A DNA stretch of 62,097 bases from an uncultured Eubacterium sp. GTDB taxonomy: Bacteria > Bacillota > Clostridia > Lachnospirales > Lachnospiraceae. The notes under the pieces were generated by a model, which did not search any database, was not told the origin of the DNA, and saw nothing but the letters and a program-made list of their open reading frames with translations. The stretch is taken from NCBI GenBank assembly GCA_945939115.1, contig CAMEVC010000014.1:1-62097 (forward strand), read 5' to 3'. Both the position numbers and the translations under genes were made by a program. Below are positions 1 to 62,097 of this stretch, piece after piece (position 1 is the first letter of the stretch; each line of letters starts with the position of its first letter).

Positions 1-56
1 ATATTTAATGTGCAGTTTTGAAAGAGCAATCTTTCATAAGAGATTATCTCTTAATT

Positions 57-81
57 GTAAGCTGTTTAAGCTTACTTTTTT
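57..81 (+). terminator. Rho-independent terminator of an upstream transcript
   Basis: A perfect 7-bp stem GTAAGCT / AGCTTAC with a 5-nt loop is followed by a run of T. It lies just before the tRNA genes. The transcript it ends starts outside the window; the tRNA context makes an rRNA operon plausible, but no rRNA is visible. Confidence 0.75.
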
Positions 82-95
82 CACATAGTGAATAA

Positions 96-167
96 TCCTC
101 GATAGCTCAATGGTAGAGCACTCGGCTGTTAACCGAGTTGTTGTAGGTTCGAGCCCTACTCGGGGAG
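96..167 (+). tRNA. tRNA-Asn (anticodon GTT)
   Basis: A full cloverleaf can be drawn. The 7-bp acceptor stem is TCCTCGA / TCGGGGA (one G-U pair). The anticodon arm is CTCGG-CTGTTAA-CCGAG with GTT at its centre, and the T arm contains GGTTCGAGCC. The discriminator base is G167. CCA is not encoded. First of a three-tRNA cluster. Confidence 0.95.
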
Positions 168-210
168 CTAAGAATAAGTGGCGATCACTTGCCCATGAAT
201 TCTTTCATAT

Positions 211-282
211 GGCTCCATGGTCAAGCGGTTAAGACACCACCCTTTCACGGTGGTATCAGGGGTTCAAATCCCCTTGGAGTCA
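211..282 (+). tRNA. tRNA-Glu (anticodon TTC)
   Basis: Cloverleaf with acceptor stem GGCTCCA / TGGAGTC, anticodon stem CCACC / GGTGG enclosing CTTTCAC (anticodon TTC), and T loop GGTTCAAATCC. Discriminator A282; CCA is not encoded. Co-directional with the flanking tRNAs. Confidence 0.95.
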
Positions 283-297
283 CTTTATAATATTTAT

Positions 298-368
298 GGC
301 GACATAGCCAAGTGGTAAGGCGTGGGTCTGCAACACCCTGATCACCAGTTCGAATCTGGTTGTCGCCT
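298..368 (+). tRNA. tRNA-Cys (anticodon GCA)
   Basis: Cloverleaf with acceptor stem GGCGACA / TGTCGCC, anticodon loop CTGCAAC (anticodon GCA), and T arm CCAGTTCGAATCTGG. Discriminator T368; CCA is not encoded. Last of the tRNA cluster, directly followed by a terminator. Confidence 0.95.
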
Positions 369-374
369 CTGATT

Positions 375-406
375 AGCTTTAATCCGAAAGGGTTAAAGCT
401 TTTTTA
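375..406 (+). terminator. Rho-independent terminator of the tRNA cluster
   Basis: Eleven-bp stem AGCTTTAATCC / GGGTTAAAGCT closed by a GAAA tetraloop and followed by TTTTTT. It ends the tRNA transcript and separates it from the next gene. Confidence 0.92.
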
Positions 407-479
407 TGTTACGAAATAACTTGTTTGTTAAAATAATCGTGGTATCATTATATAATAACAGTTTAAGGAATAAAGATAT

Positions 480-1694
480 ATGGATATATTGATATTTACG
501 ACCAGACAATTATGTTATAACAGTGGCAATTACTTTGCACACAGGCTTGGTGTTGAATTTGAAAAAATGGGATTTCATTGTATTTACTGTGAAATTCCGG
601 AGAACGCAATCCCAGCTTCAGGAACAGAGACTGCAGAACCTGTGGCTAAAACAGCAGGGAAGAGAGTGGATTGTGATGCAGAAGAGCAGCTAAAGAAGTA
701 TTTGAATAAAAAATATCTGGCAATAATTGATTTTAATTCTAAGCTGCCGAGATTGGTTCTTGATGACAATAGTTATTATCTGGACAGTATTGATGCTCCC
801 TTTTATAACTTTATTTTGGATCATCCACTTTATCATCATTCCACACTTAGCTGTACACTTAGGAATTACCATGTCTTTGCGGTAGATGAGAACCATTGTA
901 GGTACATAAAAAGGCATTATCCACATATTCAGGATGCTATACAGTTAGAACTTGGCGCTGATTGTGCAAAAAGGGCTGTGGAATATGGCAGGAAAGAAGA
1001 TGACATTTTAATAATTGGGACATACAGAAATCCTGATATGTATATGGAGCAGATAATGAAGGCGGATGAGATAAGCCGGAACATAATGCTCGATATGATT
1101 CGCAGACTTGAAGAAGATACAGAGATGACAGTTGAAGATGCTTTGTTCAAATGTGATAATGAGCAGGAAGAGGACAAGGCACTAATACTCAATTCTTATT
1201 ATATGGTGGAAATGTATTATCGTAATTCATACCGAAAGAAGATGGTTGATACACTAGTCAAAGGTAATTATCCGATAAGTATTGCCGGAGAATGGTGGGA
1301 TGGATACAGCCTTATTAACCAGAGCAACATACGAAGAATTGAGCCTGTTAGATTCGCTGATTCATACGGGATTGTTGCAGAACACAGAGCTCTGGCAGAT
1401 TCATCACCTTTTTTTAAGAGAGGTGTCCATGACAGAGTATATGCAGGGATGGCTAATCATACAGCGGTATTGTCAGACTATAACCTGTATAGGGATAAGA
1501 AATTGCATGGCATTGCTGAATTGTATGACCAGAGATGTAATAATGAAGAAATATGCGATAAAGTTGAGAATATTTTATGCAATGACACATTTTTCAAGGA
1601 ATTAACCGATAAAGCATATGATGAATATAATAAAAAGTATTCATGGAATATAGTTGCTGGCAGATTTATCAAACATTTTCTTTCTGAATATTGA
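480..1694 (+). CDS. CgeB-like glycosyltransferase-fold protein
   Basis: 404-aa cytoplasmic protein without signal peptide. The N-terminus (MDILIFTTRQLCYNSGNYFA) looks like the first Rossmann half of a GT-B glycosyltransferase. The C-terminal part around residues 315-345 has the pattern GVHDRVYAGMANHTAVLSDY, which resembles the C-terminal glycosyltransferase segment of CgeB-type spore-maturation proteins (usually R-x-FEAMACG-x-LVLTDY). The acidic residue expected in that motif is not clear, so donor-sugar binding is uncertain. SD AAGGA sits upstream of ATG 480. It precedes envelope and polysaccharide-type genes, which fits glycosylation of surface material. Assignment is by motif resemblance only. 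Confidence 0.6.
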   Translation: MDILIFTTRQLCYNSGNYFAHRLGVEFEKMGFHCIYCEIPENAIPASGTETAEPVAKTAGKRVDCDAEEQLKKYLNKKYLAIIDFNSKLPRLVLDDNSYYLDSIDAPFYNFILDHPLYHHSTLSCTLRNYHVFAVDENHCRYIKRHYPHIQDAIQLELGADCAKRAVEYGRKEDDILIIGTYRNPDMYMEQIMKADEISRNIMLDMIRRLEEDTEMTVEDALFKCDNEQEEDKALILNSYYMVEMYYRNSYRKKMVDTLVKGNYPISIAGEWWDGYSLINQSNIRRIEPVRFADSYGIVAEHRALADSSPFFKRGVHDRVYAGMANHTAVLSDYNLYRDKKLHGIAELYDQRCNNEEICDKVENILCNDTFFKELTDKAYDEYNKKYSWNIVAGRFIKHFLSEY

Positions 1695-1709
1695 TATATA
1701 TGGTATAAT
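1681..1709 (+). promoter_or_regulatory. Probable promoter with extended -10
   Basis: TGG-TATAAT (extended -10, TATAAT at 1704-1709) begins right after the stop codon of the preceding gene. The -35 position holds only a weak TTTCTG. It would drive the lipoprotein and polysaccharide genes downstream. Confidence 0.45.
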
Positions 1710-1739
1710 TATAACAAATTTGCAGTATGGAGGGATATA

Positions 1740-2513
1740 ATGAGAAGACTTGGCAAATGTAAAGCGGCCGTTGCTTTATTATGTATTACTGCAACAGTTT
1801 TTAGCGCCTGTGGGAAGAGGACAGAGGCAGTAATTACAGATGGGGAAGATATAACGGATACGAGTGTTGAGTATCCAACATTAGAACAAAGCCATGCAGA
1901 TATATTTACATATAAGGATTTGAAGATGGGTAACATTACTTATCTTATGACAGAATCCCAAGTAAAAGCTATTCTCGGAAAACCTTCTGAAGAAACTGAG
2001 AATAACAACGAAAAGATATATTCTTATAATGAAATGTCAGTAGGATTTGAGAAACTGGATGATAATAACAGACCTGACCCTAATGGGGTATACAAGGTTA
2101 TTCAGGTTGCATCTATTGGGAATGATGATAAGTTTTCAAGAGATTTGAGGGTTGGGGATACTGTTGATGATATTCTGAAAATGTATTACAGAGATGCTGA
2201 TTATCAGAATCATCTGTATATGTCAGAGGATAAGACTATGACATATGGGAAACTGCTTTATGGAGATTTTACAATGGCAGAACTTAATAAAGTTAACACT
2301 AAAGACCCGGTTGCATATGGAATGATTAATTATAACGGATATGCAAATATTGAGACAGCCGAGAGTTACAATATTGAGTTCACATATTTTGATGGCAGTT
2401 ATAAAGGTGACAGAGCAACAATGGATGACGACTTTGCAACATTGAATTTTGAAGTGGACAACAAAGGCAAGATAAATGCTATTTCATGGTATTATTATCC
2501 GGAGCAGAAGTAG
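1740..2513 (+). CDS. Lipoprotein with an SmpA/BamE-like segment
   Basis: 257 aa. The N-terminus has basic residues, a hydrophobic core, and a lipobox ending FSAC (Cys about residue 23), predicting lipid anchoring on the outer face of the membrane. A segment near residues 65-80, YLMTESQVKAILGKPSEE, resembles the M-T-x-x-x-V-x-x-x-L-G-x-P motif of SmpA/OmlA (BamE-like) folds; similar single-domain lipoproteins are common in Firmicutes. No enzyme motif is visible. Start ATG 1740 follows SD GGAGGG. It is 22 nt upstream of the Wzz-like gene and probably co-transcribed with it. Function unknown. Confidence 0.65.
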   Translation: MRRLGKCKAAVALLCITATVFSACGKRTEAVITDGEDITDTSVEYPTLEQSHADIFTYKDLKMGNITYLMTESQVKAILGKPSEETENNNEKIYSYNEMSVGFEKLDDNNRPDPNGVYKVIQVASIGNDDKFSRDLRVGDTVDDILKMYYRDADYQNHLYMSEDKTMTYGKLLYGDFTMAELNKVNTKDPVAYGMINYNGYANIETAESYNIEFTYFDGSYKGDRATMDDDFATLNFEVDNKGKINAISWYYYPEQK

Positions 2514-2535
2514 CAGATAAAAGGGAGGGACAGTT

Positions 2536-4290
2536 ATGAAGAAATTTGCAAGATGCGTATTGATACTTATATTAGTAATTATACTTAGTGGAGTTGGAGG
2601 ATATTTTTATGAAGATAGAACAATTACTCCAATGTATGAGTCGGTTTCCAGACTGTATGTAGTGCCGGGTGTTGAAGCAGAGGCTTCTATCCGGTCAAAG
2701 GATGGTGGTCTTAATGATGATTTCACTATTATTTTTTCAAGCGACATCGTGATTGAGAAAGCCCAGAGACTGGCAGAAACATCGGAAGATATATCACAGT
2801 ATCTCACAATTACGTCTCCTGCAAATAGTAATATTGTTGAACTCAGAGTTGTTAATCCAGATCAGAATACAGCTAAAACATATGTGGATGCCGTTGCTAA
2901 ATCAGCAGTTAAGACTAACACAATTATTCCTGTCGAGTCAATTCAGATTCTGTCTGAAGGTACTGATAATGGAGTCGCTATTAAACCACATTTGTATCGT
3001 AATACATTGCTCATAGCAGGTGCAGCCAGTGCGGTCTGCATATTTATTGAAATTGTAGTTTGCCTTATGATATGTGCATTCAGAAAGAAAGAAGACCACA
3101 GCGATGACGAATATGAGTATGAGACAAGATATGGACGGTTGGTATATATAAGACCTGAACTTCTTGAGTCTGAGGAGACACGGAGAATATCGCACAATAC
3201 AAGAAAATATAATTCTGATGATATTCTCGCTGCATTTGACGATGAAGACGATGATGAATATGACTGCAAATATAATCACAAGCCCGAAAGACATGCAGAG
3301 CCAGAACGAGAAGAGAAGAAGTATAACAGAGAATTTAATATTTATAGGGATGAGGATCTTTCAAAACATGAAGCTGCAGCCGGACGTGAGGAATCTAAGA
3401 CAGAGGAATCCAGAGTAGAGAAACCCAGAGTAGAAGAGCCCAGAGTAGAGGAGCCGGTAATCGAGGAACCGAAGGTAGAGGAGCCGGTAATCGAGGCACC
3501 AGTGGTGGAGGCACCGAAGGTAGAGGAGCCAGTAATCACAGAGCCAGTAATTGAGGAACCAGAGGTAGAGGCACCAGTGGTGGAGGCACCGGTAATCACA
3601 GAGCCAGTAATTGAGGCACCAGTGGTGGAGGAACCAAAGGTAGAGGAACCGGTAATTGAAGCACCGAAGGTAGAGGAGCCAAAGGTAGAGGCACCTGTAA
3701 TTGAGGCACCAGTGGTAGAGGAATCAAAGGTAGAGGAGCCGGTAATTGAAGCACCGAAGGTAGAAGAGCCTGTAATCGAGGAACCAGTGGTAGAGGAGCC
3801 AAAGGTAGAGGAACCGGTAATCACAGAGCCGGTAATTGAGGAACCGAAGGTAGAGACACCGGTAATCGAGGCACCAGTGGTAGAGGAACCAAAGGTAGAG
3901 GAGCCAGTAATTGAGGCACCAAAGGTAGAGGCACCGGTAATCACAGAGCCAGTAATTGAGGAGCCGAAGGTAGAAGAGCCAGTAATCGAGGAACCAGAGG
4001 TAGAGGAACCGAAGGTAGAGGCACCGGTAATCGAAGAGTCGGTGGTAGAGGAACCGAAGGTAGAGACACCGGTAATCACAGAGCCAGTAATTGAGGAGCC
4101 GAAGGTAGAAGAGCCAGTAATCAAGGAACCAGTGGTGGAGGCACCAAAGGTAGAAAAGCCGGTAATCGAGGAGCCGAAGGTGGAGGAGCCGGTAATCGAG
4201 GAACCAGAGGTAGAGGAACCAATTATTGAGGAAACTATAACAGTAGAACCTGTAAGAGAAGTAAGGGTTCTTGGCAGAATATGTAAGTAA
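2536..4290 (+). CDS. Wzz/CapA-like polysaccharide co-polymerase with long Pro-Glu-Val repeat tail
   Basis: 584 aa. The first about 190 residues have the layout of chain-length-determinant (Wzz/YveK/CapA) proteins: TM1 at about 5-24, an extracytoplasmic domain containing SRLYVVPG and a P-x2-NSNIVELRV segment, and TM2 at about 155-180. The cytoplasmic part then becomes charged and, from about residue 294 to 570, consists of pentapeptide repeats of the type P-[VK]-[VI]-E-[EAT]. In CapA/CapB systems the cytoplasmic tail contacts a BY-kinase; here the next gene encodes a degenerate BY-kinase-like protein, which supports a CapAB-type pair. The repeat tail is unusual for the family. Start ATG 2536 follows AAAGGGAGGG. 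Confidence 0.7.
   Translation: MKKFARCVLILILVIILSGVGGYFYEDRTITPMYESVSRLYVVPGVEAEASIRSKDGGLNDDFTIIFSSDIVIEKAQRLAETSEDISQYLTITSPANSNIVELRVVNPDQNTAKTYVDAVAKSAVKTNTIIPVESIQILSEGTDNGVAIKPHLYRNTLLIAGAASAVCIFIEIVVCLMICAFRKKEDHSDDEYEYETRYGRLVYIRPELLESEETRRISHNTRKYNSDDILAAFDDEDDDEYDCKYNHKPERHAEPEREEKKYNREFNIYRDEDLSKHEAAAGREESKTEESRVEKPRVEEPRVEEPVIEEPKVEEPVIEAPVVEAPKVEEPVITEPVIEEPEVEAPVVEAPVITEPVIEAPVVEEPKVEEPVIEAPKVEEPKVEAPVIEAPVVEESKVEEPVIEAPKVEEPVIEEPVVEEPKVEEPVITEPVIEEPKVETPVIEAPVVEEPKVEEPVIEAPKVEAPVITEPVIEEPKVEEPVIEEPEVEEPKVEAPVIEESVVEEPKVETPVITEPVIEEPKVEEPVIKEPVVEAPKVEKPVIEEPKVEEPVIEEPEVEEPIIEETITVEPVREVRVLGRICK
3415..4245 (+). repeat. 15-bp tandem repeats coding for P-[VK]-[VI]-E-[EAT]
   Basis: About 54 imperfect copies of a 15-bp unit (for example GAGGAACCGAAGGTA and GAGGCACCAGTGGTA) lie inside the Wzz-like gene. 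Higher-order blocks recur, such as the CCxGTAATCACAGAGCCxGTAA type, which points to amplification by slippage or unequal crossover. The unit is a multiple of three, so copy-number change keeps the frame. The region is not a CRISPR array because there are no unique spacers. Confidence 0.9.
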
Positions 4291-4313
4291 TGCTGGAAGG
4301 AGGAAAGTGCGGT

Positions 4314-4898
4314 ATGTTTAGTGTAAATATTGATAAAATTGTTACTATGACTGACAAAGAGAGACAGTGCTACAACGAACTGGTTGAGACACTTAAGACA
4401 GAATTGAGAAGTAAAAAATGTGTCGCAATTATTAATAACGGCATCAGCGCATTTAAACTTGCATATTCATTCGTTGAGACTGGGGACAGGACGATTTTTA
4501 TTGATGGAGATATAATGTCCGAGATATTTCTTGGTAAATACAGACTTGGCAAAGATTTAAGAGGAGTCACAGATTATATGAGGGGTACTGGAAGAGCACA
4601 TGACCTCATATGTAAGACAAATAATTCGGATTTGGACATTGTTTTCACAGGAGTTCTGGATGATGGAATAGTTTCTGATGCAGAGGCGGCTATGATGCAG
4701 GAACTTATTTCGATTTTTTCGTCTGAATACGACAGGATTGTAGTAAGTTCAGATGCGGAGGGAAGAGTTGCAAAGTATTGTGATGGAACAGTTGTTATGT
4801 ACAATGAAAGCGAGTTCGGAGAATTGGCAGCGCAGAATTACACTGAAGAGCTTGAGAACAATAAATGTAATGTTCTGGGTGTAGTTATAAATGAATAA
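4314..4898 (+). CDS. Degenerate BY-kinase (CapB/CpsD)-like protein
   Basis: 194 aa from ATG 4314. An in-frame upstream ATG at 4290 is less likely because the SD AAGGAGG (4297-4303) is spaced for 4314. The order of motifs follows bacterial tyrosine kinases of the CapB/YwqD type: a beta strand KKCVAIINN, then TIFIDGDI (Walker A'-like D-x-D), then GKDLRGVTDYMRG (matching the GLTDVL-G stretch) and a final VLGVVIN strand. The Walker A Gly-Lys-Ser/Thr is absent (NNGISAFKLAYSF instead) and there is no C-terminal Tyr cluster. A pseudo-kinase partner of the upstream Wzz-like protein is the best guess. The gene overlaps the sirtuin gene by 8 bp. Confidence 0.55.
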   Translation: MFSVNIDKIVTMTDKERQCYNELVETLKTELRSKKCVAIINNGISAFKLAYSFVETGDRTIFIDGDIMSEIFLGKYRLGKDLRGVTDYMRGTGRAHDLICKTNNSDLDIVFTGVLDDGIVSDAEAAMMQELISIFSSEYDRIVVSSDAEGRVAKYCDGTVVMYNESEFGELAAQNYTEELENNKCNVLGVVINE

Positions 4899-5610
4899 TA
4901 TTGAACAGTTTGTTGATTGGGTTGATAAATGTGATAATATAGTGTTTTTTGGCGGTGCAGGAGTATCAACAGAGAGTGGAATTCCTGATTTCAGAAGTCC
5001 TGATGGACTATATAACCAGAAATATAAGTATCCGCCAGAGACGATTATCAGTCATTCATTTTATTTGAGATATCCTGAAGAATTCTATAGATTTTATAAG
5101 GACAAAATGCTCTATCCAGATTCAGAGCCGGGGATAACACATTTGGCGCTTGCAAAACTTGAGCAGCAGGGAAAGCTTAAGGCGGTTGTCACACAGAACA
5201 TAGATGGACTTCATCAGAAAGCCGGAAATAAAAATGTGATTGAATTGCATGGCTCCGTACTTCGCAATTATTGTGAAAGATGTCACAGGTTTTACGGAAT
5301 GGAATCAATAATCAATTCTTGCGGTATTCCGACATGTGAATGTGGAGGTATAATTAAACCGGATGTGGTATTGTATGAAGAAGGTCTGGATGAGGATAAT
5401 ATAACAGCCGCAATAGAGTATATAAGAAATGCAGATATGCTTGTGGTTGGAGGAACATCTTTGGGAGTTTATCCGGCAGCAGGGCTTATAGATTATTACA
5501 GAGGCGATAAGCTTGTTTTAATTAATAAGTCACAAACACCATATGACGGAAAAGCAGATTTGCTTATAAATGCACCACTTGCTGATGTATTTGGGCGTTT
5601 CATTGAATGA
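4891..5610 (+). CDS. cobB: NAD-dependent protein deacylase (sirtuin, SIR2/CobB)
   Basis: 239 aa, normal length for a bacterial class III/U-type sirtuin. NAD-binding motifs are GGAGVSTESGIPDFRS near residue 20 and TQNIDGLH near 108. The catalytic His lies in ELHGS. A Zn module is suggested by CERC and CEC, with an additional Cys in NSCG. The C-terminal GGTSLGVYPAAGL and LINKSQTPYD complete the Rossmann domain. It removes acyl groups from protein lysines using NAD+. The start codon overlaps the end of the preceding gene, indicating translational coupling, although a functional tie to polysaccharide control is not evident. Confidence 0.93.
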   Translation: MNNIEQFVDWVDKCDNIVFFGGAGVSTESGIPDFRSPDGLYNQKYKYPPETIISHSFYLRYPEEFYRFYKDKMLYPDSEPGITHLALAKLEQQGKLKAVVTQNIDGLHQKAGNKNVIELHGSVLRNYCERCHRFYGMESIINSCGIPTCECGGIIKPDVVLYEEGLDEDNITAAIEYIRNADMLVVGGTSLGVYPAAGLIDYYRGDKLVLINKSQTPYDGKADLLINAPLADVFGRFIE

Positions 5611-5678
5611 TTTCAGTGTGTATTGGTGTTTTATAATCCGGGAAATACGGATTGAATATTAACATGGAGGTAATAATC

Positions 5679-5876
5679 ATGGAAGGAATTATTCCATATG
5701 AACCCGGGGATATTGTTGAGATGAAAAAGAAACATCCCTGTGGCAGCAATGAATGGGAAATTCTGAAGGCAGGTGCAGACATTAAGATGAAATGCTTAGG
5801 CTGTAGCCATGAGGTTATAATAAAAAGGTCTCTCGCACAAAAAAACACAAAAAATCTAAAAAAGGCTTGTAAATAA
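5679..5876 (+). CDS. DUF951 family protein
   Basis: 65 aa from ATG 5679, chosen because GGAGG (5666-5670) is 8 nt upstream; a TTG further upstream (5652) has no SD. The sequence has the DUF951 pattern: Y-x-PGDIVEMKKKHPCGSNEWE, then DIKMKCLGC with a further Cys, suggesting a small Zn-binding or OB-like fold. In Firmicutes this gene commonly sits next to rpsF-ssb-rpsR, as here. Function unknown. Confidence 0.85.
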   Translation: MEGIIPYEPGDIVEMKKKHPCGSNEWEILKAGADIKMKCLGCSHEVIIKRSLAQKNTKNLKKACK

Positions 5877-5883
5877 ATTCTTT

Positions 5884-5916
5884 ATATGATAAGATTTTGT
5901 CTTGTGATATATTTTT
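5884..5916 (+). terminator. Probable Rho-independent terminator
   Basis: Imperfect 11-bp stem ATATGATAAGA / TCTTGTGATAT (one mismatch, one G-U) with a TTTTG loop, followed by ATTTTT. It is placed between DUF951 and the rpsF operon. Confidence 0.5.
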
Positions 5917-5926
5917 AATCCTTGTT

Positions 5927-5961
5927 CCTTCATTTATATTTGTATATATAAGTAAAGAAGG
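5927..5961 (+). promoter_or_regulatory. Leader hairpin upstream of rpsF
   Basis: CCTTC (5927-5931) pairs with GAAGG (5957-5961), and inner AT-rich segments can pair further with bulges. Its position in the rpsF 5' leader suggests a ribosomal-protein autoregulatory structure. The CCG/ACCG signature of the known S6:S18 leader motif is not visible, so this is only a candidate. Confidence 0.3.
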
Positions 5962-5992
5962 GACCAAAAGACCAGAAGGAGGTGCGACGTAG

Positions 5993-6280
5993 ATGAATAA
6001 GTATGAATTAGCATTAGTTGTTAGCGCAAACGTCGAGGATGAAGTAAGAACAGCTACTATCGAGAAGGTTAATGAGTTAATCACTCGTTTCGGTGGTACA
6101 ATTACAGATCCAGGCACAAGCGAGAAGAAGAAGCTTGCATACGATATCCAGCATATGAGCGAAGGATTCTATAGTTTCATCAAGTTTGAAGCAGACGCAA
6201 CTGCTCCAGCAGAGATTGAAAGCAGAGTTCGTATCATGGATAATGTATTAAGATTCTTAATCGTTAAAGATGGAGAGTAA
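5993..6280 (+). CDS. rpsF: 30S ribosomal protein S6
   Basis: 95 aa, the usual size for bS6. It begins MNKYELALVVSANVEDE and contains KKLAYDIQHMSEGFYSFIKF, typical of the S6 ferredoxin-like fold, ending at VLRFLIVK. It binds S18 on the platform of the small subunit. First gene of the conserved rpsF-ssb-rpsR operon. SD GAAGGAGG precedes ATG 5993. Confidence 0.97.
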   Translation: MNKYELALVVSANVEDEVRTATIEKVNELITRFGGTITDPGTSEKKKLAYDIQHMSEGFYSFIKFEADATAPAEIESRVRIMDNVLRFLIVKDGE

Positions 6281-6349
6281 TTTACAAAATCCCAATTTGT
6301 AGATGAGACGTTTCACTTACAACTCTTTTTATAGAAGAGGAGATTAAGT

Positions 6350-6814
6350 ATGAACAAAGTAATTTTAATGGGAAGACTGACAAGAGAACCAGATGTAAGA
6401 TATTCACAGGGTGCTGACGGTTCCATGGCAGTAGCAAGATATACATTGGCTGTAGACAGAAGACGTGGAAGAAATAGTGATAATAATGAGCAGACAGCAG
6501 ATTTTATAAGCTGTGTTGCATTTGGCAGAAGTGGAGAATTTGCTGAGAAGTATCTTCATCAGGGAACCAAGATTGTTGTTACAGGAAGAATCCAGACAGG
6601 TAGCTATACTAATAAAGACGGTCAGAGAGTTTATACAACCGATGTAGTTGTCGAAGAACAGGAATTTGCAGAAAGCAAATCCGCAGCATCTAATGGAGGA
6701 GATTCTAATTATGCTGCTTATACACCATCAAGACCAGAGCCAAGTCAGGCTGCCGGTGACGGATTTATGGCTATTCCGGATGGGGTAGATGATGAGGGTT
6801 TGCCTTTCAACTAA
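6350..6814 (+). CDS. ssb: Single-stranded DNA-binding protein
   Basis: 154 aa. The N-terminal OB fold (about 1-105) starts MNKVILMGRLTREPDVRYSQ, with DFISCVAFGRSGEFAEKYL and the segment GRIQTGSYTNKDGQRVYTTD. A flexible Gly/Ser/Pro-rich linker leads to the acidic tip DDEGLPFN, the protein-docking tail of SSB. It coats ssDNA in replication and repair. Located between rpsF and rpsR as in most Firmicutes. Confidence 0.97.
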   Translation: MNKVILMGRLTREPDVRYSQGADGSMAVARYTLAVDRRRGRNSDNNEQTADFISCVAFGRSGEFAEKYLHQGTKIVVTGRIQTGSYTNKDGQRVYTTDVVVEEQEFAESKSAASNGGDSNYAAYTPSRPEPSQAAGDGFMAIPDGVDDEGLPFN

Positions 6815-6831
6815 GATAGGAGGTAAAAACC

Positions 6832-7095
6832 ATGCCAGATAAGAAGGCTGAGAGACCAGAGGGTCAGATGAGAAGAAGACCAATGCGCAGAAGAAAGAAA
6901 GTATGTGCATTTTGTGCAGATGCCAATAAGGTATTAGATTATAAGGATGTTGCTACACTTAAGCATTATGTTTCTGAGAGAGGAAAGATTCTTCCTAGAA
7001 GAATCACAGGAAACTGTGCAAAGCATCAGAGAGCGCTTACTGTAGCTGTTAAGAGAGCAAGACATGTAGCTCTTCTTCCATATTCAGTAGAGTAA
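6832..7095 (+). CDS. rpsR: 30S ribosomal protein S18
   Basis: 87 aa. A basic N-terminus is followed by [20 protein letters not shown], then [20 protein letters not shown] and the C-terminal [11 protein letters not shown], all hallmark bS18 segments. The Cys-rich (zinc-type) form is kept: CAFC plus GNC. It partners with S6 in the ribosome. SD GGAGG precedes the ATG, and a terminator follows the gene. Confidence 0.97.
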
Positions 7096-7108
7096 TTTTA
7101 TTTATTGA

Positions 7109-7140
7109 GCCGTAGCTGGGAAACCCGCTGCGGCTTTTTT
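7109..7140 (+). terminator. Rho-independent terminator of rpsF-ssb-rpsR
   Basis: GC-rich stem GCCGTAGCTGGG / CCCGCTGCGGC with an AAA loop and one bulged T, followed by TTTTTT. Confidence 0.95.
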
Positions 7141-7249
7141 CTGGTTTTAGAGGAGCACTGTGCAATGCCGGAATCTGTTCCGGTATATGGGTTACCTACG
7201 CGAGTAGCGATAAGAAAAGACACGATGAGAAAAGACATAGGAAGTATGC
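7141..7249 (+). other. Intergenic stretch with two compact hairpins, no gene seen
   Basis: Between the rpsR terminator and the gdpP promoter lie a perfect CCGGAA-TCTG-TTCCGG hairpin (7168-7183) and CTAC-GCGA-GTAG (7196-7207), a GNRA-capped stem. No open reading frame with an SD is present. Because the gdpP promoter lies downstream, this would not be a gdpP leader unless another promoter is used. It matches no riboswitch consensus I can recall. Confidence 0.35.
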
Positions 7250-7278
7250 TTGTAGTGCAGGGGTTTTAATGCTATAAT
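7250..7278 (+). promoter_or_regulatory. Sigma-A promoter of gdpP-rplI-dnaB
   Basis: -35 TTGTAG (7250-7255), a 17-bp spacer, and -10 TATAAT (7273-7278) preceded by TGC (extended -10). The expected start of transcription is about 7285, shortly before the gdpP SD. Confidence 0.8.
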
Positions 7279-7308
7279 TATTCTAATTTGATTATGGAGA
7301 ATAAAGTT

Positions 7309-9372
7309 ATGCCAGATAGTAAGAATGGAAAGAAAGCATTTAAATATAGTGGAATATTAAGGTCTTTTTTTGCATGGCCTTTATATATAGGCGCAATACT
7401 TATTGTCATCTGTGCAGTCATGTTTTGTATTAATACTACAGCAGCGACTGTTGTGAGTGTTTTTATGCTTATTTATCTTATGGCATGTGGACTGATGTTT
7501 TTCTATCTGAGGCCAAGAATTATGTCAGGAATGGTAGAATTTGCAACGAATTATTCTCAGGTTCAGAAACAGCTTCTGTATAATCTCAGTGTTCCTTACA
7601 GCCTTCTTGATAATAACGGAAATGTTCTGTGGACTAATAAAGCAATGCAGGAATGCCTTGATATAAGAAAGGATTTTAGAAAGAATATTAACACACTTCT
7701 TCCGGAAGTTACACCAAGCGTTTTTCCCGATAATGAGACAGGTTTTAAGGAAATCCGTCTCTCATATAAGGAGAGGGATTACAGGGCAGAATTAAGATGT
7801 ATTGACGCTGAGACAATGGCTCAGGGTGTTGATATAATAGAGCACAGTAATAATTCATCTATGTATGTTATGTATATGTTTGATGAGACAGATATCAATA
7901 CATATATACAGAAACTGAAAGATGAGCGTTTTGTTGTAGGACTTGTATATATTGATAATTATGAGGAAGCTCTAGACAGCACGGATGATGTGAGAAAATC
8001 GCTGTTGGCAGGTCTTATTGATAAAAGGGTTAATAAGTATTTTTCTCCAGGAGCAGCCATCGTTAGAAAGATGGAGAAGGACAAATACATCGTTGTGTTC
8101 AGATATAAGTACCTTGAAAAGTTGATGCAGGACAGATTCAGCATTCTGGAAGAGATTAAGAGTATTAAGATTGGTAATGAAATGACTCTTACATTAAGTC
8201 TGGGAATTGGTACAGGAGCTGCTGATTATGCTAAGAATTACGATATCGCCAAGGCTGCCATGGACCTTGCTCTGGGAAGAGGCGGAGATCAGGCTGTTGT
8301 TAAGGATGGTGAGAAAATCCTTTATTATGGTGGCAAGAGCCAGCAGATGGAGAAGAATACGAGAGTCAAGGTGAGAGTTAAGGCGCACGCTTTACGACAG
8401 ATTCTTGACAATAACAGCAATGTTCTTGTTATGGGTCACAGCATTGCTGATATAGATTCTTTTGGCTCAGCTCTGGGAATATACGTTATTGCCAAGAAGC
8501 TTGGCAAGGAAGCACATATTGTGCTTGGAGAGGTGACAAGCAGTATTAGGCCCTTTGTGAACAGGTTTGTCGGCAATGAGGATTACGCGGATGATATGTT
8601 CGTGAAACCGGAGGATGCACCATCATATATTAATGCATCTTCTGTAGTAATAGTTGTTGATGTTAACAGACCACAGAGAACAGAATGCCCTGAGCTTCTG
8701 GAGAGATGTAAGACCGTTGTAGTATTTGATCATCACAGGAGACAGAGTGATACTATCACAGGAGCAGTTCTTTCATATGTTGACCCATACGCTTCATCAG
8801 CCAGTGAGATGATTACAGAGATGATTCAGTATGTGGATGATAATATTAAGCTCAAGGCATTTGAGGCAGATGCGCTCTACGCCGGTATTAATATTGATAC
8901 AGATGGCTTTAACAGCAAATCGGGACCAAGGACATTTGAGGCGGCAGCCTTCTTGCGAAGACATGGTGCAGATGTTACGAGAGTAAGAAAGATGCTCAGA
9001 AGCAATATGAGTGAATATAAGGCTATCGCCATGGCTGTCAGCAGGGCAGAGGTATACAAGGATACATTTGCAATAACAATATTTAATGGAGATGGAGTTG
9101 ATACGCCTACTGTTGGCGGAGCAAAAGCGGCTAATGAGCTTCTTAATATCTCTGGAATAAAGGCCTCGTTTGTTATAACTCCATATGAGAATAAGTTGTT
9201 TATAAGTGCGAGGTCAATTGATGAGGTAAATGTGCAGCTTGTGATGGAGAAGCTTGGTGGTGGCGGACATATGAGTATTGCCGGAGCCCAGCTTACAGAT
9301 TGTACTATCGACCAGGCTATTAATACAATTAAGCTTACTATTGATAATATGATTAAGGATGGTGAAATATAA
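7309..9372 (+). CDS. gdpP: Cyclic-di-AMP phosphodiesterase GdpP (PAS-degenerate GGDEF-DHH-DHHA1)
   Basis: About 687 aa from ATG 7309 (GGAGA 8 nt upstream); alternative in-frame starts are TTG 7288 and ATG 7294. Order of parts: two N-terminal TM helices (to about residue 75), a PAS-like region, a degenerate GGDEF domain without the GGDEF signature, then a DHH domain with [22 protein letters not shown] and VVVFDHHRR, and a DHHA1 domain ending in [12 protein letters not shown]. The enzyme hydrolyses c-di-AMP to pApA at the membrane, controlling K+ and osmotic balance and cell-wall stress. Its stop overlaps the rplI start (TAATG). The gdpP-rplI-dnaB order is conserved in Firmicutes. Confidence 0.95.
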
Positions 9373-9818
9373 TGGATGTTATTTTATTGGAAGATGTGAA
9401 GACATTAGGGAAAAAGGGACAGATTGTTAAGATTAATGATGGTTATGCCAGAAATTATGTTCTTCCGAAGAAATTAGGAATAGAAGCTACTGCTAAGAAT
9501 CTTAATGACCTTAAGCTCCAGAAAAAGCGTGAGGAGAAAGAGGCGGCAGAAGAACTTGCAGCGGCTAAGGAACTTGCAGCAAAGATTGCAGAGTGTACAG
9601 TAACAGTTTCTATGAAGACCGGTGAAGGTGGAAGAACCTTTGGCACAGTTTCCACTAAGGAAGTTGCAGAGGAAGCCAAGAAACAGCTTGGTCTTGATAT
9701 CGACAAGAAGAAAATGAAACTTGATGATCCAATTAAGGCATTAGGTACTTATATTATAAATGTTAAGCTTCACAAGGATGTTACAGCTAAACTGACAGTG
9801 AAGGTTGTTGAAAAGTAA
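9372..9818 (+). CDS. rplI: 50S ribosomal protein L9
   Basis: 148 aa, standard bL9 length. The N-domain starts [20 protein letters not shown] and contains [10 protein letters not shown]; a long Lys/Glu/Ala-rich connecting helix follows, then the C-domain with [16 protein letters not shown] and a final [17 protein letters not shown] strand. Located at the L1-stalk base of the large subunit. Start overlaps the gdpP stop by one base, indicating translational coupling. Confidence 0.97.
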
Positions 9819-9851
9819 CAGATATCAGTTTGTAGAAAGGAAAAAGATACT

Positions 9852-11204
9852 ATGGACGAATCAGTGGTAACACGGCTGATGCCCAACAGTCTTGAGGCAG
9901 AGCAGTCTGTTGTAGGTTCTATGATTATGGACAGACAGGCAATTATAACGGCTGCAGAAATCCTGAAAAAAGATGATTTTTATCATCGTTCCTATGGGAT
10001 AATGTTTCAGACAATGGTAGATATGAATAATGAGGGTAAGCCGATAGATATCGTTACACTGCAGGAAAGATTGAAGGAGACTGATGTTCCGGCTGAGGTA
10101 TACAGCATAGAATTTACCAGAGAATTATTGTCTTCAGTGCCGACATCTGCCAATATAAGACAATATGCTACTATTGTCAAAGACAAATCAATATTAAGAA
10201 ATATAATAAGAGTTAATGATGATATAGCTAACCAGTGTTATGCGGGTAAAGAGAAAACAGAAGATATTCTGGAGGATACAGAGAAGAAGATATTTGAGCT
10301 TGTAAAAAGCAAGGGTGGAAAAGAATATGTTCCGATTGACAAGGTAGTGCTTGAAGCTCTGGACAGGATTTCGGCAGCGGCAAAAACAAAGGGTGCAGTT
10401 ACAGGTGTTCCTACAGGATTTAAGGATCTGGATACTTATCTGTCAGGTCTGCAGCCCTCAGATTTTATTCTGGTCGCAGCCAGACCGTCTATGGGTAAAA
10501 CAGCATTTGTTCTGAATGTAGCAGAAAATGTAGCAATTAAGCAGGGAATTACAACTGTTGTATTCAGTCTGGAAATGTCCAATGTCCAGCTTGTAAACCG
10601 TATGCTTTCTCTGGAATCTACAGTTGATGCGGACAAGATAAGAAAAGGTCATCTTGATTCTAATGACTGGGGGAAGCTTATTGAAGGTGCGGACAGTATT
10701 GCAAAATCAAAGCTCATAATAGATGATACGCCAGGTATATCCATTGCTGAACTGCGTAGCAAATGTAGAAAATACAAGATGGAGAATGATCTTGGACTGA
10801 TAATTATTGATTACCTTCAGCTTATGAGTGGTAGTGGAAGCGGACGTTCAGAGGGAAGGCAGCAGGAAGTGTCTGATATATCAAGGGCACTTAAGGCACT
10901 GGCAAGAGAACTGAATGTGCCGGTTGTAACACTTTCACAGCTTAGCAGGGCTGTTGAGCAGCGACCTGACCACAGGCCAATGCTTTCTGACCTTCGAGAA
11001 TCCGGAGCAATTGAGCAGGATGCAGACGTGGTTATGTTTCTGTACAGAGATGATTACTACAACAAGGACACAGAGCAGAAGGGTATTGCTGAGATAATAA
11101 TAGCCAAGCAGAGAAACGGTCCAATCGGAACTGTTAAGATGGCATGGCTGCCAGAGCAGACAAGATTTGCGGATTTATCCAGAGATATCCGTCAGAATCA
11201 GTAA
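9852..11204 (+). CDS. dnaB: Replicative DNA helicase DnaB
   Basis: 450 aa, family length. The N-terminal helical domain begins PNSLEAEQSVVGSM; the RecA-like domain carries Walker A ARPSMGKTAF (about residues 215-224), Walker B LIIIDYLQLM, and the DnaB-typical SLEMS and LSQLSRAVEQR motifs; an arginine-finger region is near KQRNGPIG. This hexameric helicase unwinds DNA ahead of DNA polymerase III and is loaded by a DnaC/DnaI protein, a likely example of which is encoded at 36674-37675. SD AAAGGAAAAA precedes ATG 9852. Confidence 0.97.
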   Translation: MDESVVTRLMPNSLEAEQSVVGSMIMDRQAIITAAEILKKDDFYHRSYGIMFQTMVDMNNEGKPIDIVTLQERLKETDVPAEVYSIEFTRELLSSVPTSANIRQYATIVKDKSILRNIIRVNDDIANQCYAGKEKTEDILEDTEKKIFELVKSKGGKEYVPIDKVVLEALDRISAAAKTKGAVTGVPTGFKDLDTYLSGLQPSDFILVAARPSMGKTAFVLNVAENVAIKQGITTVVFSLEMSNVQLVNRMLSLESTVDADKIRKGHLDSNDWGKLIEGADSIAKSKLIIDDTPGISIAELRSKCRKYKMENDLGLIIIDYLQLMSGSGSGRSEGRQQEVSDISRALKALARELNVPVVTLSQLSRAVEQRPDHRPMLSDLRESGAIEQDADVVMFLYRDDYYNKDTEQKGIAEIIIAKQRNGPIGTVKMAWLPEQTRFADLSRDIRQNQ

Positions 11205-11230
11205 TGTTATAAAGAGATATTAAGCGTAAT

Positions 11231-11263
11231 AAAGCCCCGGTTCATATTATGAGCCGGGGCTTT
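11231..11263. terminator. Bidirectional terminator between dnaB and ferredoxin
   Basis: A 10-bp stem AAAGCCCCGG / CCGGGGCTTT extended by TTCAT / ATGAG, flanked by A and T tracts so it can act from both sides. It lies between converging dnaB and ferredoxin genes. Confidence 0.75.
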
Positions 11264-11265
11264 CA

Positions 11266-11286
11266 GAATGTATATAATATACATTC
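11266..11286. repeat. Short inverted repeat beside the terminator
   Basis: GAATGTATAT-A-ATATACATTC is a near-perfect 10-bp inverted repeat three bases after the terminator hairpin. Role unknown; it may simply reinforce 3'-end formation of one of the convergent transcripts. Confidence 0.5.
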
Positions 11287-11330
11287 TTATTGTACATATT
11301 AATATAATTCGGTTATGTACTGTAAAATAA

Positions 11331-11501
11331 CTACTGTGGATTAGGAGCACCAACTGGGCATGTTCCAGCACAAGCACCACAATCTACACAAACATCAGCG
11401 TTAATCTCGTAATGAGCAGCACCCTCGCTGATAGCTTCAACAGGACATCCTGCTGCACAAGCACCACAACTGATACAATCATCATTAATTACATATGCCA
11501 T
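11331..11501 (-). CDS. Small 2[4Fe-4S] ferredoxin
   Basis: 56 aa, missed by simple length filters. Two classic C-x2-C-x2-C-x3-CP motifs are present: Cys 9, 12, 15, 19 and Cys 38, 41, 44, 48, each followed by Pro. The protein begins MAYVINDDCISCGACAAGCP. Clostridial ferredoxins of this size shuttle low-potential electrons (for example for pyruvate:ferredoxin oxidoreductase, hydrogenase, Rnf, Bcd/Etf). SD AAGGAGG and a near-consensus promoter (11559-11587) indicate high expression. Monocistronic, with the terminator hairpin just downstream. Confidence 0.95.
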   Translation of the reverse strand: MAYVINDDCISCGACAAGCPVEAISEGAAHYEINADVCVDCGACAGTCPVGAPNPQ

Positions 11502-11532
11502 AATATGAATCCTCCTTAAGTTATCGATTATT

Positions 11533-11548
11533 GACTGCCTTTGCAGTC
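11533..11548 (-). promoter_or_regulatory. Hairpin in the ferredoxin 5' leader
   Basis: Perfect GACTGC-CTTT-GCAGTC stem-loop between promoter and SD of the ferredoxin gene. A stabilising leader hairpin is possible. Confidence 0.45.
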
Positions 11549-11558
11549 ATTTTAATGT

Positions 11559-11587
11559 ATTATACGATAGGTTAAATGAAAATTCAA
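11559..11587 (-). promoter_or_regulatory. Promoter of the ferredoxin gene
   Basis: Read on the minus strand: -35 TTGAAT (11587-11582), 17-bp spacer, -10 TATAAT (11564-11559). Confidence 0.85.
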
Positions 11588-11605
11588 TATGAAATACATG
11601 TATTA

Positions 11606-11634
11606 TTGACATTTATTCAGGGCAATATTATATT
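11606..11634 (+). promoter_or_regulatory. Promoter of the DUF1858 gene
   Basis: Consensus -35 TTGACA (11606-11611), 17-bp spacer, -10 TATATT (11629-11634). Back-to-back with the ferredoxin promoter, only 18 bp between the two -35 boxes. Confidence 0.85.
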
Positions 11635-11692
11635 AGATACATTGAGCGGTATCGAGAGATACTGAATCTTATACCTATAACAGGAGGTCGTT

Positions 11693-11899
11693 ATGGCAAG
11701 AATTACCAAGGACACTACAATTGGAGAAGCTCTTCAGATAGATGCAGGTATTGTTCCTATACTTATGGGAATCGGAATGCATTGTGTCGGTTGCCCATCA
11801 TCAGCAGGAGAGACATTAGAGGAAGCTGCTATGGTGCATGGGATTGACCCGGATATGCTTGTTGAGGAGATTCAGAACTATCTTCAGTCAATAGGATAG
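11693..11899 (+). CDS. DUF1858 domain protein (putative redox-active CxxC)
   Basis: 68 aa consisting of one DUF1858 domain: ITKDTTIGEALQID, then the G-x-GMHCVGCPSSAGETLEEA core with a C-V-G-C motif, then a C-terminal helix. The family includes 'hybrid cluster protein-associated redox disulfide' proteins, so a thiol/disulfide or metal-binding role is likely but unproven. SD AGGAGG precedes ATG 11693 and the promoter is near consensus. Transcribed divergently from a ferredoxin, hinting at a shared redox or anaerobic-metabolism context. Confidence 0.9.
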   Translation: MARITKDTTIGEALQIDAGIVPILMGIGMHCVGCPSSAGETLEEAAMVHGIDPDMLVEEIQNYLQSIG

Positions 11900-11903
11900 A
11901 AAA

Positions 11904-12050
11904 GTGTTGTTGAAGAATTAGCATATTCGATTGCAGACTCACTCTCCTTCGGGACGCAACATAGCGGTACTAAATTCGCCAAAATGCTCATTAAGTACCG
12001 ACGTTGCTTTACGGTCTGCTATTGGATATGCTAATTTTTTCCAATAACAC
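11904..12050 (+). repeat. 147-nt imperfect inverted-repeat element
   Basis: Terminal parts GTGTTGTTGAAGAATTAGCA (from 11904) and the complementary AT-rich end at 12026-12050 pair, and inner segments pair in nested order: GCAGAC (11933-11938) with GTCTGC (12014-12019), GCAAC (11956-11960) with GTTGC (12003-12007), GGTACT (11966-11971) with AGTACC (11994-11999). A C-TTCG-G tetraloop hairpin sits inside the left arm (11945-11953). A T-run follows the AATTAGC / GCTAATT pairing, so it could also terminate the DUF1858 transcript. Candidate MITE or structured RNA. Confidence 0.7.
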
Positions 12051-12073
12051 AAATCTAAAAGGGATTATTATAA

Positions 12074-12985
12074 TTATAAACGGTTTAATACATGCAGAGC
12101 ATGACGGCTGATAATACATTCGCAATGTTCTGTAAAAAAACCTAAAGCATTATCATAGGAAGGCTCCTTGGTGCCATATTCTGATAAAATATTGCATACT
12201 CTGTTAAAGTCTTTAGAAGGTACATTTTCTTTAGTGATGACAAGATAGTACCGACTGTCAGCTTTGTTCTTATACAGCATATTACTGTCATGATAAATGT
12301 GGTCGACAATTCCGGCAACATCGCTTATATCATCAATTGAATTAAAAGAAAAAACTCTTGAAATAGTATTCCTGACATTGTTATCTGAAATAGATTCCTC
12401 TGCTCTGGAAATTTCAGAGCCGGATGATTTCTTGACAGAATCCTTAAGTGGAATAAATTTGTCTTCGGCATCTGAAGAATTAACTGACGAAGGCTGTTTT
12501 TCAGAGGTTTTGTTAAAATACTCTTTAACACGGTTAAAGATATTCATAAGTTCGTCCTCTGGAAGACCATTCTCTTCTGAAGCGGCTGCCTCATCATAAT
12601 CTAATTCCTCCTCGGCTGTAGGAAGTGAGCTGTAGTCAGAAAAACTGTCTCCATCAATAGTTTCTATATCATCAAAATCAAAGTCGTCATCTGAATCTGA
12701 TGGTGAGAAACGGGAAAAACGTGTGTCCAGTTCTTCAGGATTGTCCACTTTAGTTACAATAAGAACTATACATTCTGATGAGACAGGGATAGCCTCTATC
12801 ATGACAGGGGTATCCTCTGCTTCAAAACCTAACTCATAAGAAGCTTGCTGCATCATGTCACGAAAAAGTTCTTTCGCTTTATCGCTGCCATAGGCAAGCT
12901 CATTAATCTTCAATTGTCTTGATGCCAGATCGGATTTGTTGAGAGTGCATCGAATCTGGTTTTCATTAAGTCTTTCTATTTTCAT
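12074..12985 (-). CDS. mecA: Adaptor protein MecA (long form)
   Basis: 303 aa from ATG 12985, which has AGAGGTGG upstream; the longer open frame from 13042 lacks an SD. N-domain: MKIERLNENQIRCTLNKSDL at residues 1-20, and YGSDKAKELFRDMMQQASYE. C-domain: about the last 90 residues, with YYLVI-x-KE, FNRVCNILSEYG, and FFTEHCECIISRHALHVLNR. MecA proteins deliver substrates to the ClpC/ClpP protease and regulate competence, sporulation and stress proteins in Bacillus. The acidic, Ser-rich linker between the domains (about residues 95-200) is longer than usual (typical total length about 220 aa). Confidence 0.85.
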   Translation of the reverse strand: MKIERLNENQIRCTLNKSDLASRQLKINELAYGSDKAKELFRDMMQQASYELGFEAEDTPVMIEAIPVSSECIVLIVTKVDNPEELDTRFSRFSPSDSDDDFDFDDIETIDGDSFSDYSSLPTAEEELDYDEAAASEENGLPEDELMNIFNRVKEYFNKTSEKQPSSVNSSDAEDKFIPLKDSVKKSSGSEISRAEESISDNNVRNTISRVFSFNSIDDISDVAGIVDHIYHDSNMLYKNKADSRYYLVITKENVPSKDFNRVCNILSEYGTKEPSYDNALGFFTEHCECIISRHALHVLNRL

Positions 12986-13105
12986 AAGCCACCTCTGACA
13001 ATACATCAATGTTATTGTAAGGATATAATACCCATTTTTCATGGATATGTAAAGGCGGGATGAGAAAGCCCTAAAAAAATAAATATAAAAAAATTCAAAT
13101 ATATA

Positions 13106-13134
13106 TTGAAAATTTATTTAGTATAGCGTAATAT
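13106..13134 (+). promoter_or_regulatory. Promoter of the kinase-ATPase operon
   Basis: -35 TTGAAA (13106-13111), 17-bp spacer, -10 TAATAT (13129-13134). Predicted start near 13141 falls at an AGGAG that serves an ATG at 13155 in a different frame from the kinase. Confidence 0.55.
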
Positions 13135-13174
13135 ACATTTAGGAGATGTTTTTCATGTATCGTTGTAGAAGGAG

Positions 13175-14665
13175 GTGTATAACCAATTTTACGACAGATA
13201 CGAAATCATTAAGGAACTTTCAAGTTCCGGTCATTCTAATGTATATCTTGTAAGACACCGTATGCTTGATGTATATCGTGTTGCTAAGGTATTCAAGGGA
13301 GCTTTTGAAGAGTCTGAAAGACTTCTTAAGGAAGCTCGTCTTATTAAGAATTTAAAACATCCCCATATCCCGATTATTTATGATATTGAACAGAATATTG
13401 GAGAAGATAATGATAGTATTTGCATTATCGAGGAATATATTGATGGTAAATCCTTGCGGCAATATGTTGAAGATGAAGTTCGTGTGAATGACCACATGAG
13501 TGTTAAGGACATATGTCAGATAGGAATTGAACTATGTTGTATACTGGAATATCTTCATAAGTACAATGAACAGGGTATATTACACATGGATATAAAACCT
13601 GACAATATTATGATTAATAAAGAGGGAGAAGTAAAACTTATAGATTTTGACAACGCAGTTTATAAGAATGCCGGAGTGGCAGTAGATAGCGGAAGCCCGT
13701 TATATGCTGCACCGGAACAGTATAGTGGAGAAGAAGCTGTGGAACAGTCGGATATATACAGTTTGGGGATGGTAATCTTATTTATGGTGTCTCATGGACA
13801 TATCAGTACAGACAGGGACCATAACATATCGGGGATATCTAAACGATACGCCCAATTGTACCATTTAATCAACAAGTCACTTCACCATGAATGGAGTCTG
13901 CGGTATGGGAGTGTGGCTTTAATGCGGGAAGAATTACAATCAATAATTATGAAAAACAACGGTACCAATGGAGAACTCTCTTATGTTATACAGACTGCAG
14001 GGGTGAAATCAGGAATAGGGACAACACATGCAGTCATGTGCATGGCACATTTTTTTCAGAAAAACGGATATAAGTGCGTAGTGATTGACAGGTCGGGAGG
14101 TGACAGGCTGTTAACAGAGGCACTTAAAGGAACACTATCTGCAGAAGGAGCCTATATATATAAGGGTATAACAATTATTCCGGATTATGCCGGGGCAATA
14201 TCTGTGAGTGGATTGAAGGCCGACATTGTCATAGCTGACACCGGTTGTGGCAAAGGCGGATTAAGTTTAGAGGATGACATAGATATTGTGGGCTTTGTAG
14301 GGAATAATTATACATCATTACAGGTTATGGTTGCAGATAAGTATTCTCCGGTGAAGGAATGCTTAGAAAACAAGAACGGGGAAGATATAGTGTATATGTT
14401 AAATTTAGTCAGCGCAGAGCAGTACTATGAACTTGTATCAGACAGATTTAGAGGAAAGAAATGTTATAGAATTCCGTGCATATATGACTGCTATGAGGAT
14501 AATCCTATATTTGACGAAACAATGAATGATTTCTTACAGGATAAGCTTTCCGGATTGGGGAAGGTTTATAAACCCGGTAGAATAAAGGAGTGTATTTGCA
14601 GATTATATGAAAGCTTTGAGAATATCAAATTTATTATGTTTAAGAAAAAGAAAGGTGGAAGATGA
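13175..14665 (+). CDS. Ser/Thr protein kinase fused to a ParA/MinD-like domain
   Basis: 496 aa from GTG 13175. Residues 5-265 form a Hanks-type kinase: Lys39 in RVAKVF, catalytic loop HMDIKPDN (137-144; HRD is HMD), metal motif DFD (157-159) in place of DFG, APEQY (179-183). Residues 270-490 resemble a SIMIBI (ParA/MinD/TadZ) NTPase: AGVKSGIGTTHAV at 275-287 in the P-loop position, CVVIDRSGG as the next strand, then ADIVIADTG. The P-loop Gly-Lys is replaced by Gly-Thr, so nucleotide binding may be altered or lost. No TM segment. The start is unsure: an in-frame TAG lies at 13166, and the AAGGAGG immediately abuts the GTG. Confidence 0.7.
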   Translation: MYNQFYDRYEIIKELSSSGHSNVYLVRHRMLDVYRVAKVFKGAFEESERLLKEARLIKNLKHPHIPIIYDIEQNIGEDNDSICIIEEYIDGKSLRQYVEDEVRVNDHMSVKDICQIGIELCCILEYLHKYNEQGILHMDIKPDNIMINKEGEVKLIDFDNAVYKNAGVAVDSGSPLYAAPEQYSGEEAVEQSDIYSLGMVILFMVSHGHISTDRDHNISGISKRYAQLYHLINKSLHHEWSLRYGSVALMREELQSIIMKNNGTNGELSYVIQTAGVKSGIGTTHAVMCMAHFFQKNGYKCVVIDRSGGDRLLTEALKGTLSAEGAYIYKGITIIPDYAGAISVSGLKADIVIADTGCGKGGLSLEDDIDIVGFVGNNYTSLQVMVADKYSPVKECLENKNGEDIVYMLNLVSAEQYYELVSDRFRGKKCYRIPCIYDCYEDNPIFDETMNDFLQDKLSGLGKVYKPGRIKECICRLYESFENIKFIMFKKKKGGR

Positions 14666-15275
14666 TCGGACTGCCATAAATTATAAAACTGTCGGACTGA
14701 TTGGATTATGCAGCGGTGCCGGAACAACGCAGTTGGGAATCATGCTTGCTAATTATTTTTCTAATGGACTTCATCTAAAAACTGCGGTAGTCAGTACTGG
14801 AACAGATGATGCATTTGACCGCATAAAGGAGGAAGTACAGGTAGGAAAAGCCAGAAATTATACTGGCAGCAGACGGGGGTTTTCATATAAGGGGATAGAT
14901 TTCTTTGGCGGAGTAAGAGAAGGTTTCGTCCATGCCATCACAGAGTATTATGATGTGGTGATTGTAGAGGTGAATCTTGCAGATCTGAAAGAAAAGCTTG
15001 CGGATGGTCTGAGGGATGTTATGTCATGTGAATGCCGGATTCTTGTGGGTTCTATGGTGCCATGGAAATACGGGGAGTGTGTGAAAAGACTGAGTCGTAT
15101 CAGAAGGCTTTACAGCGTTAAGAATATGCCCGTTGTTTCTGTGTCATGGCAGGAAAAAATGGCTAAGAACATGGAACGTGAATATGAAATAAGAGCATTC
15201 AGAGCGCCGATGGAAGAGAATCCATTCGAGATGAAAGGGAGCGCCATTCAGATGCTGAAGCAGGTTGTAACCTAA
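14607..15275 (+). CDS. ParA/MinD-like protein with non-canonical P-loop
   Basis: 222 aa if started at ATG 14607, inside the end of the kinase gene; GTG 14655 is the alternative start and would remove 16 residues. The motif VGLIGLCSGAGTTQLG (residues 29-44) is a P-loop position lacking the Lys of GK[ST], followed by LKTAVVSTG and YDVVIVEVN, the usual strand order of SIMIBI ATPases. It strongly recalls the C-terminal half of the preceding gene (both have G-x-GTT), so the two probably arose by duplication and may dimerise. The overlap implies translational coupling. Role unknown; kinase-regulated localisation is conceivable. Confidence 0.6.
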   Translation: MKALRISNLLCLRKRKVEDDRTAINYKTVGLIGLCSGAGTTQLGIMLANYFSNGLHLKTAVVSTGTDDAFDRIKEEVQVGKARNYTGSRRGFSYKGIDFFGGVREGFVHAITEYYDVVIVEVNLADLKEKLADGLRDVMSCECRILVGSMVPWKYGECVKRLSRIRRLYSVKNMPVVSVSWQEKMAKNMEREYEIRAFRAPMEENPFEMKGSAIQMLKQVVT

Positions 15276-15370
15276 AGAATTTTCGTTTATGTTATATTGC
15301 ACCAGAAACGGTCAATAGGTATATCACAAAATAAGGCCAGGTAAAAACCCTTTTGCGTGCGGTCTTGGGC

Positions 15371-15415
15371 ATATCTTTATTGCCGGATATCCGGTGATAA
15401 AGGTATGTCATTTTT
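15371..15415 (+). terminator. Probable terminator after the kinase operon
   Basis: A long hairpin ATATCTTTATTGCCGG / CCGGTGATAAAGGTAT (15371-15386 with 15391-15406, a few G-U or mismatched pairs) is followed by GTCA and five T. Confidence 0.65.
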
Positions 15416-15416
15416 A

Positions 15417-15446
15417 TTGCAACGGTATTATGCATGGTGGTACAAT
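15417..15446 (+). promoter_or_regulatory. Promoter of the GH18 gene
   Basis: -35 TTGCAA (15417-15422), 18-bp spacer, -10 TACAAT (15441-15446), about 30 bp before the SD AAAGGAAAGG. Confidence 0.6.
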
Positions 15447-15479
15447 AATATGTATCATGTGCAAAGGAAAGGTTGAGTA

Positions 15480-17171
15480 ATGGAAAAGAACAATGGAAAA
15501 AGGATAAGAACACTGATTGTCTTTGCTGCGGCTGTTATTATGGTTGCGGTAATGGTGGTGATGTTTTTAATTGTCAGATATACGCCGACTAAGAACAAAA
15601 TGAGTGGATATTCTTATTTTGATATAGATAAAGACACGGATAAAGTATTAGTGATAATAGATGGACAGAATTACCCAGATACTGGAATGTATATAGATGA
15701 CAGGTTATATATACCTCAGAGTTTTATTGAGAATAATGTCAATGTACGGTTTTATTATGACAGAGAAGCTCAATCATTGATGTATACTGACCCTTCGCAT
15801 GTTTATACATTTGCTTCAGGAAGCAATGAATATTATGATGACAGGAATGAATCATACAAAACAGATTATCCGGTGTCACAGAATGTAGAGGGTGAGTGTT
15901 ATGTGGCATGGGAATATGTTGCAGATTATACTAACTGTACATATGAGTATGGAGATGAACCGAAGAGAGTCAATATAACCCTGTCTCATGATGCAGTAAG
16001 CTGCGTTACAGCAGAGAAAAAGGTATCGGTAAGATACAGGGGAGGAATTAAGAGTCCTGTACTTGAGGTAGTAAAGAAGGGAACGCGGCTTGAGTTTCTT
16101 GATGACCTTGATGACTGGATTCAGGTGACGACGCCGACAGGCATTACAGGCTATGTTAAGAAATCAGAGGTGTCAGATATATTTGAATTCGTGCAGGAAG
16201 ATACATTCAGTGACAATTATAATGCGAATTTAAAGAGCGGAAAAGTTACGATGGCATGGTTTCAGATTGGCGGGGCAGGTGGTAACGACTATGTGGATAA
16301 TTATCTTGCAAATACCTCCGGTATCAATGTTATATCTCCTACATGGTACAGTATTACAGGTACAGACGGAACGATGACAAGCTATGCCTCGAAGGATTTT
16401 GTGAATAAAATGCATTCAAGAGGAATAGATGTATGGGTGCTTGTGGATGATTTTGATACAAATGTTGATTATGCACAATTATATTCAAGTAAGGAGGCAA
16501 GAACTAGAATGATCAATACCCTTATTTCCGATGCAGCGTTGTATGGATATGATGGTATTAATCTGGATCTGGAGAATGTAAAAAGTACCTTTGCAAAGGA
16601 TTTTCTGCAGTTCGTAAGAGAACTTTCGGTGGAATGTAACCGGGCAGGATTGGTACTGTCAACGGATAATTATAAGCCTGAAGTATATAATACATGCTAC
16701 AACCTTAAGGAACAGGCGATATTTGTGGATTATGTGATAGTTATGGCATATGATGAACATCATGCAGGCTCAGATGCGGGGTCTGTGGCCTCTCTGCCAT
16801 TTGTTAAGGAAGCGGTTGAAGACACTGTTAAACTTGTTCCAAAAGAGCAGGTTATAGTTGGAATTCCCTTCTATACCAGAGTGTGGACTACTAGCGGAGG
16901 ACAGACGACAAGCAAAGCGGTATCAATGCAGACCGCAATTGACCAGTTAAACAGTGATGGACAGGTTGCGCTGTGGAACGATGATTGTGCACAGTATGTA
17001 GCGTCGTACTCAGTAGGAAGCTCAACAAGACAGATTTGGTTTGAGGAGGAGAAATCATTAGAGGCTAAGCTGAAGGTTATTCAGGAGAACAATGTTGCAG
17101 GAGTTGCAGGCTGGAAACTTGGATTGGAGAAGTCGACAGTCTGGCCTGTTATCAGCCAATATAATAAATAG
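15480..17171 (+). CDS. Membrane-anchored SH3b-GH18 glycoside hydrolase (SleL/YdhD-like)
   Basis: 563 aa. One N-terminal TM (about 11-33) exposes the rest outside. Residues 55-170 look like a copper-amine-oxidase-N-type domain (stalk). An SH3b domain follows (about 180-235, RLEFLDDLDDWIQVTTPTGI). The GH18 barrel (about 250-560) has the catalytic DGINLDLEN motif (DxxDxDxE type, Glu as acid) and VDYVIVMAYDEHH. GH18 enzymes of the SleL/YaaH/YdhD type act as N-acetylglucosaminidases on peptidoglycan or spore cortex. It precedes cwlD, so cell-wall or cortex processing is the likely role. Confidence 0.88.
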   Translation: MEKNNGKRIRTLIVFAAAVIMVAVMVVMFLIVRYTPTKNKMSGYSYFDIDKDTDKVLVIIDGQNYPDTGMYIDDRLYIPQSFIENNVNVRFYYDREAQSLMYTDPSHVYTFASGSNEYYDDRNESYKTDYPVSQNVEGECYVAWEYVADYTNCTYEYGDEPKRVNITLSHDAVSCVTAEKKVSVRYRGGIKSPVLEVVKKGTRLEFLDDLDDWIQVTTPTGITGYVKKSEVSDIFEFVQEDTFSDNYNANLKSGKVTMAWFQIGGAGGNDYVDNYLANTSGINVISPTWYSITGTDGTMTSYASKDFVNKMHSRGIDVWVLVDDFDTNVDYAQLYSSKEARTRMINTLISDAALYGYDGINLDLENVKSTFAKDFLQFVRELSVECNRAGLVLSTDNYKPEVYNTCYNLKEQAIFVDYVIVMAYDEHHAGSDAGSVASLPFVKEAVEDTVKLVPKEQVIVGIPFYTRVWTTSGGQTTSKAVSMQTAIDQLNSDGQVALWNDDCAQYVASYSVGSSTRQIWFEEEKSLEAKLKVIQENNVAGVAGWKLGLEKSTVWPVISQYNK

Positions 17172-17247
17172 CAAATTATAAGAAAATAGTAATAGAAACG
17201 TGTTCTGTGTAATAGATTTATAGAGAATTACAGGTTTCGGTGACAAT

Positions 17248-18033
17248 ATGCCTGAAATAAAGAATATTAACAGAACAATTCTTATGCCCTTTATGTCAGT
17301 TATTCTTCTTTTGGCAGTGTATCTTACTGCTAATGTACATCTTCCGTTAAAGACTGAACCAGCAGGGGGAGAGGATAGCGGAATAACGTATAAACAACAT
17401 TTGTCCGATGATGCAGGAAATGGTGAGATAGTTGAGATGAATATTGACTTCTCAGATACCTGCGTGGTTGTGGACAGTGGCCATGGCGGGGCTGACCCGG
17501 GTAAGGTGGGGGATGGAGGCATATATGAAAAGGACATTAATCTCGCCATTGCATTAAAGCTGAAAGACCGCCTTGAGGATGCACAGATAAATGTTATACT
17601 GACAAGAGATTCGGATGCAGACTTATCTACGGAATCAGATAGTAATAAAAAGATAGCTGACTTAAGGAGAAGATGTGATATAATAAACAACAGCGGGGCT
17701 GACATGGTTATAAGTATTCACCAGAACAGCTATGTAACTGCCAAAGCCTATGGTGCACAGATGTTTTATTATAAGAAGTCAGAAGAAGGAAAAGTAATTG
17801 CACAGGGAATGCAGAAGATTCTTGCAGATAAGCTTGGCTCGACGCGTCAGATAAAATCCGATGTCAATTATTATATTCTGCTCAATTCCAATCTGCCGAC
17901 AGTTATTGCAGAATGTGGATTTCTATCAAACCCAAGGGAGGCAGAACTTTTGTGTACTGAGGAATACCAGAGCAAGGTGGCGGATGCATTGTACTGTGGC
18001 ATTATTGATTATCTTATAAGCAAGATGAAATGA
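17248..18033 (+). CDS. cwlD: N-acetylmuramoyl-L-alanine amidase, CwlD-like
   Basis: 261 aa. An N-terminal hydrophobic segment (about 10-28) acts as signal or anchor. The Amidase_3 domain has Zn ligands in VVDSGHGGADPG, the Glu of EKDINLA, and the His of VISIHQNS; the catalytic Glu is in VIAECGFLSNP. CwlD cleaves stem peptides from muramic acid to form muramic-delta-lactam in spore cortex, though vegetative amidases share the fold. Follows the GH18 gene in the same direction (76-bp gap). Confidence 0.88.
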   Translation: MPEIKNINRTILMPFMSVILLLAVYLTANVHLPLKTEPAGGEDSGITYKQHLSDDAGNGEIVEMNIDFSDTCVVVDSGHGGADPGKVGDGGIYEKDINLAIALKLKDRLEDAQINVILTRDSDADLSTESDSNKKIADLRRRCDIINNSGADMVISIHQNSYVTAKAYGAQMFYYKKSEEGKVIAQGMQKILADKLGSTRQIKSDVNYYILLNSNLPTVIAECGFLSNPREAELLCTEEYQSKVADALYCGIIDYLISKMK

Positions 18034-18063
18034 TTATGTATTGACAATTAATAATATGAGTTG

Positions 18064-19143
18064 ATGAAAGCTGGCGTTAAAGAACATATGGAAACTATAA
18101 TAAAGAGAATAACCAATACAGAAGATGATGAGAATATATATGAACAGGCAGGTAAGATACTAAGGGAAGGCGGTCTTGTTGCATTTCCTACTGAGACAGT
18201 ATATGGTCTGGGGGCAGATGCCCTTGATGCAGACGCATCCGGTAAAATATATGCGGCTAAGGGAAGACCTTCAGATAATCCGCTGATTGTGCATATTGCA
18301 AGTGTGGATGCACTTTATGATCTGGCAGAAAAGATACCGGATAAGGCACTCAGATTAGCTGATAAGTTCTGGCCGGGTCCGCTGACAATGATTTTAAAGA
18401 AACAGAGTAAGGTGCCGGACTCAATCACAGGAGGGCTTGGGACTGTGGCAATAAGAATGCCAAGCCATCCGGTAGCAGCAGAATTGATAAGGAGTTCGGG
18501 CGTTTATATTGCGGCTCCAAGTGCAAATACATCCGGGAAGCCAAGTCCCACAAGGGCAGAGCATGTTATTAATGACCTTTCAGGGAAAATTGATATGATA
18601 ATTCAGGATGATACAGTAGACATTGGAGTGGAGTCGACTATTATTGATCTGAGTGAAGAAATACCTACAATACTAAGACCAGGATATATCACAAAGGAAA
18701 TGTTTGAGGAGGTAATAGGAGAAGTCGCTATTGACCCGGCTATTATGGGAAGTCTCAAGGAGGGGATTGTTCCTAAGGCACCGGGAATGAAGTACAAGCA
18801 TTATGCTCCTAATGCAGATATTACCCTTGTTGAAGGAGCCTGTGATAAGGTGGTCGAATATATTAACAGAGAGACTGCTCTTAAGGAGTCTGAGGGGCAT
18901 AAGACCGCCGTTATGGCGACAGACGAGACGAGGGGGCGGTATACATGCAAAGACGTTGTATCTGTCGGACATAGAGATGACGAGCTTTCAGTTGCACGGA
19001 ATCTGTATGCAATATTAAGAGACTTTGACAAACAGGGTATAGAATATGTATACTCAGAGAGTTTTGAGACGAGGAACGTTGGACAGGCAGTTATGAACAG
19101 ACTTATTAAGGCGGCTGGTCATAAGATAGTTAAGCTGGATTGA
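18064..19143 (+). CDS. tsaC: Threonylcarbamoyl-AMP synthase (Sua5/YwlC)
   Basis: About 359 aa, Sua5 long form. The YrdC domain (about 20-215) includes GGLVAFPTETVYGLGADA, KIYAAKGRPSDNPLIVHI, and APSANTSGKPSPT; the C-terminal Sua5 domain begins after GMKYKHYAPNAD. It makes threonylcarbamoyl-AMP from Thr, bicarbonate and ATP for tRNA t6A37. The start is uncertain among TTG 18061, ATG 18064 and ATG 18088; none has a strong SD. Followed by the phosphatase and rpiB, the same order as ywlC-ywlE-ywlF in Bacillus. Confidence 0.94.
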   Translation: MKAGVKEHMETIIKRITNTEDDENIYEQAGKILREGGLVAFPTETVYGLGADALDADASGKIYAAKGRPSDNPLIVHIASVDALYDLAEKIPDKALRLADKFWPGPLTMILKKQSKVPDSITGGLGTVAIRMPSHPVAAELIRSSGVYIAAPSANTSGKPSPTRAEHVINDLSGKIDMIIQDDTVDIGVESTIIDLSEEIPTILRPGYITKEMFEEVIGEVAIDPAIMGSLKEGIVPKAPGMKYKHYAPNADITLVEGACDKVVEYINRETALKESEGHKTAVMATDETRGRYTCKDVVSVGHRDDELSVARNLYAILRDFDKQGIEYVYSESFETRNVGQAVMNRLIKAAGHKIVKLD

Positions 19144-19180
19144 TGCATTTTGATTAATTATTTATATGTGAGGATTTCCC

Positions 19181-19657
19181 ATGAACACATTTGACAAGGT
19201 GATATTCGTATGTAATGGAAATACCTGCAGGAGTCCAATGGCTGCAACGGTTATGGCTAATATCAAGCAGGATATAATTTCTGAATCAAGAGGGATGGTT
19301 GTGCTTTTTCCTGAGCCATACAATCCCAAGGCAGTGGCAGTTGCTGCAAAGCATAACATTATTATACCTAATAATTCAGCGAAACAGTTGTTGAATGAAG
19401 ATTTCGGAAATGATACACTTGTTCTTGCCATGGATTCGTCAATGAAACAGAAGATATATGATGAATACAGCGAGGCGATAAATGTATATACACTCAGTGA
19501 ATATGCCGGGGAGCCGGAGCAGGAGATTAAGGACCCCTATGGCAAAGGCATGGATGAATATAATGCATGTTTTGAGATAATTCAAAGCCTTGTTACTAAT
19601 GTGGCAAGTTATCTTAACAGGATGTCAGAAGAAAAAGATGATAAAGGAGAAGAATAA
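19181..19657 (+). CDS. Low-molecular-weight protein tyrosine/arginine phosphatase (YwlE-like)
   Basis: 158 aa. N-terminal C-x5-R phosphate loop: VIFVCNGNTCRSPMA. The general-acid Asp lies in IKDPYGKG near residue 117. Bacillus YwlE of this family is an arginine phosphatase working against McsB, but tyrosine phosphatase activity is equally possible here. Start overlaps neither neighbour; its last base is shared with the rpiB start (TAATG). Confidence 0.9.
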   Translation: MNTFDKVIFVCNGNTCRSPMAATVMANIKQDIISESRGMVVLFPEPYNPKAVAVAAKHNIIIPNNSAKQLLNEDFGNDTLVLAMDSSMKQKIYDEYSEAINVYTLSEYAGEPEQEIKDPYGKGMDEYNACFEIIQSLVTNVASYLNRMSEEKDDKGEE

Positions 19658-20082
19658 TGATAGCAATTGGATGTGATCACGGAGCATTAGAATTAAAGGA
19701 GCAGCTTATAGAACATTTGAAGAAAAGAGGAATTGAGTGCAGGGATTACGGAACATATACCAAGGATTCATGCGATTATCCGGTGTATGCAAGAAAGGTG
19801 GCTGAGGCTGTTCTTTCCGGAGAATGTGAGGAGGGAATCCTTCTGTGCGGAACAGGAATTGGAATGAGCATGGCTGCCAATAAGATTAAGGGAATAAGAG
19901 CTGCGCTTTGCAGCGACTGCTTCAGTGCACAGGCAACCAAGGAGCATAATAATGCCAATGTACTCTGCATGGGTGCAAGGGTTATCGGACCGGAACTGGC
20001 TTTCAGGATAGCAGACACATTTCTTGACTCTAAGTTCTCCGGAGATGAGAGACATATCAGAAGAATAAGCATGTTTGAGTAA
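19657..20082 (+). CDS. rpiB: Ribose-5-phosphate isomerase B
   Basis: 141 aa. MIAIGCDHGALELKEQL, then GTYTKDSCDYPVYA and GILLCGTGIGMSMAANK with the active-site Cys, and KEHNNANVLCMGARVIG are diagnostic of RpiB (LacA/RpiB fold). It interconverts ribose-5-P and ribulose-5-P in the pentose phosphate pathway. Start is coupled to the preceding stop. Confidence 0.97.
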   Translation: MIAIGCDHGALELKEQLIEHLKKRGIECRDYGTYTKDSCDYPVYARKVAEAVLSGECEEGILLCGTGIGMSMAANKIKGIRAALCSDCFSAQATKEHNNANVLCMGARVIGPELAFRIADTFLDSKFSGDERHIRRISMFE

Positions 20083-20139
20083 TTGCAGGTATAGAAGATA
20101 CATTTGTAAATAGCAGGACACATACGAGAGGATTATTCT

Positions 20140-20619
20140 ATGGGCGATAAAAGAAAAGACTATATATCATGGGATGAATATTTTATGGGAATTGCCAGAC
20201 TTTCAGGCATGAGGTCAAAAGATCCAAACACCCAGGTTGGTGCGTGTATTGTAAGTCAGGACAATAAGATTCTGTCAATGGGTTATAATGGACTTCCCAG
20301 AGGATGCTCTGATGATGAATTTCCATGGAGCAGGGATGGGGAGGATAACAAGTATTTCTACACAACCCACAGTGAGCTTAATGCAATACTTAATTATAGA
20401 GGAGGCAGCCTTGACAATGCCAAGCTTTATGTGACACTTTTTCCGTGCAATGAATGTGCTAAAGCTATTATTCAGGCGGGGATTAAGACGGTAGTCTATG
20501 ACTGTGATAAATATGCTGAGACTGCATCAGTCATCGCTTCTAAGAGGATGCTTAATGCAGCGGGAATAAGATATTACAAATACGAAAGAACAGGTCGTGT
20601 TGTTAATATAGACCTGTAA
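20140..20619 (+). CDS. dCMP deaminase (ComEB-like)
   Basis: 159 aa. Begins GDKRKDYISWDEYFMGIA. The Zn-dependent cytidine deaminase motifs are HSELNAI (His ligand and catalytic Glu) and PCNECAKAI (two Cys ligands). RLSGMRSKDPNTQVGACIV and GYNGLPRGCSD are typical of dCMP deaminases. It makes dUMP from dCMP for thymidylate synthesis. SD AGAGGA. Confidence 0.95.
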   Translation: MGDKRKDYISWDEYFMGIARLSGMRSKDPNTQVGACIVSQDNKILSMGYNGLPRGCSDDEFPWSRDGEDNKYFYTTHSELNAILNYRGGSLDNAKLYVTLFPCNECAKAIIQAGIKTVVYDCDKYAETASVIASKRMLNAAGIRYYKYERTGRVVNIDL

Positions 20620-20622
20620 GAA

Positions 20623-20660
20623 AAAGGCTTAGGAATCCGGAGGAGGTATCCTAAGCCTTT
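20623..20660. terminator. Bidirectional terminator
   Basis: 12-bp perfect stem AAAGGCTTAGGA / TCCTAAGCCTTT with a 14-nt loop, preceded by A and followed by T-rich sequence, between converging dCMP deaminase and DUF402 genes. Confidence 0.9.
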
Positions 20661-20666
20661 GGTTTA

Positions 20667-21140
20667 TTATGACATAAATGAATCAAGAGTTGAAATATAT
20701 TTCTGGAATGTTCCATCATATATTGCGGCAAGCAGGTTGTTTAACTTGTGAAGAGCATCAGACATAAGCTGATTGCTGATTATTCCCTGAGTCAGGGCAT
20801 CGCCCATCTCGTCAAGGTCTACAACCCTTATGCGGCCGTCGTTCTCAATGATAACATCTGCAAGAAGGTCGGTAAACACATATGTATCTGTTTCAGGGGT
20901 ATAGTCTGTATCTATAATATCGCAGTATATATAGGCAAGAGAATTGTCAGCACGGAAGAACTTACTGATCTTAAACCCTTGCGGGATGACGTAATATGAG
21001 ATTCCATGGGTAAATTCTGCTTTGGGGCGGAAGGTTTCCCATTTTGTTATAATCATGTTCTTATCTATATGAACAATGTCGTCATCCTTAAGATTCACAC
21101 ATTCTTCGGGAATAAGTCTTTTTCTGTATAAAGTTGGCAT
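20667..21140 (-). CDS. DUF402 family protein (possible nucleoside phosphate hydrolase)
   Basis: 157 aa. The pattern TKWETFRPKAEFTHGISYYVIP with YIYCDIIDTDY, YVFTDLLADVII and VVDLDEMGDAL matches the DUF402 beta-barrel, whose acidic cluster binds divalent metal in characterised homologues (some hydrolyse nucleoside di- or triphosphates). Substrate here is unknown. SD GGAGGAA before ATG 21140; monocistronic. Confidence 0.85.
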   Translation of the reverse strand: MPTLYRKRLIPEECVNLKDDDIVHIDKNMIITKWETFRPKAEFTHGISYYVIPQGFKISKFFRADNSLAYIYCDIIDTDYTPETDTYVFTDLLADVIIENDGRIRVVDLDEMGDALTQGIISNQLMSDALHKLNNLLAAIYDGTFQKYISTLDSFMS

Positions 21141-21187
21141 GACATTCCTCCATTCGTAATTAGATTCACATAAAATTTATTGACAAA

Positions 21188-21216
21188 ATTATATCAGTAG
21201 ATTGCCAAAATTTCAA
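21188..21216 (-). promoter_or_regulatory. Promoter of the DUF402 gene
   Basis: Minus strand: -35 TTGAAA (21216-21211), 17-bp spacer, -10 TATAAT (21193-21188). Confidence 0.75.
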
Positions 21217-21270
21217 TAAAATAGCTTGAAAATGTGCAGAGAAAATATATTAATAGTAATAACCTTTTTA

Positions 21271-21299
21271 TGGACTTTTTAGTGTATTTTTGTTAAAAT
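21271..21299 (+). promoter_or_regulatory. Candidate promoter of the atp operon
   Basis: -35 TGGACT (21271-21276), 17-bp spacer, -10 TAAAAT (21294-21299), just upstream of the first atp gene. Moderate match only. Confidence 0.4.
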
Positions 21300-21327
21300 C
21301 AAATCAGACTTTTGTGAGGAACATGAT

Positions 21328-21636
21328 ATGAAGAATGACAGTAAAGCATTGCGGAATATAGTGCTTATATCACAACTTAGCATATGTGTAATGGTGCCTA
21401 CCTTTCTGTGTCTGGCACTTGGCATATGGCTGGACAAGAAGTTCGGAACATGGTTCACAATACCATTGCTTTTTATAGGTATGGCAGCAGGAGCAAGAAA
21501 TGCTTATGTTCTTGCAATGAATTCAGTCCGACAGGAGGAAGCAAGAAAGAAGAAAGAACAGCAGATGATAATTGACCAGAAGGTTGAGGAATACAGGAAA
21601 AGGCAGGAAAATGATTCCAGTGACGACAAGGAGTAA
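21328..21636 (+). CDS. atpZ: AtpZ/AtpI-type ATP synthase accessory protein
   Basis: 102 aa with two TM helices (about 15-35 and 45-65) separated by the short LDKKFGT turn; the G-x-WLDKKFGT pattern is typical of AtpZ/AtpI. The tail is highly charged (Lys/Glu-rich) and cytoplasmic. AtpZ/AtpI proteins aid c-ring assembly and can form an Mg2+/Ca2+ channel. First gene of the ATP synthase operon. Confidence 0.85.
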   Translation: MKNDSKALRNIVLISQLSICVMVPTFLCLALGIWLDKKFGTWFTIPLLFIGMAAGARNAYVLAMNSVRQEEARKKKEQQMIIDQKVEEYRKRQENDSSDDKE

Positions 21637-21639
21637 TAT

Positions 21640-22095
21640 ATGTTAAAAAGAATCAGGGATATTAATGAAGCCCTTCCGGGAATGCTGCTTATAGAATGTA
21701 TGTATCTTGCTATCGGGGAGATAATTATATTTGCTGTGATTCCAGAAAAACGCATGTGTGCCGTCGGATTGCTGGCGGGTGTGATATATGCCATGTTCAG
21801 TTCTATTCACCTCAGTCTTACCATAAGAAAAGTTGTCTATGGAGGGGGACACAGAACACAGATGACTCTGGTGCTGGGGTATATGGTCAGATTTCTTGTT
21901 ATGATATGTGTGCTGGCATTGCTTTTCATATTGAAAGCAGGAGACCTGCTGTGTGCTGTTATCGGTATGTTTTCCATGAAAATAGCGGCATATATGTGTC
22001 CGGTTCTTAACAGAAGAAAAAACACAAAAGGGGAAAACAGTCCTGATGCCATAGATCAGGCTGATAAAAATATAATAGAAAAGGAGAGTGAGTAG
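21640..22095 (+). CDS. atpI: ATP synthase subunit I-like membrane protein
   Basis: 151 aa, four predicted TM helices (about 12-35, 40-60, 75-95, 98-120) and a charged C-terminal tail. Sequence is weakly conserved; position between atpZ and atpB plus topology argue for the AtpI family (c-ring assembly). Starts four bases after the previous stop. Confidence 0.7.
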   Translation: MLKRIRDINEALPGMLLIECMYLAIGEIIIFAVIPEKRMCAVGLLAGVIYAMFSSIHLSLTIRKVVYGGGHRTQMTLVLGYMVRFLVMICVLALLFILKAGDLLCAVIGMFSMKIAAYMCPVLNRRKNTKGENSPDAIDQADKNIIEKESE

Positions 22096-22818
22096 GTGGG
22101 AAGCGTGAGTTTGACTACATTGGTGGCCGGAGATTCAAGTTTTATGATTAAGACGCTGTACACATTTAAACTGAATGGCGTCTCATTAAACATTGACACA
22201 ACACATGTGGCTCTGCTGCTGGTATCAGTCTTTATCCTTATTATGGCTATAATAGCAAGGATTAAGATTAATAAAGTCGATGCTTCGGATACACCGGGAA
22301 TGTTTCAGAATGCCATAGAGATTATCGTTGAGATGCTGGGAACTATGGTTGAGGGCATTATGGGTAAGAACGCCAACAGGTTTGTGAATTATATATCAAC
22401 ACTGTTCCTGTTCATTATTATCTCTAACATATCCGGTTTATTTGGGTTAAGGCCACCAACGGCTGATTACGGTGTTACACTGTGTCTTGGTCTTATTACA
22501 TTTGTTCTGGTTCAGTTCAATGGTATTAAGAAGAACAGGATTAAACACTTTACAGCATTATTCCAACCAATCTGGTTTTTGTTCCCGATTAACCTTATTG
22601 GAGAATTTGCGGTTCCGTTGTCATTGTCATTACGTCTTTTTGGTAATGTAATGTCAGGAACAGTACTGATGGGATTGATATATGATTTACTCAGTCCATT
22701 TACGGTTGCGTACCCGTCATTACTTCATGCATACTTTGATTTGTTCTCAGGATGCATCCAGGCGTACGTATTCTGTATGTTAACTATGGTTTATGTTAAC
22801 GACAAGATAGCCGAATAA
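22096..22818 (+). CDS. atpB: F0 ATP synthase subunit a
   Basis: 240 aa, GTG start at 22096 with AAGGAGA 8 nt upstream, directly following the TAG of atpI. The essential Arg lies in SLSLRLFGNVMSG; other subunit-a landmarks are INLIGEFA and FSGCIQAYVFCML. Five or six TM helices. It forms the ion half-channels against the c-ring. Confidence 0.96.
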   Translation: MGSVSLTTLVAGDSSFMIKTLYTFKLNGVSLNIDTTHVALLLVSVFILIMAIIARIKINKVDASDTPGMFQNAIEIIVEMLGTMVEGIMGKNANRFVNYISTLFLFIIISNISGLFGLRPPTADYGVTLCLGLITFVLVQFNGIKKNRIKHFTALFQPIWFLFPINLIGEFAVPLSLSLRLFGNVMSGTVLMGLIYDLLSPFTVAYPSLLHAYFDLFSGCIQAYVFCMLTMVYVNDKIAE

Positions 22819-22851
22819 CGGCAAATAATTTATTAGACGGAGGATTTTTAA

Positions 22852-23109
<258 letters not shown>

Positions 23110-23144
23110 AAGAGGTACTAAGATAATAGAAAGGAGGCCTACAA

Positions 23145-23699
23145 TTGAATTTGTCAGGAAGTACATTTGTTGCCCTTGCGGCTGAAGGGCGATTATTTGG
23201 TCTGGATGCCCAGCTCCTTTTTGATGCAGCAGTAACTGCAGTCAATGTATTTATTCTGTTCCTTTTACTCACATTTATTCTTTTCAATCCTGTCAGGAAT
23301 ATGCTTAAGAAGAGACAGGATAAGATAACAAGTGACAGAGAGAACGCAGAGAGTGACAAGAAGGAAGCGAGTGCTCTTAAGGCAGAATATGAGGCCAGAT
23401 TAAAGGATGCTCATAAAGAGGCAGAGGCTATCTTAAATGATGCAAGAAAGACAGCGATGCACAATGAGCAGAAGATTATTGACGAGGCCAAGGCTGAGGC
23501 TGCAAGAATCATAGAGAGAGCTAATGTTGAAGCTGAACTTGAGAAGCAGAAGATTGCTGATGAAGTTAAGCAGCAGATTGTAACTGTAGCAGCTGTCATG
23601 GCATCTAAGCTGGTTGCCAGATCTATTGATGAGAAGGACAGTAATGCTCTGATTGAAGAGACTTTGAATGAAATGGGTGAGAAAACATGGCTAAGCTAA
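23145..23699 (+). CDS. atpF: F0 ATP synthase subunit b
   Basis: 184 aa, TTG start at 23145 with AAGGAGG (23131-23137) seven nt upstream. One TM helix (about 28-48) is followed by a long Ala/Lys/Glu-rich coiled coil, the peripheral stalk. FNPVRNMLKKRQDKI after the TM is typical. Overlaps atpH by 13 bp. Confidence 0.95.
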   Translation: MNLSGSTFVALAAEGRLFGLDAQLLFDAAVTAVNVFILFLLLTFILFNPVRNMLKKRQDKITSDRENAESDKKEASALKAEYEARLKDAHKEAEAILNDARKTAMHNEQKIIDEAKAEAARIIERANVEAELEKQKIADEVKQQIVTVAAVMASKLVARSIDEKDSNALIEETLNEMGEKTWLS

Positions 23700-24232
23700 T
23701 AGAAGCAACATACGGCGACGCTTTATTTGAACTTGCCGTACAGGAATCCAAAGTGGATGCGTTGTTTGATGAGGCCAGAGTTGTTATTCAAGTTTTTAAA
23801 GACAACGAGGAGCTTGGTAAATTGCTTAATCATCCGGAAGTTGAAAAGGGAGAAAAGGAACAGTTTATTAAAAATGTTTTCTCTCAGTTTGTTTCAGGAG
23901 ATATGACAGGACTTCTCATAACCATGGTCTCAAAGGACAGACAGAAAAAGATAGTGGAGACACTGGAGTACTTTTGTAACAGGGTACTCGAATATAAAAG
24001 AATCGGAATTGCTTATGTCAGCACAGCCAGTCCATTGACAGAGAAGCAGAAGAATGCTGTCGTGAGCAGACTGTTAGAAACTACAGATTACAAGGATTTC
24101 CAGATGAACTATGATGTCGACGAGAGTCTTATTGGCGGAATGGTCATCAGAATCGGAGACCGGGTGGTTGACAGCAGTATTAAGCATAAAATAAACGAAC
24201 TTGCAAAGAATCTGTTGAAGATACAATTATAG
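23687..24232 (+). CDS. atpH: F1 ATP synthase subunit delta
   Basis: 181 aa. N-terminal six-helix bundle (ATYGDALFELAVQE) and C-terminal domain ending DESLIGGMVIRIGDRVVDSSI, the conserved delta/OSCP signature. Links the F1 head to the b stalk. Starts inside the end of atpF. Confidence 0.95.
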   Translation: MAKLIEATYGDALFELAVQESKVDALFDEARVVIQVFKDNEELGKLLNHPEVEKGEKEQFIKNVFSQFVSGDMTGLLITMVSKDRQKKIVETLEYFCNRVLEYKRIGIAYVSTASPLTEKQKNAVVSRLLETTDYKDFQMNYDVDESLIGGMVIRIGDRVVDSSIKHKINELAKNLLKIQL

Positions 24233-24265
24233 ATATGTGGTATCTGGCAGAGCAGGTTTAATTAA

Positions 24266-25795
<1,530 letters not shown>

Positions 25796-25827
25796 TCCTT
25801 GAATGTTTGGATTGGAGGTAATGATTT

Positions 25828-28106
<2,279 letters not shown>

Positions 28107-28119
28107 AAAAGAGGTTGTA

Positions 28120-28524
28120 ATGGCAGATTCTAAGACAATTAAACTTCTGGTAAACACACCGGACAGAGTATTCTACCATGATGACGCTACATTTGTTGAA
28201 CTTTCTACCAGTGAAGGCGATATAGGCGTTTATCCGGACCACATTCCACTCACGGCAGTTGTGGTTCCATCTGTTCTCACAATACATCAGGGTAATGAGA
28301 TTAAGAAGGCTGCGATTCATGGCGGAATTGTTGAGATTCTGAAAGACAAGATAACAATTCTAGCTGAGGTAGCTGAATGGTCAGATGAGATTGATGTGGA
28401 GAGAGCTAATGAGGCGAGACTCAGAGCTGAAAAGAGACTTGCCAGCAAGGATGCTGATCTGGACATGGTTAGAGCGGAGGCAGCACTTAAGAGGTCTCTT
28501 GCGAGAATTAATGCTGCTAACTAA
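28120..28524 (+). CDS. atpC: F1 ATP synthase subunit epsilon
   Basis: 134 aa. N-terminal beta sandwich (VNTPDRVFYHDDATFVEL, GDIGVYPDHIPL) and C-terminal helical hairpin rich in Arg/Ala/Glu. Rotor subunit and inhibitor of hydrolysis. Last atp gene; a terminator hairpin follows. Confidence 0.96.
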   Translation: MADSKTIKLLVNTPDRVFYHDDATFVELSTSEGDIGVYPDHIPLTAVVVPSVLTIHQGNEIKKAAIHGGIVEILKDKITILAEVAEWSDEIDVERANEARLRAEKRLASKDADLDMVRAEAALKRSLARINAAN

Positions 28525-28537
28525 ATAAAATGTATAG

Positions 28538-28581
28538 ACCTTCCATTATCTGGGAATATTTCAGGTAATGGGAGGTTTTTT
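28538..28581 (+). terminator. Terminator of the atp operon overlapping the ywmB SD
   Basis: 15-bp stem ACCTTCCATTATCTG / CAGGTAATGGGAGGT (two G-U pairs) with a 9-nt loop and six T. The GGGAGG used as SD by the next gene (28570-28575) is part of the 3' arm, so the hairpin both terminates and can hide the SD. Confidence 0.9.
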
Positions 28582-28584
28582 AAT

Positions 28585-29322
28585 ATGGTAAAAGCGTATA
28601 GATTTCAAAGATTAATGATAATAGCAGCATTCATTGTATGGGCTGGATTTGCTGCAAAAATTGTAGTTGGAGGAATTAAGGGAGAGACCAGCAATGTATC
28701 TGATACATTTTGTGAAAATGTGTACTATGACCTGAAAGCTGAGATTTCAGGGGTTGGAAAGCTGGGTTCCGGTAAGGACAGGCTTGGGGGCAGGAGCGCA
28801 GATAAAATGATGCTTGTTGCCATTGCAGATAAACTGGGAATAAGCAGATATGAGATACAGGAAGATGATGAGGGAATATATCTGTCACAGAACTCTGTCA
28901 ATGGAAGTGTGGACATATATGTAAGAGAAACAGAACAGGGTGATTATCTAAAGATTTCTGTCCAGCTTAATAAGGGATTTGAATGCGCAGAGTGTTACAG
29001 TGATATTATCAAGGAGTCTTTTGAAGATTACGGTGTGGATACATGTGTCACCGTCAGCATGAAAGGTTCTGCTATAGGAGATATGTCAGATAAGGACAGA
29101 GATAATCTGGCAGACAGAATGTTAAAGATGCTTGACGCTAAGACTGTAACATCAGGTAAAGTGCAGGATTCTTATATGGTATATGCCTATACCAAGGATG
29201 TGAAGGACAGCATAAGCCTTGGAAAAAAGAAGATAAATGTGAATATAACCATGAATTATGATGAGATCAGAAATATGACGGATATAACACTTTCAACTCC
29301 GGTATACAGCGGGGATTTCTAA
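28585..29322 (+). CDS. ywmB: YwmB-like exported protein
   Basis: 245 aa. N-terminal TM/signal anchor (about 10-30), then an extracytoplasmic alpha/beta domain. The spacing of ENVYYDLKAEISGVGKLGSG, the central VTVSMKG region and a C-terminal duplicated half recall YwmB, a TATA-binding-protein-like fold protein of unknown function found in spore-formers. In Bacillus ywmB also lies immediately downstream of atpC, which supports the call. Its SD is buried in the atp terminator. Confidence 0.7.
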   Translation: MVKAYRFQRLMIIAAFIVWAGFAAKIVVGGIKGETSNVSDTFCENVYYDLKAEISGVGKLGSGKDRLGGRSADKMMLVAIADKLGISRYEIQEDDEGIYLSQNSVNGSVDIYVRETEQGDYLKISVQLNKGFECAECYSDIIKESFEDYGVDTCVTVSMKGSAIGDMSDKDRDNLADRMLKMLDAKTVTSGKVQDSYMVYAYTKDVKDSISLGKKKINVNITMNYDEIRNMTDITLSTPVYSGDF

Positions 29323-29337
29323 TTGGGAAGTTGCCTA

Positions 29338-29366
29338 TTGAGGTTTTAATCTAAAGATATTAAAAT
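29338..29366 (+). promoter_or_regulatory. Candidate promoter of the methyltransferase gene
   Basis: -35 TTGAGG (29338-29343), 17-bp spacer, -10 TAAAAT (29361-29366). The TTTTAAT / ATTAAAA hairpin in the spacer may be incidental. Confidence 0.5.
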
Positions 29367-29404
29367 AGCAGTATATTTACAAAGAATAAGTACAGAGGGT
29401 TATT

Positions 29405-30548
29405 ATGGAACTAAGAGAACTTTTAGATAAATGTATCAATAAGAATCTGATTGACCTTACAATAAGCGGACAGAAGATTAAGAATGAGGATGAACCGGCA
29501 CGGGTTAAGGTGCGCCCTGTTATGATTAAGGAGGAGTTAAAGTATCAGGCCTCTGAGTATGTGGGAAAAAAGGTGCTCCATATCAATTATTCTGAAGATG
29601 GGCTAAAAAAAAGGATAACAGAGTATATGAACAGCTTCAGGCAGGCACAGTTTACAATGGTTGACGCCAGTGCCACTGTGCTTTCCTCAAAAAGCGGAAC
29701 ATTGACCTGTAAGTATAAGAAACTTGCACAGATAAAGAGCCAGAAAGAGCTTTCACACAACAGAACTAAGAAATATATTCTCAGGGAAGGTGAGAAGGTT
29801 GATTTTCTGGTAGACCTCGGTGTTATGACCAAAGATGGGATTATTGTAAAATCCAGGTATGATAAATTCAGGCAGATTAACAGGTTTCTTGAGTTCATAG
29901 AGGATATACTTCCCCAACTTGATAAGGAGAAGGAGCAGACAATTATTGATTTCGGATGTGGGAAGTCATATCTTACATTTGCAATGTATTATTATCTCAG
30001 GATAATGAAAGGTTATAATATCCGGATTATCGGACTAGACCTGAAAAAGGATGTTATATCTCACTGCAATGAGTTAAGAACACGATATGGATATGACAGG
30101 CTGGACTTTTATGAGGGAGATATTGCATCATATAAAGGTGTTGACTGTGTTGATATGGTGGTTACACTTCATGCCTGTGACACAGCAACTGATTATGCTC
30201 TTGCCAAGGCAGTGGGATGGGGTGCGAAAATCATTCTTTCTGTGCCATGCTGCCAGCATGAGGCTAACAGGACGATTGACAGCGATATTAAGTCCGATTA
30301 TGGACTATGGAATATTAAAGGAAAGATTCGCAGCAATATCAACAGATGCTATAAGAGCAAAGCTTCTTGAGGCAGAAGGATATCAGACTCAGATACTGGA
30401 GTTTATTGATATGGAACACACTCCCAAGAATCTTCTTATTAGAGCGGTTAAAACAGGAAATGCTGATAAGAAAGCACTTAGTGATGCTGCTAAGATGAGT
30501 AAGGAGCTTAATATCAACCTTACTCTGATGAAGCTTTTGGAGGATTAA
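29405..30548 (+). pseudogene. Class I SAM-dependent methyltransferase, frameshifted
   Basis: The reading frame from ATG 29405 encodes a methyltransferase with SAM motif TIIDFGCGKSYLTFAMYYYL (about residues 180-200) and DMVVTLHACDTATDYAL and SVPCCQHEAN, as in the Methyltransf_32 group. After NIK (30311-30319) the frame continues out of register and stops at 30370. The correct C-terminus (ERFAAISTDAIRAKLLEAEG to LLED) is in the +1 frame to 30548. Removing one base in TTAAAGGAAAG (30314-30324) restores about 380 aa. It is either a real inactivating indel, a recoding site, or a sequencing error. SD GAGGG upstream. Confidence 0.8.
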
Positions 30549-30549
30549 A

Positions 30550-33087
30550 TTGAGAAAAGTCAGAAATTTTAATGTATCAGAATCAAAATATTTTATACTG
30601 GGTATTATTTTCTGCGTTACAGTAGTAATAACATTTATATCTATGAAATTCGAGCAGATTATGCCATCAGCAACAACGATGTCAGATGCCAGCCTTCCGA
30701 CAGTTAATATGACTACAGAGGAGGGGGGACATTTTAATGTCCTTCACGGATATACACAGGAGATAGATTCAACGCTGTTTTACGGGAATATTACACCTAT
30801 GATGAAGGATAGGAAACTTCCGGTAGTAATCAATACATATGGTGAGGAAGTGAAGGAGATATCTTATAAGATACGCTCCCTTGGAGATAATTCTCTGGTT
30901 GAGAATACACAGGTGAATGACTATGAGGAATATGACGGTAGAATAAATGTTACTTTTAATATTAAGAATCTTATTGATACAGGTAAAGAGTATGCACTGG
31001 AGATAGTTCTTAAGACATCAAAGCATAACGATATACATTATTACACCAGAATTATGTACGGTGGAGAGTATGACCTGGACAAGAAAATTAATTTTGTACT
31101 GGATTTCAATGCGGCTACATTTACCCCGGAAAGACTTAAAGATATTGCCGGATACCTTGAGACTTCTAAGACAGCAGATAACACTAACTATGGAAAGGTA
31201 AATATCAACTGCTCTTTAAGTCAGGTGGGATGGGGCGATCTGGAACCATATATTGAGAGTGATATCGTGCCGGAAATTATATCTATAACAGATGATGTTG
31301 CCATAATCCATCTGAATTATTATATAGGCGCAGCCAATGATTATTCATCTAATGACCGGTATAGTGTGAGTGAATATTACAGAATCAGACAGACTAATAA
31401 CGGTTTTTATCTTCTTAATTTTGAGAGGGAAACGAATCAGATATTTGATGCAAAAAACGATCTTACTTCTTCATCCAAGATTAATCTGGGAATTAACGCA
31501 TCTACTGATGCAGTATGTCAATCTGATGCGAAGGGAGTTTATACGTACTTCATAAACCAGGGCTCACTCTGGTGCTTTAACAGCAGCTCTCATGTGTTTA
31601 CAAGAGTTTTCTCCTTTGAAGGAGAGGATACGGATTCAGTCAGGGAAGGATACAATGCGCACAGTATTAAAATAATGGATGTAGGAGATAACGGAGATTC
31701 TACATTTTTGGTTTCAGGATATATGAACAGGGGAGAACACGAAGGAAATGTTGGTGTTTCTTTATGCACATATTCCTATGCTGATAATGATGTAACGGAA
31801 AGGTTATTTATACCACTGGCGATTCCATATAACATTCTCACTGAAAATGTGGGAGGAGTTTCCTATGTTTCAGGCGACAAGTTCTACATTTTAATAGATG
31901 AGACTCTCTATTCTGTTGACCTTGTAAGTAAGGAGGTTATGACAGAGGTGTCGGGGCTTAAGGAAGACGCATATGCTGTATCCGATAACGGAGATGCCAT
32001 TGCATACAGCGTTTCAGGCGATATATACAATACTGATACTATAAGAGTGCTTAATATGGGCAATAACAGCGCTTATGAGATAAAGGCAGATGATGAAGAT
32101 ACCTTAAGACCTCTTGGATATATTGAGTCAGACTTCATATATGGAGTAGCCCATAAAACTGACATTGTTTCAAATGCAGACGGAAGCAGAACATATGCTA
32201 TGTACAAGATAGGAATTATCGATGCTGATTACAACCTTATCAAGGAATATGAGCAGCCTGATATATATGTTGCAAATGCAGAAGTTGAAGGTAAGAGAAT
32301 TACCTTGTCAAGAATTGTCAGAAGTGGTGACGGATATGTCTCAACTAGTATTGACCAGCTTATTAACAAGGATGAAAATGCAGAAGATAACAGTATACAG
32401 GTTGAGACAATAAGCACAGATGCAAGAAAGCAGGAACTTTATATTAACCTAATCACTAAAGTGTCTGACATATCAGTTTCTTACCGCACATCGGGAGAGA
32501 TAATATTTAAAGACAATACAAGACTTGAACTCGAGGATGATTTCCTGTGGGAAGGAAGATACTATGTGTATGGATACGGGGTATTTAAGGGAAGCAGAAC
32601 TCAGTTAGAGTCGGCAGTTTCACTGGCTTATGATACCTATGGAACAGTAGTTGACAGCGATTCCAAGCTTGTATGGAAAAGATATAGAAGTACACAGGCA
32701 TCTATAGATGGTGTTGTGCCGGTTATCAATGGAAATTCTCTTACAAATTCAATTCAGATGTTGTGTAATTATCTCGGAGGAGATGTTAATGCATTATCAC
32801 ATATGAACGGAGGTATGGACGCGGTTGATATTATAAGCAGCATTAATGGAGTTAATGGGATTAATCTGACAGGGATTACCTATGATAAGATATTAAGCTA
32901 TATCGGAGAGGGTAGCCCGGTTATTGCCAGAATAGGTGATAATCAATATATAGTTATAATTGCATATAATTCAAATGAGATTGCATATATTGATGGAGAA
33001 ACGGGAGTGCAGAAAACAATCACAATGAATGATGCAGGCAAAATGTTTTCAGAGGGCGGCAATGTGTATGTAACATATTATAAGTAA
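30550..33087 (+). CDS. Large membrane-anchored extracytoplasmic protein with C39-like C-terminal domain
   Basis: 845 aa, TTG start at 30550 with GGAGG eight nt upstream. One N-terminal TM (about 14-32). The middle region (about 60-690) is beta-rich with repeated Tyr/Asp-containing strands and WD/Kelch-like blocks (for example KINFVLDFNAATFTPERLKD, SDNGDAIAYSVSGDIYN), suggesting a propeller. The last 110 residues (VIARIGDNQYIVIIAYNSNE, YIDGETG) resemble a peptidase C39-like fold, but no catalytic Cys-His pair is evident. It lies before a class A PBP, so a cell-envelope role is likely. Function unknown. Confidence 0.55.
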   Translation: MRKVRNFNVSESKYFILGIIFCVTVVITFISMKFEQIMPSATTMSDASLPTVNMTTEEGGHFNVLHGYTQEIDSTLFYGNITPMMKDRKLPVVINTYGEEVKEISYKIRSLGDNSLVENTQVNDYEEYDGRINVTFNIKNLIDTGKEYALEIVLKTSKHNDIHYYTRIMYGGEYDLDKKINFVLDFNAATFTPERLKDIAGYLETSKTADNTNYGKVNINCSLSQVGWGDLEPYIESDIVPEIISITDDVAIIHLNYYIGAANDYSSNDRYSVSEYYRIRQTNNGFYLLNFERETNQIFDAKNDLTSSSKINLGINASTDAVCQSDAKGVYTYFINQGSLWCFNSSSHVFTRVFSFEGEDTDSVREGYNAHSIKIMDVGDNGDSTFLVSGYMNRGEHEGNVGVSLCTYSYADNDVTERLFIPLAIPYNILTENVGGVSYVSGDKFYILIDETLYSVDLVSKEVMTEVSGLKEDAYAVSDNGDAIAYSVSGDIYNTDTIRVLNMGNNSAYEIKADDEDTLRPLGYIESDFIYGVAHKTDIVSNADGSRTYAMYKIGIIDADYNLIKEYEQPDIYVANAEVEGKRITLSRIVRSGDGYVSTSIDQLINKDENAEDNSIQVETISTDARKQELYINLITKVSDISVSYRTSGEIIFKDNTRLELEDDFLWEGRYYVYGYGVFKGSRTQLESAVSLAYDTYGTVVDSDSKLVWKRYRSTQASIDGVVPVINGNSLTNSIQMLCNYLGGDVNALSHMNGGMDAVDIISSINGVNGINLTGITYDKILSYIGEGSPVIARIGDNQYIVIIAYNSNEIAYIDGETGVQKTITMNDAGKMFSEGGNVYVTYYK

Positions 33088-33112
33088 TATAGTTATATGG
33101 GATTGAGGAATA

Positions 33113-35329
33113 ATGGCAAAGAAGAAATTATCGAAAAAGAAAAGAAGACGCAGAATGATTAGAAGGCTTATTCTGTTAACAATTCTTTTGGCATTGGTAA
33201 CAGTATTAGCTGTTCTGTCACCTAAGATAATCAAAGTAATTAAACTCGCACAGGATGCAAAGCAAATTGTGGCGGCAAGTACTGTGGACACGTTCAGGGA
33301 GGCAGGAACCACTGTTATATACGATGCAGAGGGTAATGAGTTGTGTACCATGAGAGAATCTAAGGATATGTACTATGTTGATATCTCGCAGATTCCAGAG
33401 GGGCTGCAGGACGCATTTGTTGTAATGGAAGACAAGGATTTCTATAAGCACAAAGGTATTGACTTCAAGGCAATTATCAGGGCAATTATTGCTAATACTG
33501 AAAATGACGAGATTGTTCAGGGAGCCAGCACAATAACACAGCAGCTTGCCAAGAATATATTCCTTAGTCAGGAAGTTACATGGGAGCGAAAGGTTAAGGA
33601 GATATTTGTCGCCAGGGAACTTGAAAAGAAATATTCCAAGAAGCAGATACTGGAATTCTATCTTAATAATATTTATTTCGCTAACGGATATTATGGAGTG
33701 GGAGCAGCAGCAAAGGGGTATTTCAGTAAGGAGGCTGGAGAGCTTTCCTTATCAGAACAGGCTTTTATCGCGGCTATACCTAATAATCCCTCAAGATATA
33801 ATCCACTTACTAATTTCGATAAAACAAAAGAAAGACGCGATAATATACTTACCAGACTTTATAATGATGATTATATTAATTCGATGAATTATTATACTGC
33901 CGTGGATTCTGAAGTGGTGCTGTCCCAACAGCCGGTTGCATCTAAGAATAATTCTGTTGAAACCTATGCCAGACATTGTGCTACAGAAGGAATGATGCAG
34001 GCAAACGGATTTGTGTTCAGAACTAATTTCATAAGTGATTATGATTATGAGGAGTATCGCAGGCTGTACGAGGAGAGCTACACAGTGTTCCAGCAGAAAC
34101 TGTTATCCGGAGGTTACATGGTATACACGAGCATTGACATGGGACTTCAGGAAAAGCTTCAGTCAGCAGTAGATGATAATCTTAAGAATTATACATCACA
34201 GAAGGATGGAGTTTACGAGATGCAGTCATCTGCAACCTGTATCGATAATACCACGGGAAATGTGGTGGCAATAGTAGGGTCACGAAGCCAGGAGCTGGAA
34301 GGGTATACATTAAACAGGGCGTACCAGAGTTACAGACAACCCGGAAGTTCAATTAAACCTCTTATCGATTATCTCCCATACCTTGAAAAAGGCAATAATC
34401 CTGATACGATTGTAACAGATGAATATATTCAGGATGGTCCGAAGAATGCAGATGGAACTTATATGGGGGATATTACTTTAAGGACAGCGGTCAGCCTTTC
34501 ACGAAACACTGTTGCATGGAATATCCTGAAAGAGATAGGCACAAGAGTCGGAAGCTCATATCTTATCAATCAGGGATTTCATAAAGTATGGATGGATAAA
34601 GAATACAATGCAATATCTATAGGAGGTTTTACTTACGGAGTCTCTACTGAAGAGATGGCGGGAGCTTATGCTACTATAGCTAATGATGGAGATTACAGAA
34701 GAGCAACCTGCGTTGTCAGTATTATAGACCGCAATGGCAAAACTGTATTAGATACATCAAACAGGTCAGAAAAAATATATGATACTGAGGCCTGCAGAAT
34801 GATGACTGATATGTTAAAGTCTGTTGTGACAGATGGAACAGGAAGAGGAGCTGTGCCGGACAATGTGATTGTGGCAGGAAAAACAGGAACGACAAACTCT
34901 AACTATGATTCATGGTTTTGCGGGTACAGTGCGTATTATACTGTTGCAGTATGGCAGGGATATGATTACCCGGCATCAATTCCACAGAACTGTACTATAG
35001 GAATATTCAGACAATTTATGGAACAGGCCCATAAGGGGCTTGTAAAGAAGGATTTTCCAAAGTACAGAAGTAAAGGCGGCCAGCAACAGTCAACAGGTGA
35101 GACCGAGACGGAGACCGAGACACATTCAGTCTCAGAGACAGAATCAGCTTCAGAGAGCAGCAAAAACGATGAAAGCACAAGTCAAAGGGAGACAGGAGTA
35201 ATAATAGATAATGATGAAATAATAACTAAACCGTCAACCACAGAAGAAAGTCGAAGTACTACTTCTGACGGAATCATTGTTGATCCGGATAAACCCGCTG
35301 AAACAAAAACGAATAGTACAGATTTATAG
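33113..35329 (+). CDS. Class A penicillin-binding protein (PBP1a-like)
   Basis: 738 aa. One TM (about 14-38). Glycosyltransferase GT51 domain: catalytic Glu in VVMEDKDFYKHKG, then QGASTITQQLAKN and ERKVKEIFVARELEKKYSK. Transpeptidase domain: SxxK in QPGSSIKPL, SxN in SLSRNT, KTGT in AGKTGTTNS. It polymerises and cross-links peptidoglycan. The last about 70 residues form a low-complexity Thr/Glu/Ser tail (TETETETHSVSETESASES), probably wall-exposed. A strong terminator follows. Confidence 0.95.
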   Translation: MAKKKLSKKKRRRRMIRRLILLTILLALVTVLAVLSPKIIKVIKLAQDAKQIVAASTVDTFREAGTTVIYDAEGNELCTMRESKDMYYVDISQIPEGLQDAFVVMEDKDFYKHKGIDFKAIIRAIIANTENDEIVQGASTITQQLAKNIFLSQEVTWERKVKEIFVARELEKKYSKKQILEFYLNNIYFANGYYGVGAAAKGYFSKEAGELSLSEQAFIAAIPNNPSRYNPLTNFDKTKERRDNILTRLYNDDYINSMNYYTAVDSEVVLSQQPVASKNNSVETYARHCATEGMMQANGFVFRTNFISDYDYEEYRRLYEESYTVFQQKLLSGGYMVYTSIDMGLQEKLQSAVDDNLKNYTSQKDGVYEMQSSATCIDNTTGNVVAIVGSRSQELEGYTLNRAYQSYRQPGSSIKPLIDYLPYLEKGNNPDTIVTDEYIQDGPKNADGTYMGDITLRTAVSLSRNTVAWNILKEIGTRVGSSYLINQGFHKVWMDKEYNAISIGGFTYGVSTEEMAGAYATIANDGDYRRATCVVSIIDRNGKTVLDTSNRSEKIYDTEACRMMTDMLKSVVTDGTGRGAVPDNVIVAGKTGTTNSNYDSWFCGYSAYYTVAVWQGYDYPASIPQNCTIGIFRQFMEQAHKGLVKKDFPKYRSKGGQQQSTGETETETETHSVSETESASESSKNDESTSQRETGVIIDNDEIITKPSTTEESRSTTSDGIIVDPDKPAETKTNSTDL

Positions 35330-35332
35330 AAT

Positions 35333-35392
35333 ATCCCCGGAAGAATCGATGTTCATTTTGACATTTTCATCTCTTCCGGGGATGCTTTTTTT
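35333..35392. terminator. Convergent terminator between PBP and prs
   Basis: 12-bp perfect stem ATCCCCGGAAGA / TCTTCCGGGGAT, followed by GC and TTTTTTT on the plus strand; the prs stop codon lies at its right edge. Confidence 0.9.
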
Positions 35393-36575
35393 ACTTACCG
35401 TAGTGAATTTCGTTATATTCTTTAACTCTCTGCTGGATTCTTTCAACAGGGCTTAAGAGGTTGCTGATCGAAGAATCGTGGTTAAGTGTATCAATAAGGA
35501 GAGCCATATACTTACTCATATCAACATTGATATACCAAGGCTTTGAAAGAAGCTCCTCCGGCTGATATACAAGGTTAGTTGTAAGAATTCTGTCGATAAT
35601 GCCGTTCTCATAAGCTTCGTCGAATTTCTTGAATCCGTTAGTGAACAGACCAAATGTTGTTGCACAGAATACTCTGTTAGCGCCGCGCTTCTTAAGCTCA
35701 GAAGCAACATCTATCATACTTTCACCAGAAGAAATCATATCATCAATTATGATAACATCCTTACCTTCAACATTGGTGCCAAGGAATTCATGGGCAACGA
35801 TAGGATTACGGCCATTAACAATCTTAGTGTAATCTCTTCTCTTATAGAACATACCCATATCAAGCCCAAGTACGTTCGCAAAGTATACAGCACGTCCCAT
35901 ACCGCCTTCATCCGGGCTGATGACCATCATATGCTCGCTGTCAATGTGGAGATCATCTACATTAAGAAGAAGATATTTAATGAACTGATATGTGCATGAT
36001 ACAGACTCAAATCCCTTGAGTGGAATAGCATTGTGAACTCTTGGATCATGAGCATCAAAAGTGATGATGTTCTCAACACCCATATCTGTAAGTTCCTGAA
36101 GCATAAGTGCACAGTCAAGAGACTCTCTTCCGGTTCTCTTATGCTGTCTTGATTCATAGAGGAAAGGCATGATAACATTAATTCTTCTTGCCTTTCCGGC
36201 AGCAGCAGCAATAACTCTCTTTAGATCAGCATAATGATCATCAGGAGACATGTGATTCTTGAAGCCGCAAACAGTATACTCAAGGCTGTAATTGCAGACA
36301 TCAACCATAATATATAAGTCATGACCACGAACAGAATCTACAAGAACACCTTTTCCCTCACCAGATCCGAATCTAGGAGTTTTGGCGTTGACAATATAAC
36401 TGTCTCTTTTATATCCGGCAAAATTAAGAGTAGAAGTATTCTCGTTCTGACGCTGCTCTCTCCATTTTACAAGATAATTGTCAACCTTATTTCCCATCTT
36501 GGTACAACTTGATAATGGGATGATACCCAGTGTTCCATAAGGAATAGTTTCAGTGTGTCGCTCATCACGTGGCAT
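35391..36575 (-). CDS. prs: Ribose-phosphate pyrophosphokinase (long clostridial type)
   Basis: 394 aa from ATG 36575 (SD GGAGG); the upstream open frame to 36662 lacks an SD and encodes an unusual hydrophobic leader. Motifs: MVISPDEGGMGRAVYFA, and PRPP-binding loop VIIIDDMISSGESMIDVA, typical of PRPP synthase. About 70 residues longer than Bacillus Prs (317 aa), in line with a Clostridia subgroup. It makes PRPP from ribose-5-P and ATP for nucleotides, His and Trp. Confidence 0.93.
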   Translation of the reverse strand: MPRDERHTETIPYGTLGIIPLSSCTKMGNKVDNYLVKWREQRQNENTSTLNFAGYKRDSYIVNAKTPRFGSGEGKGVLVDSVRGHDLYIMVDVCNYSLEYTVCGFKNHMSPDDHYADLKRVIAAAAGKARRINVIMPFLYESRQHKRTGRESLDCALMLQELTDMGVENIITFDAHDPRVHNAIPLKGFESVSCTYQFIKYLLLNVDDLHIDSEHMMVISPDEGGMGRAVYFANVLGLDMGMFYKRRDYTKIVNGRNPIVAHEFLGTNVEGKDVIIIDDMISSGESMIDVASELKKRGANRVFCATTFGLFTNGFKKFDEAYENGIIDRILTTNLVYQPEELLSKPWYINVDMSKYMALLIDTLNHDSSISNLLSPVERIQQRVKEYNEIHYGK

Positions 36576-36673
36576 AATAAATAATCCTCCATTAGTATAA
36601 TAATAAAAAATCCATATAAAAATATAATCATTGATTATAAATAAGTCAATGATATATTTCACATAAATAATAG

Positions 36674-37675
36674 TTAAGCTTTCTTAACAGGGGAAAGCTT
36701 CTTCATACATCTAATATCATCCCCAAAAATTCTCAGAATAGAATAAGCACTTACAATTCTTGAAAAAACTCTCTGAGAATATCGGGTTTCGATGTCAGGC
36801 ATACTCAGATTAGAAGAGATAATAACACTTTTTCTCCTCAACAGCCGCTCATTGATAACCGTAAACAGATTAGAAAAGCTATAGTCAGAAGTCCTCTCTG
36901 TTCCAAGGTCATCTATAATAAGAAGGTCGCACTCAATAAAAAATGAAGTGTCAAACTTAGAACTTCCAAAACTCTTATACTCATCACTCTTAAAGGAGTC
37001 AAAAAATTCTCCTGCAGTCAGATATATTATGCTGTGGCATGATTCCATCAGCGCTTTGGCAATGCAGTTGGAGAGGAAAGTTTTGCCTACACCTGTCTGT
37101 CCGATAAACAGAAGATTAGAAAAACTGGAGTCAAAATTGTCAACGAATTCATGACATACATTAAGTACCTTCTGCATATTATTATATGGTGTGAGTCCTG
37201 TGGCTGGGTCAACATCCGTATTGTTATACCAGTCAAAAGAGAATGTATCAAAATTCTCGTTATCGGTTATATTCTTGAGATTAGAATCCTTATATATCAG
37301 GTCAATTGCCTTTTTCTTAAAACATATGCATCTGTGTCCGTCAACATACCCGGAATCTTTGCAGTATGGACAGGTATATATATCATCAAGATAATCCGCA
37401 GGCTTACCAACTGAAGCCAGGGCAGCCGCTTTTCTGTTGTTAAGTGACTTAAGGTTGGATGAAAGTTCATCAGTATTCGTGGCAGATGAATCTGATTCTA
37501 TGCGTGCTCTGGCAGTTTTCATGGACAGGTCTATAATTGCCAAATCAATATCTGCAATATCGGGACATATAGCAGTGACTTCATTGTATCGTTCATTCTG
37601 TAGATGCCTGTTAGCAGCTCTGATATCGTCATATTGTCTCATGATAGAAGCGTATTGAGTGTTGGTCAATGACAT
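36674..37675 (-). CDS. DnaC/DnaI-like helicase loader (AAA+)
   Basis: 333 aa. An N-terminal Zn module: CPYCKDSGYVDGHRCICF (about residues 118-135). AAA+ domain: Walker A FIGQTGVGKTFLSNCIAK, Walker B CDLLIIDDLGTERTSDYS, sensor I VIISSNLS, arginine finger near YSQRVFSRI. This order matches DnaI/DnaC loaders that place DnaB helicase on DNA. It is encoded right after a DnaD protein, the normal primosome pairing in Firmicutes. SD AGGAG upstream of ATG 37675. Confidence 0.92.
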   Translation of the reverse strand: MSLTNTQYASIMRQYDDIRAANRHLQNERYNEVTAICPDIADIDLAIIDLSMKTARARIESDSSATNTDELSSNLKSLNNRKAAALASVGKPADYLDDIYTCPYCKDSGYVDGHRCICFKKKAIDLIYKDSNLKNITDNENFDTFSFDWYNNTDVDPATGLTPYNNMQKVLNVCHEFVDNFDSSFSNLLFIGQTGVGKTFLSNCIAKALMESCHSIIYLTAGEFFDSFKSDEYKSFGSSKFDTSFFIECDLLIIDDLGTERTSDYSFSNLFTVINERLLRRKSVIISSNLSMPDIETRYSQRVFSRIVSAYSILRIFGDDIRCMKKLSPVKKA

Positions 37676-37691
37676 GGCAGTCTCCTTAAAA

Positions 37692-38858
37692 CTAATTATT
37701 GTTACTCAGTAAAGAGTTATACCAGTCGTCTGGCTTCTTAGGACGTTGCTGGTAATTGTTGAAGCGGTTGGCACTCTGTTTGATAACCGTACCGCTCTTG
37801 GAATTCTTAGAAGATTTACCGGCTTCAAATTCCGCGTCAGCTTTCCTGACATCGTCAGAATTTCTTATATTAGCTGAGTTCCACTTGGTTAGAATTGAAT
37901 CAGCGTATTCAAAACTTGGCTGGTGTGTTGCTTTCATAGTTCTGTTGCAGGCTTCAATAATCATATCTGTGTCAAAACAGAAAACATCAGTCCACTTGGA
38001 TATAAGTTGTTTCTCTGTCTGTCCCGGTTCTCTGTTACTAAGGCCAAATGCACGCATTACACCGTACACAGTCTCGTTATGGTTAGATACTTCATCCTTG
38101 GCTGCCTCAACAGTATTAATACCTTCTTCAGCCCACGAAAGAGCAATCTTCTCGATATATCTGATAGAAGTCTTACCCTTGGAAACACAGTACTCAATGA
38201 GATATTCAATAAGGTCTGCAGGGAAATGAAGAGTATCATAAAAATAAACTATCGCATTAGTCTCTGCCGCAGATAAAGTCTTTCCAAGATAGGTCTGTAC
38301 AACGAAAAGAAGCATAGAGAAATCATCATTAGATGAGAGCTCGTTAAGCTTATCCGGAGAAGCAGATATCTTAGATGGTTCAGTGTTGTGTGAAGTACCT
38401 GCAGCATGCCTGTCCATTGAAAGAACATTGGAAGGTCTGCCGGAATTGGATGTATATCCGGCAACATCCCGCTGAGAGGAATAATTATCCTCAACCTCAG
38501 TAAACACATTGTCACGATGTCCGGTATCATCTGTGTTATCAGGACATGGTTCGTTGCCAGGCTTAAGTTCCTTAAAAGTGATACCGCACAATTCCTTGTT
38601 ATCATCATAGGAAAGAACTACAAGACCCAACTTGTCCCAGTATCTTAAGGCACGCATAACATCGTTCTCTGTCTGGTTAAAAGTATCAGCAAGAGAAGAA
38701 ATGCTTAAGTTATCCTTTCTTCGAGCGAGAAGATGTAACAGATAAAGATAGACTTTAACAAAATCTCCATTAGCAGAAGGAACATACTGGTCTATAAAAA
38801 TATCAGAAACTGCAGTATAACCAGAGGCAGTCTCTGAAAATAAATTCAGATTATTCAT
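37692..38858 (-). CDS. dnaD: DnaD-domain primosome protein
   Basis: 388 aa. N-terminal winged helix (about 25-105, LLHLLARRKDNLSISSLADT, RALRYWDKLGLVVL), a Ser/Asn-rich linker, and the DnaD DnaB-like domain (about 205-275: YLGKTLSAAETNAIVYFYDT, IEKIALSWAEEGI). A disordered, Ser/Lys/Gln-rich C-terminus follows. Acts with DnaA and the DnaC/DnaI loader during replication initiation and restart. SD GGGGGA. Its promoter (38890-38917) is preceded by DnaA boxes. Confidence 0.88.
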   Translation of the reverse strand: MNNLNLFSETASGYTAVSDIFIDQYVPSANGDFVKVYLYLLHLLARRKDNLSISSLADTFNQTENDVMRALRYWDKLGLVVLSYDDNKELCGITFKELKPGNEPCPDNTDDTGHRDNVFTEVEDNYSSQRDVAGYTSNSGRPSNVLSMDRHAAGTSHNTEPSKISASPDKLNELSSNDDFSMLLFVVQTYLGKTLSAAETNAIVYFYDTLHFPADLIEYLIEYCVSKGKTSIRYIEKIALSWAEEGINTVEAAKDEVSNHNETVYGVMRAFGLSNREPGQTEKQLISKWTDVFCFDTDMIIEACNRTMKATHQPSFEYADSILTKWNSANIRNSDDVRKADAEFEAGKSSKNSKSGTVIKQSANRFNNYQQRPKKPDDWYNSLLSNNN

Positions 38859-38889
38859 GGTATAAATCCCCCAACAAAGTTATGAGCAG

Positions 38890-38917
38890 ATTATACCACT
38901 GAAAAAAATAAATGCAA
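38890..38917 (-). promoter_or_regulatory. Promoter of dnaD-dnaC
   Basis: Minus strand: -35 TTGCAT (38917-38912), 16-bp spacer, -10 TATAAT (38895-38890) with TGG in front (extended -10). Confidence 0.8.
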
Positions 38918-38943
38918 AGCGCACCAGGCGCGGAAAGGAGGTT

Positions 38944-39122
38944 TGTGGACAATGTGGAAAATGTGGATAAATAAAAAATATTCCTAAGAAAACCGCATAA
39001 AATATACATTTAAAAATCAACATTTATTATAAAATTATCCACATCTATTCTTCGCCAATTGTCGAACAAAAAATGTGGATAATGTGGAAAACTGTGTTGA
39101 AAAATTTCAAAAGTGTGGGAAA
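38944..39122. promoter_or_regulatory. DnaA-box cluster
   Basis: Three directly abutting 9-mers TGTGGACAA-TGTGGAAAA-TGTGGATAA at 38944-38970, then TTATCCACA (consensus, opposite orientation) at 39035-39043, TGTGGATAA-TGTGGAAAA at 39074-39091, and a weaker TGTGGGAAA at 39114-39122. The AT-rich stretch 38971-39034 lies between them. The boxes sit directly upstream of the dnaD-dnaC promoter, consistent with DnaA control of primosome genes, as described for the dnaB-dnaI operon of Bacillus. Confidence 0.85.
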
Positions 39123-39126
39123 GCGA

Positions 39127-40506
39127 CTATTTTAACAAGTCCTCACCAACTTTATAAATATCTCCGGCGCCCATAGTTATTAACAAGTCACCGTTGATAC
39201 AATTTTTTAATAAAAATTTTTCAATGTCGTCAAAATTGTCAATATATACACAATCTTTACCAAGAGCTTTGATTTTGTCACACAGGTCAGCAGAACTGAT
39301 TCCAAGCGTATCTGTTTCTCTGGCTGCGTATATCTTGGCGAGAACTACTCTGTCAGCCAGACTTAGCGCATCAGCAAACTGGTCGAGCAAAAGCTTGGTA
39401 CGGGAGTATGTATGAGGCTGAAATACAACCCAGACATGATTATGTGGATAATGGGCAGCCGAATCGAGAGTTGCACGGATTTCATCAGGATGGTGTGCAT
39501 AGTCATCAATAATAGTAATGTTATTGAATGTCCCCTTCTTCTCAAACCGGCGGTTAGTACCTTTAAAGCTGGCAAGACCGGCTTTGATATGAGCCATATC
39601 AATAGAAAACTTTCTTGCGGCAGCAATAGCACTCAGAGAGTTATATACATTGTGAATGCCAGGAACACCGAGTGTTATAGTATCAGACTTCACGCCGTTT
39701 AAAAGCAGGGAATAAGTGCATCTGCCTAATTCATCGTAAGAGATGTCAGCAGCACTGTACATACTCTTAGCGGGGTCTGACCCATATGTGATAACCTCAC
39801 AGTCAGTATCCTTATAGAAATATTCATAATCGTCAATGTCTGTATTGATAATAAGAGTTCCATCAGAAGGCAGCTTTTCTGTAAAGAGCTTAAATGAATG
39901 GCGTATATCATCAATATCTTTAAAGAAGTCCAGATGGTCTTCCTTGATGTTGAGAATGATATTCATGGTTGGGTTAAATGATAAAAAGCTGTTGGTATAT
40001 TCACAGGCTTCTGCAACAAAATATTCAGAGCCACCGACTCTGGTGTTGCCGCCTATGCTGTTTAATATACCTCCGACTGAGATGGTAGGATTCATTTCTG
40101 CACAGAGCAGAATCTCTGAAATCATGGATGTGGTAGTTGTTTTACCGTGAGTGCCGGCAATGTTGATTGCGTTGTTATAAGTTGTCATTATCTGGCCAAG
40201 AAGTTCGGCACGGGTAAGCATAGGGATTCCCGCGTTGCTGGCTGTTACAAGCTCCGGATTATCCGGGTGAATTGCTGCTGTATATACAACAAGATCTATA
40301 TTATTAGTTATGTTACCGGCACTCTGTGGAATGGAAATCAGACATCCATCACTCTTAAGTTCATCGGTAAGAGCTGATGAGTTGGAATCAGAGCCTGAGA
40401 CAGTGAATCCTTTTGACAAAAGAATCTTGGCAAGTCCACTCATACTAATACCACCTATTCCAATGAAGTGAACATGGATAGGGTTGTTGAAATCAATCTT
40501 GTACAT
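39127..40506 (-). CDS. murC: UDP-N-acetylmuramate--L-alanine ligase
   Basis: 459 aa, family length. N-domain GIGGISMSGLAKILL, ATP-binding loop GTHGKTTTTSMISE, central-domain NIKEDHLDFF, and C-domain VFQPHTYSRTKLL. It adds L-Ala to UDP-MurNAc in the cytoplasm. SD GAAGGAAGGA before ATG 40506. Its 3' end runs into the DnaA-box cluster with no obvious terminator. Confidence 0.97.
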   Translation of the reverse strand: MYKIDFNNPIHVHFIGIGGISMSGLAKILLSKGFTVSGSDSNSSALTDELKSDGCLISIPQSAGNITNNIDLVVYTAAIHPDNPELVTASNAGIPMLTRAELLGQIMTTYNNAINIAGTHGKTTTTSMISEILLCAEMNPTISVGGILNSIGGNTRVGGSEYFVAEACEYTNSFLSFNPTMNIILNIKEDHLDFFKDIDDIRHSFKLFTEKLPSDGTLIINTDIDDYEYFYKDTDCEVITYGSDPAKSMYSAADISYDELGRCTYSLLLNGVKSDTITLGVPGIHNVYNSLSAIAAARKFSIDMAHIKAGLASFKGTNRRFEKKGTFNNITIIDDYAHHPDEIRATLDSAAHYPHNHVWVVFQPHTYSRTKLLLDQFADALSLADRVVLAKIYAARETDTLGISSADLCDKIKALGKDCVYIDNFDDIEKFLLKNCINGDLLITMGAGDIYKVGEDLLK

Positions 40507-40540
40507 GATATTATCCTTCCTTCAATTTAGTGTTTAGTAT

Positions 40541-40569
40541 ATTGTATGACTTATCTGTTTATTTTTCAA
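40541..40569 (-). promoter_or_regulatory. Promoter of murC
   Basis: Minus strand: -35 TTGAAA (40569-40564), 17-bp spacer, -10 TACAAT (40546-40541). Confidence 0.8.
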
Positions 40570-40651
40570 ACCTTTCTTTATTATATGGTGTTTTTTGAAA
40601 AATAATGATGAAAAAAATTATACGAAAGTCCGAAAAATCTTTAAAAACTTT

Positions 40652-40680
40652 TTTACTTAATTATAAATATATGATATAAT
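40652..40680 (+). promoter_or_regulatory. Promoter of glgC-glgD
   Basis: -35 TTTACT (40652-40657), 17-bp spacer, -10 TATAAT (40675-40680) with TGA in front (extended -10). Confidence 0.7.
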
Positions 40681-40726
40681 TTAACCATCATAAAAGCAGT
40701 AAAAATTTAACATCAGAGGTGATAGC

Positions 40727-41998
40727 ATGATTAAAAAAGAAATGATTGCGATGCTGTTAGCCGGAGGCCAGGGAAGCAGACTTGGTGTGCTTACATCTAA
40801 GGTGGCTAAGCCGGCAGTAGCATTTGGTGGAAAGTACAGAATAATTGACTTTCCACTCAGTAACTGTATTAATTCGGGAATCGATACAGTAGGTGTTCTG
40901 ACTCAGTATCAGCCGCTCCGTCTTAATACACACATAGGAATTGGTATTCCTTGGGATCTTGACCGTAATGTAGGAGGAGTATCAGTTCTCCCGCCTTACG
41001 AAAAGAGTCAGAACAGTGAATGGTATACAGGTACAGCTAATGCCATTTATCAGAATCTTGAGTATATGGAGCAGTATAATCCTGAGTACGTGCTTATTCT
41101 TTCAGGTGACCATATCTATAAGATGGATTATAAGATTATGCTTGATTATCATAAGGCCAACAATGCAGATATTACAATAGCTGCCATGCCTGTGCCAATG
41201 GAGGAAGCAAGCAGATTCGGCGTAGTTGTAACAGATTCTGATAACAAGATTACTGAATTTGAAGAGAAGCCGGAACATCCTAAGAGTAATCTGGCATCTA
41301 TGGGTATTTACATTTTTAGCTGGAAGGTTCTTAAGGATGCTCTTATTAAACTCAAGAATCAGCAGGAGTGTGATTTTGGAAAGCACGTAATTCCGTACTG
41401 TTTCAATAATAATAAGAGGATATTTGCGTATGAGTATAACGGATACTGGAAGGATGTCGGTACATTAAGCTCATATTGGGAAGCCAATATGGAACTTATA
41501 GATATTATTCCTGTATTTAATCTATATGAGGAGTTCTGGAAGATATATACTAAGACAGATACTATCCCACCACAGTACATAGCTAAGGATGCTTACATTG
41601 AGAAGAGCATAATAGGAGACGGAACAGAGGTATACGGAAGAGTATTCAATTCCGTTATAGGTTCGGGTGTTGTTATTGAAGAGGGAGCTGTCGTACGTGA
41701 TTCAATCATAATGAATAACTCATATATCGGAAAGAACACTAACGTTACTAAGTCAATTATTGCTGAAGATGTTACTATAGGTTCAGGAGTTGAGCTTGGG
41801 GTTGGTGAAGAAGCTGAGAATGTGAAGTTACCTAAGATATACAATTCAGGACTTGTTACAATTGGTGAGTGTTCAGTGATTCCTGATAATATTAAGGTCG
41901 GTAAGAACACAGCCATATCAGGAGAGACAACATTACAGGATTATCCTAATGGTCAGTTACCAAGCGGAGGCATTATAATTAAGGCAGGTGATAATTAA
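40727..41998 (+). CDS. glgC: Glucose-1-phosphate adenylyltransferase
   Basis: 423 aa. [20 protein letters not shown] is the nucleotidyltransferase signature, followed by [42 protein letters not shown] and [19 protein letters not shown] left-handed beta-helix of hexapeptide repeats forms the last 130 residues. It makes ADP-glucose for glycogen. Its stop overlaps the glgD start (TAATG). Confidence 0.96.
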
Positions 41999-43113
41999 TG
42001 AAAGCAATAGGTATTATATTAGCTGGCGGAAATAACAGAATGATGCGTGAGCTTTCTAATAAGAGAGCCATTGCAGCTATGCCGATTGCAGGAAGTTATC
42101 GCGCCATCGATTTTGCATTAAGCAATATGACTAATTCAAGAATACAGAGGGTTGCTGTTATTACACAGTACAACGCCAGATCACTCAATGAGCATTTAAG
42201 CTCATCAAAGTGGTGGGATTTTGGAAGAAAGCAGGGAGGATTATTCGTATTCACTCCAACAATAACAGCAGAGAGCAGTAACTGGTATAGAGGTACAGCA
42301 GATTCGTTGTATCAGAATATTCATTTCTTAAAGCAGAGCCATGAGCCATATGTTGTAATAGCATCTGGAGATGGAGTTTATAAGCTGGATTATAACAAGG
42401 TTCTTCAGTATCATATTGAGAAGAAAGCAGACATAACAGTTGTTGTGAAGAAGCTGGAAGACCGCTCAGATATTGGACGTTATGGAGTTGTTGCCATGAC
42501 AGAGGAGGGAAGAATCACTGATATTGATGAGAAACCATTAGAGACTAATCTTTCAACTGTTTCCACAGGTATATATGTTATCAGAAGGCGTCTTCTCATT
42601 GAACTTCTTGAGAAGGCAGCAGAGGAAGACAGGCATGAGTTTGTAAGAGATATTCTTGTCAGATATAAGAATATCAAGAAGATATATGGTTATAAGCTCG
42701 ATTCATACTGGAGTAATATATCAACAGTAGATGCTTACTATAAGACTAATATGGATTTCCTCAATAAGGATGTAAGGGATTACTTCTTCAAGCAGTATCC
42801 GGATGTATATTCTAAGGTTGAAGATCTTCCGCCGGCTAAGTATAACTTTGGCGCTAATGTAAGAAACAGCCTTGTTTCAAGCGGATGTATCATCAACGGT
42901 ACAGTTGAGAATTCTGTACTGTTTAAGAAAATATATGTGGGCAATAACAGTGTAATTAAGAATTCGATTATTCTTAATAATGCCTACATTGGTGACAATG
43001 CGTATATTGAGAACTGCATTGTTGAAAGCAACAGTACAATTAAGGCTAATTCAAGATATGTTGGCGAGAATGGCATTAATATAGTAGTAGAGAACAGTCC
43101 AATGTATTATTAG
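41998..43113 (+). CDS. glgD: GlgD, regulatory ADP-glucose pyrophosphorylase subunit
   Basis: 371 aa. Same fold as GlgC but with key loop changes: GIILAGGNNRMMRELSNKRA instead of the GQGSRL-type loop, and VIASGDGVYKLDYNK instead of [10 protein letters not shown]. Such changes mark the GlgD subunit of Firmicutes, which pairs with GlgC to raise activity. Hexapeptide repeats (NNSVIKNSIILNNAYIGDN) at the C-terminus. One-base overlap with glgC. Confidence 0.93.
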   Translation: MKAIGIILAGGNNRMMRELSNKRAIAAMPIAGSYRAIDFALSNMTNSRIQRVAVITQYNARSLNEHLSSSKWWDFGRKQGGLFVFTPTITAESSNWYRGTADSLYQNIHFLKQSHEPYVVIASGDGVYKLDYNKVLQYHIEKKADITVVVKKLEDRSDIGRYGVVAMTEEGRITDIDEKPLETNLSTVSTGIYVIRRRLLIELLEKAAEEDRHEFVRDILVRYKNIKKIYGYKLDSYWSNISTVDAYYKTNMDFLNKDVRDYFFKQYPDVYSKVEDLPPAKYNFGANVRNSLVSSGCIINGTVENSVLFKKIYVGNNSVIKNSIILNNAYIGDNAYIENCIVESNSTIKANSRYVGENGINIVVENSPMYY

Positions 43114-43152
43114 AGGTTATGTGGACTGAAGGGTATTTTGACTAAAGTTTAA

Positions 43153-43172
43153 TAGACCGTGGAGTATGGTCT
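43153..43172 (+). other. Small hairpin between glgD and spoVG
   Basis: AGACC / GGTCT stem (43154-43158 with 43168-43172), followed by TAG and the spoVG SD AAGGGG. Too short to be a certain terminator; it may shape the spoVG leader. Confidence 0.3.
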
Positions 43173-43187
43173 TAGAAGGGGTGCATA

Positions 43188-43454
43188 ATGAATATAACAG
43201 ATGTAAGGGTAAGAAAGATTGCTAAAGAGGGCAAGATGAGAGCAGTTGTTTCAATTACAATTGATGACGAGTTTGTTGTACATGATATTAAGGTAATTGA
43301 GGGAGAAAAAGGCTTGTTTATCGCAATGCCAAGTAGAAAGTCATCTGATGGAGAGTATCGTGACATTGCCCATCCTATTAACACAGAGACAAGAGATAAG
43401 CTGCAGAAGCTTGTTCTGGATGCCTATGAAAAAGCCGAAGATGTTATAGAATAA
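43188..43454 (+). CDS. spoVG: SpoVG, RNA-binding regulator
   Basis: 88 aa. [40 protein letters not shown] and [12 protein letters not shown] are diagnostic. SpoVG is a small site-specific nucleic-acid-binding regulator affecting septation, sporulation and virulence traits. As in Bacillus it lies close to pth and mfd. SD AAGGGG precedes ATG 43188. Confidence 0.97.
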
Positions 43455-43480
43455 CGGCAGTCTAATACATGAAATGTTTT

Positions 43481-43512
43481 ATAAGCCAGTCTGTGAATGC
43501 GGACTGGCTTAT
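43481..43512 (+). terminator. Probable terminator of spoVG
   Basis: Perfect 11-bp stem ATAAGCCAGTC / GACTGGCTTAT with a 10-nt loop. The T-run is short (TTTG), so termination may be partial. Confidence 0.6.
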
Positions 43513-43538
43513 TTGCGCGAGCGATGATAATATATAAG

Positions 43539-43607
43539 AAAACAAGGAGGTCTGTCCCTCTCCTCGCAGGGGGCTCGGATTTTCCTTTGGAAAACAAGGA
43601 GGGACAT
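43539..43607 (+). promoter_or_regulatory. Structured pth leader with duplicated SD
   Basis: AAAACAAGGAGG occurs twice (43539-43550 and 43591-43602); the second is the pth SD. TGTCCCTC (43553-43560) is an exact complement of GAGGGACA (43599-43606), so the true SD can be closed into an 8-bp stem. An inner hairpin TTTTCC-TTT-GGAAAA (43580-43594) is possible. Suggests translational control of pth. Confidence 0.5.
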
Positions 43608-44168
43608 ATGTATATAATCGCAGGACTTGGTAATCCGGGAAAAGAATATATGGGAACAAGACATAATGCAGGTTTTTCGGTAATAGATGAACTGGCAGAC
43701 CAATATAATATAAGTGTGGACACAGCAAGGCATAAGGGACTTATCGGAAAGGGAGTAATAGCCGGTCAGAAGGTAATTCTTGTGAAGCCCATGACATATA
43801 TGAATAATTCAGGTGAGTGTATAAGAGAGGTTATGGACTATTACAAATGTGATATAGATGATTTGCTTGTTATCTTTGATGATATAAGTCTGGATGTGGG
43901 GAAGCTGCGACTGCGGGCAAAGGGCAGTGCAGGAGGACATAATGGTATCAAGAGTATCATTGCCCATATGGGAAATGATAATTTTAAACGTATCAAGTTC
44001 GGTGTGGGGGACAAGCCAAAGGGCTGGGACCTTGCAGACTGGGTATTGGGAAAGTTCCCTACAGAGGAGTATGAGACATTGAGAGCAGCCAATAAGCGCG
44101 CCTGTGAAGCAGTAGAATGTATTCTTACAGAGGGAATTGAGAGTGGAATGAACCGGTATAACGGATAG
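43608..44168 (+). CDS. pth: Peptidyl-tRNA hydrolase
   Basis: 186 aa from ATG 43608 (AAGGAGGGAC upstream); the open frame extends to 43497 but has no conserved sequence there. MYIIAGLGNPGKEYMGTRHN with catalytic His in TRHNAGF, LVKPMTYMNNSG, and IFDDISLDVGKLRLRAKGSA are the Pth signatures. It recycles peptidyl-tRNA dropped by ribosomes. Adjacent to mfd as in Bacillus. Confidence 0.96.
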   Translation: MYIIAGLGNPGKEYMGTRHNAGFSVIDELADQYNISVDTARHKGLIGKGVIAGQKVILVKPMTYMNNSGECIREVMDYYKCDIDDLLVIFDDISLDVGKLRLRAKGSAGGHNGIKSIIAHMGNDNFKRIKFGVGDKPKGWDLADWVLGKFPTEEYETLRAANKRACEAVECILTEGIESGMNRYNG

Positions 44169-44186
44169 TTTGTGCAAGAGGTTGAT

Positions 44187-47100
44187 ATGAAGGCAATATA
44201 TGAGTCGGTACAGAATATGGCCGGAGTCGAACAATTGAATAAAGAACTGGCAAAGTCAGGCGGAAGAACAGTCATGGTGAGTGGATGTATTGATACGCAG
44301 AGGATACATTTTTCAAGTGCCATAGCAAAGGATTATAAGTTCCAGCTTATTGTGACAAGTGATGAAGGTAAGGCAAGGAGCATAGCTGAGGATGCAAAGT
44401 TCTTTAACAAAGATGTGATGTATTATCCAGCTAAGGATGTAATATTCTACAATGCAGACATTCAAGGACGGCAGATAGCCGGAGAGAGAATACGTTGTGT
44501 GGCTGCAATAATTGATAAATTGAACAAATCGGACATAAGTGACACAGGGGAAGATAAGAGGAGAACAGAGGAAGATAAGACAGAAGCAAAGGAAGAACCG
44601 CTGACAATTGTCACAACGATAGATGGTATATCAGATATTCTCGTTCCAATAGACAGATATAAAAGAGCGATGATTGAGCTTAAGACAGGCGCTATTGTTG
44701 ATGTGGATGAATTGTCAAAGAATCTTACGGATATGGGGTTTGAACGCTTCGGAATGGTAGAGGCAAGAGGACAGTTTGCCATAAGGGGCGGTATAATAGA
44801 TATTTTTTCCTATACGGACGAGGCTCCTGTAAGAATTGAACTCTGGGATGATGAGGTGGATTCAATCAGGGCATTTGATGTGGAGAGCCAGAGGTCAATT
44901 GAGAATTATAAGAGTTATACAATATTTCCGGCTACAGAATATCTGTTTACAGAAGATGAAATAGAAAAGGGAATTGAAAAAATCAGACATGAAACTGAGG
45001 AACAGCTTTTGCTGTTTGGCATTGACAAAAAGAAGCGGACACCGGAACAGATAGAGGCGGGAAATCATCTTAGAAGAATGTTTGATGATGCTTCAAGGAC
45101 ACGGGATTACAGTAAATTCATATATACATTTGCTGAAAGAATCAGCAGTTTTGCAGAGTATTTTCCAAAGGGAGATACTCTTATTGTCGTGGATGAGCCT
45201 GCCAGGTTAAAGGAACATAGCGACATGACTTTCTACGAGTACAGCGAGAGTATGAAGAACAGACTTGCAGGAGGATATGTTCTTCCTAGCCAGACACATA
45301 TGTTTATGAATATTGAAGAAGCAGTACTCTCCATGAATGGACACAAGCAGCTTCTGCTAACGACTCTGGATTATAATCCCGAATTCTTTGGAGTGGATTA
45401 TTCAATGCATATTGAAGCCAGAAGTATAAGTTCATATAATAACAGCTTTGAATATCTGGCAGATGATATAAGCAAATATAAGAGAAACCGTTATGCTGTG
45501 CTGTTAGTGTGCAGTTCAAGAACGAGAGCTAACCGAATTGTGGAAGATTTGGGAAAGCTGGGGATAGAGAGTTTCTATACAGAGGACAGCAGTAAGTCCT
45601 ATGGCAGAGGTCTTGTTATGGTTACTTATGGAAGCCTTCACAGGGGATTTGAGTATCCGCTGCAGTCCTTTGTATGTATTGCAGAGAACGATATATTTAC
45701 TGAGAAGAAACGGAAACGTGTAAAGAAAAAAGAATACGACGGAAAACGAATAGCAGGCTTTAATGAGCTTAATATTGGCGATTACGTGGTTCATGAGAAC
45801 TACGGAATAGGTGAGTATAAGGGTATCGAAAAGATTACTGTCGAGGGCGTTGAGAAGGATTATATTAAGATTGCTTATGCGGATAACAGCAATCTGTATG
45901 TGCTTGCAACGCAGCTTGACCGCTTGCAGAAGTTTGCCGGTTCAGATATTGAAAAGAAGCCGAAGCTTAATAAACTCGGTGGACAGGAATGGGGAAGAAC
46001 GAAATCCAAAGTCCATTCTGCTGTTGAGGAAGTGGCGAAAGACCTTGTTGAACTGTACGCTACAAGACAGCGAATAGAAGGTTATCAGTATGGCCCGGAT
46101 ACAGTATGGCAGCAGGAATTTGAGGAAATGTTCCCTTATGAGGAAACAGCGGATCAGTTGGCAGCCATTGATGATACGAAAAAAGACATGGAAAGCCATA
46201 AAGTAATGGACAGACTGATATGTGGTGATGTGGGCTACGGAAAGACGGAGGTGGCAATAAGGGCGGCTTTTAAGGCTGTCCAGGAGGGAAAGCAGGTTGC
46301 ATACCTTGTGCCGACTACGGTACTTGCCAGTCAGCATTTCACTACATTTGAACAGAGAATGAAGGACTTCCCCGTAACAGTTGCCCAGTTGTCGAGCTTC
46401 AGGACATCTGCCCAGAATAAGGAGACTGTGAGTGGTCTCAAGAAGGGCATGGTTGATATAGTTATAGGTACACACAGACTTCTGTCAAAGGATGTCTTTT
46501 TTAAGGATCTCGGACTTCTTATTATCGATGAGGAACAGCGGTTTGGGGTTACACACAAGGAGAAGATTAAGAAACTCAAGAATAATGTGGATGTTCTTAC
46601 ACTCAGTGCAACGCCGATACCAAGAACGCTTCATATGAGCCTTGCCGGAATCAGGGACATGAGTGTGCTGGAGGAGCCACCTGTGGACAGGGTACCGATA
46701 CAGACATTTGTGACTGAACATAATGATGAGATGATAAGGGAGGCTATAACAAGGGAGCTGGCAAGAAATGGACAGGTGTATTATGTGTATAACCGTGTCA
46801 GAAGTATAGATGAAGCAGCAGCACACATACAGGAGCTTGTTCCGGATGCCGTGGTTGCTTACGCTCACGGTCAGATGGACAAACGACAGCTGGAGAGGAT
46901 TATGTGCGACTTTGTTAATAGAGAGATAGATGTACTAGTGTCTACAACAATAATCGAAACAGGCATGGATATTTCAAACTGTAATACAATGATTATTGAG
47001 GATGCAGACAGATTCGGACTTTCGCAGCTATATCAGCTTCGCGGACGAGTAGGAAGAAGCTCCCGGACAGCCTATGCATTTCTGCTGTACAGAAGAGATA

Positions 47101-47816
47101 AAGTGCTGACTGAGGTGGCAGAGAAGAGACTCAGTGCCATAAGAGAGTTCGCAGACTTTGGTTCAGGATTTAAGATCGCAATGAAGGATCTGGAGATAAG
47201 GGGAGCGGGAAATGTGCTTGGAAACAGCCAGCATGGCCACATGGCAGCCGTAGGATACGACCTTTACTGCAAAATGCTTAATCAGGCAGTTAATAACTTA
47301 AAGGGTATTAAGACTGAATATGAATTTGAAACAACAATAGATGTGGATGTAGATGCTTATATTCCTGCGACATATATTAAAAGTGAGTATCAGAAGCTTG
47401 ATATATATAAGAGAATTGCGGCACTTGAGAGCATGGATGAACTAAATGATATGAAGGATGAACTGTCGGACAGATACGGAAGTGTTCCGTCCTGTGCAGA
47501 TAATCTTCTTATGATTGCACTGATTAAGTCCAAAGCGCATAAGCTTGGATTTATAGAGATAAAGGGTGGTGTGAGAAGTACAGATAACGGTGCAGTCTGG
47601 AGAACTGTGATGACAGTATATCCTAAGGCAGAGCTTAATCCGGATGCGCTTAAAAAGATGATTGACGATTATGGCGGCGCACTGCAGATGAGGATGGATG
47701 CTAACCCTGCACTTATATGGACAGTAACGAAGAAAAAATTCACTAATGCCAGGGAATATCTTAAAGGACTAAATGCACTGATGGATGTTTCGCTGGAAAA
47801 ACTTCCGGTAAAATAA
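44187..47816 (+). CDS. mfd: Transcription-repair coupling factor Mfd
   Basis: 1209 aa from ATG 44187 (AAGAGG upstream); the GTG at 44172 is an alternative. UvrB-like N-domains, RNA-polymerase-interacting CarD-like domain (GDYVVHENYGIGEYKGIEKI, about residues 535-555), helicase motor with Walker A CGDVGYGKTEVAIRA, DEEQ box LLIIDEEQRFG, LSATPIPRTLHMSL, motif VI QLRGRVGRSSRTAYA, and the TRCF C-domain. It removes stalled RNA polymerase and recruits UvrA. Note a Lys/Glu-rich insertion near residues 115-135. Confidence 0.98.
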   Translation: MKAIYESVQNMAGVEQLNKELAKSGGRTVMVSGCIDTQRIHFSSAIAKDYKFQLIVTSDEGKARSIAEDAKFFNKDVMYYPAKDVIFYNADIQGRQIAGERIRCVAAIIDKLNKSDISDTGEDKRRTEEDKTEAKEEPLTIVTTIDGISDILVPIDRYKRAMIELKTGAIVDVDELSKNLTDMGFERFGMVEARGQFAIRGGIIDIFSYTDEAPVRIELWDDEVDSIRAFDVESQRSIENYKSYTIFPATEYLFTEDEIEKGIEKIRHETEEQLLLFGIDKKKRTPEQIEAGNHLRRMFDDASRTRDYSKFIYTFAERISSFAEYFPKGDTLIVVDEPARLKEHSDMTFYEYSESMKNRLAGGYVLPSQTHMFMNIEEAVLSMNGHKQLLLTTLDYNPEFFGVDYSMHIEARSISSYNNSFEYLADDISKYKRNRYAVLLVCSSRTRANRIVEDLGKLGIESFYTEDSSKSYGRGLVMVTYGSLHRGFEYPLQSFVCIAENDIFTEKKRKRVKKKEYDGKRIAGFNELNIGDYVVHENYGIGEYKGIEKITVEGVEKDYIKIAYADNSNLYVLATQLDRLQKFAGSDIEKKPKLNKLGGQEWGRTKSKVHSAVEEVAKDLVELYATRQRIEGYQYGPDTVWQQEFEEMFPYEETADQLAAIDDTKKDMESHKVMDRLICGDVGYGKTEVAIRAAFKAVQEGKQVAYLVPTTVLASQHFTTFEQRMKDFPVTVAQLSSFRTSAQNKETVSGLKKGMVDIVIGTHRLLSKDVFFKDLGLLIIDEEQRFGVTHKEKIKKLKNNVDVLTLSATPIPRTLHMSLAGIRDMSVLEEPPVDRVPIQTFVTEHNDEMIREAITRELARNGQVYYVYNRVRSIDEAAAHIQELVPDAVVAYAHGQMDKRQLERIMCDFVNREIDVLVSTTIIETGMDISNCNTMIIEDADRFGLSQLYQLRGRVGRSSRTAYAFLLYRRDKVLTEVAEKRLSAIREFADFGSGFKIAMKDLEIRGAGNVLGNSQHGHMAAVGYDLYCKMLNQAVNNLKGIKTEYEFETTIDVDVDAYIPATYIKSEYQKLDIYKRIAALESMDELNDMKDELSDRYGSVPSCADNLLMIALIKSKAHKLGFIEIKGGVRSTDNGAVWRTVMTVYPKAELNPDALKKMIDDYGGALQMRMDANPALIWTVTKKKFTNAREYLKGLNALMDVSLEKLPVK

Positions 47817-47819
47817 ATG

Positions 47820-47847
47820 TTGACATTGAAAATGAGTGTGTTATAAT
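47820..47847 (+). promoter_or_regulatory. Promoter of the DRE-TIM aldolase gene
   Basis: Consensus -35 TTGACA (47820-47825), 16-bp spacer, -10 TATAAT (47842-47847), starting right after the mfd stop. Confidence 0.85.
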
Positions 47848-47855
47848 TCATAACA

Positions 47856-47892
47856 GTTTAGCGCTTTAAAGCGTAACGGTTTAAAGCGAAAC
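47856..47892 (+). promoter_or_regulatory. Possible operator: palindrome plus direct repeat
   Basis: CGCTTTAAAGCG (47862-47873) is a perfect 12-bp palindrome, and TTTAAAGCG recurs at 47881-47889 with a 16-bp period. Lies immediately after the predicted start of transcription, a typical repressor position. Confidence 0.5.
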
Positions 47893-47913
47893 ATTTTCAG
47901 GAGGAAACAGGTT

Positions 47914-48894
47914 ATGGCAGAAAACAGGGGTAATTTGACTTCATACAGACCGGATATAAAGGTTATGGACTGTACATTAAGAGATGGAGGTCTTGTAAAT
48001 AATTTTGAATTTACAGATGAATTCGTAAGGGATCTTTATGAGGCAAATGTGGCAGCAGGCATTGACTATATGGAATTTGGATATAAGGCTGACAAGGATA
48101 TATTTGATGAAAAGGAATTCGGAAAGTGGAAGTTCTGTAAGGAAGAAGATATCAGGGATATTGTTGGAGACAATGACACAGAGCTTAAGATTTCAGTAAT
48201 GGCTGATGTCGGAAGAACTAATATGAAGAGAGATATTCCACCTAAGTCAGAGTCAGTTGTTGATATGATAAGAGTTGCAACCTACATCAATACAATACCG
48301 GCGGCAATCGAGATGGTTAACTACTGTGCTGATATGGGGTATGAGGTTACAGTTAATATTATGGCAATATCTACTGCAGGGGAGAATGAGTTAGACCTTG
48401 CTTTAGAGCTTCTTGCATCACAGAGCAAGGCGGGATATATATATCTGGTAGACAGTTACGGTTCATTATATCCTGAACAGGTAAGACGTCTTGCTGATAA
48501 ATATATCAAGATTGCTGAGAAGTATGGAAAGAGTGTGGGCATACACGCACATAACAACCAGCAGCTTGCATTTGCCAACACAATTGAGGCATGCTCAATC
48601 GGTGTGAGCCTTCTTGATGCAACAGTAAGCGGAATGGGAAGAGGAGCAGGAAACTGTTATTCAGAGCTTCTGTTAGGATTCTTAAGAAATCCTAAGTTTA
48701 ATATTGTGCCAGTGCTTAAGTTTATTGAGAAACACATGGTTCCACTGAAGAAATCCGGTCTGGTATGGGGATGTGATGTGCAGTACATGCTTACAGGCCA
48801 GACAAACCAGCATCCGAGAACTGCAATTGCTTTCACTAAGGAGGAGAGAACTGACTACGCCAGGTATTACACACAAATTACCGGAGATGAGTAA
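47914..48894 (+). CDS. DRE-TIM metallolyase family aldolase-like protein
   Basis: 326 aa. DCTLRDGGLVNNFEFTDEFV gives the DRE metal/substrate motif (Asp-x-Arg), and HAHNNQQLAFANTIEA gives the HxH metal ligands near residue 213, as in 4-hydroxy-2-oxovalerate aldolase, isopropylmalate synthase and HMG-CoA lyase. A beta/alpha barrel without the C-terminal regulatory domain of LeuA. The exact substrate cannot be read; the next gene is ilvE, so a 2-oxoacid related to branched-chain metabolism is conceivable. SD AGGAGG. Confidence 0.8.
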   Translation: MAENRGNLTSYRPDIKVMDCTLRDGGLVNNFEFTDEFVRDLYEANVAAGIDYMEFGYKADKDIFDEKEFGKWKFCKEEDIRDIVGDNDTELKISVMADVGRTNMKRDIPPKSESVVDMIRVATYINTIPAAIEMVNYCADMGYEVTVNIMAISTAGENELDLALELLASQSKAGYIYLVDSYGSLYPEQVRRLADKYIKIAEKYGKSVGIHAHNNQQLAFANTIEACSIGVSLLDATVSGMGRGAGNCYSELLLGFLRNPKFNIVPVLKFIEKHMVPLKKSGLVWGCDVQYMLTGQTNQHPRTAIAFTKEERTDYARYYTQITGDE

Positions 48895-48902
48895 ATGAAA
48901 TG

Positions 48903-48931
48903 TTGACATGACATTTTTAAGAGCGTAAAAT
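48903..48931 (+). promoter_or_regulatory. Promoter of ilvE
   Basis: Consensus -35 TTGACA (48903-48908), 17-bp spacer, -10 TAAAAT (48926-48931). Confidence 0.85.
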
Positions 48932-48943
48932 GTGTTCAAATCA

Positions 48944-48967
48944 ATGTAAAACAATTTTATTTTACAT
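48944..48967 (+). promoter_or_regulatory. Leader inverted repeat of ilvE
   Basis: ATGTAAAA / TTTTACAT (48944-48951 with 48960-48967), 8-nt loop, between the promoter and SD. Possible operator or leader hairpin. Confidence 0.45.
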
Positions 48968-48999
48968 CAGCATTTCTAGATGAAAGGAAGTAGTTAACA

Positions 49000-50028
49000 A
49001 TGGTAGAAAAGAAGAATATTGATTGGTCAAGCCTTGGCTTTGGATATGTTAAGACTGACAAGAGATTTGTTGCCAACTATAAGGATGGCGCATGGGATAA
49101 CGGAACACTTACAGATGATGACAAGGTTGTTATCAGCGAGTGTGCAGGAGTTCTTCAGTATGCCCAGACATGTTTTGAAGGTCTTAAGGCGTATACAACA
49201 GAGGATGGTCACATTGTTATGTTCCGACCAGATATGAATGCAGCAAGAATGAAAGACTCATGTGAGAGACTTGAGATGCCGGTATTCCCTGAGGATAAGT
49301 GGGTAGAGGCAGTTGCTAAGACAGTTGAAGCTAATGCAGCATGGGTTCCACCTTTTGGTTCAGGTGCAACACTTTATGTTCGTCCATATATGTTTGGAAG
49401 CAATCCGGTTATTGGAGTTAAACCTGCCGATGAGTATCAGTTCAGAGTATTTACAACACCGGTAGGACCATACTTTAAGGGAGGCGCTAAGCCAATCGTT
49501 ATCAAGGTTTCAGATTATGACAGAGCAGCACCACACGGAACAGGTCATATTAAGGCAGGTCTTAATTACGCAATGAGTCTGCATGCTATTGTAACAGCGC
49601 ACGAAGAAGGATTTTCTGAGAATATGTACCTTGATGCAGCTACAAGAACTAAGGTAGAAGAGACTGGTGGGGCTAACTTTATCTTTATTACTAAAGATGG
49701 CAAGTTTGTAACTCCAAAGTCTAATTCAATCCTTCCTTCTATTACACGCCGTTCATTGGAGTACGTTGCTAAGGAGTATCTTGGATTAGAGGTTGAAGAG
49801 AGAGAAGTCTTCTTTGATGAAGTAAAGGATTTCGCAGAGTGTGGTCTTTGTGGTACAGCAGCGGTTATCTCTCCGGTTGGCAAGATTGTCGATCATGGTA
49901 AAGAAATCTGCTTCCCAAGCGGAATGGAGAAGATGGGTCCTACAATCCAGAAACTCTATGATACATTAACAGGAATCCAGATGGGTAAGATTGAGCCACC
50001 TAAGGGCTGGATATATACAATTGCATAA
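49000..50028 (+). CDS. ilvE: Branched-chain amino acid aminotransferase
   Basis: 342 aa, class IV PLP enzyme. QTCFEGLKAYTTEDGHIVMF, RPYMFG, the PLP-Lys region HGTGHIKAGLNYAMS, and ECGLCGTAAVISPVG support IlvE. Catalyses the last step of Val/Leu/Ile synthesis and the first step of their breakdown. SD AAAGGAAG precedes ATG 49000. Transcribed from its own strong promoter. Confidence 0.95.
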   Translation: MVEKKNIDWSSLGFGYVKTDKRFVANYKDGAWDNGTLTDDDKVVISECAGVLQYAQTCFEGLKAYTTEDGHIVMFRPDMNAARMKDSCERLEMPVFPEDKWVEAVAKTVEANAAWVPPFGSGATLYVRPYMFGSNPVIGVKPADEYQFRVFTTPVGPYFKGGAKPIVIKVSDYDRAAPHGTGHIKAGLNYAMSLHAIVTAHEEGFSENMYLDAATRTKVEETGGANFIFITKDGKFVTPKSNSILPSITRRSLEYVAKEYLGLEVEEREVFFDEVKDFAECGLCGTAAVISPVGKIVDHGKEICFPSGMEKMGPTIQKLYDTLTGIQMGKIEPPKGWIYTIA

Positions 50029-50037
50029 GAGGTGCAT

Positions 50038-50274
50038 ATGTCAGAGATTGGGACTAATGAACGTTTATTGTGTTCTGATGTAACACTGGAAGATAGCAGA
50101 AAGATAGAGAGAATACTTAGAAGGAACAATATATCATATTTTGAGAAGTGGAATTTCCATACAGGATTTTTCAAGTTTCTCAAGAATAATAAGAATACAA
50201 AATGTGATATATATATTCATATGGATTCATTAGATAAGGCTAGAGAAGTATTAGGTGATATGCTTAAGAATTAA
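50038..50274 (+). CDS. Small DUF2007-like protein
   Basis: 78 aa from ATG 50038 (AGAGGTG upstream; GTG 50032 is inside the SD). Its beta-alpha-beta pattern, ILRRNNISYFEKWNF ... DIYIHMDSLDKAREVLGDM, resembles the DUF2007/PII-like 'putative signal-transducing' family. No further function is evident. It follows ilvE by 9 bp, so is probably co-transcribed. A terminator follows. Confidence 0.5.
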   Translation: MSEIGTNERLLCSDVTLEDSRKIERILRRNNISYFEKWNFHTGFFKFLKNNKNTKCDIYIHMDSLDKAREVLGDMLKN

Positions 50275-50295
50275 CAACAATATGAAATGTCTATA

Positions 50296-50330
50296 AAAGG
50301 GTCAAAGTAATTTACTTTGGCCTTTTTTTG
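50296..50330 (+). terminator. Rho-independent terminator of ilvE operon
   Basis: AAGGGTCAAAGTAA / TTACTTTGGCCTT-type stem with one bulge, followed by seven T. Confidence 0.85.
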
Positions 50331-50371
50331 TGTTAAAATTCCCTTTACCTTATACGAAAGGAATAAAAAGT

Positions 50372-51409
50372 ATGCAGGAAGAGGGAATTGAATTATTAGA
50401 ACAAGAGTATGTAGAGCATAGTAAGAAAAAAAGAGTGCTGAAGATATTAGGCAGAGTGGGAGTATGTCTTCTGACAACAGTTGTTCTGCTTCTTGTCGGG
50501 CTGTTGGGAGTGGTGCATATTTTAGAATTTGGGCCTTCTAAGGCAGCACGCAATCTGTTTGTTAATTCCGCACTTGAGTCAAGTGCAGGAGGAATTCTTG
50601 TGACGCTGTTTTTTTCAGATGAAGAGATTGCACAGATGAGAGCGCTCAATTCAGTACAGAAGACAGATGAGGTAACGGATTCTTCATTGATATCTGATAC
50701 ATCTGAATTATCAGAAGAAGAAAAGGCATCACTGGAGCTGATTGAGATAGAGAAGGATACATTCAGAGGTAAATTATTGATAGTAAGAGACCCTTCGAGA
50801 GTAATGGTTGGGACAAGCGGCGAGTATGGAAGAGACTGTAAGGGTAAGAAAGTTGCAGAGATAGCAGAGGCATATGGAGCGGTTGCAGCAACTAATGCGG
50901 GAGGCTTCTATGATGCCGGAGGTGTAGGTTCAGGAGGTGAACCGGACGGACTCGTAATATCAGAAGGCCAGTTAAAGTGGGGTTCTCTGGGAACAACATA
51001 CGGTGTTATAGGAATAGATAACAATAATGTATTAGTAGTTGGCGATATGACAGCACAGAGTGCTATTGACAGGGGTGTAAGAGATGCTGTCAGCTTTGGC
51101 CCGGTACTTATAGTTAACGGTGAAGCAGTGGAGGTTAACGGAAGCGGAAGCGGTCTTAATCCGAGAACTGCGATTGGTCAGAGGGAGGATGGTTCTATTC
51201 TTCTTATGGTTATAGATGGACGACAGGTGAACAGCCTCGGTGCAAGTTATTCGGATATTATTGACCTGATGCTGGAGTATGGGGCTGTCAATGCAGCCAA
51301 TCTGGATGGAGGTTCATCATCTCTTATGTATTATAATGGAGAATATATTAACAGTTGTGCATCAATGTACGGCCCAAGAGATTTGCCAACTACAATTATA
51401 GTTAAATAA
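50372..51409 (+). CDS. Phosphodiester glycosidase (NAGPA) family exported protein
   Basis: 345 aa from ATG 50372 (AAAGGAA upstream). One TM (about 28-55), then an extracytoplasmic domain. The block TNAGGFYDAGG ... NPRTAIGQREDGSILLMVID ... AANLDGGSSSLMYYNG is the conserved core of the NAGPA (DUF2233) family, related to the human 'uncovering enzyme' and bacterial exopolysaccharide proteins. Likely cleaves or processes a cell-surface phosphoglycan. Next gene encodes another anchored protein. Confidence 0.85.
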   Translation: MQEEGIELLEQEYVEHSKKKRVLKILGRVGVCLLTTVVLLLVGLLGVVHILEFGPSKAARNLFVNSALESSAGGILVTLFFSDEEIAQMRALNSVQKTDEVTDSSLISDTSELSEEEKASLELIEIEKDTFRGKLLIVRDPSRVMVGTSGEYGRDCKGKKVAEIAEAYGAVAATNAGGFYDAGGVGSGGEPDGLVISEGQLKWGSLGTTYGVIGIDNNNVLVVGDMTAQSAIDRGVRDAVSFGPVLIVNGEAVEVNGSGSGLNPRTAIGQREDGSILLMVIDGRQVNSLGASYSDIIDLMLEYGAVNAANLDGGSSSLMYYNGEYINSCASMYGPRDLPTTIIVK

Positions 51410-51444
51410 ATGAGTATAAAGGGCCATATTTTCATGGAGAGACA

Positions 51445-52536
51445 ATGATAGGTAAGATTAAGAAGATTCCATTATTCTGGAAAATATATATAATAATAGT
51501 TACATTAGTTCTGGTTGGCTTTGTTGTTGTATGGACTATGCTATGGTCATCTCTTAAGGAGTATGAACAGTCCAGACCTGAGTATGCAATTAGTAATGTG
51601 ATTTCCCAAATTGAATCACAGGATACGGATGAGTTTATTAAATATGTCGAGACTAATGAGACAGCCTTTGAGGGAGAAGCTGTATTAGAGCAGGCAGTTA
51701 AGGATTATACTAAAGATACATTTGCTGAAGGAGAATGGACATTTACTAAGAAATCAGGTGAATACACTAATGAAAGACCTGCATACCAGTTAAAGAAAGA
51801 TGGGAAGAAGACAGATTTAGTCGTATATTTCACACGTCAACAGGATAACAAGAAGAAAAAATGGGTGTTAGACGGCATCAGCGGGCTTAAATGTATGGGA
51901 GAGTCATATACGATAGTTGTTCCTGAGAATTCAAAGGTGATGATTGACGGAAATATATTAGGCAGCGAATATGCAGTGGAGACAAAGGATGCAGAAGTAC
52001 TTAGCAATGTAGCCAAGTACATTAAAATGCCGCAGACAACAACATATATAGTAGACTCTGTATATTGTGAACACAGTATTAATGCTAAAGGACCTGTATA
52101 TGACAATGAACTTGAACTAATCAGCAGTTCAGATAACCAATATGTATATGGGTTTGAAGCTGATAAGAAGCTTATATCAGAACAGGAGAGCAGGATAATA
52201 GATATAACGAAGATATATGGCAGATATGTAGTTAATTATGAAGGGTTTTCAAAGCTGTCCTCATATATTCTGCCAGGTTCTTATGCGTATTCCTATCTGT
52301 CCAAGATATCATCAACCAACAGATGGCTTGAGGTAAGTAAGGAACCTGAGTTCTCAGATATGAAGGTATTTAATTACCAGTCCTATACTAAGGATTGCTT
52401 TTCATGTGAGATTTCTTTCAATGAGAAGGTAACATATGACAATGGCAATGTTCAGGAATATCCGACCCATATAGAATACATATTTGTGAAGCGAAGCGGC
52501 AGATGGTATATAGCTGATATGGTTTTACATAAATAA
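51445..52536 (+). CDS. Membrane-anchored extracytoplasmic protein of unknown function
   Basis: 363 aa. One TM (about 13-35), then an outside domain. Residues 40-130 and 255-360 look like two NTF2/Ntf2-like or cystatin-like alpha-beta units (ISQIESQDTDEFIKYVET; final FVKRSGRWYIADMVLH). No catalytic motif. Probably in one operon with the preceding NAGPA gene. A strong terminator follows. Confidence 0.6.
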   Translation: MIGKIKKIPLFWKIYIIIVTLVLVGFVVVWTMLWSSLKEYEQSRPEYAISNVISQIESQDTDEFIKYVETNETAFEGEAVLEQAVKDYTKDTFAEGEWTFTKKSGEYTNERPAYQLKKDGKKTDLVVYFTRQQDNKKKKWVLDGISGLKCMGESYTIVVPENSKVMIDGNILGSEYAVETKDAEVLSNVAKYIKMPQTTTYIVDSVYCEHSINAKGPVYDNELELISSSDNQYVYGFEADKKLISEQESRIIDITKIYGRYVVNYEGFSKLSSYILPGSYAYSYLSKISSTNRWLEVSKEPEFSDMKVFNYQSYTKDCFSCEISFNEKVTYDNGNVQEYPTHIEYIFVKRSGRWYIADMVLHK

Positions 52537-52578
52537 TACAGGAGGCAGTCATGATGTAACATGGCTGTCTCCTGTATT
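52535..52578. terminator. Bidirectional terminator
   Basis: About 18-bp stem ATACAGGAGGCAGTCATG / CATGGCTGTCTCCTGTAT (one bulge each side) with a 6-nt loop, between converging genes. Confidence 0.9.
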
Positions 52579-52588
52579 GTATTAATGC

Positions 52589-53824
52589 TTATTCTTCGTC
52601 TTTAGGTAGAGACTGCATATACTGATGCATAGACTCTGCCACAATCTTGCTGTGAGCCACAGCTTCAACCACAGTCCTTGCACCATTGACAACATCTCCT
52701 GAGGCAAATATTCCCGGACGGCTTGTATGACCGGTTTCATCAGCTTCGAGAAGACCTCTGGCAGTAGCCTTAAGACCTGTAGTTGTGTTAACTATTCTGT
52801 TCTGAGGCCCCTGACTTATAGATATAATGACGCTGTCAGAGTGATACAGCTTGTCAGAACCGTCGATATCAGTAAAGGTTCCATCTTCGTTCTCAATAAT
52901 ATCACGGAATATAACACCGTTATCCTTAATCTCAACAGGGCGCTTGTTATATTCAAATGTAATTCCCTCAAGCTGAGCATAGCTGAATTCATACTGGCTT
53001 GCGGCAACCTCTTTAGTTATAGAGAAGCATATTACATTGCGTGAGCCCTTTCTCTTAGCTGTTCTTGCAACATCCATAGCAGCGTTGCCGGCTCCGATAA
53101 CAATAACGGTCTCGCCCAGATTATAACTGTCAGGATTGTTAAGATAGTTGATGCCGAAGTGAACATTTCCAAAGGTCTCTCCTTTGATGTGGAGAGAATT
53201 AGGCTTCCAGACACCTGTGCCGATGAATATTGACTTATATCCGTCACGGAATAAATCATCAATTCCGATTGCACCGCCAATGGTTGTATTAGGCCTGATC
53301 TTAATACCTTTGAGTGTCAGATGTCTGTACTCAATGTCATCAAGAACACCCTTCGGAAGTCTGAACTCAGGAATACCATATCTTAAAACGCCGCCAATCT
53401 TGTCCTTGCCTTCAAATATGGTTACCTGATATCCATACCTTGCAAGAATAATAGCGATTGTAATACCTGCGGGACCGGAACCTATAATGGCAACTCTCAT
53501 GCCATTAGAAGGCTTAGGGCCTTCTGTCATCTGGTTAGCATATGTACTTGAAATATAATTCTCAATAGTTGAAAAATGTACGGGAGCCCCCTTCTTGCCA
53601 AGAACACAATGTCCTTCACACTGATTCTCGTGGTTACAGATAAGACTGCACACGGTGGTGAGAGGATTATTCTCAAAAAGCATTTTACCTGCTTCGTTCA
53701 GCTTGTTCTCCTTAAGAAGACGAATAGCCATTGGGATGTTGGTATTAATAGGACAACCCTTCTGACACTGTGGAACCTTGCATTGAAGACAGCGGTTCGC
53801 CTCATCCATTACATGTAATGCCAT
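52589..53824 (-). CDS. NAD(P)H oxidoreductase of the GltD/NfnB small-subunit family
   Basis: 411 aa from ATG 53824 (GGAAAGGGG upstream; start 53842 is inside the SD region). N-terminal Fe-S binding Cys cluster: CLQCKVPQCQKGCP and CSLICNHENQCEGHC. FAD-binding IIGSGPAGITIAIILARYGY and a second NAD(P)-binding VIVIGAGNAAMDVARTA complete the layout of the glutamate synthase small subunit, NfnB, or PreT-type subunits. No GltB large subunit is next to it. Probable electron-transfer flavoprotein. Confidence 0.85.
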   Translation of the reverse strand: MALHVMDEANRCLQCKVPQCQKGCPINTNIPMAIRLLKENKLNEAGKMLFENNPLTTVCSLICNHENQCEGHCVLGKKGAPVHFSTIENYISSTYANQMTEGPKPSNGMRVAIIGSGPAGITIAIILARYGYQVTIFEGKDKIGGVLRYGIPEFRLPKGVLDDIEYRHLTLKGIKIRPNTTIGGAIGIDDLFRDGYKSIFIGTGVWKPNSLHIKGETFGNVHFGINYLNNPDSYNLGETVIVIGAGNAAMDVARTAKRKGSRNVICFSITKEVAASQYEFSYAQLEGITFEYNKRPVEIKDNGVIFRDIIENEDGTFTDIDGSDKLYHSDSVIISISQGPQNRIVNTTTGLKATARGLLEADETGHTSRPGIFASGDVVNGARTVVEAVAHSKIVAESMHQYMQSLPKDEE

Positions 53825-53898
53825 AAATCTACCCCTTTCCAAACACTTTATAGATAAATCATAACATTTTTGAGAGCGTAATTAAAGAGGGAGTTTAG

Positions 53899-53912
53899 GA
53901 AACTTAAGTTTC
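53899..53912. repeat. 14-bp perfect palindrome in the divergent region
   Basis: GAAACTTAAGTTTC lies between the minus-strand oxidoreductase and plus-strand CoA ligase genes and extends to flanking GTTT / GAAAC. Candidate operator for either gene. Confidence 0.5.
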
Positions 53913-54013
53913 TGAAACAAGGGTAGTATCCTAGATTTTTTATACATAATATAGTATGATATATCTTAATGAAAATGTATGCTGTCGGGGGCAGCAGGGA
54001 AGGAAACGTTAAG

Positions 54014-55648
54014 ATGCCAGTAATTGAATATTTGGAACGAAATGCCAGAGAATTTCCAGACGAGGTGGCTTTGGTAGAACTTAATCCTGACGAGAAGGAT
54101 ACAAGGAGAATGACATGGAAGGAGTTCGAGCTTATTGAACCTACATCCTACTCTCCATACCGCAGGGAAATCACCTGGAGTGTATTTAATGAGAAAGCTA
54201 ACAGATTTGCCAATATGCTTATCGGCAGAGGAATCAAGAAGGGAGATAAGGTAGCTATCATTATGTACAACTGCCTGGAGTGGCTTCCGATATATTTCGG
54301 AGTGTTAAAGACAGGTGCAATAGCAGTACCATTTAACTTCAGATATGATTCAGATGAAATATTTTACTGCGCTGAGCTTGCTGAGGTGGATGTGATAGTG
54401 TTTGGGCCACAGTTTATAGGAAGAATCGAGGTCAACGCAGAGAGACTTTCTAAGGGAAGACTTCTCATATATGTGGGAGATAATTGTCCAAGCTTTGCAG
54501 AAAGTTATCGTGAGCTGGTTGCAGACTGCTCAAGTAAAGCACCTGATGTGACTATAACAGAAGATGATTATGGTGCTATATATTTCTCATCGGGAACGAC
54601 AGGCTTTCCGAAGGCTATTCTTCACAAGCACAGGAGTCTTACGCAGGCTGCCGAGATGGAACAGAAGCATCACAGTACAGGAAGAGAGGACACATTTTTA
54701 TGTATACCGCCGCTGTACCACACCGGAGCAAAGTTCCACTGGATGGGAAGTCTTGTGGCGGGGAGCAAGGCAGTTCTTCTTAAGGGAACTAAGCCGGAGA
54801 CTATTCTTAAGGCAATATCAGATGAGCAGTGTACAATCGTGTGGCTTTTAGTTCCTTGGGCGCAGGATATTCTTGATGCTCTGGACAGGGGAGATATTAA
54901 GCTGTCTGACTACAAGCTTGACCAGTGGAGACTTATGCATATTGGCGCACAGCCGGTTCCACCTTCACTTATCAAGAGATGGAAAGAGTATTTTCCTAAC
55001 CATCAGTATGACACGAATTATGGTCTTTCAGAGTCTACAGGACCGGGTTGTGTTCACCTTGGGGTTGAGAACATACATAAAGTAGGTGCTATTGGTGTTC
55101 CGGGTTACAGATGGGAATGTAAGATAGTTGATGAGGCGGACAATGAAGTAAAGCAGGGCGAAGTTGGAGAGTTATGTGTCAAGGGTCCGGGTGTCATGAC
55201 CTGTTACTATCGAAACGAAGAGGCAACTAAGGAAGTCCTGAAAGATGGATGGCTCTACACAGGGGATATGGCAATGCAGGATGAAGATGGCTTTTATTTC
55301 CTTGTAGACAGAAAGAAGGATGTCATAGTAAGTGGAGGAGAGAATATATATCCAGTCCAGATAGAGGATTTCATAAGAAGATACAATAAGGTAAAGGATG
55401 TGGCAGTAATAGGTCTTCCAGACCACAGGCTGGGAGAGAAGACAGCGGCTATCATAGAGGTTAAAGAAGGAATGACTTGTACCAGAGAAGAAATTGAGAA
55501 CTTCTGCATGGATCTTCCAAGATATAAGCGTCCGAAAGAGGTTATATTTACAGAGATACCGCGCAATGCTACAGGCAAGATAGAGAAACCGAAGCTTCGT
55601 AAGATGTATGGGGCAGACAGACTGGTTGAACAGGAAAATAAAGCGTAA
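54014..55648 (+). CDS. AMP-forming acyl-CoA synthetase
   Basis: 544 aa from ATG 54014 (AAGGAAA seven nt upstream; the in-frame ATGs 53969 and 53975 lack an SD). Adenylate-forming signatures: A3 YFSSGTTGFPKAILHKH near residue 195, A5 YGLSESTGPGC, A7 YTGDMAMQDEDGFYFLVDRK, A8 KDVIVSGGENIYPVQIED, A10 PRNATGKIEK. It activates a carboxylic acid as acyl-AMP and makes the CoA thioester; the chain length or aromatic substrate cannot be told. No pathway partners alongside. Confidence 0.9.
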   Translation: MPVIEYLERNAREFPDEVALVELNPDEKDTRRMTWKEFELIEPTSYSPYRREITWSVFNEKANRFANMLIGRGIKKGDKVAIIMYNCLEWLPIYFGVLKTGAIAVPFNFRYDSDEIFYCAELAEVDVIVFGPQFIGRIEVNAERLSKGRLLIYVGDNCPSFAESYRELVADCSSKAPDVTITEDDYGAIYFSSGTTGFPKAILHKHRSLTQAAEMEQKHHSTGREDTFLCIPPLYHTGAKFHWMGSLVAGSKAVLLKGTKPETILKAISDEQCTIVWLLVPWAQDILDALDRGDIKLSDYKLDQWRLMHIGAQPVPPSLIKRWKEYFPNHQYDTNYGLSESTGPGCVHLGVENIHKVGAIGVPGYRWECKIVDEADNEVKQGEVGELCVKGPGVMTCYYRNEEATKEVLKDGWLYTGDMAMQDEDGFYFLVDRKKDVIVSGGENIYPVQIEDFIRRYNKVKDVAVIGLPDHRLGEKTAAIIEVKEGMTCTREEIENFCMDLPRYKRPKEVIFTEIPRNATGKIEKPKLRKMYGADRLVEQENKA

Positions 55649-55682
55649 AGAATATTAAATCAGACAGATACAGGAGATAGAT

Positions 55683-56372
55683 GTGACAAGATTTGCTATA
55701 TGTGATGACCAGGAAGAACATTGTGAAAGACTGGAATGTTATATAATAAGTGAATATGATAAATATATGGGTTCAACTGATAAGGCAGAGACTTATATAT
55801 ATAACTCAGGAGAAGAACTTTTTAATAGATATGCAGAAGATAAGATAGATATTTTTTTTATTGATATCGAATGTGGGAATATGAATGGGTTTGATATTGC
55901 CAGAAGGATTGTCAGCAAGAAAAAGAATGCTGGAATTGTGTATTATACGTCATATTCTGTATATGTTTTGGATGCATTTGTATGCAGACCGCTGGGATTT
56001 ATTAGGAAGGACTATATTGAGCAGGATGTTACAAGAGTAATGTATAATATCTGTGATTTTCTGCGGAATGAAAAAAGAGAGCTTGTTATAAAGAACGGCA
56101 AAGTTATAAGCCTGAACAATGTTTCTGTGGTAGAAGTATTTATGCATAATGTGGTGTTTCATGAAATTGGTTCTGACATAAAAATCAGAGCAACTTTATC
56201 TGAATACGAAGATAAACTGGAGCATTATGATTTTATCAGAATATCAAGAAGTGTAATGGTTAATCCTGACTATGTTGACAAAAGAGAAAAAGATTGTCTT
56301 ATTATGAAGGATGGAAATAGATACAATATAAGCAGAGACAGATTGCCTGAGGTAAGGAGAAGGTTTGTATGA
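55683..56372 (+). CDS. agrA: AgrA-like LytTR response regulator
   Basis: 229 aa, GTG start at 55683 with AGGAGA upstream. REC domain (1-120): acidic pair Asp8-Asp9, phosphoacceptor Asp61 in IFFIDIE, and a Lys in FIRKDY. LytTR DNA-binding domain (about 135-229): VEVFMHNVVFHEIG, FIRISRSVMVNPDYV and ISRDRLPEVRRRF. It would bind direct repeats such as those at 57683-57713. Four-base overlap with agrC, so co-translated. Belongs to peptide-quorum systems. Confidence 0.9.
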   Translation: MTRFAICDDQEEHCERLECYIISEYDKYMGSTDKAETYIYNSGEELFNRYAEDKIDIFFIDIECGNMNGFDIARRIVSKKKNAGIVYYTSYSVYVLDAFVCRPLGFIRKDYIEQDVTRVMYNICDFLRNEKRELVIKNGKVISLNNVSVVEVFMHNVVFHEIGSDIKIRATLSEYEDKLEHYDFIRISRSVMVNPDYVDKREKDCLIMKDGNRYNISRDRLPEVRRRFV

Positions 56373-57673
56373 CATACATGGTATTTGAAACACTAATAAA
56401 TTTATGTCAAAGCATAATAGTGACAGCGTTCCTAATTAAGTGCCTTCACAGCAAAAGGAAAGATAAAGAGCGGGTTAATTATATAATTGGAGTTCTGGGA
56501 ACCTTTATATATCTGGAAATTTCTAATTATGTTGTGTTTTTTGAAAGTGTGGGAATATATGCATATATGATATTCTCATTAATATTTAGTTTTGCGTTGT
56601 TGAGCGGAACGGCCATTGAAAAGATATTCTATAATATATTGATGTTATGTAGTCTTGTGGGGGCATCTTTATTAGGAGGCGGGATTGTGTCTTTATTTAC
56701 ACAACGAGATTATTTGGATGTTGTAGCCATTAATACATCAAGAAGGTATATTACTGTAATTCTGGTGCAGATAATATTAATACTTATATTCGGTGTAGTA
56801 ATAAAATTTAAGAATGTACAGAAAGATAATGATGGTAAATATATGATAGTTATGACTTTTATCCCTGCAGTGTCTGTTATTATATGTTGCCTCATAGTTT
56901 ACAGGGCGGATAAAAGCTATGAAATAAATGTGTTATATACATATATTGCTGTTATAGGAGTCATAATTGTTAATATTATAAGTCTTATTCTGCTTAAGAT
57001 GGAACAGAAGATATATGACCAGAAATTGAAGCAGCAGATTATGATAAGTGCATATCAGCAGAAAGAGAAGGATATAGAGACTATACTTGATATGCAGAAA
57101 CAGGGAAGTAAGCAGCGGCATGAGTTTAAGAATATAATCATACTTATGAAAGAGTTAATACATGATGGCAATTATGAATATGCAGAGCAAATATTAGACA
57201 GATATGTTTTAGAGCACAGTACTACATACAGCCCTGAAATAGTCAGCAATAATATTGTAATCAATTATCTTCTGAATCGTAAGCTTAACCAGTGTAAGGA
57301 TTGCGGTATAGACATGAGCTGTTATGTACTCGGTAATATTTCTGGAGTTGATGATATGGATATGTACATTCTTCTTGAGAATCTCTGTGATAATGCTATA
57401 GAAGCATCTGAAAAATGTGATAATCCTGTCATACAACTTCAGATATTACCAGAGGGAAAGAAGCTGTATATAGAAATCGGTAATTCAACAAAGGAAAATG
57501 TCTTAAAGAATAATCCGGATATGAATACAACGAAGGAAGATACTGGTTCACATGGATTCGGACTTATGAATGTGAGAGACATAATAGAGAAATATGAAGG
57601 CAAACTTAATTATGAACAGCAGGGAGATAATTATCTGTTGTGTAAAGCAGAGCTGAATACTATCTGTCAATAA
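56369..57673 (+). CDS. agrC: AgrC-like sensor histidine kinase (GHKL)
   Basis: 434 aa. Six or seven TM helices in residues 5-210 (sensor part), a coiled linker, the phosphoacceptor RHEFKN (His251), and the GHKL ATPase with N-box LLENLCDNAIEA and G-box GSHGFGLMNVRDII; the HPK10/AgrC class lacks a separate HAMP. It would sense the AgrD-derived cyclic peptide. Overlaps agrA by 4 bp. Confidence 0.9.
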   Translation: MTYMVFETLINLCQSIIVTAFLIKCLHSKRKDKERVNYIIGVLGTFIYLEISNYVVFFESVGIYAYMIFSLIFSFALLSGTAIEKIFYNILMLCSLVGASLLGGGIVSLFTQRDYLDVVAINTSRRYITVILVQIILILIFGVVIKFKNVQKDNDGKYMIVMTFIPAVSVIICCLIVYRADKSYEINVLYTYIAVIGVIIVNIISLILLKMEQKIYDQKLKQQIMISAYQQKEKDIETILDMQKQGSKQRHEFKNIIILMKELIHDGNYEYAEQILDRYVLEHSTTYSPEIVSNNIVINYLLNRKLNQCKDCGIDMSCYVLGNISGVDDMDMYILLENLCDNAIEASEKCDNPVIQLQILPEGKKLYIEIGNSTKENVLKNNPDMNTTKEDTGSHGFGLMNVRDIIEKYEGKLNYEQQGDNYLLCKAELNTICQ

Positions 57674-57682
57674 GAAAAAGTG

Positions 57683-57713
57683 CAATTCGTGCCGTTTTTC
57701 TACCATTCGTGCC
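57683..57713 (+). promoter_or_regulatory. Direct repeats, probable LytTR (AgrA) binding site
   Basis: CAATTCGTGCC (57683-57693) and CCATTCGTGCC (57703-57713) repeat with a 20-bp spacing, like the paired 9-bp sites bound by AgrA/LytTR regulators (10-bp half-turn phase). The second ends seven bp before the -35 position of the agrB promoter, the usual place for activation. Confidence 0.75.
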
Positions 57714-57719
57714 AAAGTG

Positions 57720-57748
57720 CTTTTTTAGTAATAAAAATCAGTTATAAT
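57720..57748 (+). promoter_or_regulatory. agrB-agrD promoter with weak -35
   Basis: -10 TATAAT (57743-57748); the -35 position (57720-57725) holds only CTTTTT, so an activator at the upstream direct repeats seems needed, as for the S. aureus agr P2/P3 promoters. Confidence 0.7.
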
Positions 57749-57773
57749 CGATGTATAAAAGAAAGGGAATGAT

Positions 57774-58022
57774 GTGTATATGATTCATTCGTTATCATCG
57801 AGGATAGCTGATTTTTTTGTTGTACGGAATGTGGCTAAAGAGGAAGAAAAAGAAGAATATGTTTATGGGATAGAACTTATTATATCCGGAATTATTAGTG
57901 TAGGCATAGTTGTTTTTATTGGTGCTGTTACAGGAAGCATTTTGTATGCGCTGTTATATAACATTATGATGGTAGTAATAAGAATGTATACAGGAGGATA
58001 CCATGCAGAAGAAGATACTTAA
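57774..58022 (+). pseudogene. agrB: Truncated AgrB-like peptide protease/exporter
   Basis: 82 aa from ATG 57780 or GTG 57774. The N-terminal half of AgrB (usual length about 190-210 aa): two TM segments (about 33-50, 52-72) and the catalytic-His motif IRMYTGGYHA near the end. The catalytic Cys, normally seven residues after the His, and the last four TM are absent; the frame ends EEDT-stop immediately. The agrD start ATG lies inside the CAT-GCA of this motif. Enzymatically inactive by itself. Deletion between GGAGGATA-like sites near mid-agrB and near agrD is a likely cause. Confidence 0.75.
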
Positions 58023-58134
58023 GGGACTGGCTGACGCAGCAAAAAAGACAGCCAGAGCATCTGTTAATTCAGCATCTTTCTTTGCAGCTTATCAGCCTAA
58101 AGAGCCTGATAGCCTGAAGAAGAAAGATAAGTAA
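58003..58134 (+). CDS. agrD: AgrD-like autoinducer peptide precursor (Ser-lactone type)
   Basis: 43 aa, missed by ordinary gene length cut-offs. N-terminal amphipathic basic helix (MQKKILKGLADAAKKTARAS), then a putative AIP core S25-F26-F27-A28-A29, then the AgrD recognition tail Y30-Q-P-K-E-P-D-S-L-K. The arrangement aligns with the clostridial AgrD pattern [S/C]-A-[C/S]-x4-[H/Y]-Q-P-x-E-P-x-S-L. Ser25 stands where Cys usually forms the thiolactone, so a lactone ring is predicted. SD AGGAGG (57992-57997) lies within agrB. Its only nearby processing enzyme is truncated. Confidence 0.85.
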   Translation: MQKKILKGLADAAKKTARASVNSASFFAAYQPKEPDSLKKKDK

Positions 58135-58160
58135 CAGAAGAGAACGTGTAACTAATGACG

Positions 58161-58181
58161 GTTGATATAGGTATTATCAAC
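58161..58181 (+). other. Hairpin after agrD
   Basis: Perfect GTTGATA / TATCAAC 7-bp stem with a 7-nt loop between agrD and the DUF2712 gene. Followed by ATGCTTTATT only, so any termination would be partial, giving lower expression downstream. Confidence 0.4.
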
Positions 58182-58207
58182 ATGCTTTATTGAAAAAGGA
58201 GAATAAT

Positions 58208-58639
58208 ATGACTGATTTAAAAGGTTTTATTACAAAGGGGATATTAACCGCAATGGCGCTAGTTAGTATTGGATCTGCTTCACTTGGGATAGTTAAGGCT
58301 AATAATTGGGAAGATACAGCCTATGAATTTAGCTTTGACTATAACGATGATTGGACAGATGTTAGGCAAAAAGAAGATGATAGTGCATCATATATGAAGT
58401 GCATAGAAGCATACGATGAAGATTGCGGTTATTATGCATGTGTATTTGGATGTGATGATTATGGTAGAAGTGGAGCAGAAAGGTGTAGCCATGAGTATGG
58501 ATATAGCGAGGGTGTAACACGTTTTCATTCCAACTGGGTTAAAACAAGCCATAATTATGCATATTTTTATGCATATTCAGATAATGTTGCAGCATATGGT
58601 GGCGTATGGAGTCCGGATAATTATAATGGTTATAAATAA
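58208..58639 (+). CDS. Secreted DUF2712-like protein
   Basis: 143 aa from ATG 58208 (AAGGAG upstream). A Sec signal peptide (about 1-31, cut after VKA) is followed by a mature acidic, Tyr/Trp/Asp-rich domain of about 112 aa with Cys at 67, 75, 81, 85 and 96, ending with the VWSPDNYNG motif. The N-x-x-D-x-x-F-x-F-x-[YF] start, Y-x-K at about 63-66 and G-x-WSPD-[NS] end are shared with DUF2712 proteins, small secreted peptides encoded beside ABC transporters in Firmicutes. Possible bacteriocin-like or signalling protein; unproven. Confidence 0.65.
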   Translation: MTDLKGFITKGILTAMALVSIGSASLGIVKANNWEDTAYEFSFDYNDDWTDVRQKEDDSASYMKCIEAYDEDCGYYACVFGCDDYGRSGAERCSHEYGYSEGVTRFHSNWVKTSHNYAYFYAYSDNVAAYGGVWSPDNYNGYK

Positions 58640-58650
58640 TTAGATATTTT

Positions 58651-58708
58651 AAATCAGGTTTTGGAATAATATGGTATTTATTGTTTCAAAGCCTGATTTT
58701 GCTTTTTT
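58651..58708 (+). terminator. Rho-independent terminator after DUF2712
   Basis: AAATCAGG-TTTTGGAA / TTTCAAAG-CCTGATTT long stem (58651-58699) with a loose loop, followed by TGC and TTTTTT. Confidence 0.85.
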
Positions 58709-58758
58709 ATAATACATATGAATATAACATTTATGTAATAAATAATGTAGAGGTGGTT

Positions 58759-59583
58759 ATGATAAGAAAAACTTTTTTTTTGATGTGCATATTATCAGTA
58801 TGCTTTATTGGATTAACAGGTTGTACAGAACAGAAAGTTTCAGATATATATGAGACAAACATTTCACAGAATAAAGTTTCTAATATAGAATCAAGTTCTC
58901 AAAATAATATTGAAAAAAAAATAACGCTTTCATATCAATCCATTAGTAACGAAGTGTTTTATGTAAATGAAGGTGAATCTGCAGAAATAAAAAACAGGAA
59001 GGATGATTATTTAGTGATAGTCGAGGAGGTAAGAGCTGTTGATAATATTTCTGAATTTTCAGAGATAATGGATCAGACTTATGAAGATAATATTAAATAT
59101 TGGTATGAAAATATAGATAACAATGCAAAGCTTAATAATAATGGTACTTTAAAACCTGATGTAACAGGAGTAGACAGGATATTTTTATTGGTAAAGTTAT
59201 CTATAACAAATAACTCTGATAAGAAAAGTGTGTTTAATTCTTCTGGTTTTAAAACTTTTAATATAGATAGAGAACAAAACAAATATAAAGTATTAAGTGA
59301 AGGATTTGAATTCATAGATAAGGCTGATGAAGAACCTGTAGCGAAAAATCATTTGACACTTCAAGCAGGAGAAACAAAGGAAATAGTTATAGGCTCGGCT
59401 GTACCTAAAGAAATTATTACAGGGTATACAATGGTAAGGAAAGAAGGAGAGTCCGGATATAAAGATGTAGTTGCAGAAGGTTCCTCACTTGAATCATTGT
59501 ATATGTATTACAGTGTCACAGGGGATATGTTTCCTAAGGGAACCAATGTGTTTAAGCTTGATGTGGAATATGCAGGAAAGTAG
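58759..59583 (+). CDS. Lipoprotein with DUF4352/DUF5105-like beta-sandwich
   Basis: 274 aa from ATG 58759 (GAGGTGG upstream); the open frame from TTG 58681 runs through the terminator and is not used. Lipobox GLTGC (Cys about residue 22). A Ser/Asn-rich linker precedes a domain with FLLVKLSITNNSDKKSVFNS and LQAGETKEIVIG, the pattern of immunoprotective-extracellular/telokin-like (DUF4352-type) sandwiches. Such lipoproteins often act as bacteriocin-immunity or ABC-associated substrate-binding factors. First gene of the ABC-related set. Confidence 0.6.
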   Translation: MIRKTFFLMCILSVCFIGLTGCTEQKVSDIYETNISQNKVSNIESSSQNNIEKKITLSYQSISNEVFYVNEGESAEIKNRKDDYLVIVEEVRAVDNISEFSEIMDQTYEDNIKYWYENIDNNAKLNNNGTLKPDVTGVDRIFLLVKLSITNNSDKKSVFNSSGFKTFNIDREQNKYKVLSEGFEFIDKADEEPVAKNHLTLQAGETKEIVIGSAVPKEIITGYTMVRKEGESGYKDVVAEGSSLESLYMYYSVTGDMFPKGTNVFKLDVEYAGK

Positions 59584-59591
59584 GTCATATT

Positions 59592-60422
59592 ATGGGGCAA
59601 ATAATAAAAATAGAAATAGAAAGAGCATTTAAAAGTAAGGGATTATGGCTTTCAGTATTTATAGGAATGGTTATTTGTATAGAGCATATTTTTAGAGTGG
59701 TATCGCCGGTAGCGGAAAGACCGTTAGATTTTTATATATATGATAGTGCAGTAAGTATGCCGGCTAGTGCATTTCAGTTTTGGGTTGAGGCGGGAAGTTC
59801 AAATTTTGAGGGTGCATTGATGGTAAGATTATTTCCAATACTTGCTGTGATGCCATATGCTGTATCTTATCTTACAGATATAAAGAGCGGAATAATAAAG
59901 AACTATTACATAAGAACATCTAAGATTAATTATCTGACAGCAAAGTATGTGTCAGTATTTGTGACCGGAGGATTCGCAGTTACATTTCCGTTATTGGTGA
60001 ATTTTCTTATAACAACAGCTTGTCTTCCATCGATTGTATGGCCAATTGGTGTTTTTACAGTAAATGCTAATGGGATGTGGTCTGATATTTTCTATTCACA
60101 TCCATACATATATATTTTTATGATGCTGGCCCTTATGTATATATGTGGAGGATTATTATCAACATTGGCACTGGTCTTTTCTAATCTGGTTGATAATAGA
60201 TTTGTCGTAATTCTTGCACCATTTATTATATGTGAGTTTACTAATGCAATGATAAGGATTTCGCATATAAAATGGGTAAAAAAAATGGCACCAACTTATC
60301 TTTTTAATATAGCGCAAACATCACCAAAATGTGCACAGTCATACATTGTATATATTAGTATAATGATTATGTTAGGAATATTTGTTTATTTCATAGGGGG
60401 AGTGAAGCGTGAAACATATTGA
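59592..60422 (+). CDS. ABC-2 type membrane permease
   Basis: 276 aa with six TM segments (about 17-35, 75-95, 115-140, 170-195, 200-225, 250-270), the plan of ABC-2 permeases of the bacteriocin-immunity or export type. IIKNYYIRTSKINYLTAKYV is a typical cytosolic coupling segment. No ATPase is in the window. SD GTCATATT is weak. Overlaps the next gene by 14 bp. Confidence 0.75.
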   Translation: MGQIIKIEIERAFKSKGLWLSVFIGMVICIEHIFRVVSPVAERPLDFYIYDSAVSMPASAFQFWVEAGSSNFEGALMVRLFPILAVMPYAVSYLTDIKSGIIKNYYIRTSKINYLTAKYVSVFVTGGFAVTFPLLVNFLITTACLPSIVWPIGVFTVNANGMWSDIFYSHPYIYIFMMLALMYICGGLLSTLALVFSNLVDNRFVVILAPFIICEFTNAMIRISHIKWVKKMAPTYLFNIAQTSPKCAQSYIVYISIMIMLGIFVYFIGGVKRETY

Positions 60423-60990
60423 TATAAAAAAATTTGCCGAAAAAAAAACATGTATTGTTTTAACTATAATACTGTTTATAATACTGTCCATATTGTATAT
60501 AGCGGGATATATTGATATAAATAAACGATTTCCAAAACCTAAAGAGGAATTATATGAGACTGGGCAGTATATTGAATACAAAGACGGAATTAAAATAAAG
60601 GGGTTAGGGGTAGAATATTGTTCTTCAGAGCAGTTTAAGGAAAAATACCTCCCTGATGATAATAGCAAATTTGATCACATAGTTGTTAAGATAATGGTAT
60701 TTAACGAGACTGATACAGTAATAGATATGGCATATCTTAATCAATATTTTAATTTGGTTATATATCCTGCCGGATACGAAAATCAAGGGGAGTGCATATT
60801 AGATAATAATTATATTAAACCGAAAGAAGAACGTGAAATATATATTGGATATAATGTGTCTGAGGCAATATTAGCAAGTGAAAAAAGAGAAAAGGTATTA
60901 AAGCATGATATTATGTTTTGCCTTAAGGCATATCCAGTAAGACAGGCAATAGTTTTTAAGGGGATTGAGGGATATGAAGAAGATAAATAA
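60409..60990 (+). CDS. Membrane-anchored DUF4352-like protein
   Basis: 193 aa, GTG start at 60409 inside the preceding gene (SD GGGGGAG). One TM (about 15-34) and an outside domain with IVVKIMVFNETDTVIDM and NYIKPKEEREIYIGYN, the same strand pattern as the lipoprotein at 58759. Possibly a DUF5028-type accessory protein. Overlap implies translational coupling. Confidence 0.6.
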   Translation: MKHIDIKKFAEKKTCIVLTIILFIILSILYIAGYIDINKRFPKPKEELYETGQYIEYKDGIKIKGLGVEYCSSEQFKEKYLPDDNSKFDHIVVKIMVFNETDTVIDMAYLNQYFNLVIYPAGYENQGECILDNNYIKPKEEREIYIGYNVSEAILASEKREKVLKHDIMFCLKAYPVRQAIVFKGIEGYEEDK

Positions 60991-61732
60991 GTTATTGGGT
61001 TCGGTAGAGATTACCCTGACATTATCCGTTATTCTGTATATAGCATGTCTTATACCTGTACATACTGTAAAAAGACTTACAGATTCTGAATTAATGTTAA
61101 GATATGGGACACCATGCTTGTATGATGTTATTATGGAAATATCAGTATTTGCATTGTGGAAATACATATTGCCAATAGTACTGTTTTATATTTTGTATCT
61201 TCTAAAGTATGAACTTAATAGTGCAGTAGTAATAAGGATGAAGAGTGTAAGAACAATATGGATTAGTCTACAGAAAAACATAGTATGTAGTTCATTTTTT
61301 TTCTCACTTTATATTACTATTATAACATTTATTGAAGGTTATTTCATGACAGGGGAAATATGTAATTGGAACGATACTAATAGTAAAGCATATGAAATAG
61401 TTATGAGACCGTTATCAAATATTCCGGAATTGTGGGAAATAACCATTGCTTATGCTGTTGGAATATACACAGCATTATATGTATCTTCTACCATTCTTAT
61501 GTATATATGGTGGCTCACAGATAAATCGTGGCTGGGATACATGGCAGCAATCTGTATATTGACTATAGAGAATCTGTGTAAAAAGGGTTATCTGTATCGA
61601 TATTATACTTTTTCAATGGCATATTATGAGGGGATAAATGTATATACAAATATTCTTTATCCATTGGCTTTGTCTATTGTTTTGATGCTTATTACCCCCT
61701 TTATCATAAGGAGAAAGGATTTCTTGAAGTAA
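60974..61732 (+). CDS. Polytopic membrane protein, probable ABC-2-like subunit
   Basis: 252 aa from ATG 60974 (GAGG upstream; overlaps the previous gene by 17 bp). Six TM segments (about 12-30, 50-72, 97-120, 155-180, 185-205, 225-245). No characterised motif. Operon position argues for the second permease or an accessory membrane protein of the ABC system. Confidence 0.6.
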   Translation: MKKINKLLGSVEITLTLSVILYIACLIPVHTVKRLTDSELMLRYGTPCLYDVIMEISVFALWKYILPIVLFYILYLLKYELNSAVVIRMKSVRTIWISLQKNIVCSSFFFSLYITIITFIEGYFMTGEICNWNDTNSKAYEIVMRPLSNIPELWEITIAYAVGIYTALYVSSTILMYIWWLTDKSWLGYMAAICILTIENLCKKGYLYRYYTFSMAYYEGINVYTNILYPLALSIVLMLITPFIIRRKDFLK

Positions 61733-61733
61733 T

Positions 61734-62097
61734 ATGAAAAATGTTATATTTCAGATACGATATGATATTATTAATGGAATAGTGCATCAGTGGAAGAAGT
61801 TTATGCTGCTTGCAGTTGTATATGCAGTAATTATTGCGGAATTTCTTGTGCGGTGTAAGTTAAAGCATTTGTCAGGGACATTCACATCATCAGATGTTGT
61901 CTTATGGCTATTCAAGGGGATGGACTGGATAAGGGATACACAGCGCAATATAGAGATACCAACAGCATACATACTGCCTAATATATTGATAGCATTTATT
62001 ATAGGTAACTATCCTTTTAAGGATATTAACGGATATGGTGGAATGGTGCTTATGAGGGCAAGAAAGAAATCAGTCTGGTGGATTTCAAAGTGTGTCT
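61734..62097 (+). CDS. Partial membrane protein, probable ABC-2 permease
   Basis: Starts ATG 61734 and runs off the window edge after about 121 codons. A TM at about 19-40 and a second at about 83-100, with NYPFKDINGYGGMVLMRARK between, a coupling-loop-like segment similar in placement to that of the 59592 gene. The ABC ATPase gene may follow outside the window. Confidence 0.7.
   Translation, partial: MKNVIFQIRYDIINGIVHQWKKFMLLAVVYAVIIAEFLVRCKLKHLSGTFTSSDVVLWLFKGMDWIRDTQRNIEIPTAYILPNILIAFIIGNYPFKDINGYGGMVLMRARKKSVWWISKCV

Follow-up and report, generated by a model that had tools for sequence, protein, structure and literature searches.

The agr gene set of Staphylococcus pseudintermedius and S. 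intermedius consists of B, D, C and A, and the AgrD peptides of Clostridium perfringens and of the C. difficile agr1 system carry a cysteine at the ring position. In the staphylococcal systems a serine replaces the cysteine, and the autoinducing peptide (AIP) is a lactone (as described in parts of PMC12312760 and PMC3673130). The Fsr system of Enterococcus faecalis also uses a serine lactone pheromone, GBAP, which has a nine-residue ring (part of PMC12312760), and its fsrD lies within the fsrB sequence (part of PMC3673130). The agr locus described here was found in the window, that is, the whole 62,097-nt stretch of DNA that was analysed. It resembles both the staphylococcal system and Fsr in having a Ser-type signal, with a lactone product predicted, and it resembles the agr loci of C. 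perfringens and C. difficile agr1 in its AgrB/AgrD type of signalling. Unlike the staphylococcal systems, it has the order A-C-B'-D, a truncated AgrB and an AgrD tail that starts with YQPKEP; unlike GBAP, its predicted ring has five residues and its agrD comes after a cut agrB; and unlike the clostridial systems, its AgrD has a serine and its agrB truncation is natural, the laboratory parallel to this loss being an agrB1 deletion in C. difficile (part of PMC8534292). We consider it probable, at roughly 60%, that the locus is of a Ser type with a predicted lactone signal, has lost most of agrB to a deletion of about 380 bp and acts as a receiver of the signal, ahead of a cluster encoding a secreted protein and ABC components. 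The odds for this reading and for its rivals overlap, and the readings are not mutually exclusive.

A Ser-type AgrD precursor behind a truncated agrB

The genes run along the forward strand in the order agrA, agrC, agrB', agrD, secreted protein and lipoprotein-like gene, and genes for membrane proteins fill the rest of the contig. The agrA gene (55683..56372) encodes a LytTR response regulator of 229 aa, with Pfam matches to LytTR (1.1e-13) and Response_reg (8.7e-8) and with the acidic pair, IDIE and IRKD present. It is followed by agrC (56369..57673), encoding a membrane histidine kinase of 434 aa with a HATPase_c_5 (GHKL) match (1.5e-19), seven hydrophobic segments, and the motifs RHE at 250, NLCDNA at 338 and GFGL at 396. 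Both frames are intact, giving a full pair of LytTR regulator and GHKL sensor kinase; the set of A, B, C and D is incomplete through the truncation of agrB. Behind agrC, the direct repeat ATTCGTGCC-N11-ATTCGTGCC (57685..57713) is a candidate AgrA operator, and TATAAT (57743..57748) is likely the -10 element of an agrB'D promoter. A perfect direct repeat is also present behind agrC in the related genome G005, and imperfect repeats were seen by eye upstream of agrB in G008 and upstream of agrD in G014. The operator candidate is based on this position and recurrence; rarity was rejected as an argument, perfect 9-mer repeats at N11 spacing occurring four times in the window and zero to three times in each of 10 shuffles.

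The agrB remnant (agrB', 57780..58022) comprises the first 80 codons and stops just past GGYHA, with about 60% of the protein gone. It matches Pfam AgrB (PF04647) at 4e-18, covering just positions 1-72 of the 185 of the profile, and has one hydrophobic segment, compared with five in the AgrB of G014. Of the conserved His and Cys of the PF04647 active site, GGYHA is kept and the Cys region is deleted. The AgrB of S. aureus has its active-site cysteine at C84 and also requires R70, G75 and H77 (part of PMC10196373); a fragment ending at GGYHA cannot hold the catalytic cysteine. The locus has lost the C-terminal part of agrB, including the catalytic Cys region, a truncation that an earlier note on this DNA had overlooked. 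The proposal in that note of a mature lactone product is not supported for this locus, with its cognate AgrB reduced to 80 codons. Comparison with G008 revealed the deletion junction (58002..58013): the DNA match ends at 58009 and resumes at 58013, G008 has CATG at both edges, and the 384 bp between its two CATG copies are absent from the window. The CATG microhomology may have caused the deletion.

Immediately at the junction, agrD (58003..58134, stop included) encodes a 43-aa precursor, MQKKILKGLADAAKKTARASVNSASFFAAYQPKEPDSLKKKDK, in which the core Ser25-Phe-Phe-Ala-Ala29 is followed by the tail YQPKEPDSL. It matches the NCBIfam model TIGR04223 (AgrD family cyclic lactone autoinducer peptide) with 54 bits against a cut-off of 19 (E 1.2e-14), and Ser25 stands five residues ahead of the conserved YQP tail, at the position where this family has its ring Cys or Ser. 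A profile built from relatives with the window left out gave the frame 64.7 bits, the runner-up among the window's 1,219 frames reaching 8.3; the maximum in five base-shuffled windows was 8.4 bits. A Pfam search returned no match for the frame. On the TIGR04223 score, the leave-out profile and the shuffled windows, a chance frame was rejected: the gene is a genuine AgrD precursor, and both the small 43-aa frame and the serine at its ring position were correctly recognized in the earlier note. Its assignment of a Shine-Dalgarno (SD) sequence and start was right as to the letters, AGGAGG lying 5 nt before the ATG, but missed their origin. The start codon is formed by CAT-GCA of agrB, and the SD by the GGA-GGA codons of agrB, both within GGYHA; since they now adjoin agrD, the SD derives from the agrB deletion. 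The ring size of the window AgrD and its lactone product are predictions, the latter made by analogy with S. pseudintermedius and E. faecalis.

Serine at the ring position and the state of agr loci in relatives

AgrB relatives of the window type were present in 5 of the 22 genomes of the genus, and AgrD matches at E values up to 0.01 also in 5 of 22. An agrD accompanies four of the five window-type AgrB loci, and all four have serine at the ring position: the cores are NSASFFAA (window), NSASFFGL (G008), NSASFFTM (G014) and NSASIWSC (G005), with YQPKEP next in each. Two AgrD matches in G012 belong to other types, one with Ser-Cys and one with Cys. AgrD matches turned up in 72 of 298 sampled genomes of the family. 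The loci of all 138 matches were fetched, yielding 139 AgrD frames; after removal of one spurious frame (L148) and three duplicate peptides, 135 distinct AgrDs remained, the window's own included. The ring position, set by hand for 14 of the 135, is occupied by Cys in 107, Ser in 26 and Ala in 2, a count from a TIGR04223 search that may miss odd AgrDs. A full-length AgrB (one whose profile match begins no later than position 20 and reaches at least position 160) lies beside 20 of the 26 Ser AgrDs within the fetched flanks, which span about 1.2-1.5 kb and are shorter at contig ends. In 9 of the 26 the residue after the serine is Cys, and 13 have no Cys within the five residues. Ring closure in the nine Ser-Cys peptides may be through the Cys, so that lactone-only candidates are more safely put at 13 to 17. 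The earlier note describes lactone AIPs as rare, with the S. intermedius group as the best-known case, an incomplete picture in view of GBAP and of these 26 Ser precursors. Among the papers listed by full-text literature searches, none on Ser AgrDs in this family was noticed.

Serine at the ring position is an inherited, old trait. Decay from Cys to Ser was rejected as an explanation of the serine itself, on its presence in all four same-type loci with agrD and in 26 of 135 AgrDs of the family.

The Ser-Cys subclass is made up of L002 (contig C20 of the window's genome, G000), L027, L062, L079, L081, L087, L089, L106 and L119. G000 also encodes a second Ser-type AgrD (C28:15856-15969; L003/L007), SSANSSSSFYLNQPEEP, with a full AgrB adjoining. 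In another genome of the family (G063), 13 AgrD matches (L033, L055, L060, L065, L076, L078, L082, L094, L101, L105, L111, L127 and L152) have no AgrB in the fetched flanks, and at least two AgrB matches occur in the genome, genome-wide AgrB counts being lower bounds. Perhaps a few peptidases serve many signals there.

Among the rivals, the one that survives best is plain decay, in which the whole agr locus is being lost and agrD is merely still undamaged; we regard it as unlikely, though a serious contender. Decay does occur in relatives. G008 has kept agrD, with agrA spread across three frames, a frame-breaking duplication in agrC, and eight Ts in place of the window's seven near the start of agrB, which shifts the first codons out of frame; part of this damage might be assembly error. 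In G018 (L012 1492-1731), agrB is cut just past GYHA, at nearly the same place as in the window; no agrD was found near it, the tail of another frame coming next, and this cut is independent of the window's. Split agrB frames are also present at three loci of the family sample (L052, L104 and L156). Against decay, agrA, agrC, the agrB fragment and agrD of the window contain no further stop or frameshift, and in the comparison with G008 the conservation of AgrD (71%) is no lower than that of the AgrB part (66%) and of AgrA and AgrC (49-65% over the main stretches). Moreover, two of the five window-type agr loci, those of G014 and G005, are complete. The G014 locus shares with the window the order AgrA-C-B-D, an AgrC of 43% identity and an AgrD with the core NSASFFTMYQPKEPD, and differs in its full-length AgrB and in another secreted gene downstream.

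The downstream cluster and a second AgrB

Behind agrD lies a gene for a secreted protein (58208..58639; 143 aa, C-terminal end ...GGVWSPDNYNGYK), which has matches in 7 of the 22 genus genomes and 8 of the 298 family genomes, the window's own counted in both. It has no match to Pfam DUF2712, and two of six related secreted proteins gave sub-threshold DUF2712 scores (18.3 and 12.7 bits; cut-off 22); perhaps it is distantly DUF2712-like. Next come a lipoprotein-like gene (58741..59583), with a comparable gene, by eye, beside the secreted gene in G019, G007, G018 and G011, a membrane protein (59592..60422), with DNA matches in the clusters of G019 and G007, and two genes with comparable counterparts in G019 and G007, namely a small membrane-anchored protein (60409..60990) and a permease-like membrane protein (60974..61732; an inner ATG was chosen as start). 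The last gene, cut by the contig end, encodes a DUF2705 permease (61734..62097; Pfam 4e-5, 23.4 bits against a cut-off of 22.4) that is 64% identical to a G019 permease. The papers listed by a literature search on DUF2712, DUF2705 and AgrB name neither of the two DUFs.

The cluster recurs in other genomes of the genus. A regulator-kinase pair precedes it in G007 and in the G018 copy near 149 kb of contig 1, and in G019 no such pair is located beside it on the same strand; the cluster stretches of these three contain no AgrB, nor any AgrD match with an E value under 0.01. The G011 cluster begins with agrB, regulator, kinase and agrD, and the secreted gene, lipoprotein-like gene and membrane protein come after them. 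In G001 an AgrD heads the cluster, and ATPase, agrB, regulator and kinase form its tail; the AgrD frame continues into the secreted gene without a stop (L216 11921-12166), and the cluster head is apparently damaged by deletion. Further related ABC/permease clusters exist in the window's genome on contigs C8, C9, C15 and C23 (L224-L227). By eye, three of them have a regulator-kinase pair close by, and none has an AgrD match at E 0.01; L225 includes tandem lipoprotein-like genes (5371-6144 and 6230-7003) that are equally long and agree exactly at the starts and ends that were displayed.

Outside the window, three full-length AgrBs are encoded in G000. Their identity to the AgrBs of G008 and G014 is only 20-26%, because of which processing of the window AgrD in trans would not be expected of them, and we judge maturation by one of the three to be doubtful, the foremost candidate being that at the start of contig C28. 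The C28 protein enters a more specific proposal, in which full-length AgrB2 (C28:136-702), encoded downstream of the same cargo cluster, matures the orphan AgrD in a hybrid circuit and the loss of the window's own agrB is tolerated. At its start C28 encodes the final 36 residues of an ABC ATPase, followed by agrB2, a regulator, a kinase and three further genes, which we take to be sugar-kinase-, YkgJ- and Lgt-like; the same order, including these three genes, stands behind the ATPase of the related G001 cluster. When G000 was searched using a single ATPase query and a single permease query, the window cluster was the only one found without its ATPase, and the C28 ATPase end the only fragment of its type without a cluster. 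These observations make it rather probable that the window contig (C14) and C28 adjoin. In addition, no agrD was found within C28:1-6000.

The join is nevertheless unproven, with no exact overlap of 15-150 nt between the two contigs, and the left flanks disagree. At the C28-type site, a gene that is presumably methionine-synthase-like lies on the left side in G001 and G008, and nearby in G014, whereas the window agr locus is flanked by an acyl-CoA-ligase-like gene, the same as at the agr site of G008. Neither that presumed methionine-synthase-like gene nor the genes we assume to be iorA and queT were found in the window or the examined G000 stretches. AgrB2 itself shares only 20-22% identity with its counterparts in G008 and G014, and its relatives in G001 and G011 pair with Cys AgrDs. 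Taken with the evidence on both sides, the hybrid arrangement seems a little less credible than decay. Less probable again is the fuller version, a rewired circuit in which the deletion cost the Ser AgrD its own AgrB, made agrB active-site codons into the ribosome site and start codon of agrD, and left maturation to the divergent AgrB encoded beyond the other end of the cluster; if true, one cargo would have one or two AgrC receptors beside it that sense a lactone signal.

Remaining alternatives and the predicted role of the locus

An AgrD that works inside the cell, unprocessed and without AgrB, has a precedent: upon deletion of agrB1 in C. difficile 630, AgrD1 builds up in the cytoplasm, and a change in gene expression correlates with this (part of PMC8534292). 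In the window genome nothing points to an intracellular role of AgrD, for which no target is known, and we consider this very improbable. Weakest of all is the idea that the agrB deletion is an assembly artefact absent from the organism: although the assembly is a draft of 48 contigs, the 62-kb contig continues for another 4 kb past the junction, the cut falls on matching CATG copies, as expected of a biological deletion, and G018 has a similar agrB cut. The deletion, seen in one genome, could be private to the strain, an assembly error being less likely. An origin of the agr locus from phage or plasmid has no support. A scan with AgrC confirmed no relative in the viral contigs collection, and the plasmid collection gave no AgrD match; the PHROGs families matched were phrog_10353 for the AgrB fragment (1.2e-7) and phrog_17065 for AgrD (0.0021), both of unknown function.

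The favoured reading is a Ser-type locus that would still receive a signal after losing most of agrB. AgrA, AgrC, the likely AgrA operator and the AgrD precursor remain after the deletion, with AgrD translation now presumably beginning at the SD and ATG inside the agrB GGYHA codons. The strain would be unable to mature and export this signal with its cognate AgrB. AgrC and AgrA would receive a matching signal from other cells, acting through the promoter at about 57685-57748, and the received signal would turn on agrB'D and probably also the downstream secreted-protein/ABC cluster. The strain may thus listen without speaking, unless another enzyme matures its AgrD.

Presence of serine in 26 of 135 AgrDs indicates that Ser-ring peptides, predicted lactones, are frequent in a large bacterial family and are not a staphylococcal or enterococcal oddity, and this AgrD class offers cyclic lactone predictions that can be tested. 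With receptor and regulator intact, the window locus represents a natural signal-maturation mutant, on which eavesdropping and cross-processing between AgrB and AgrD can be tested directly.
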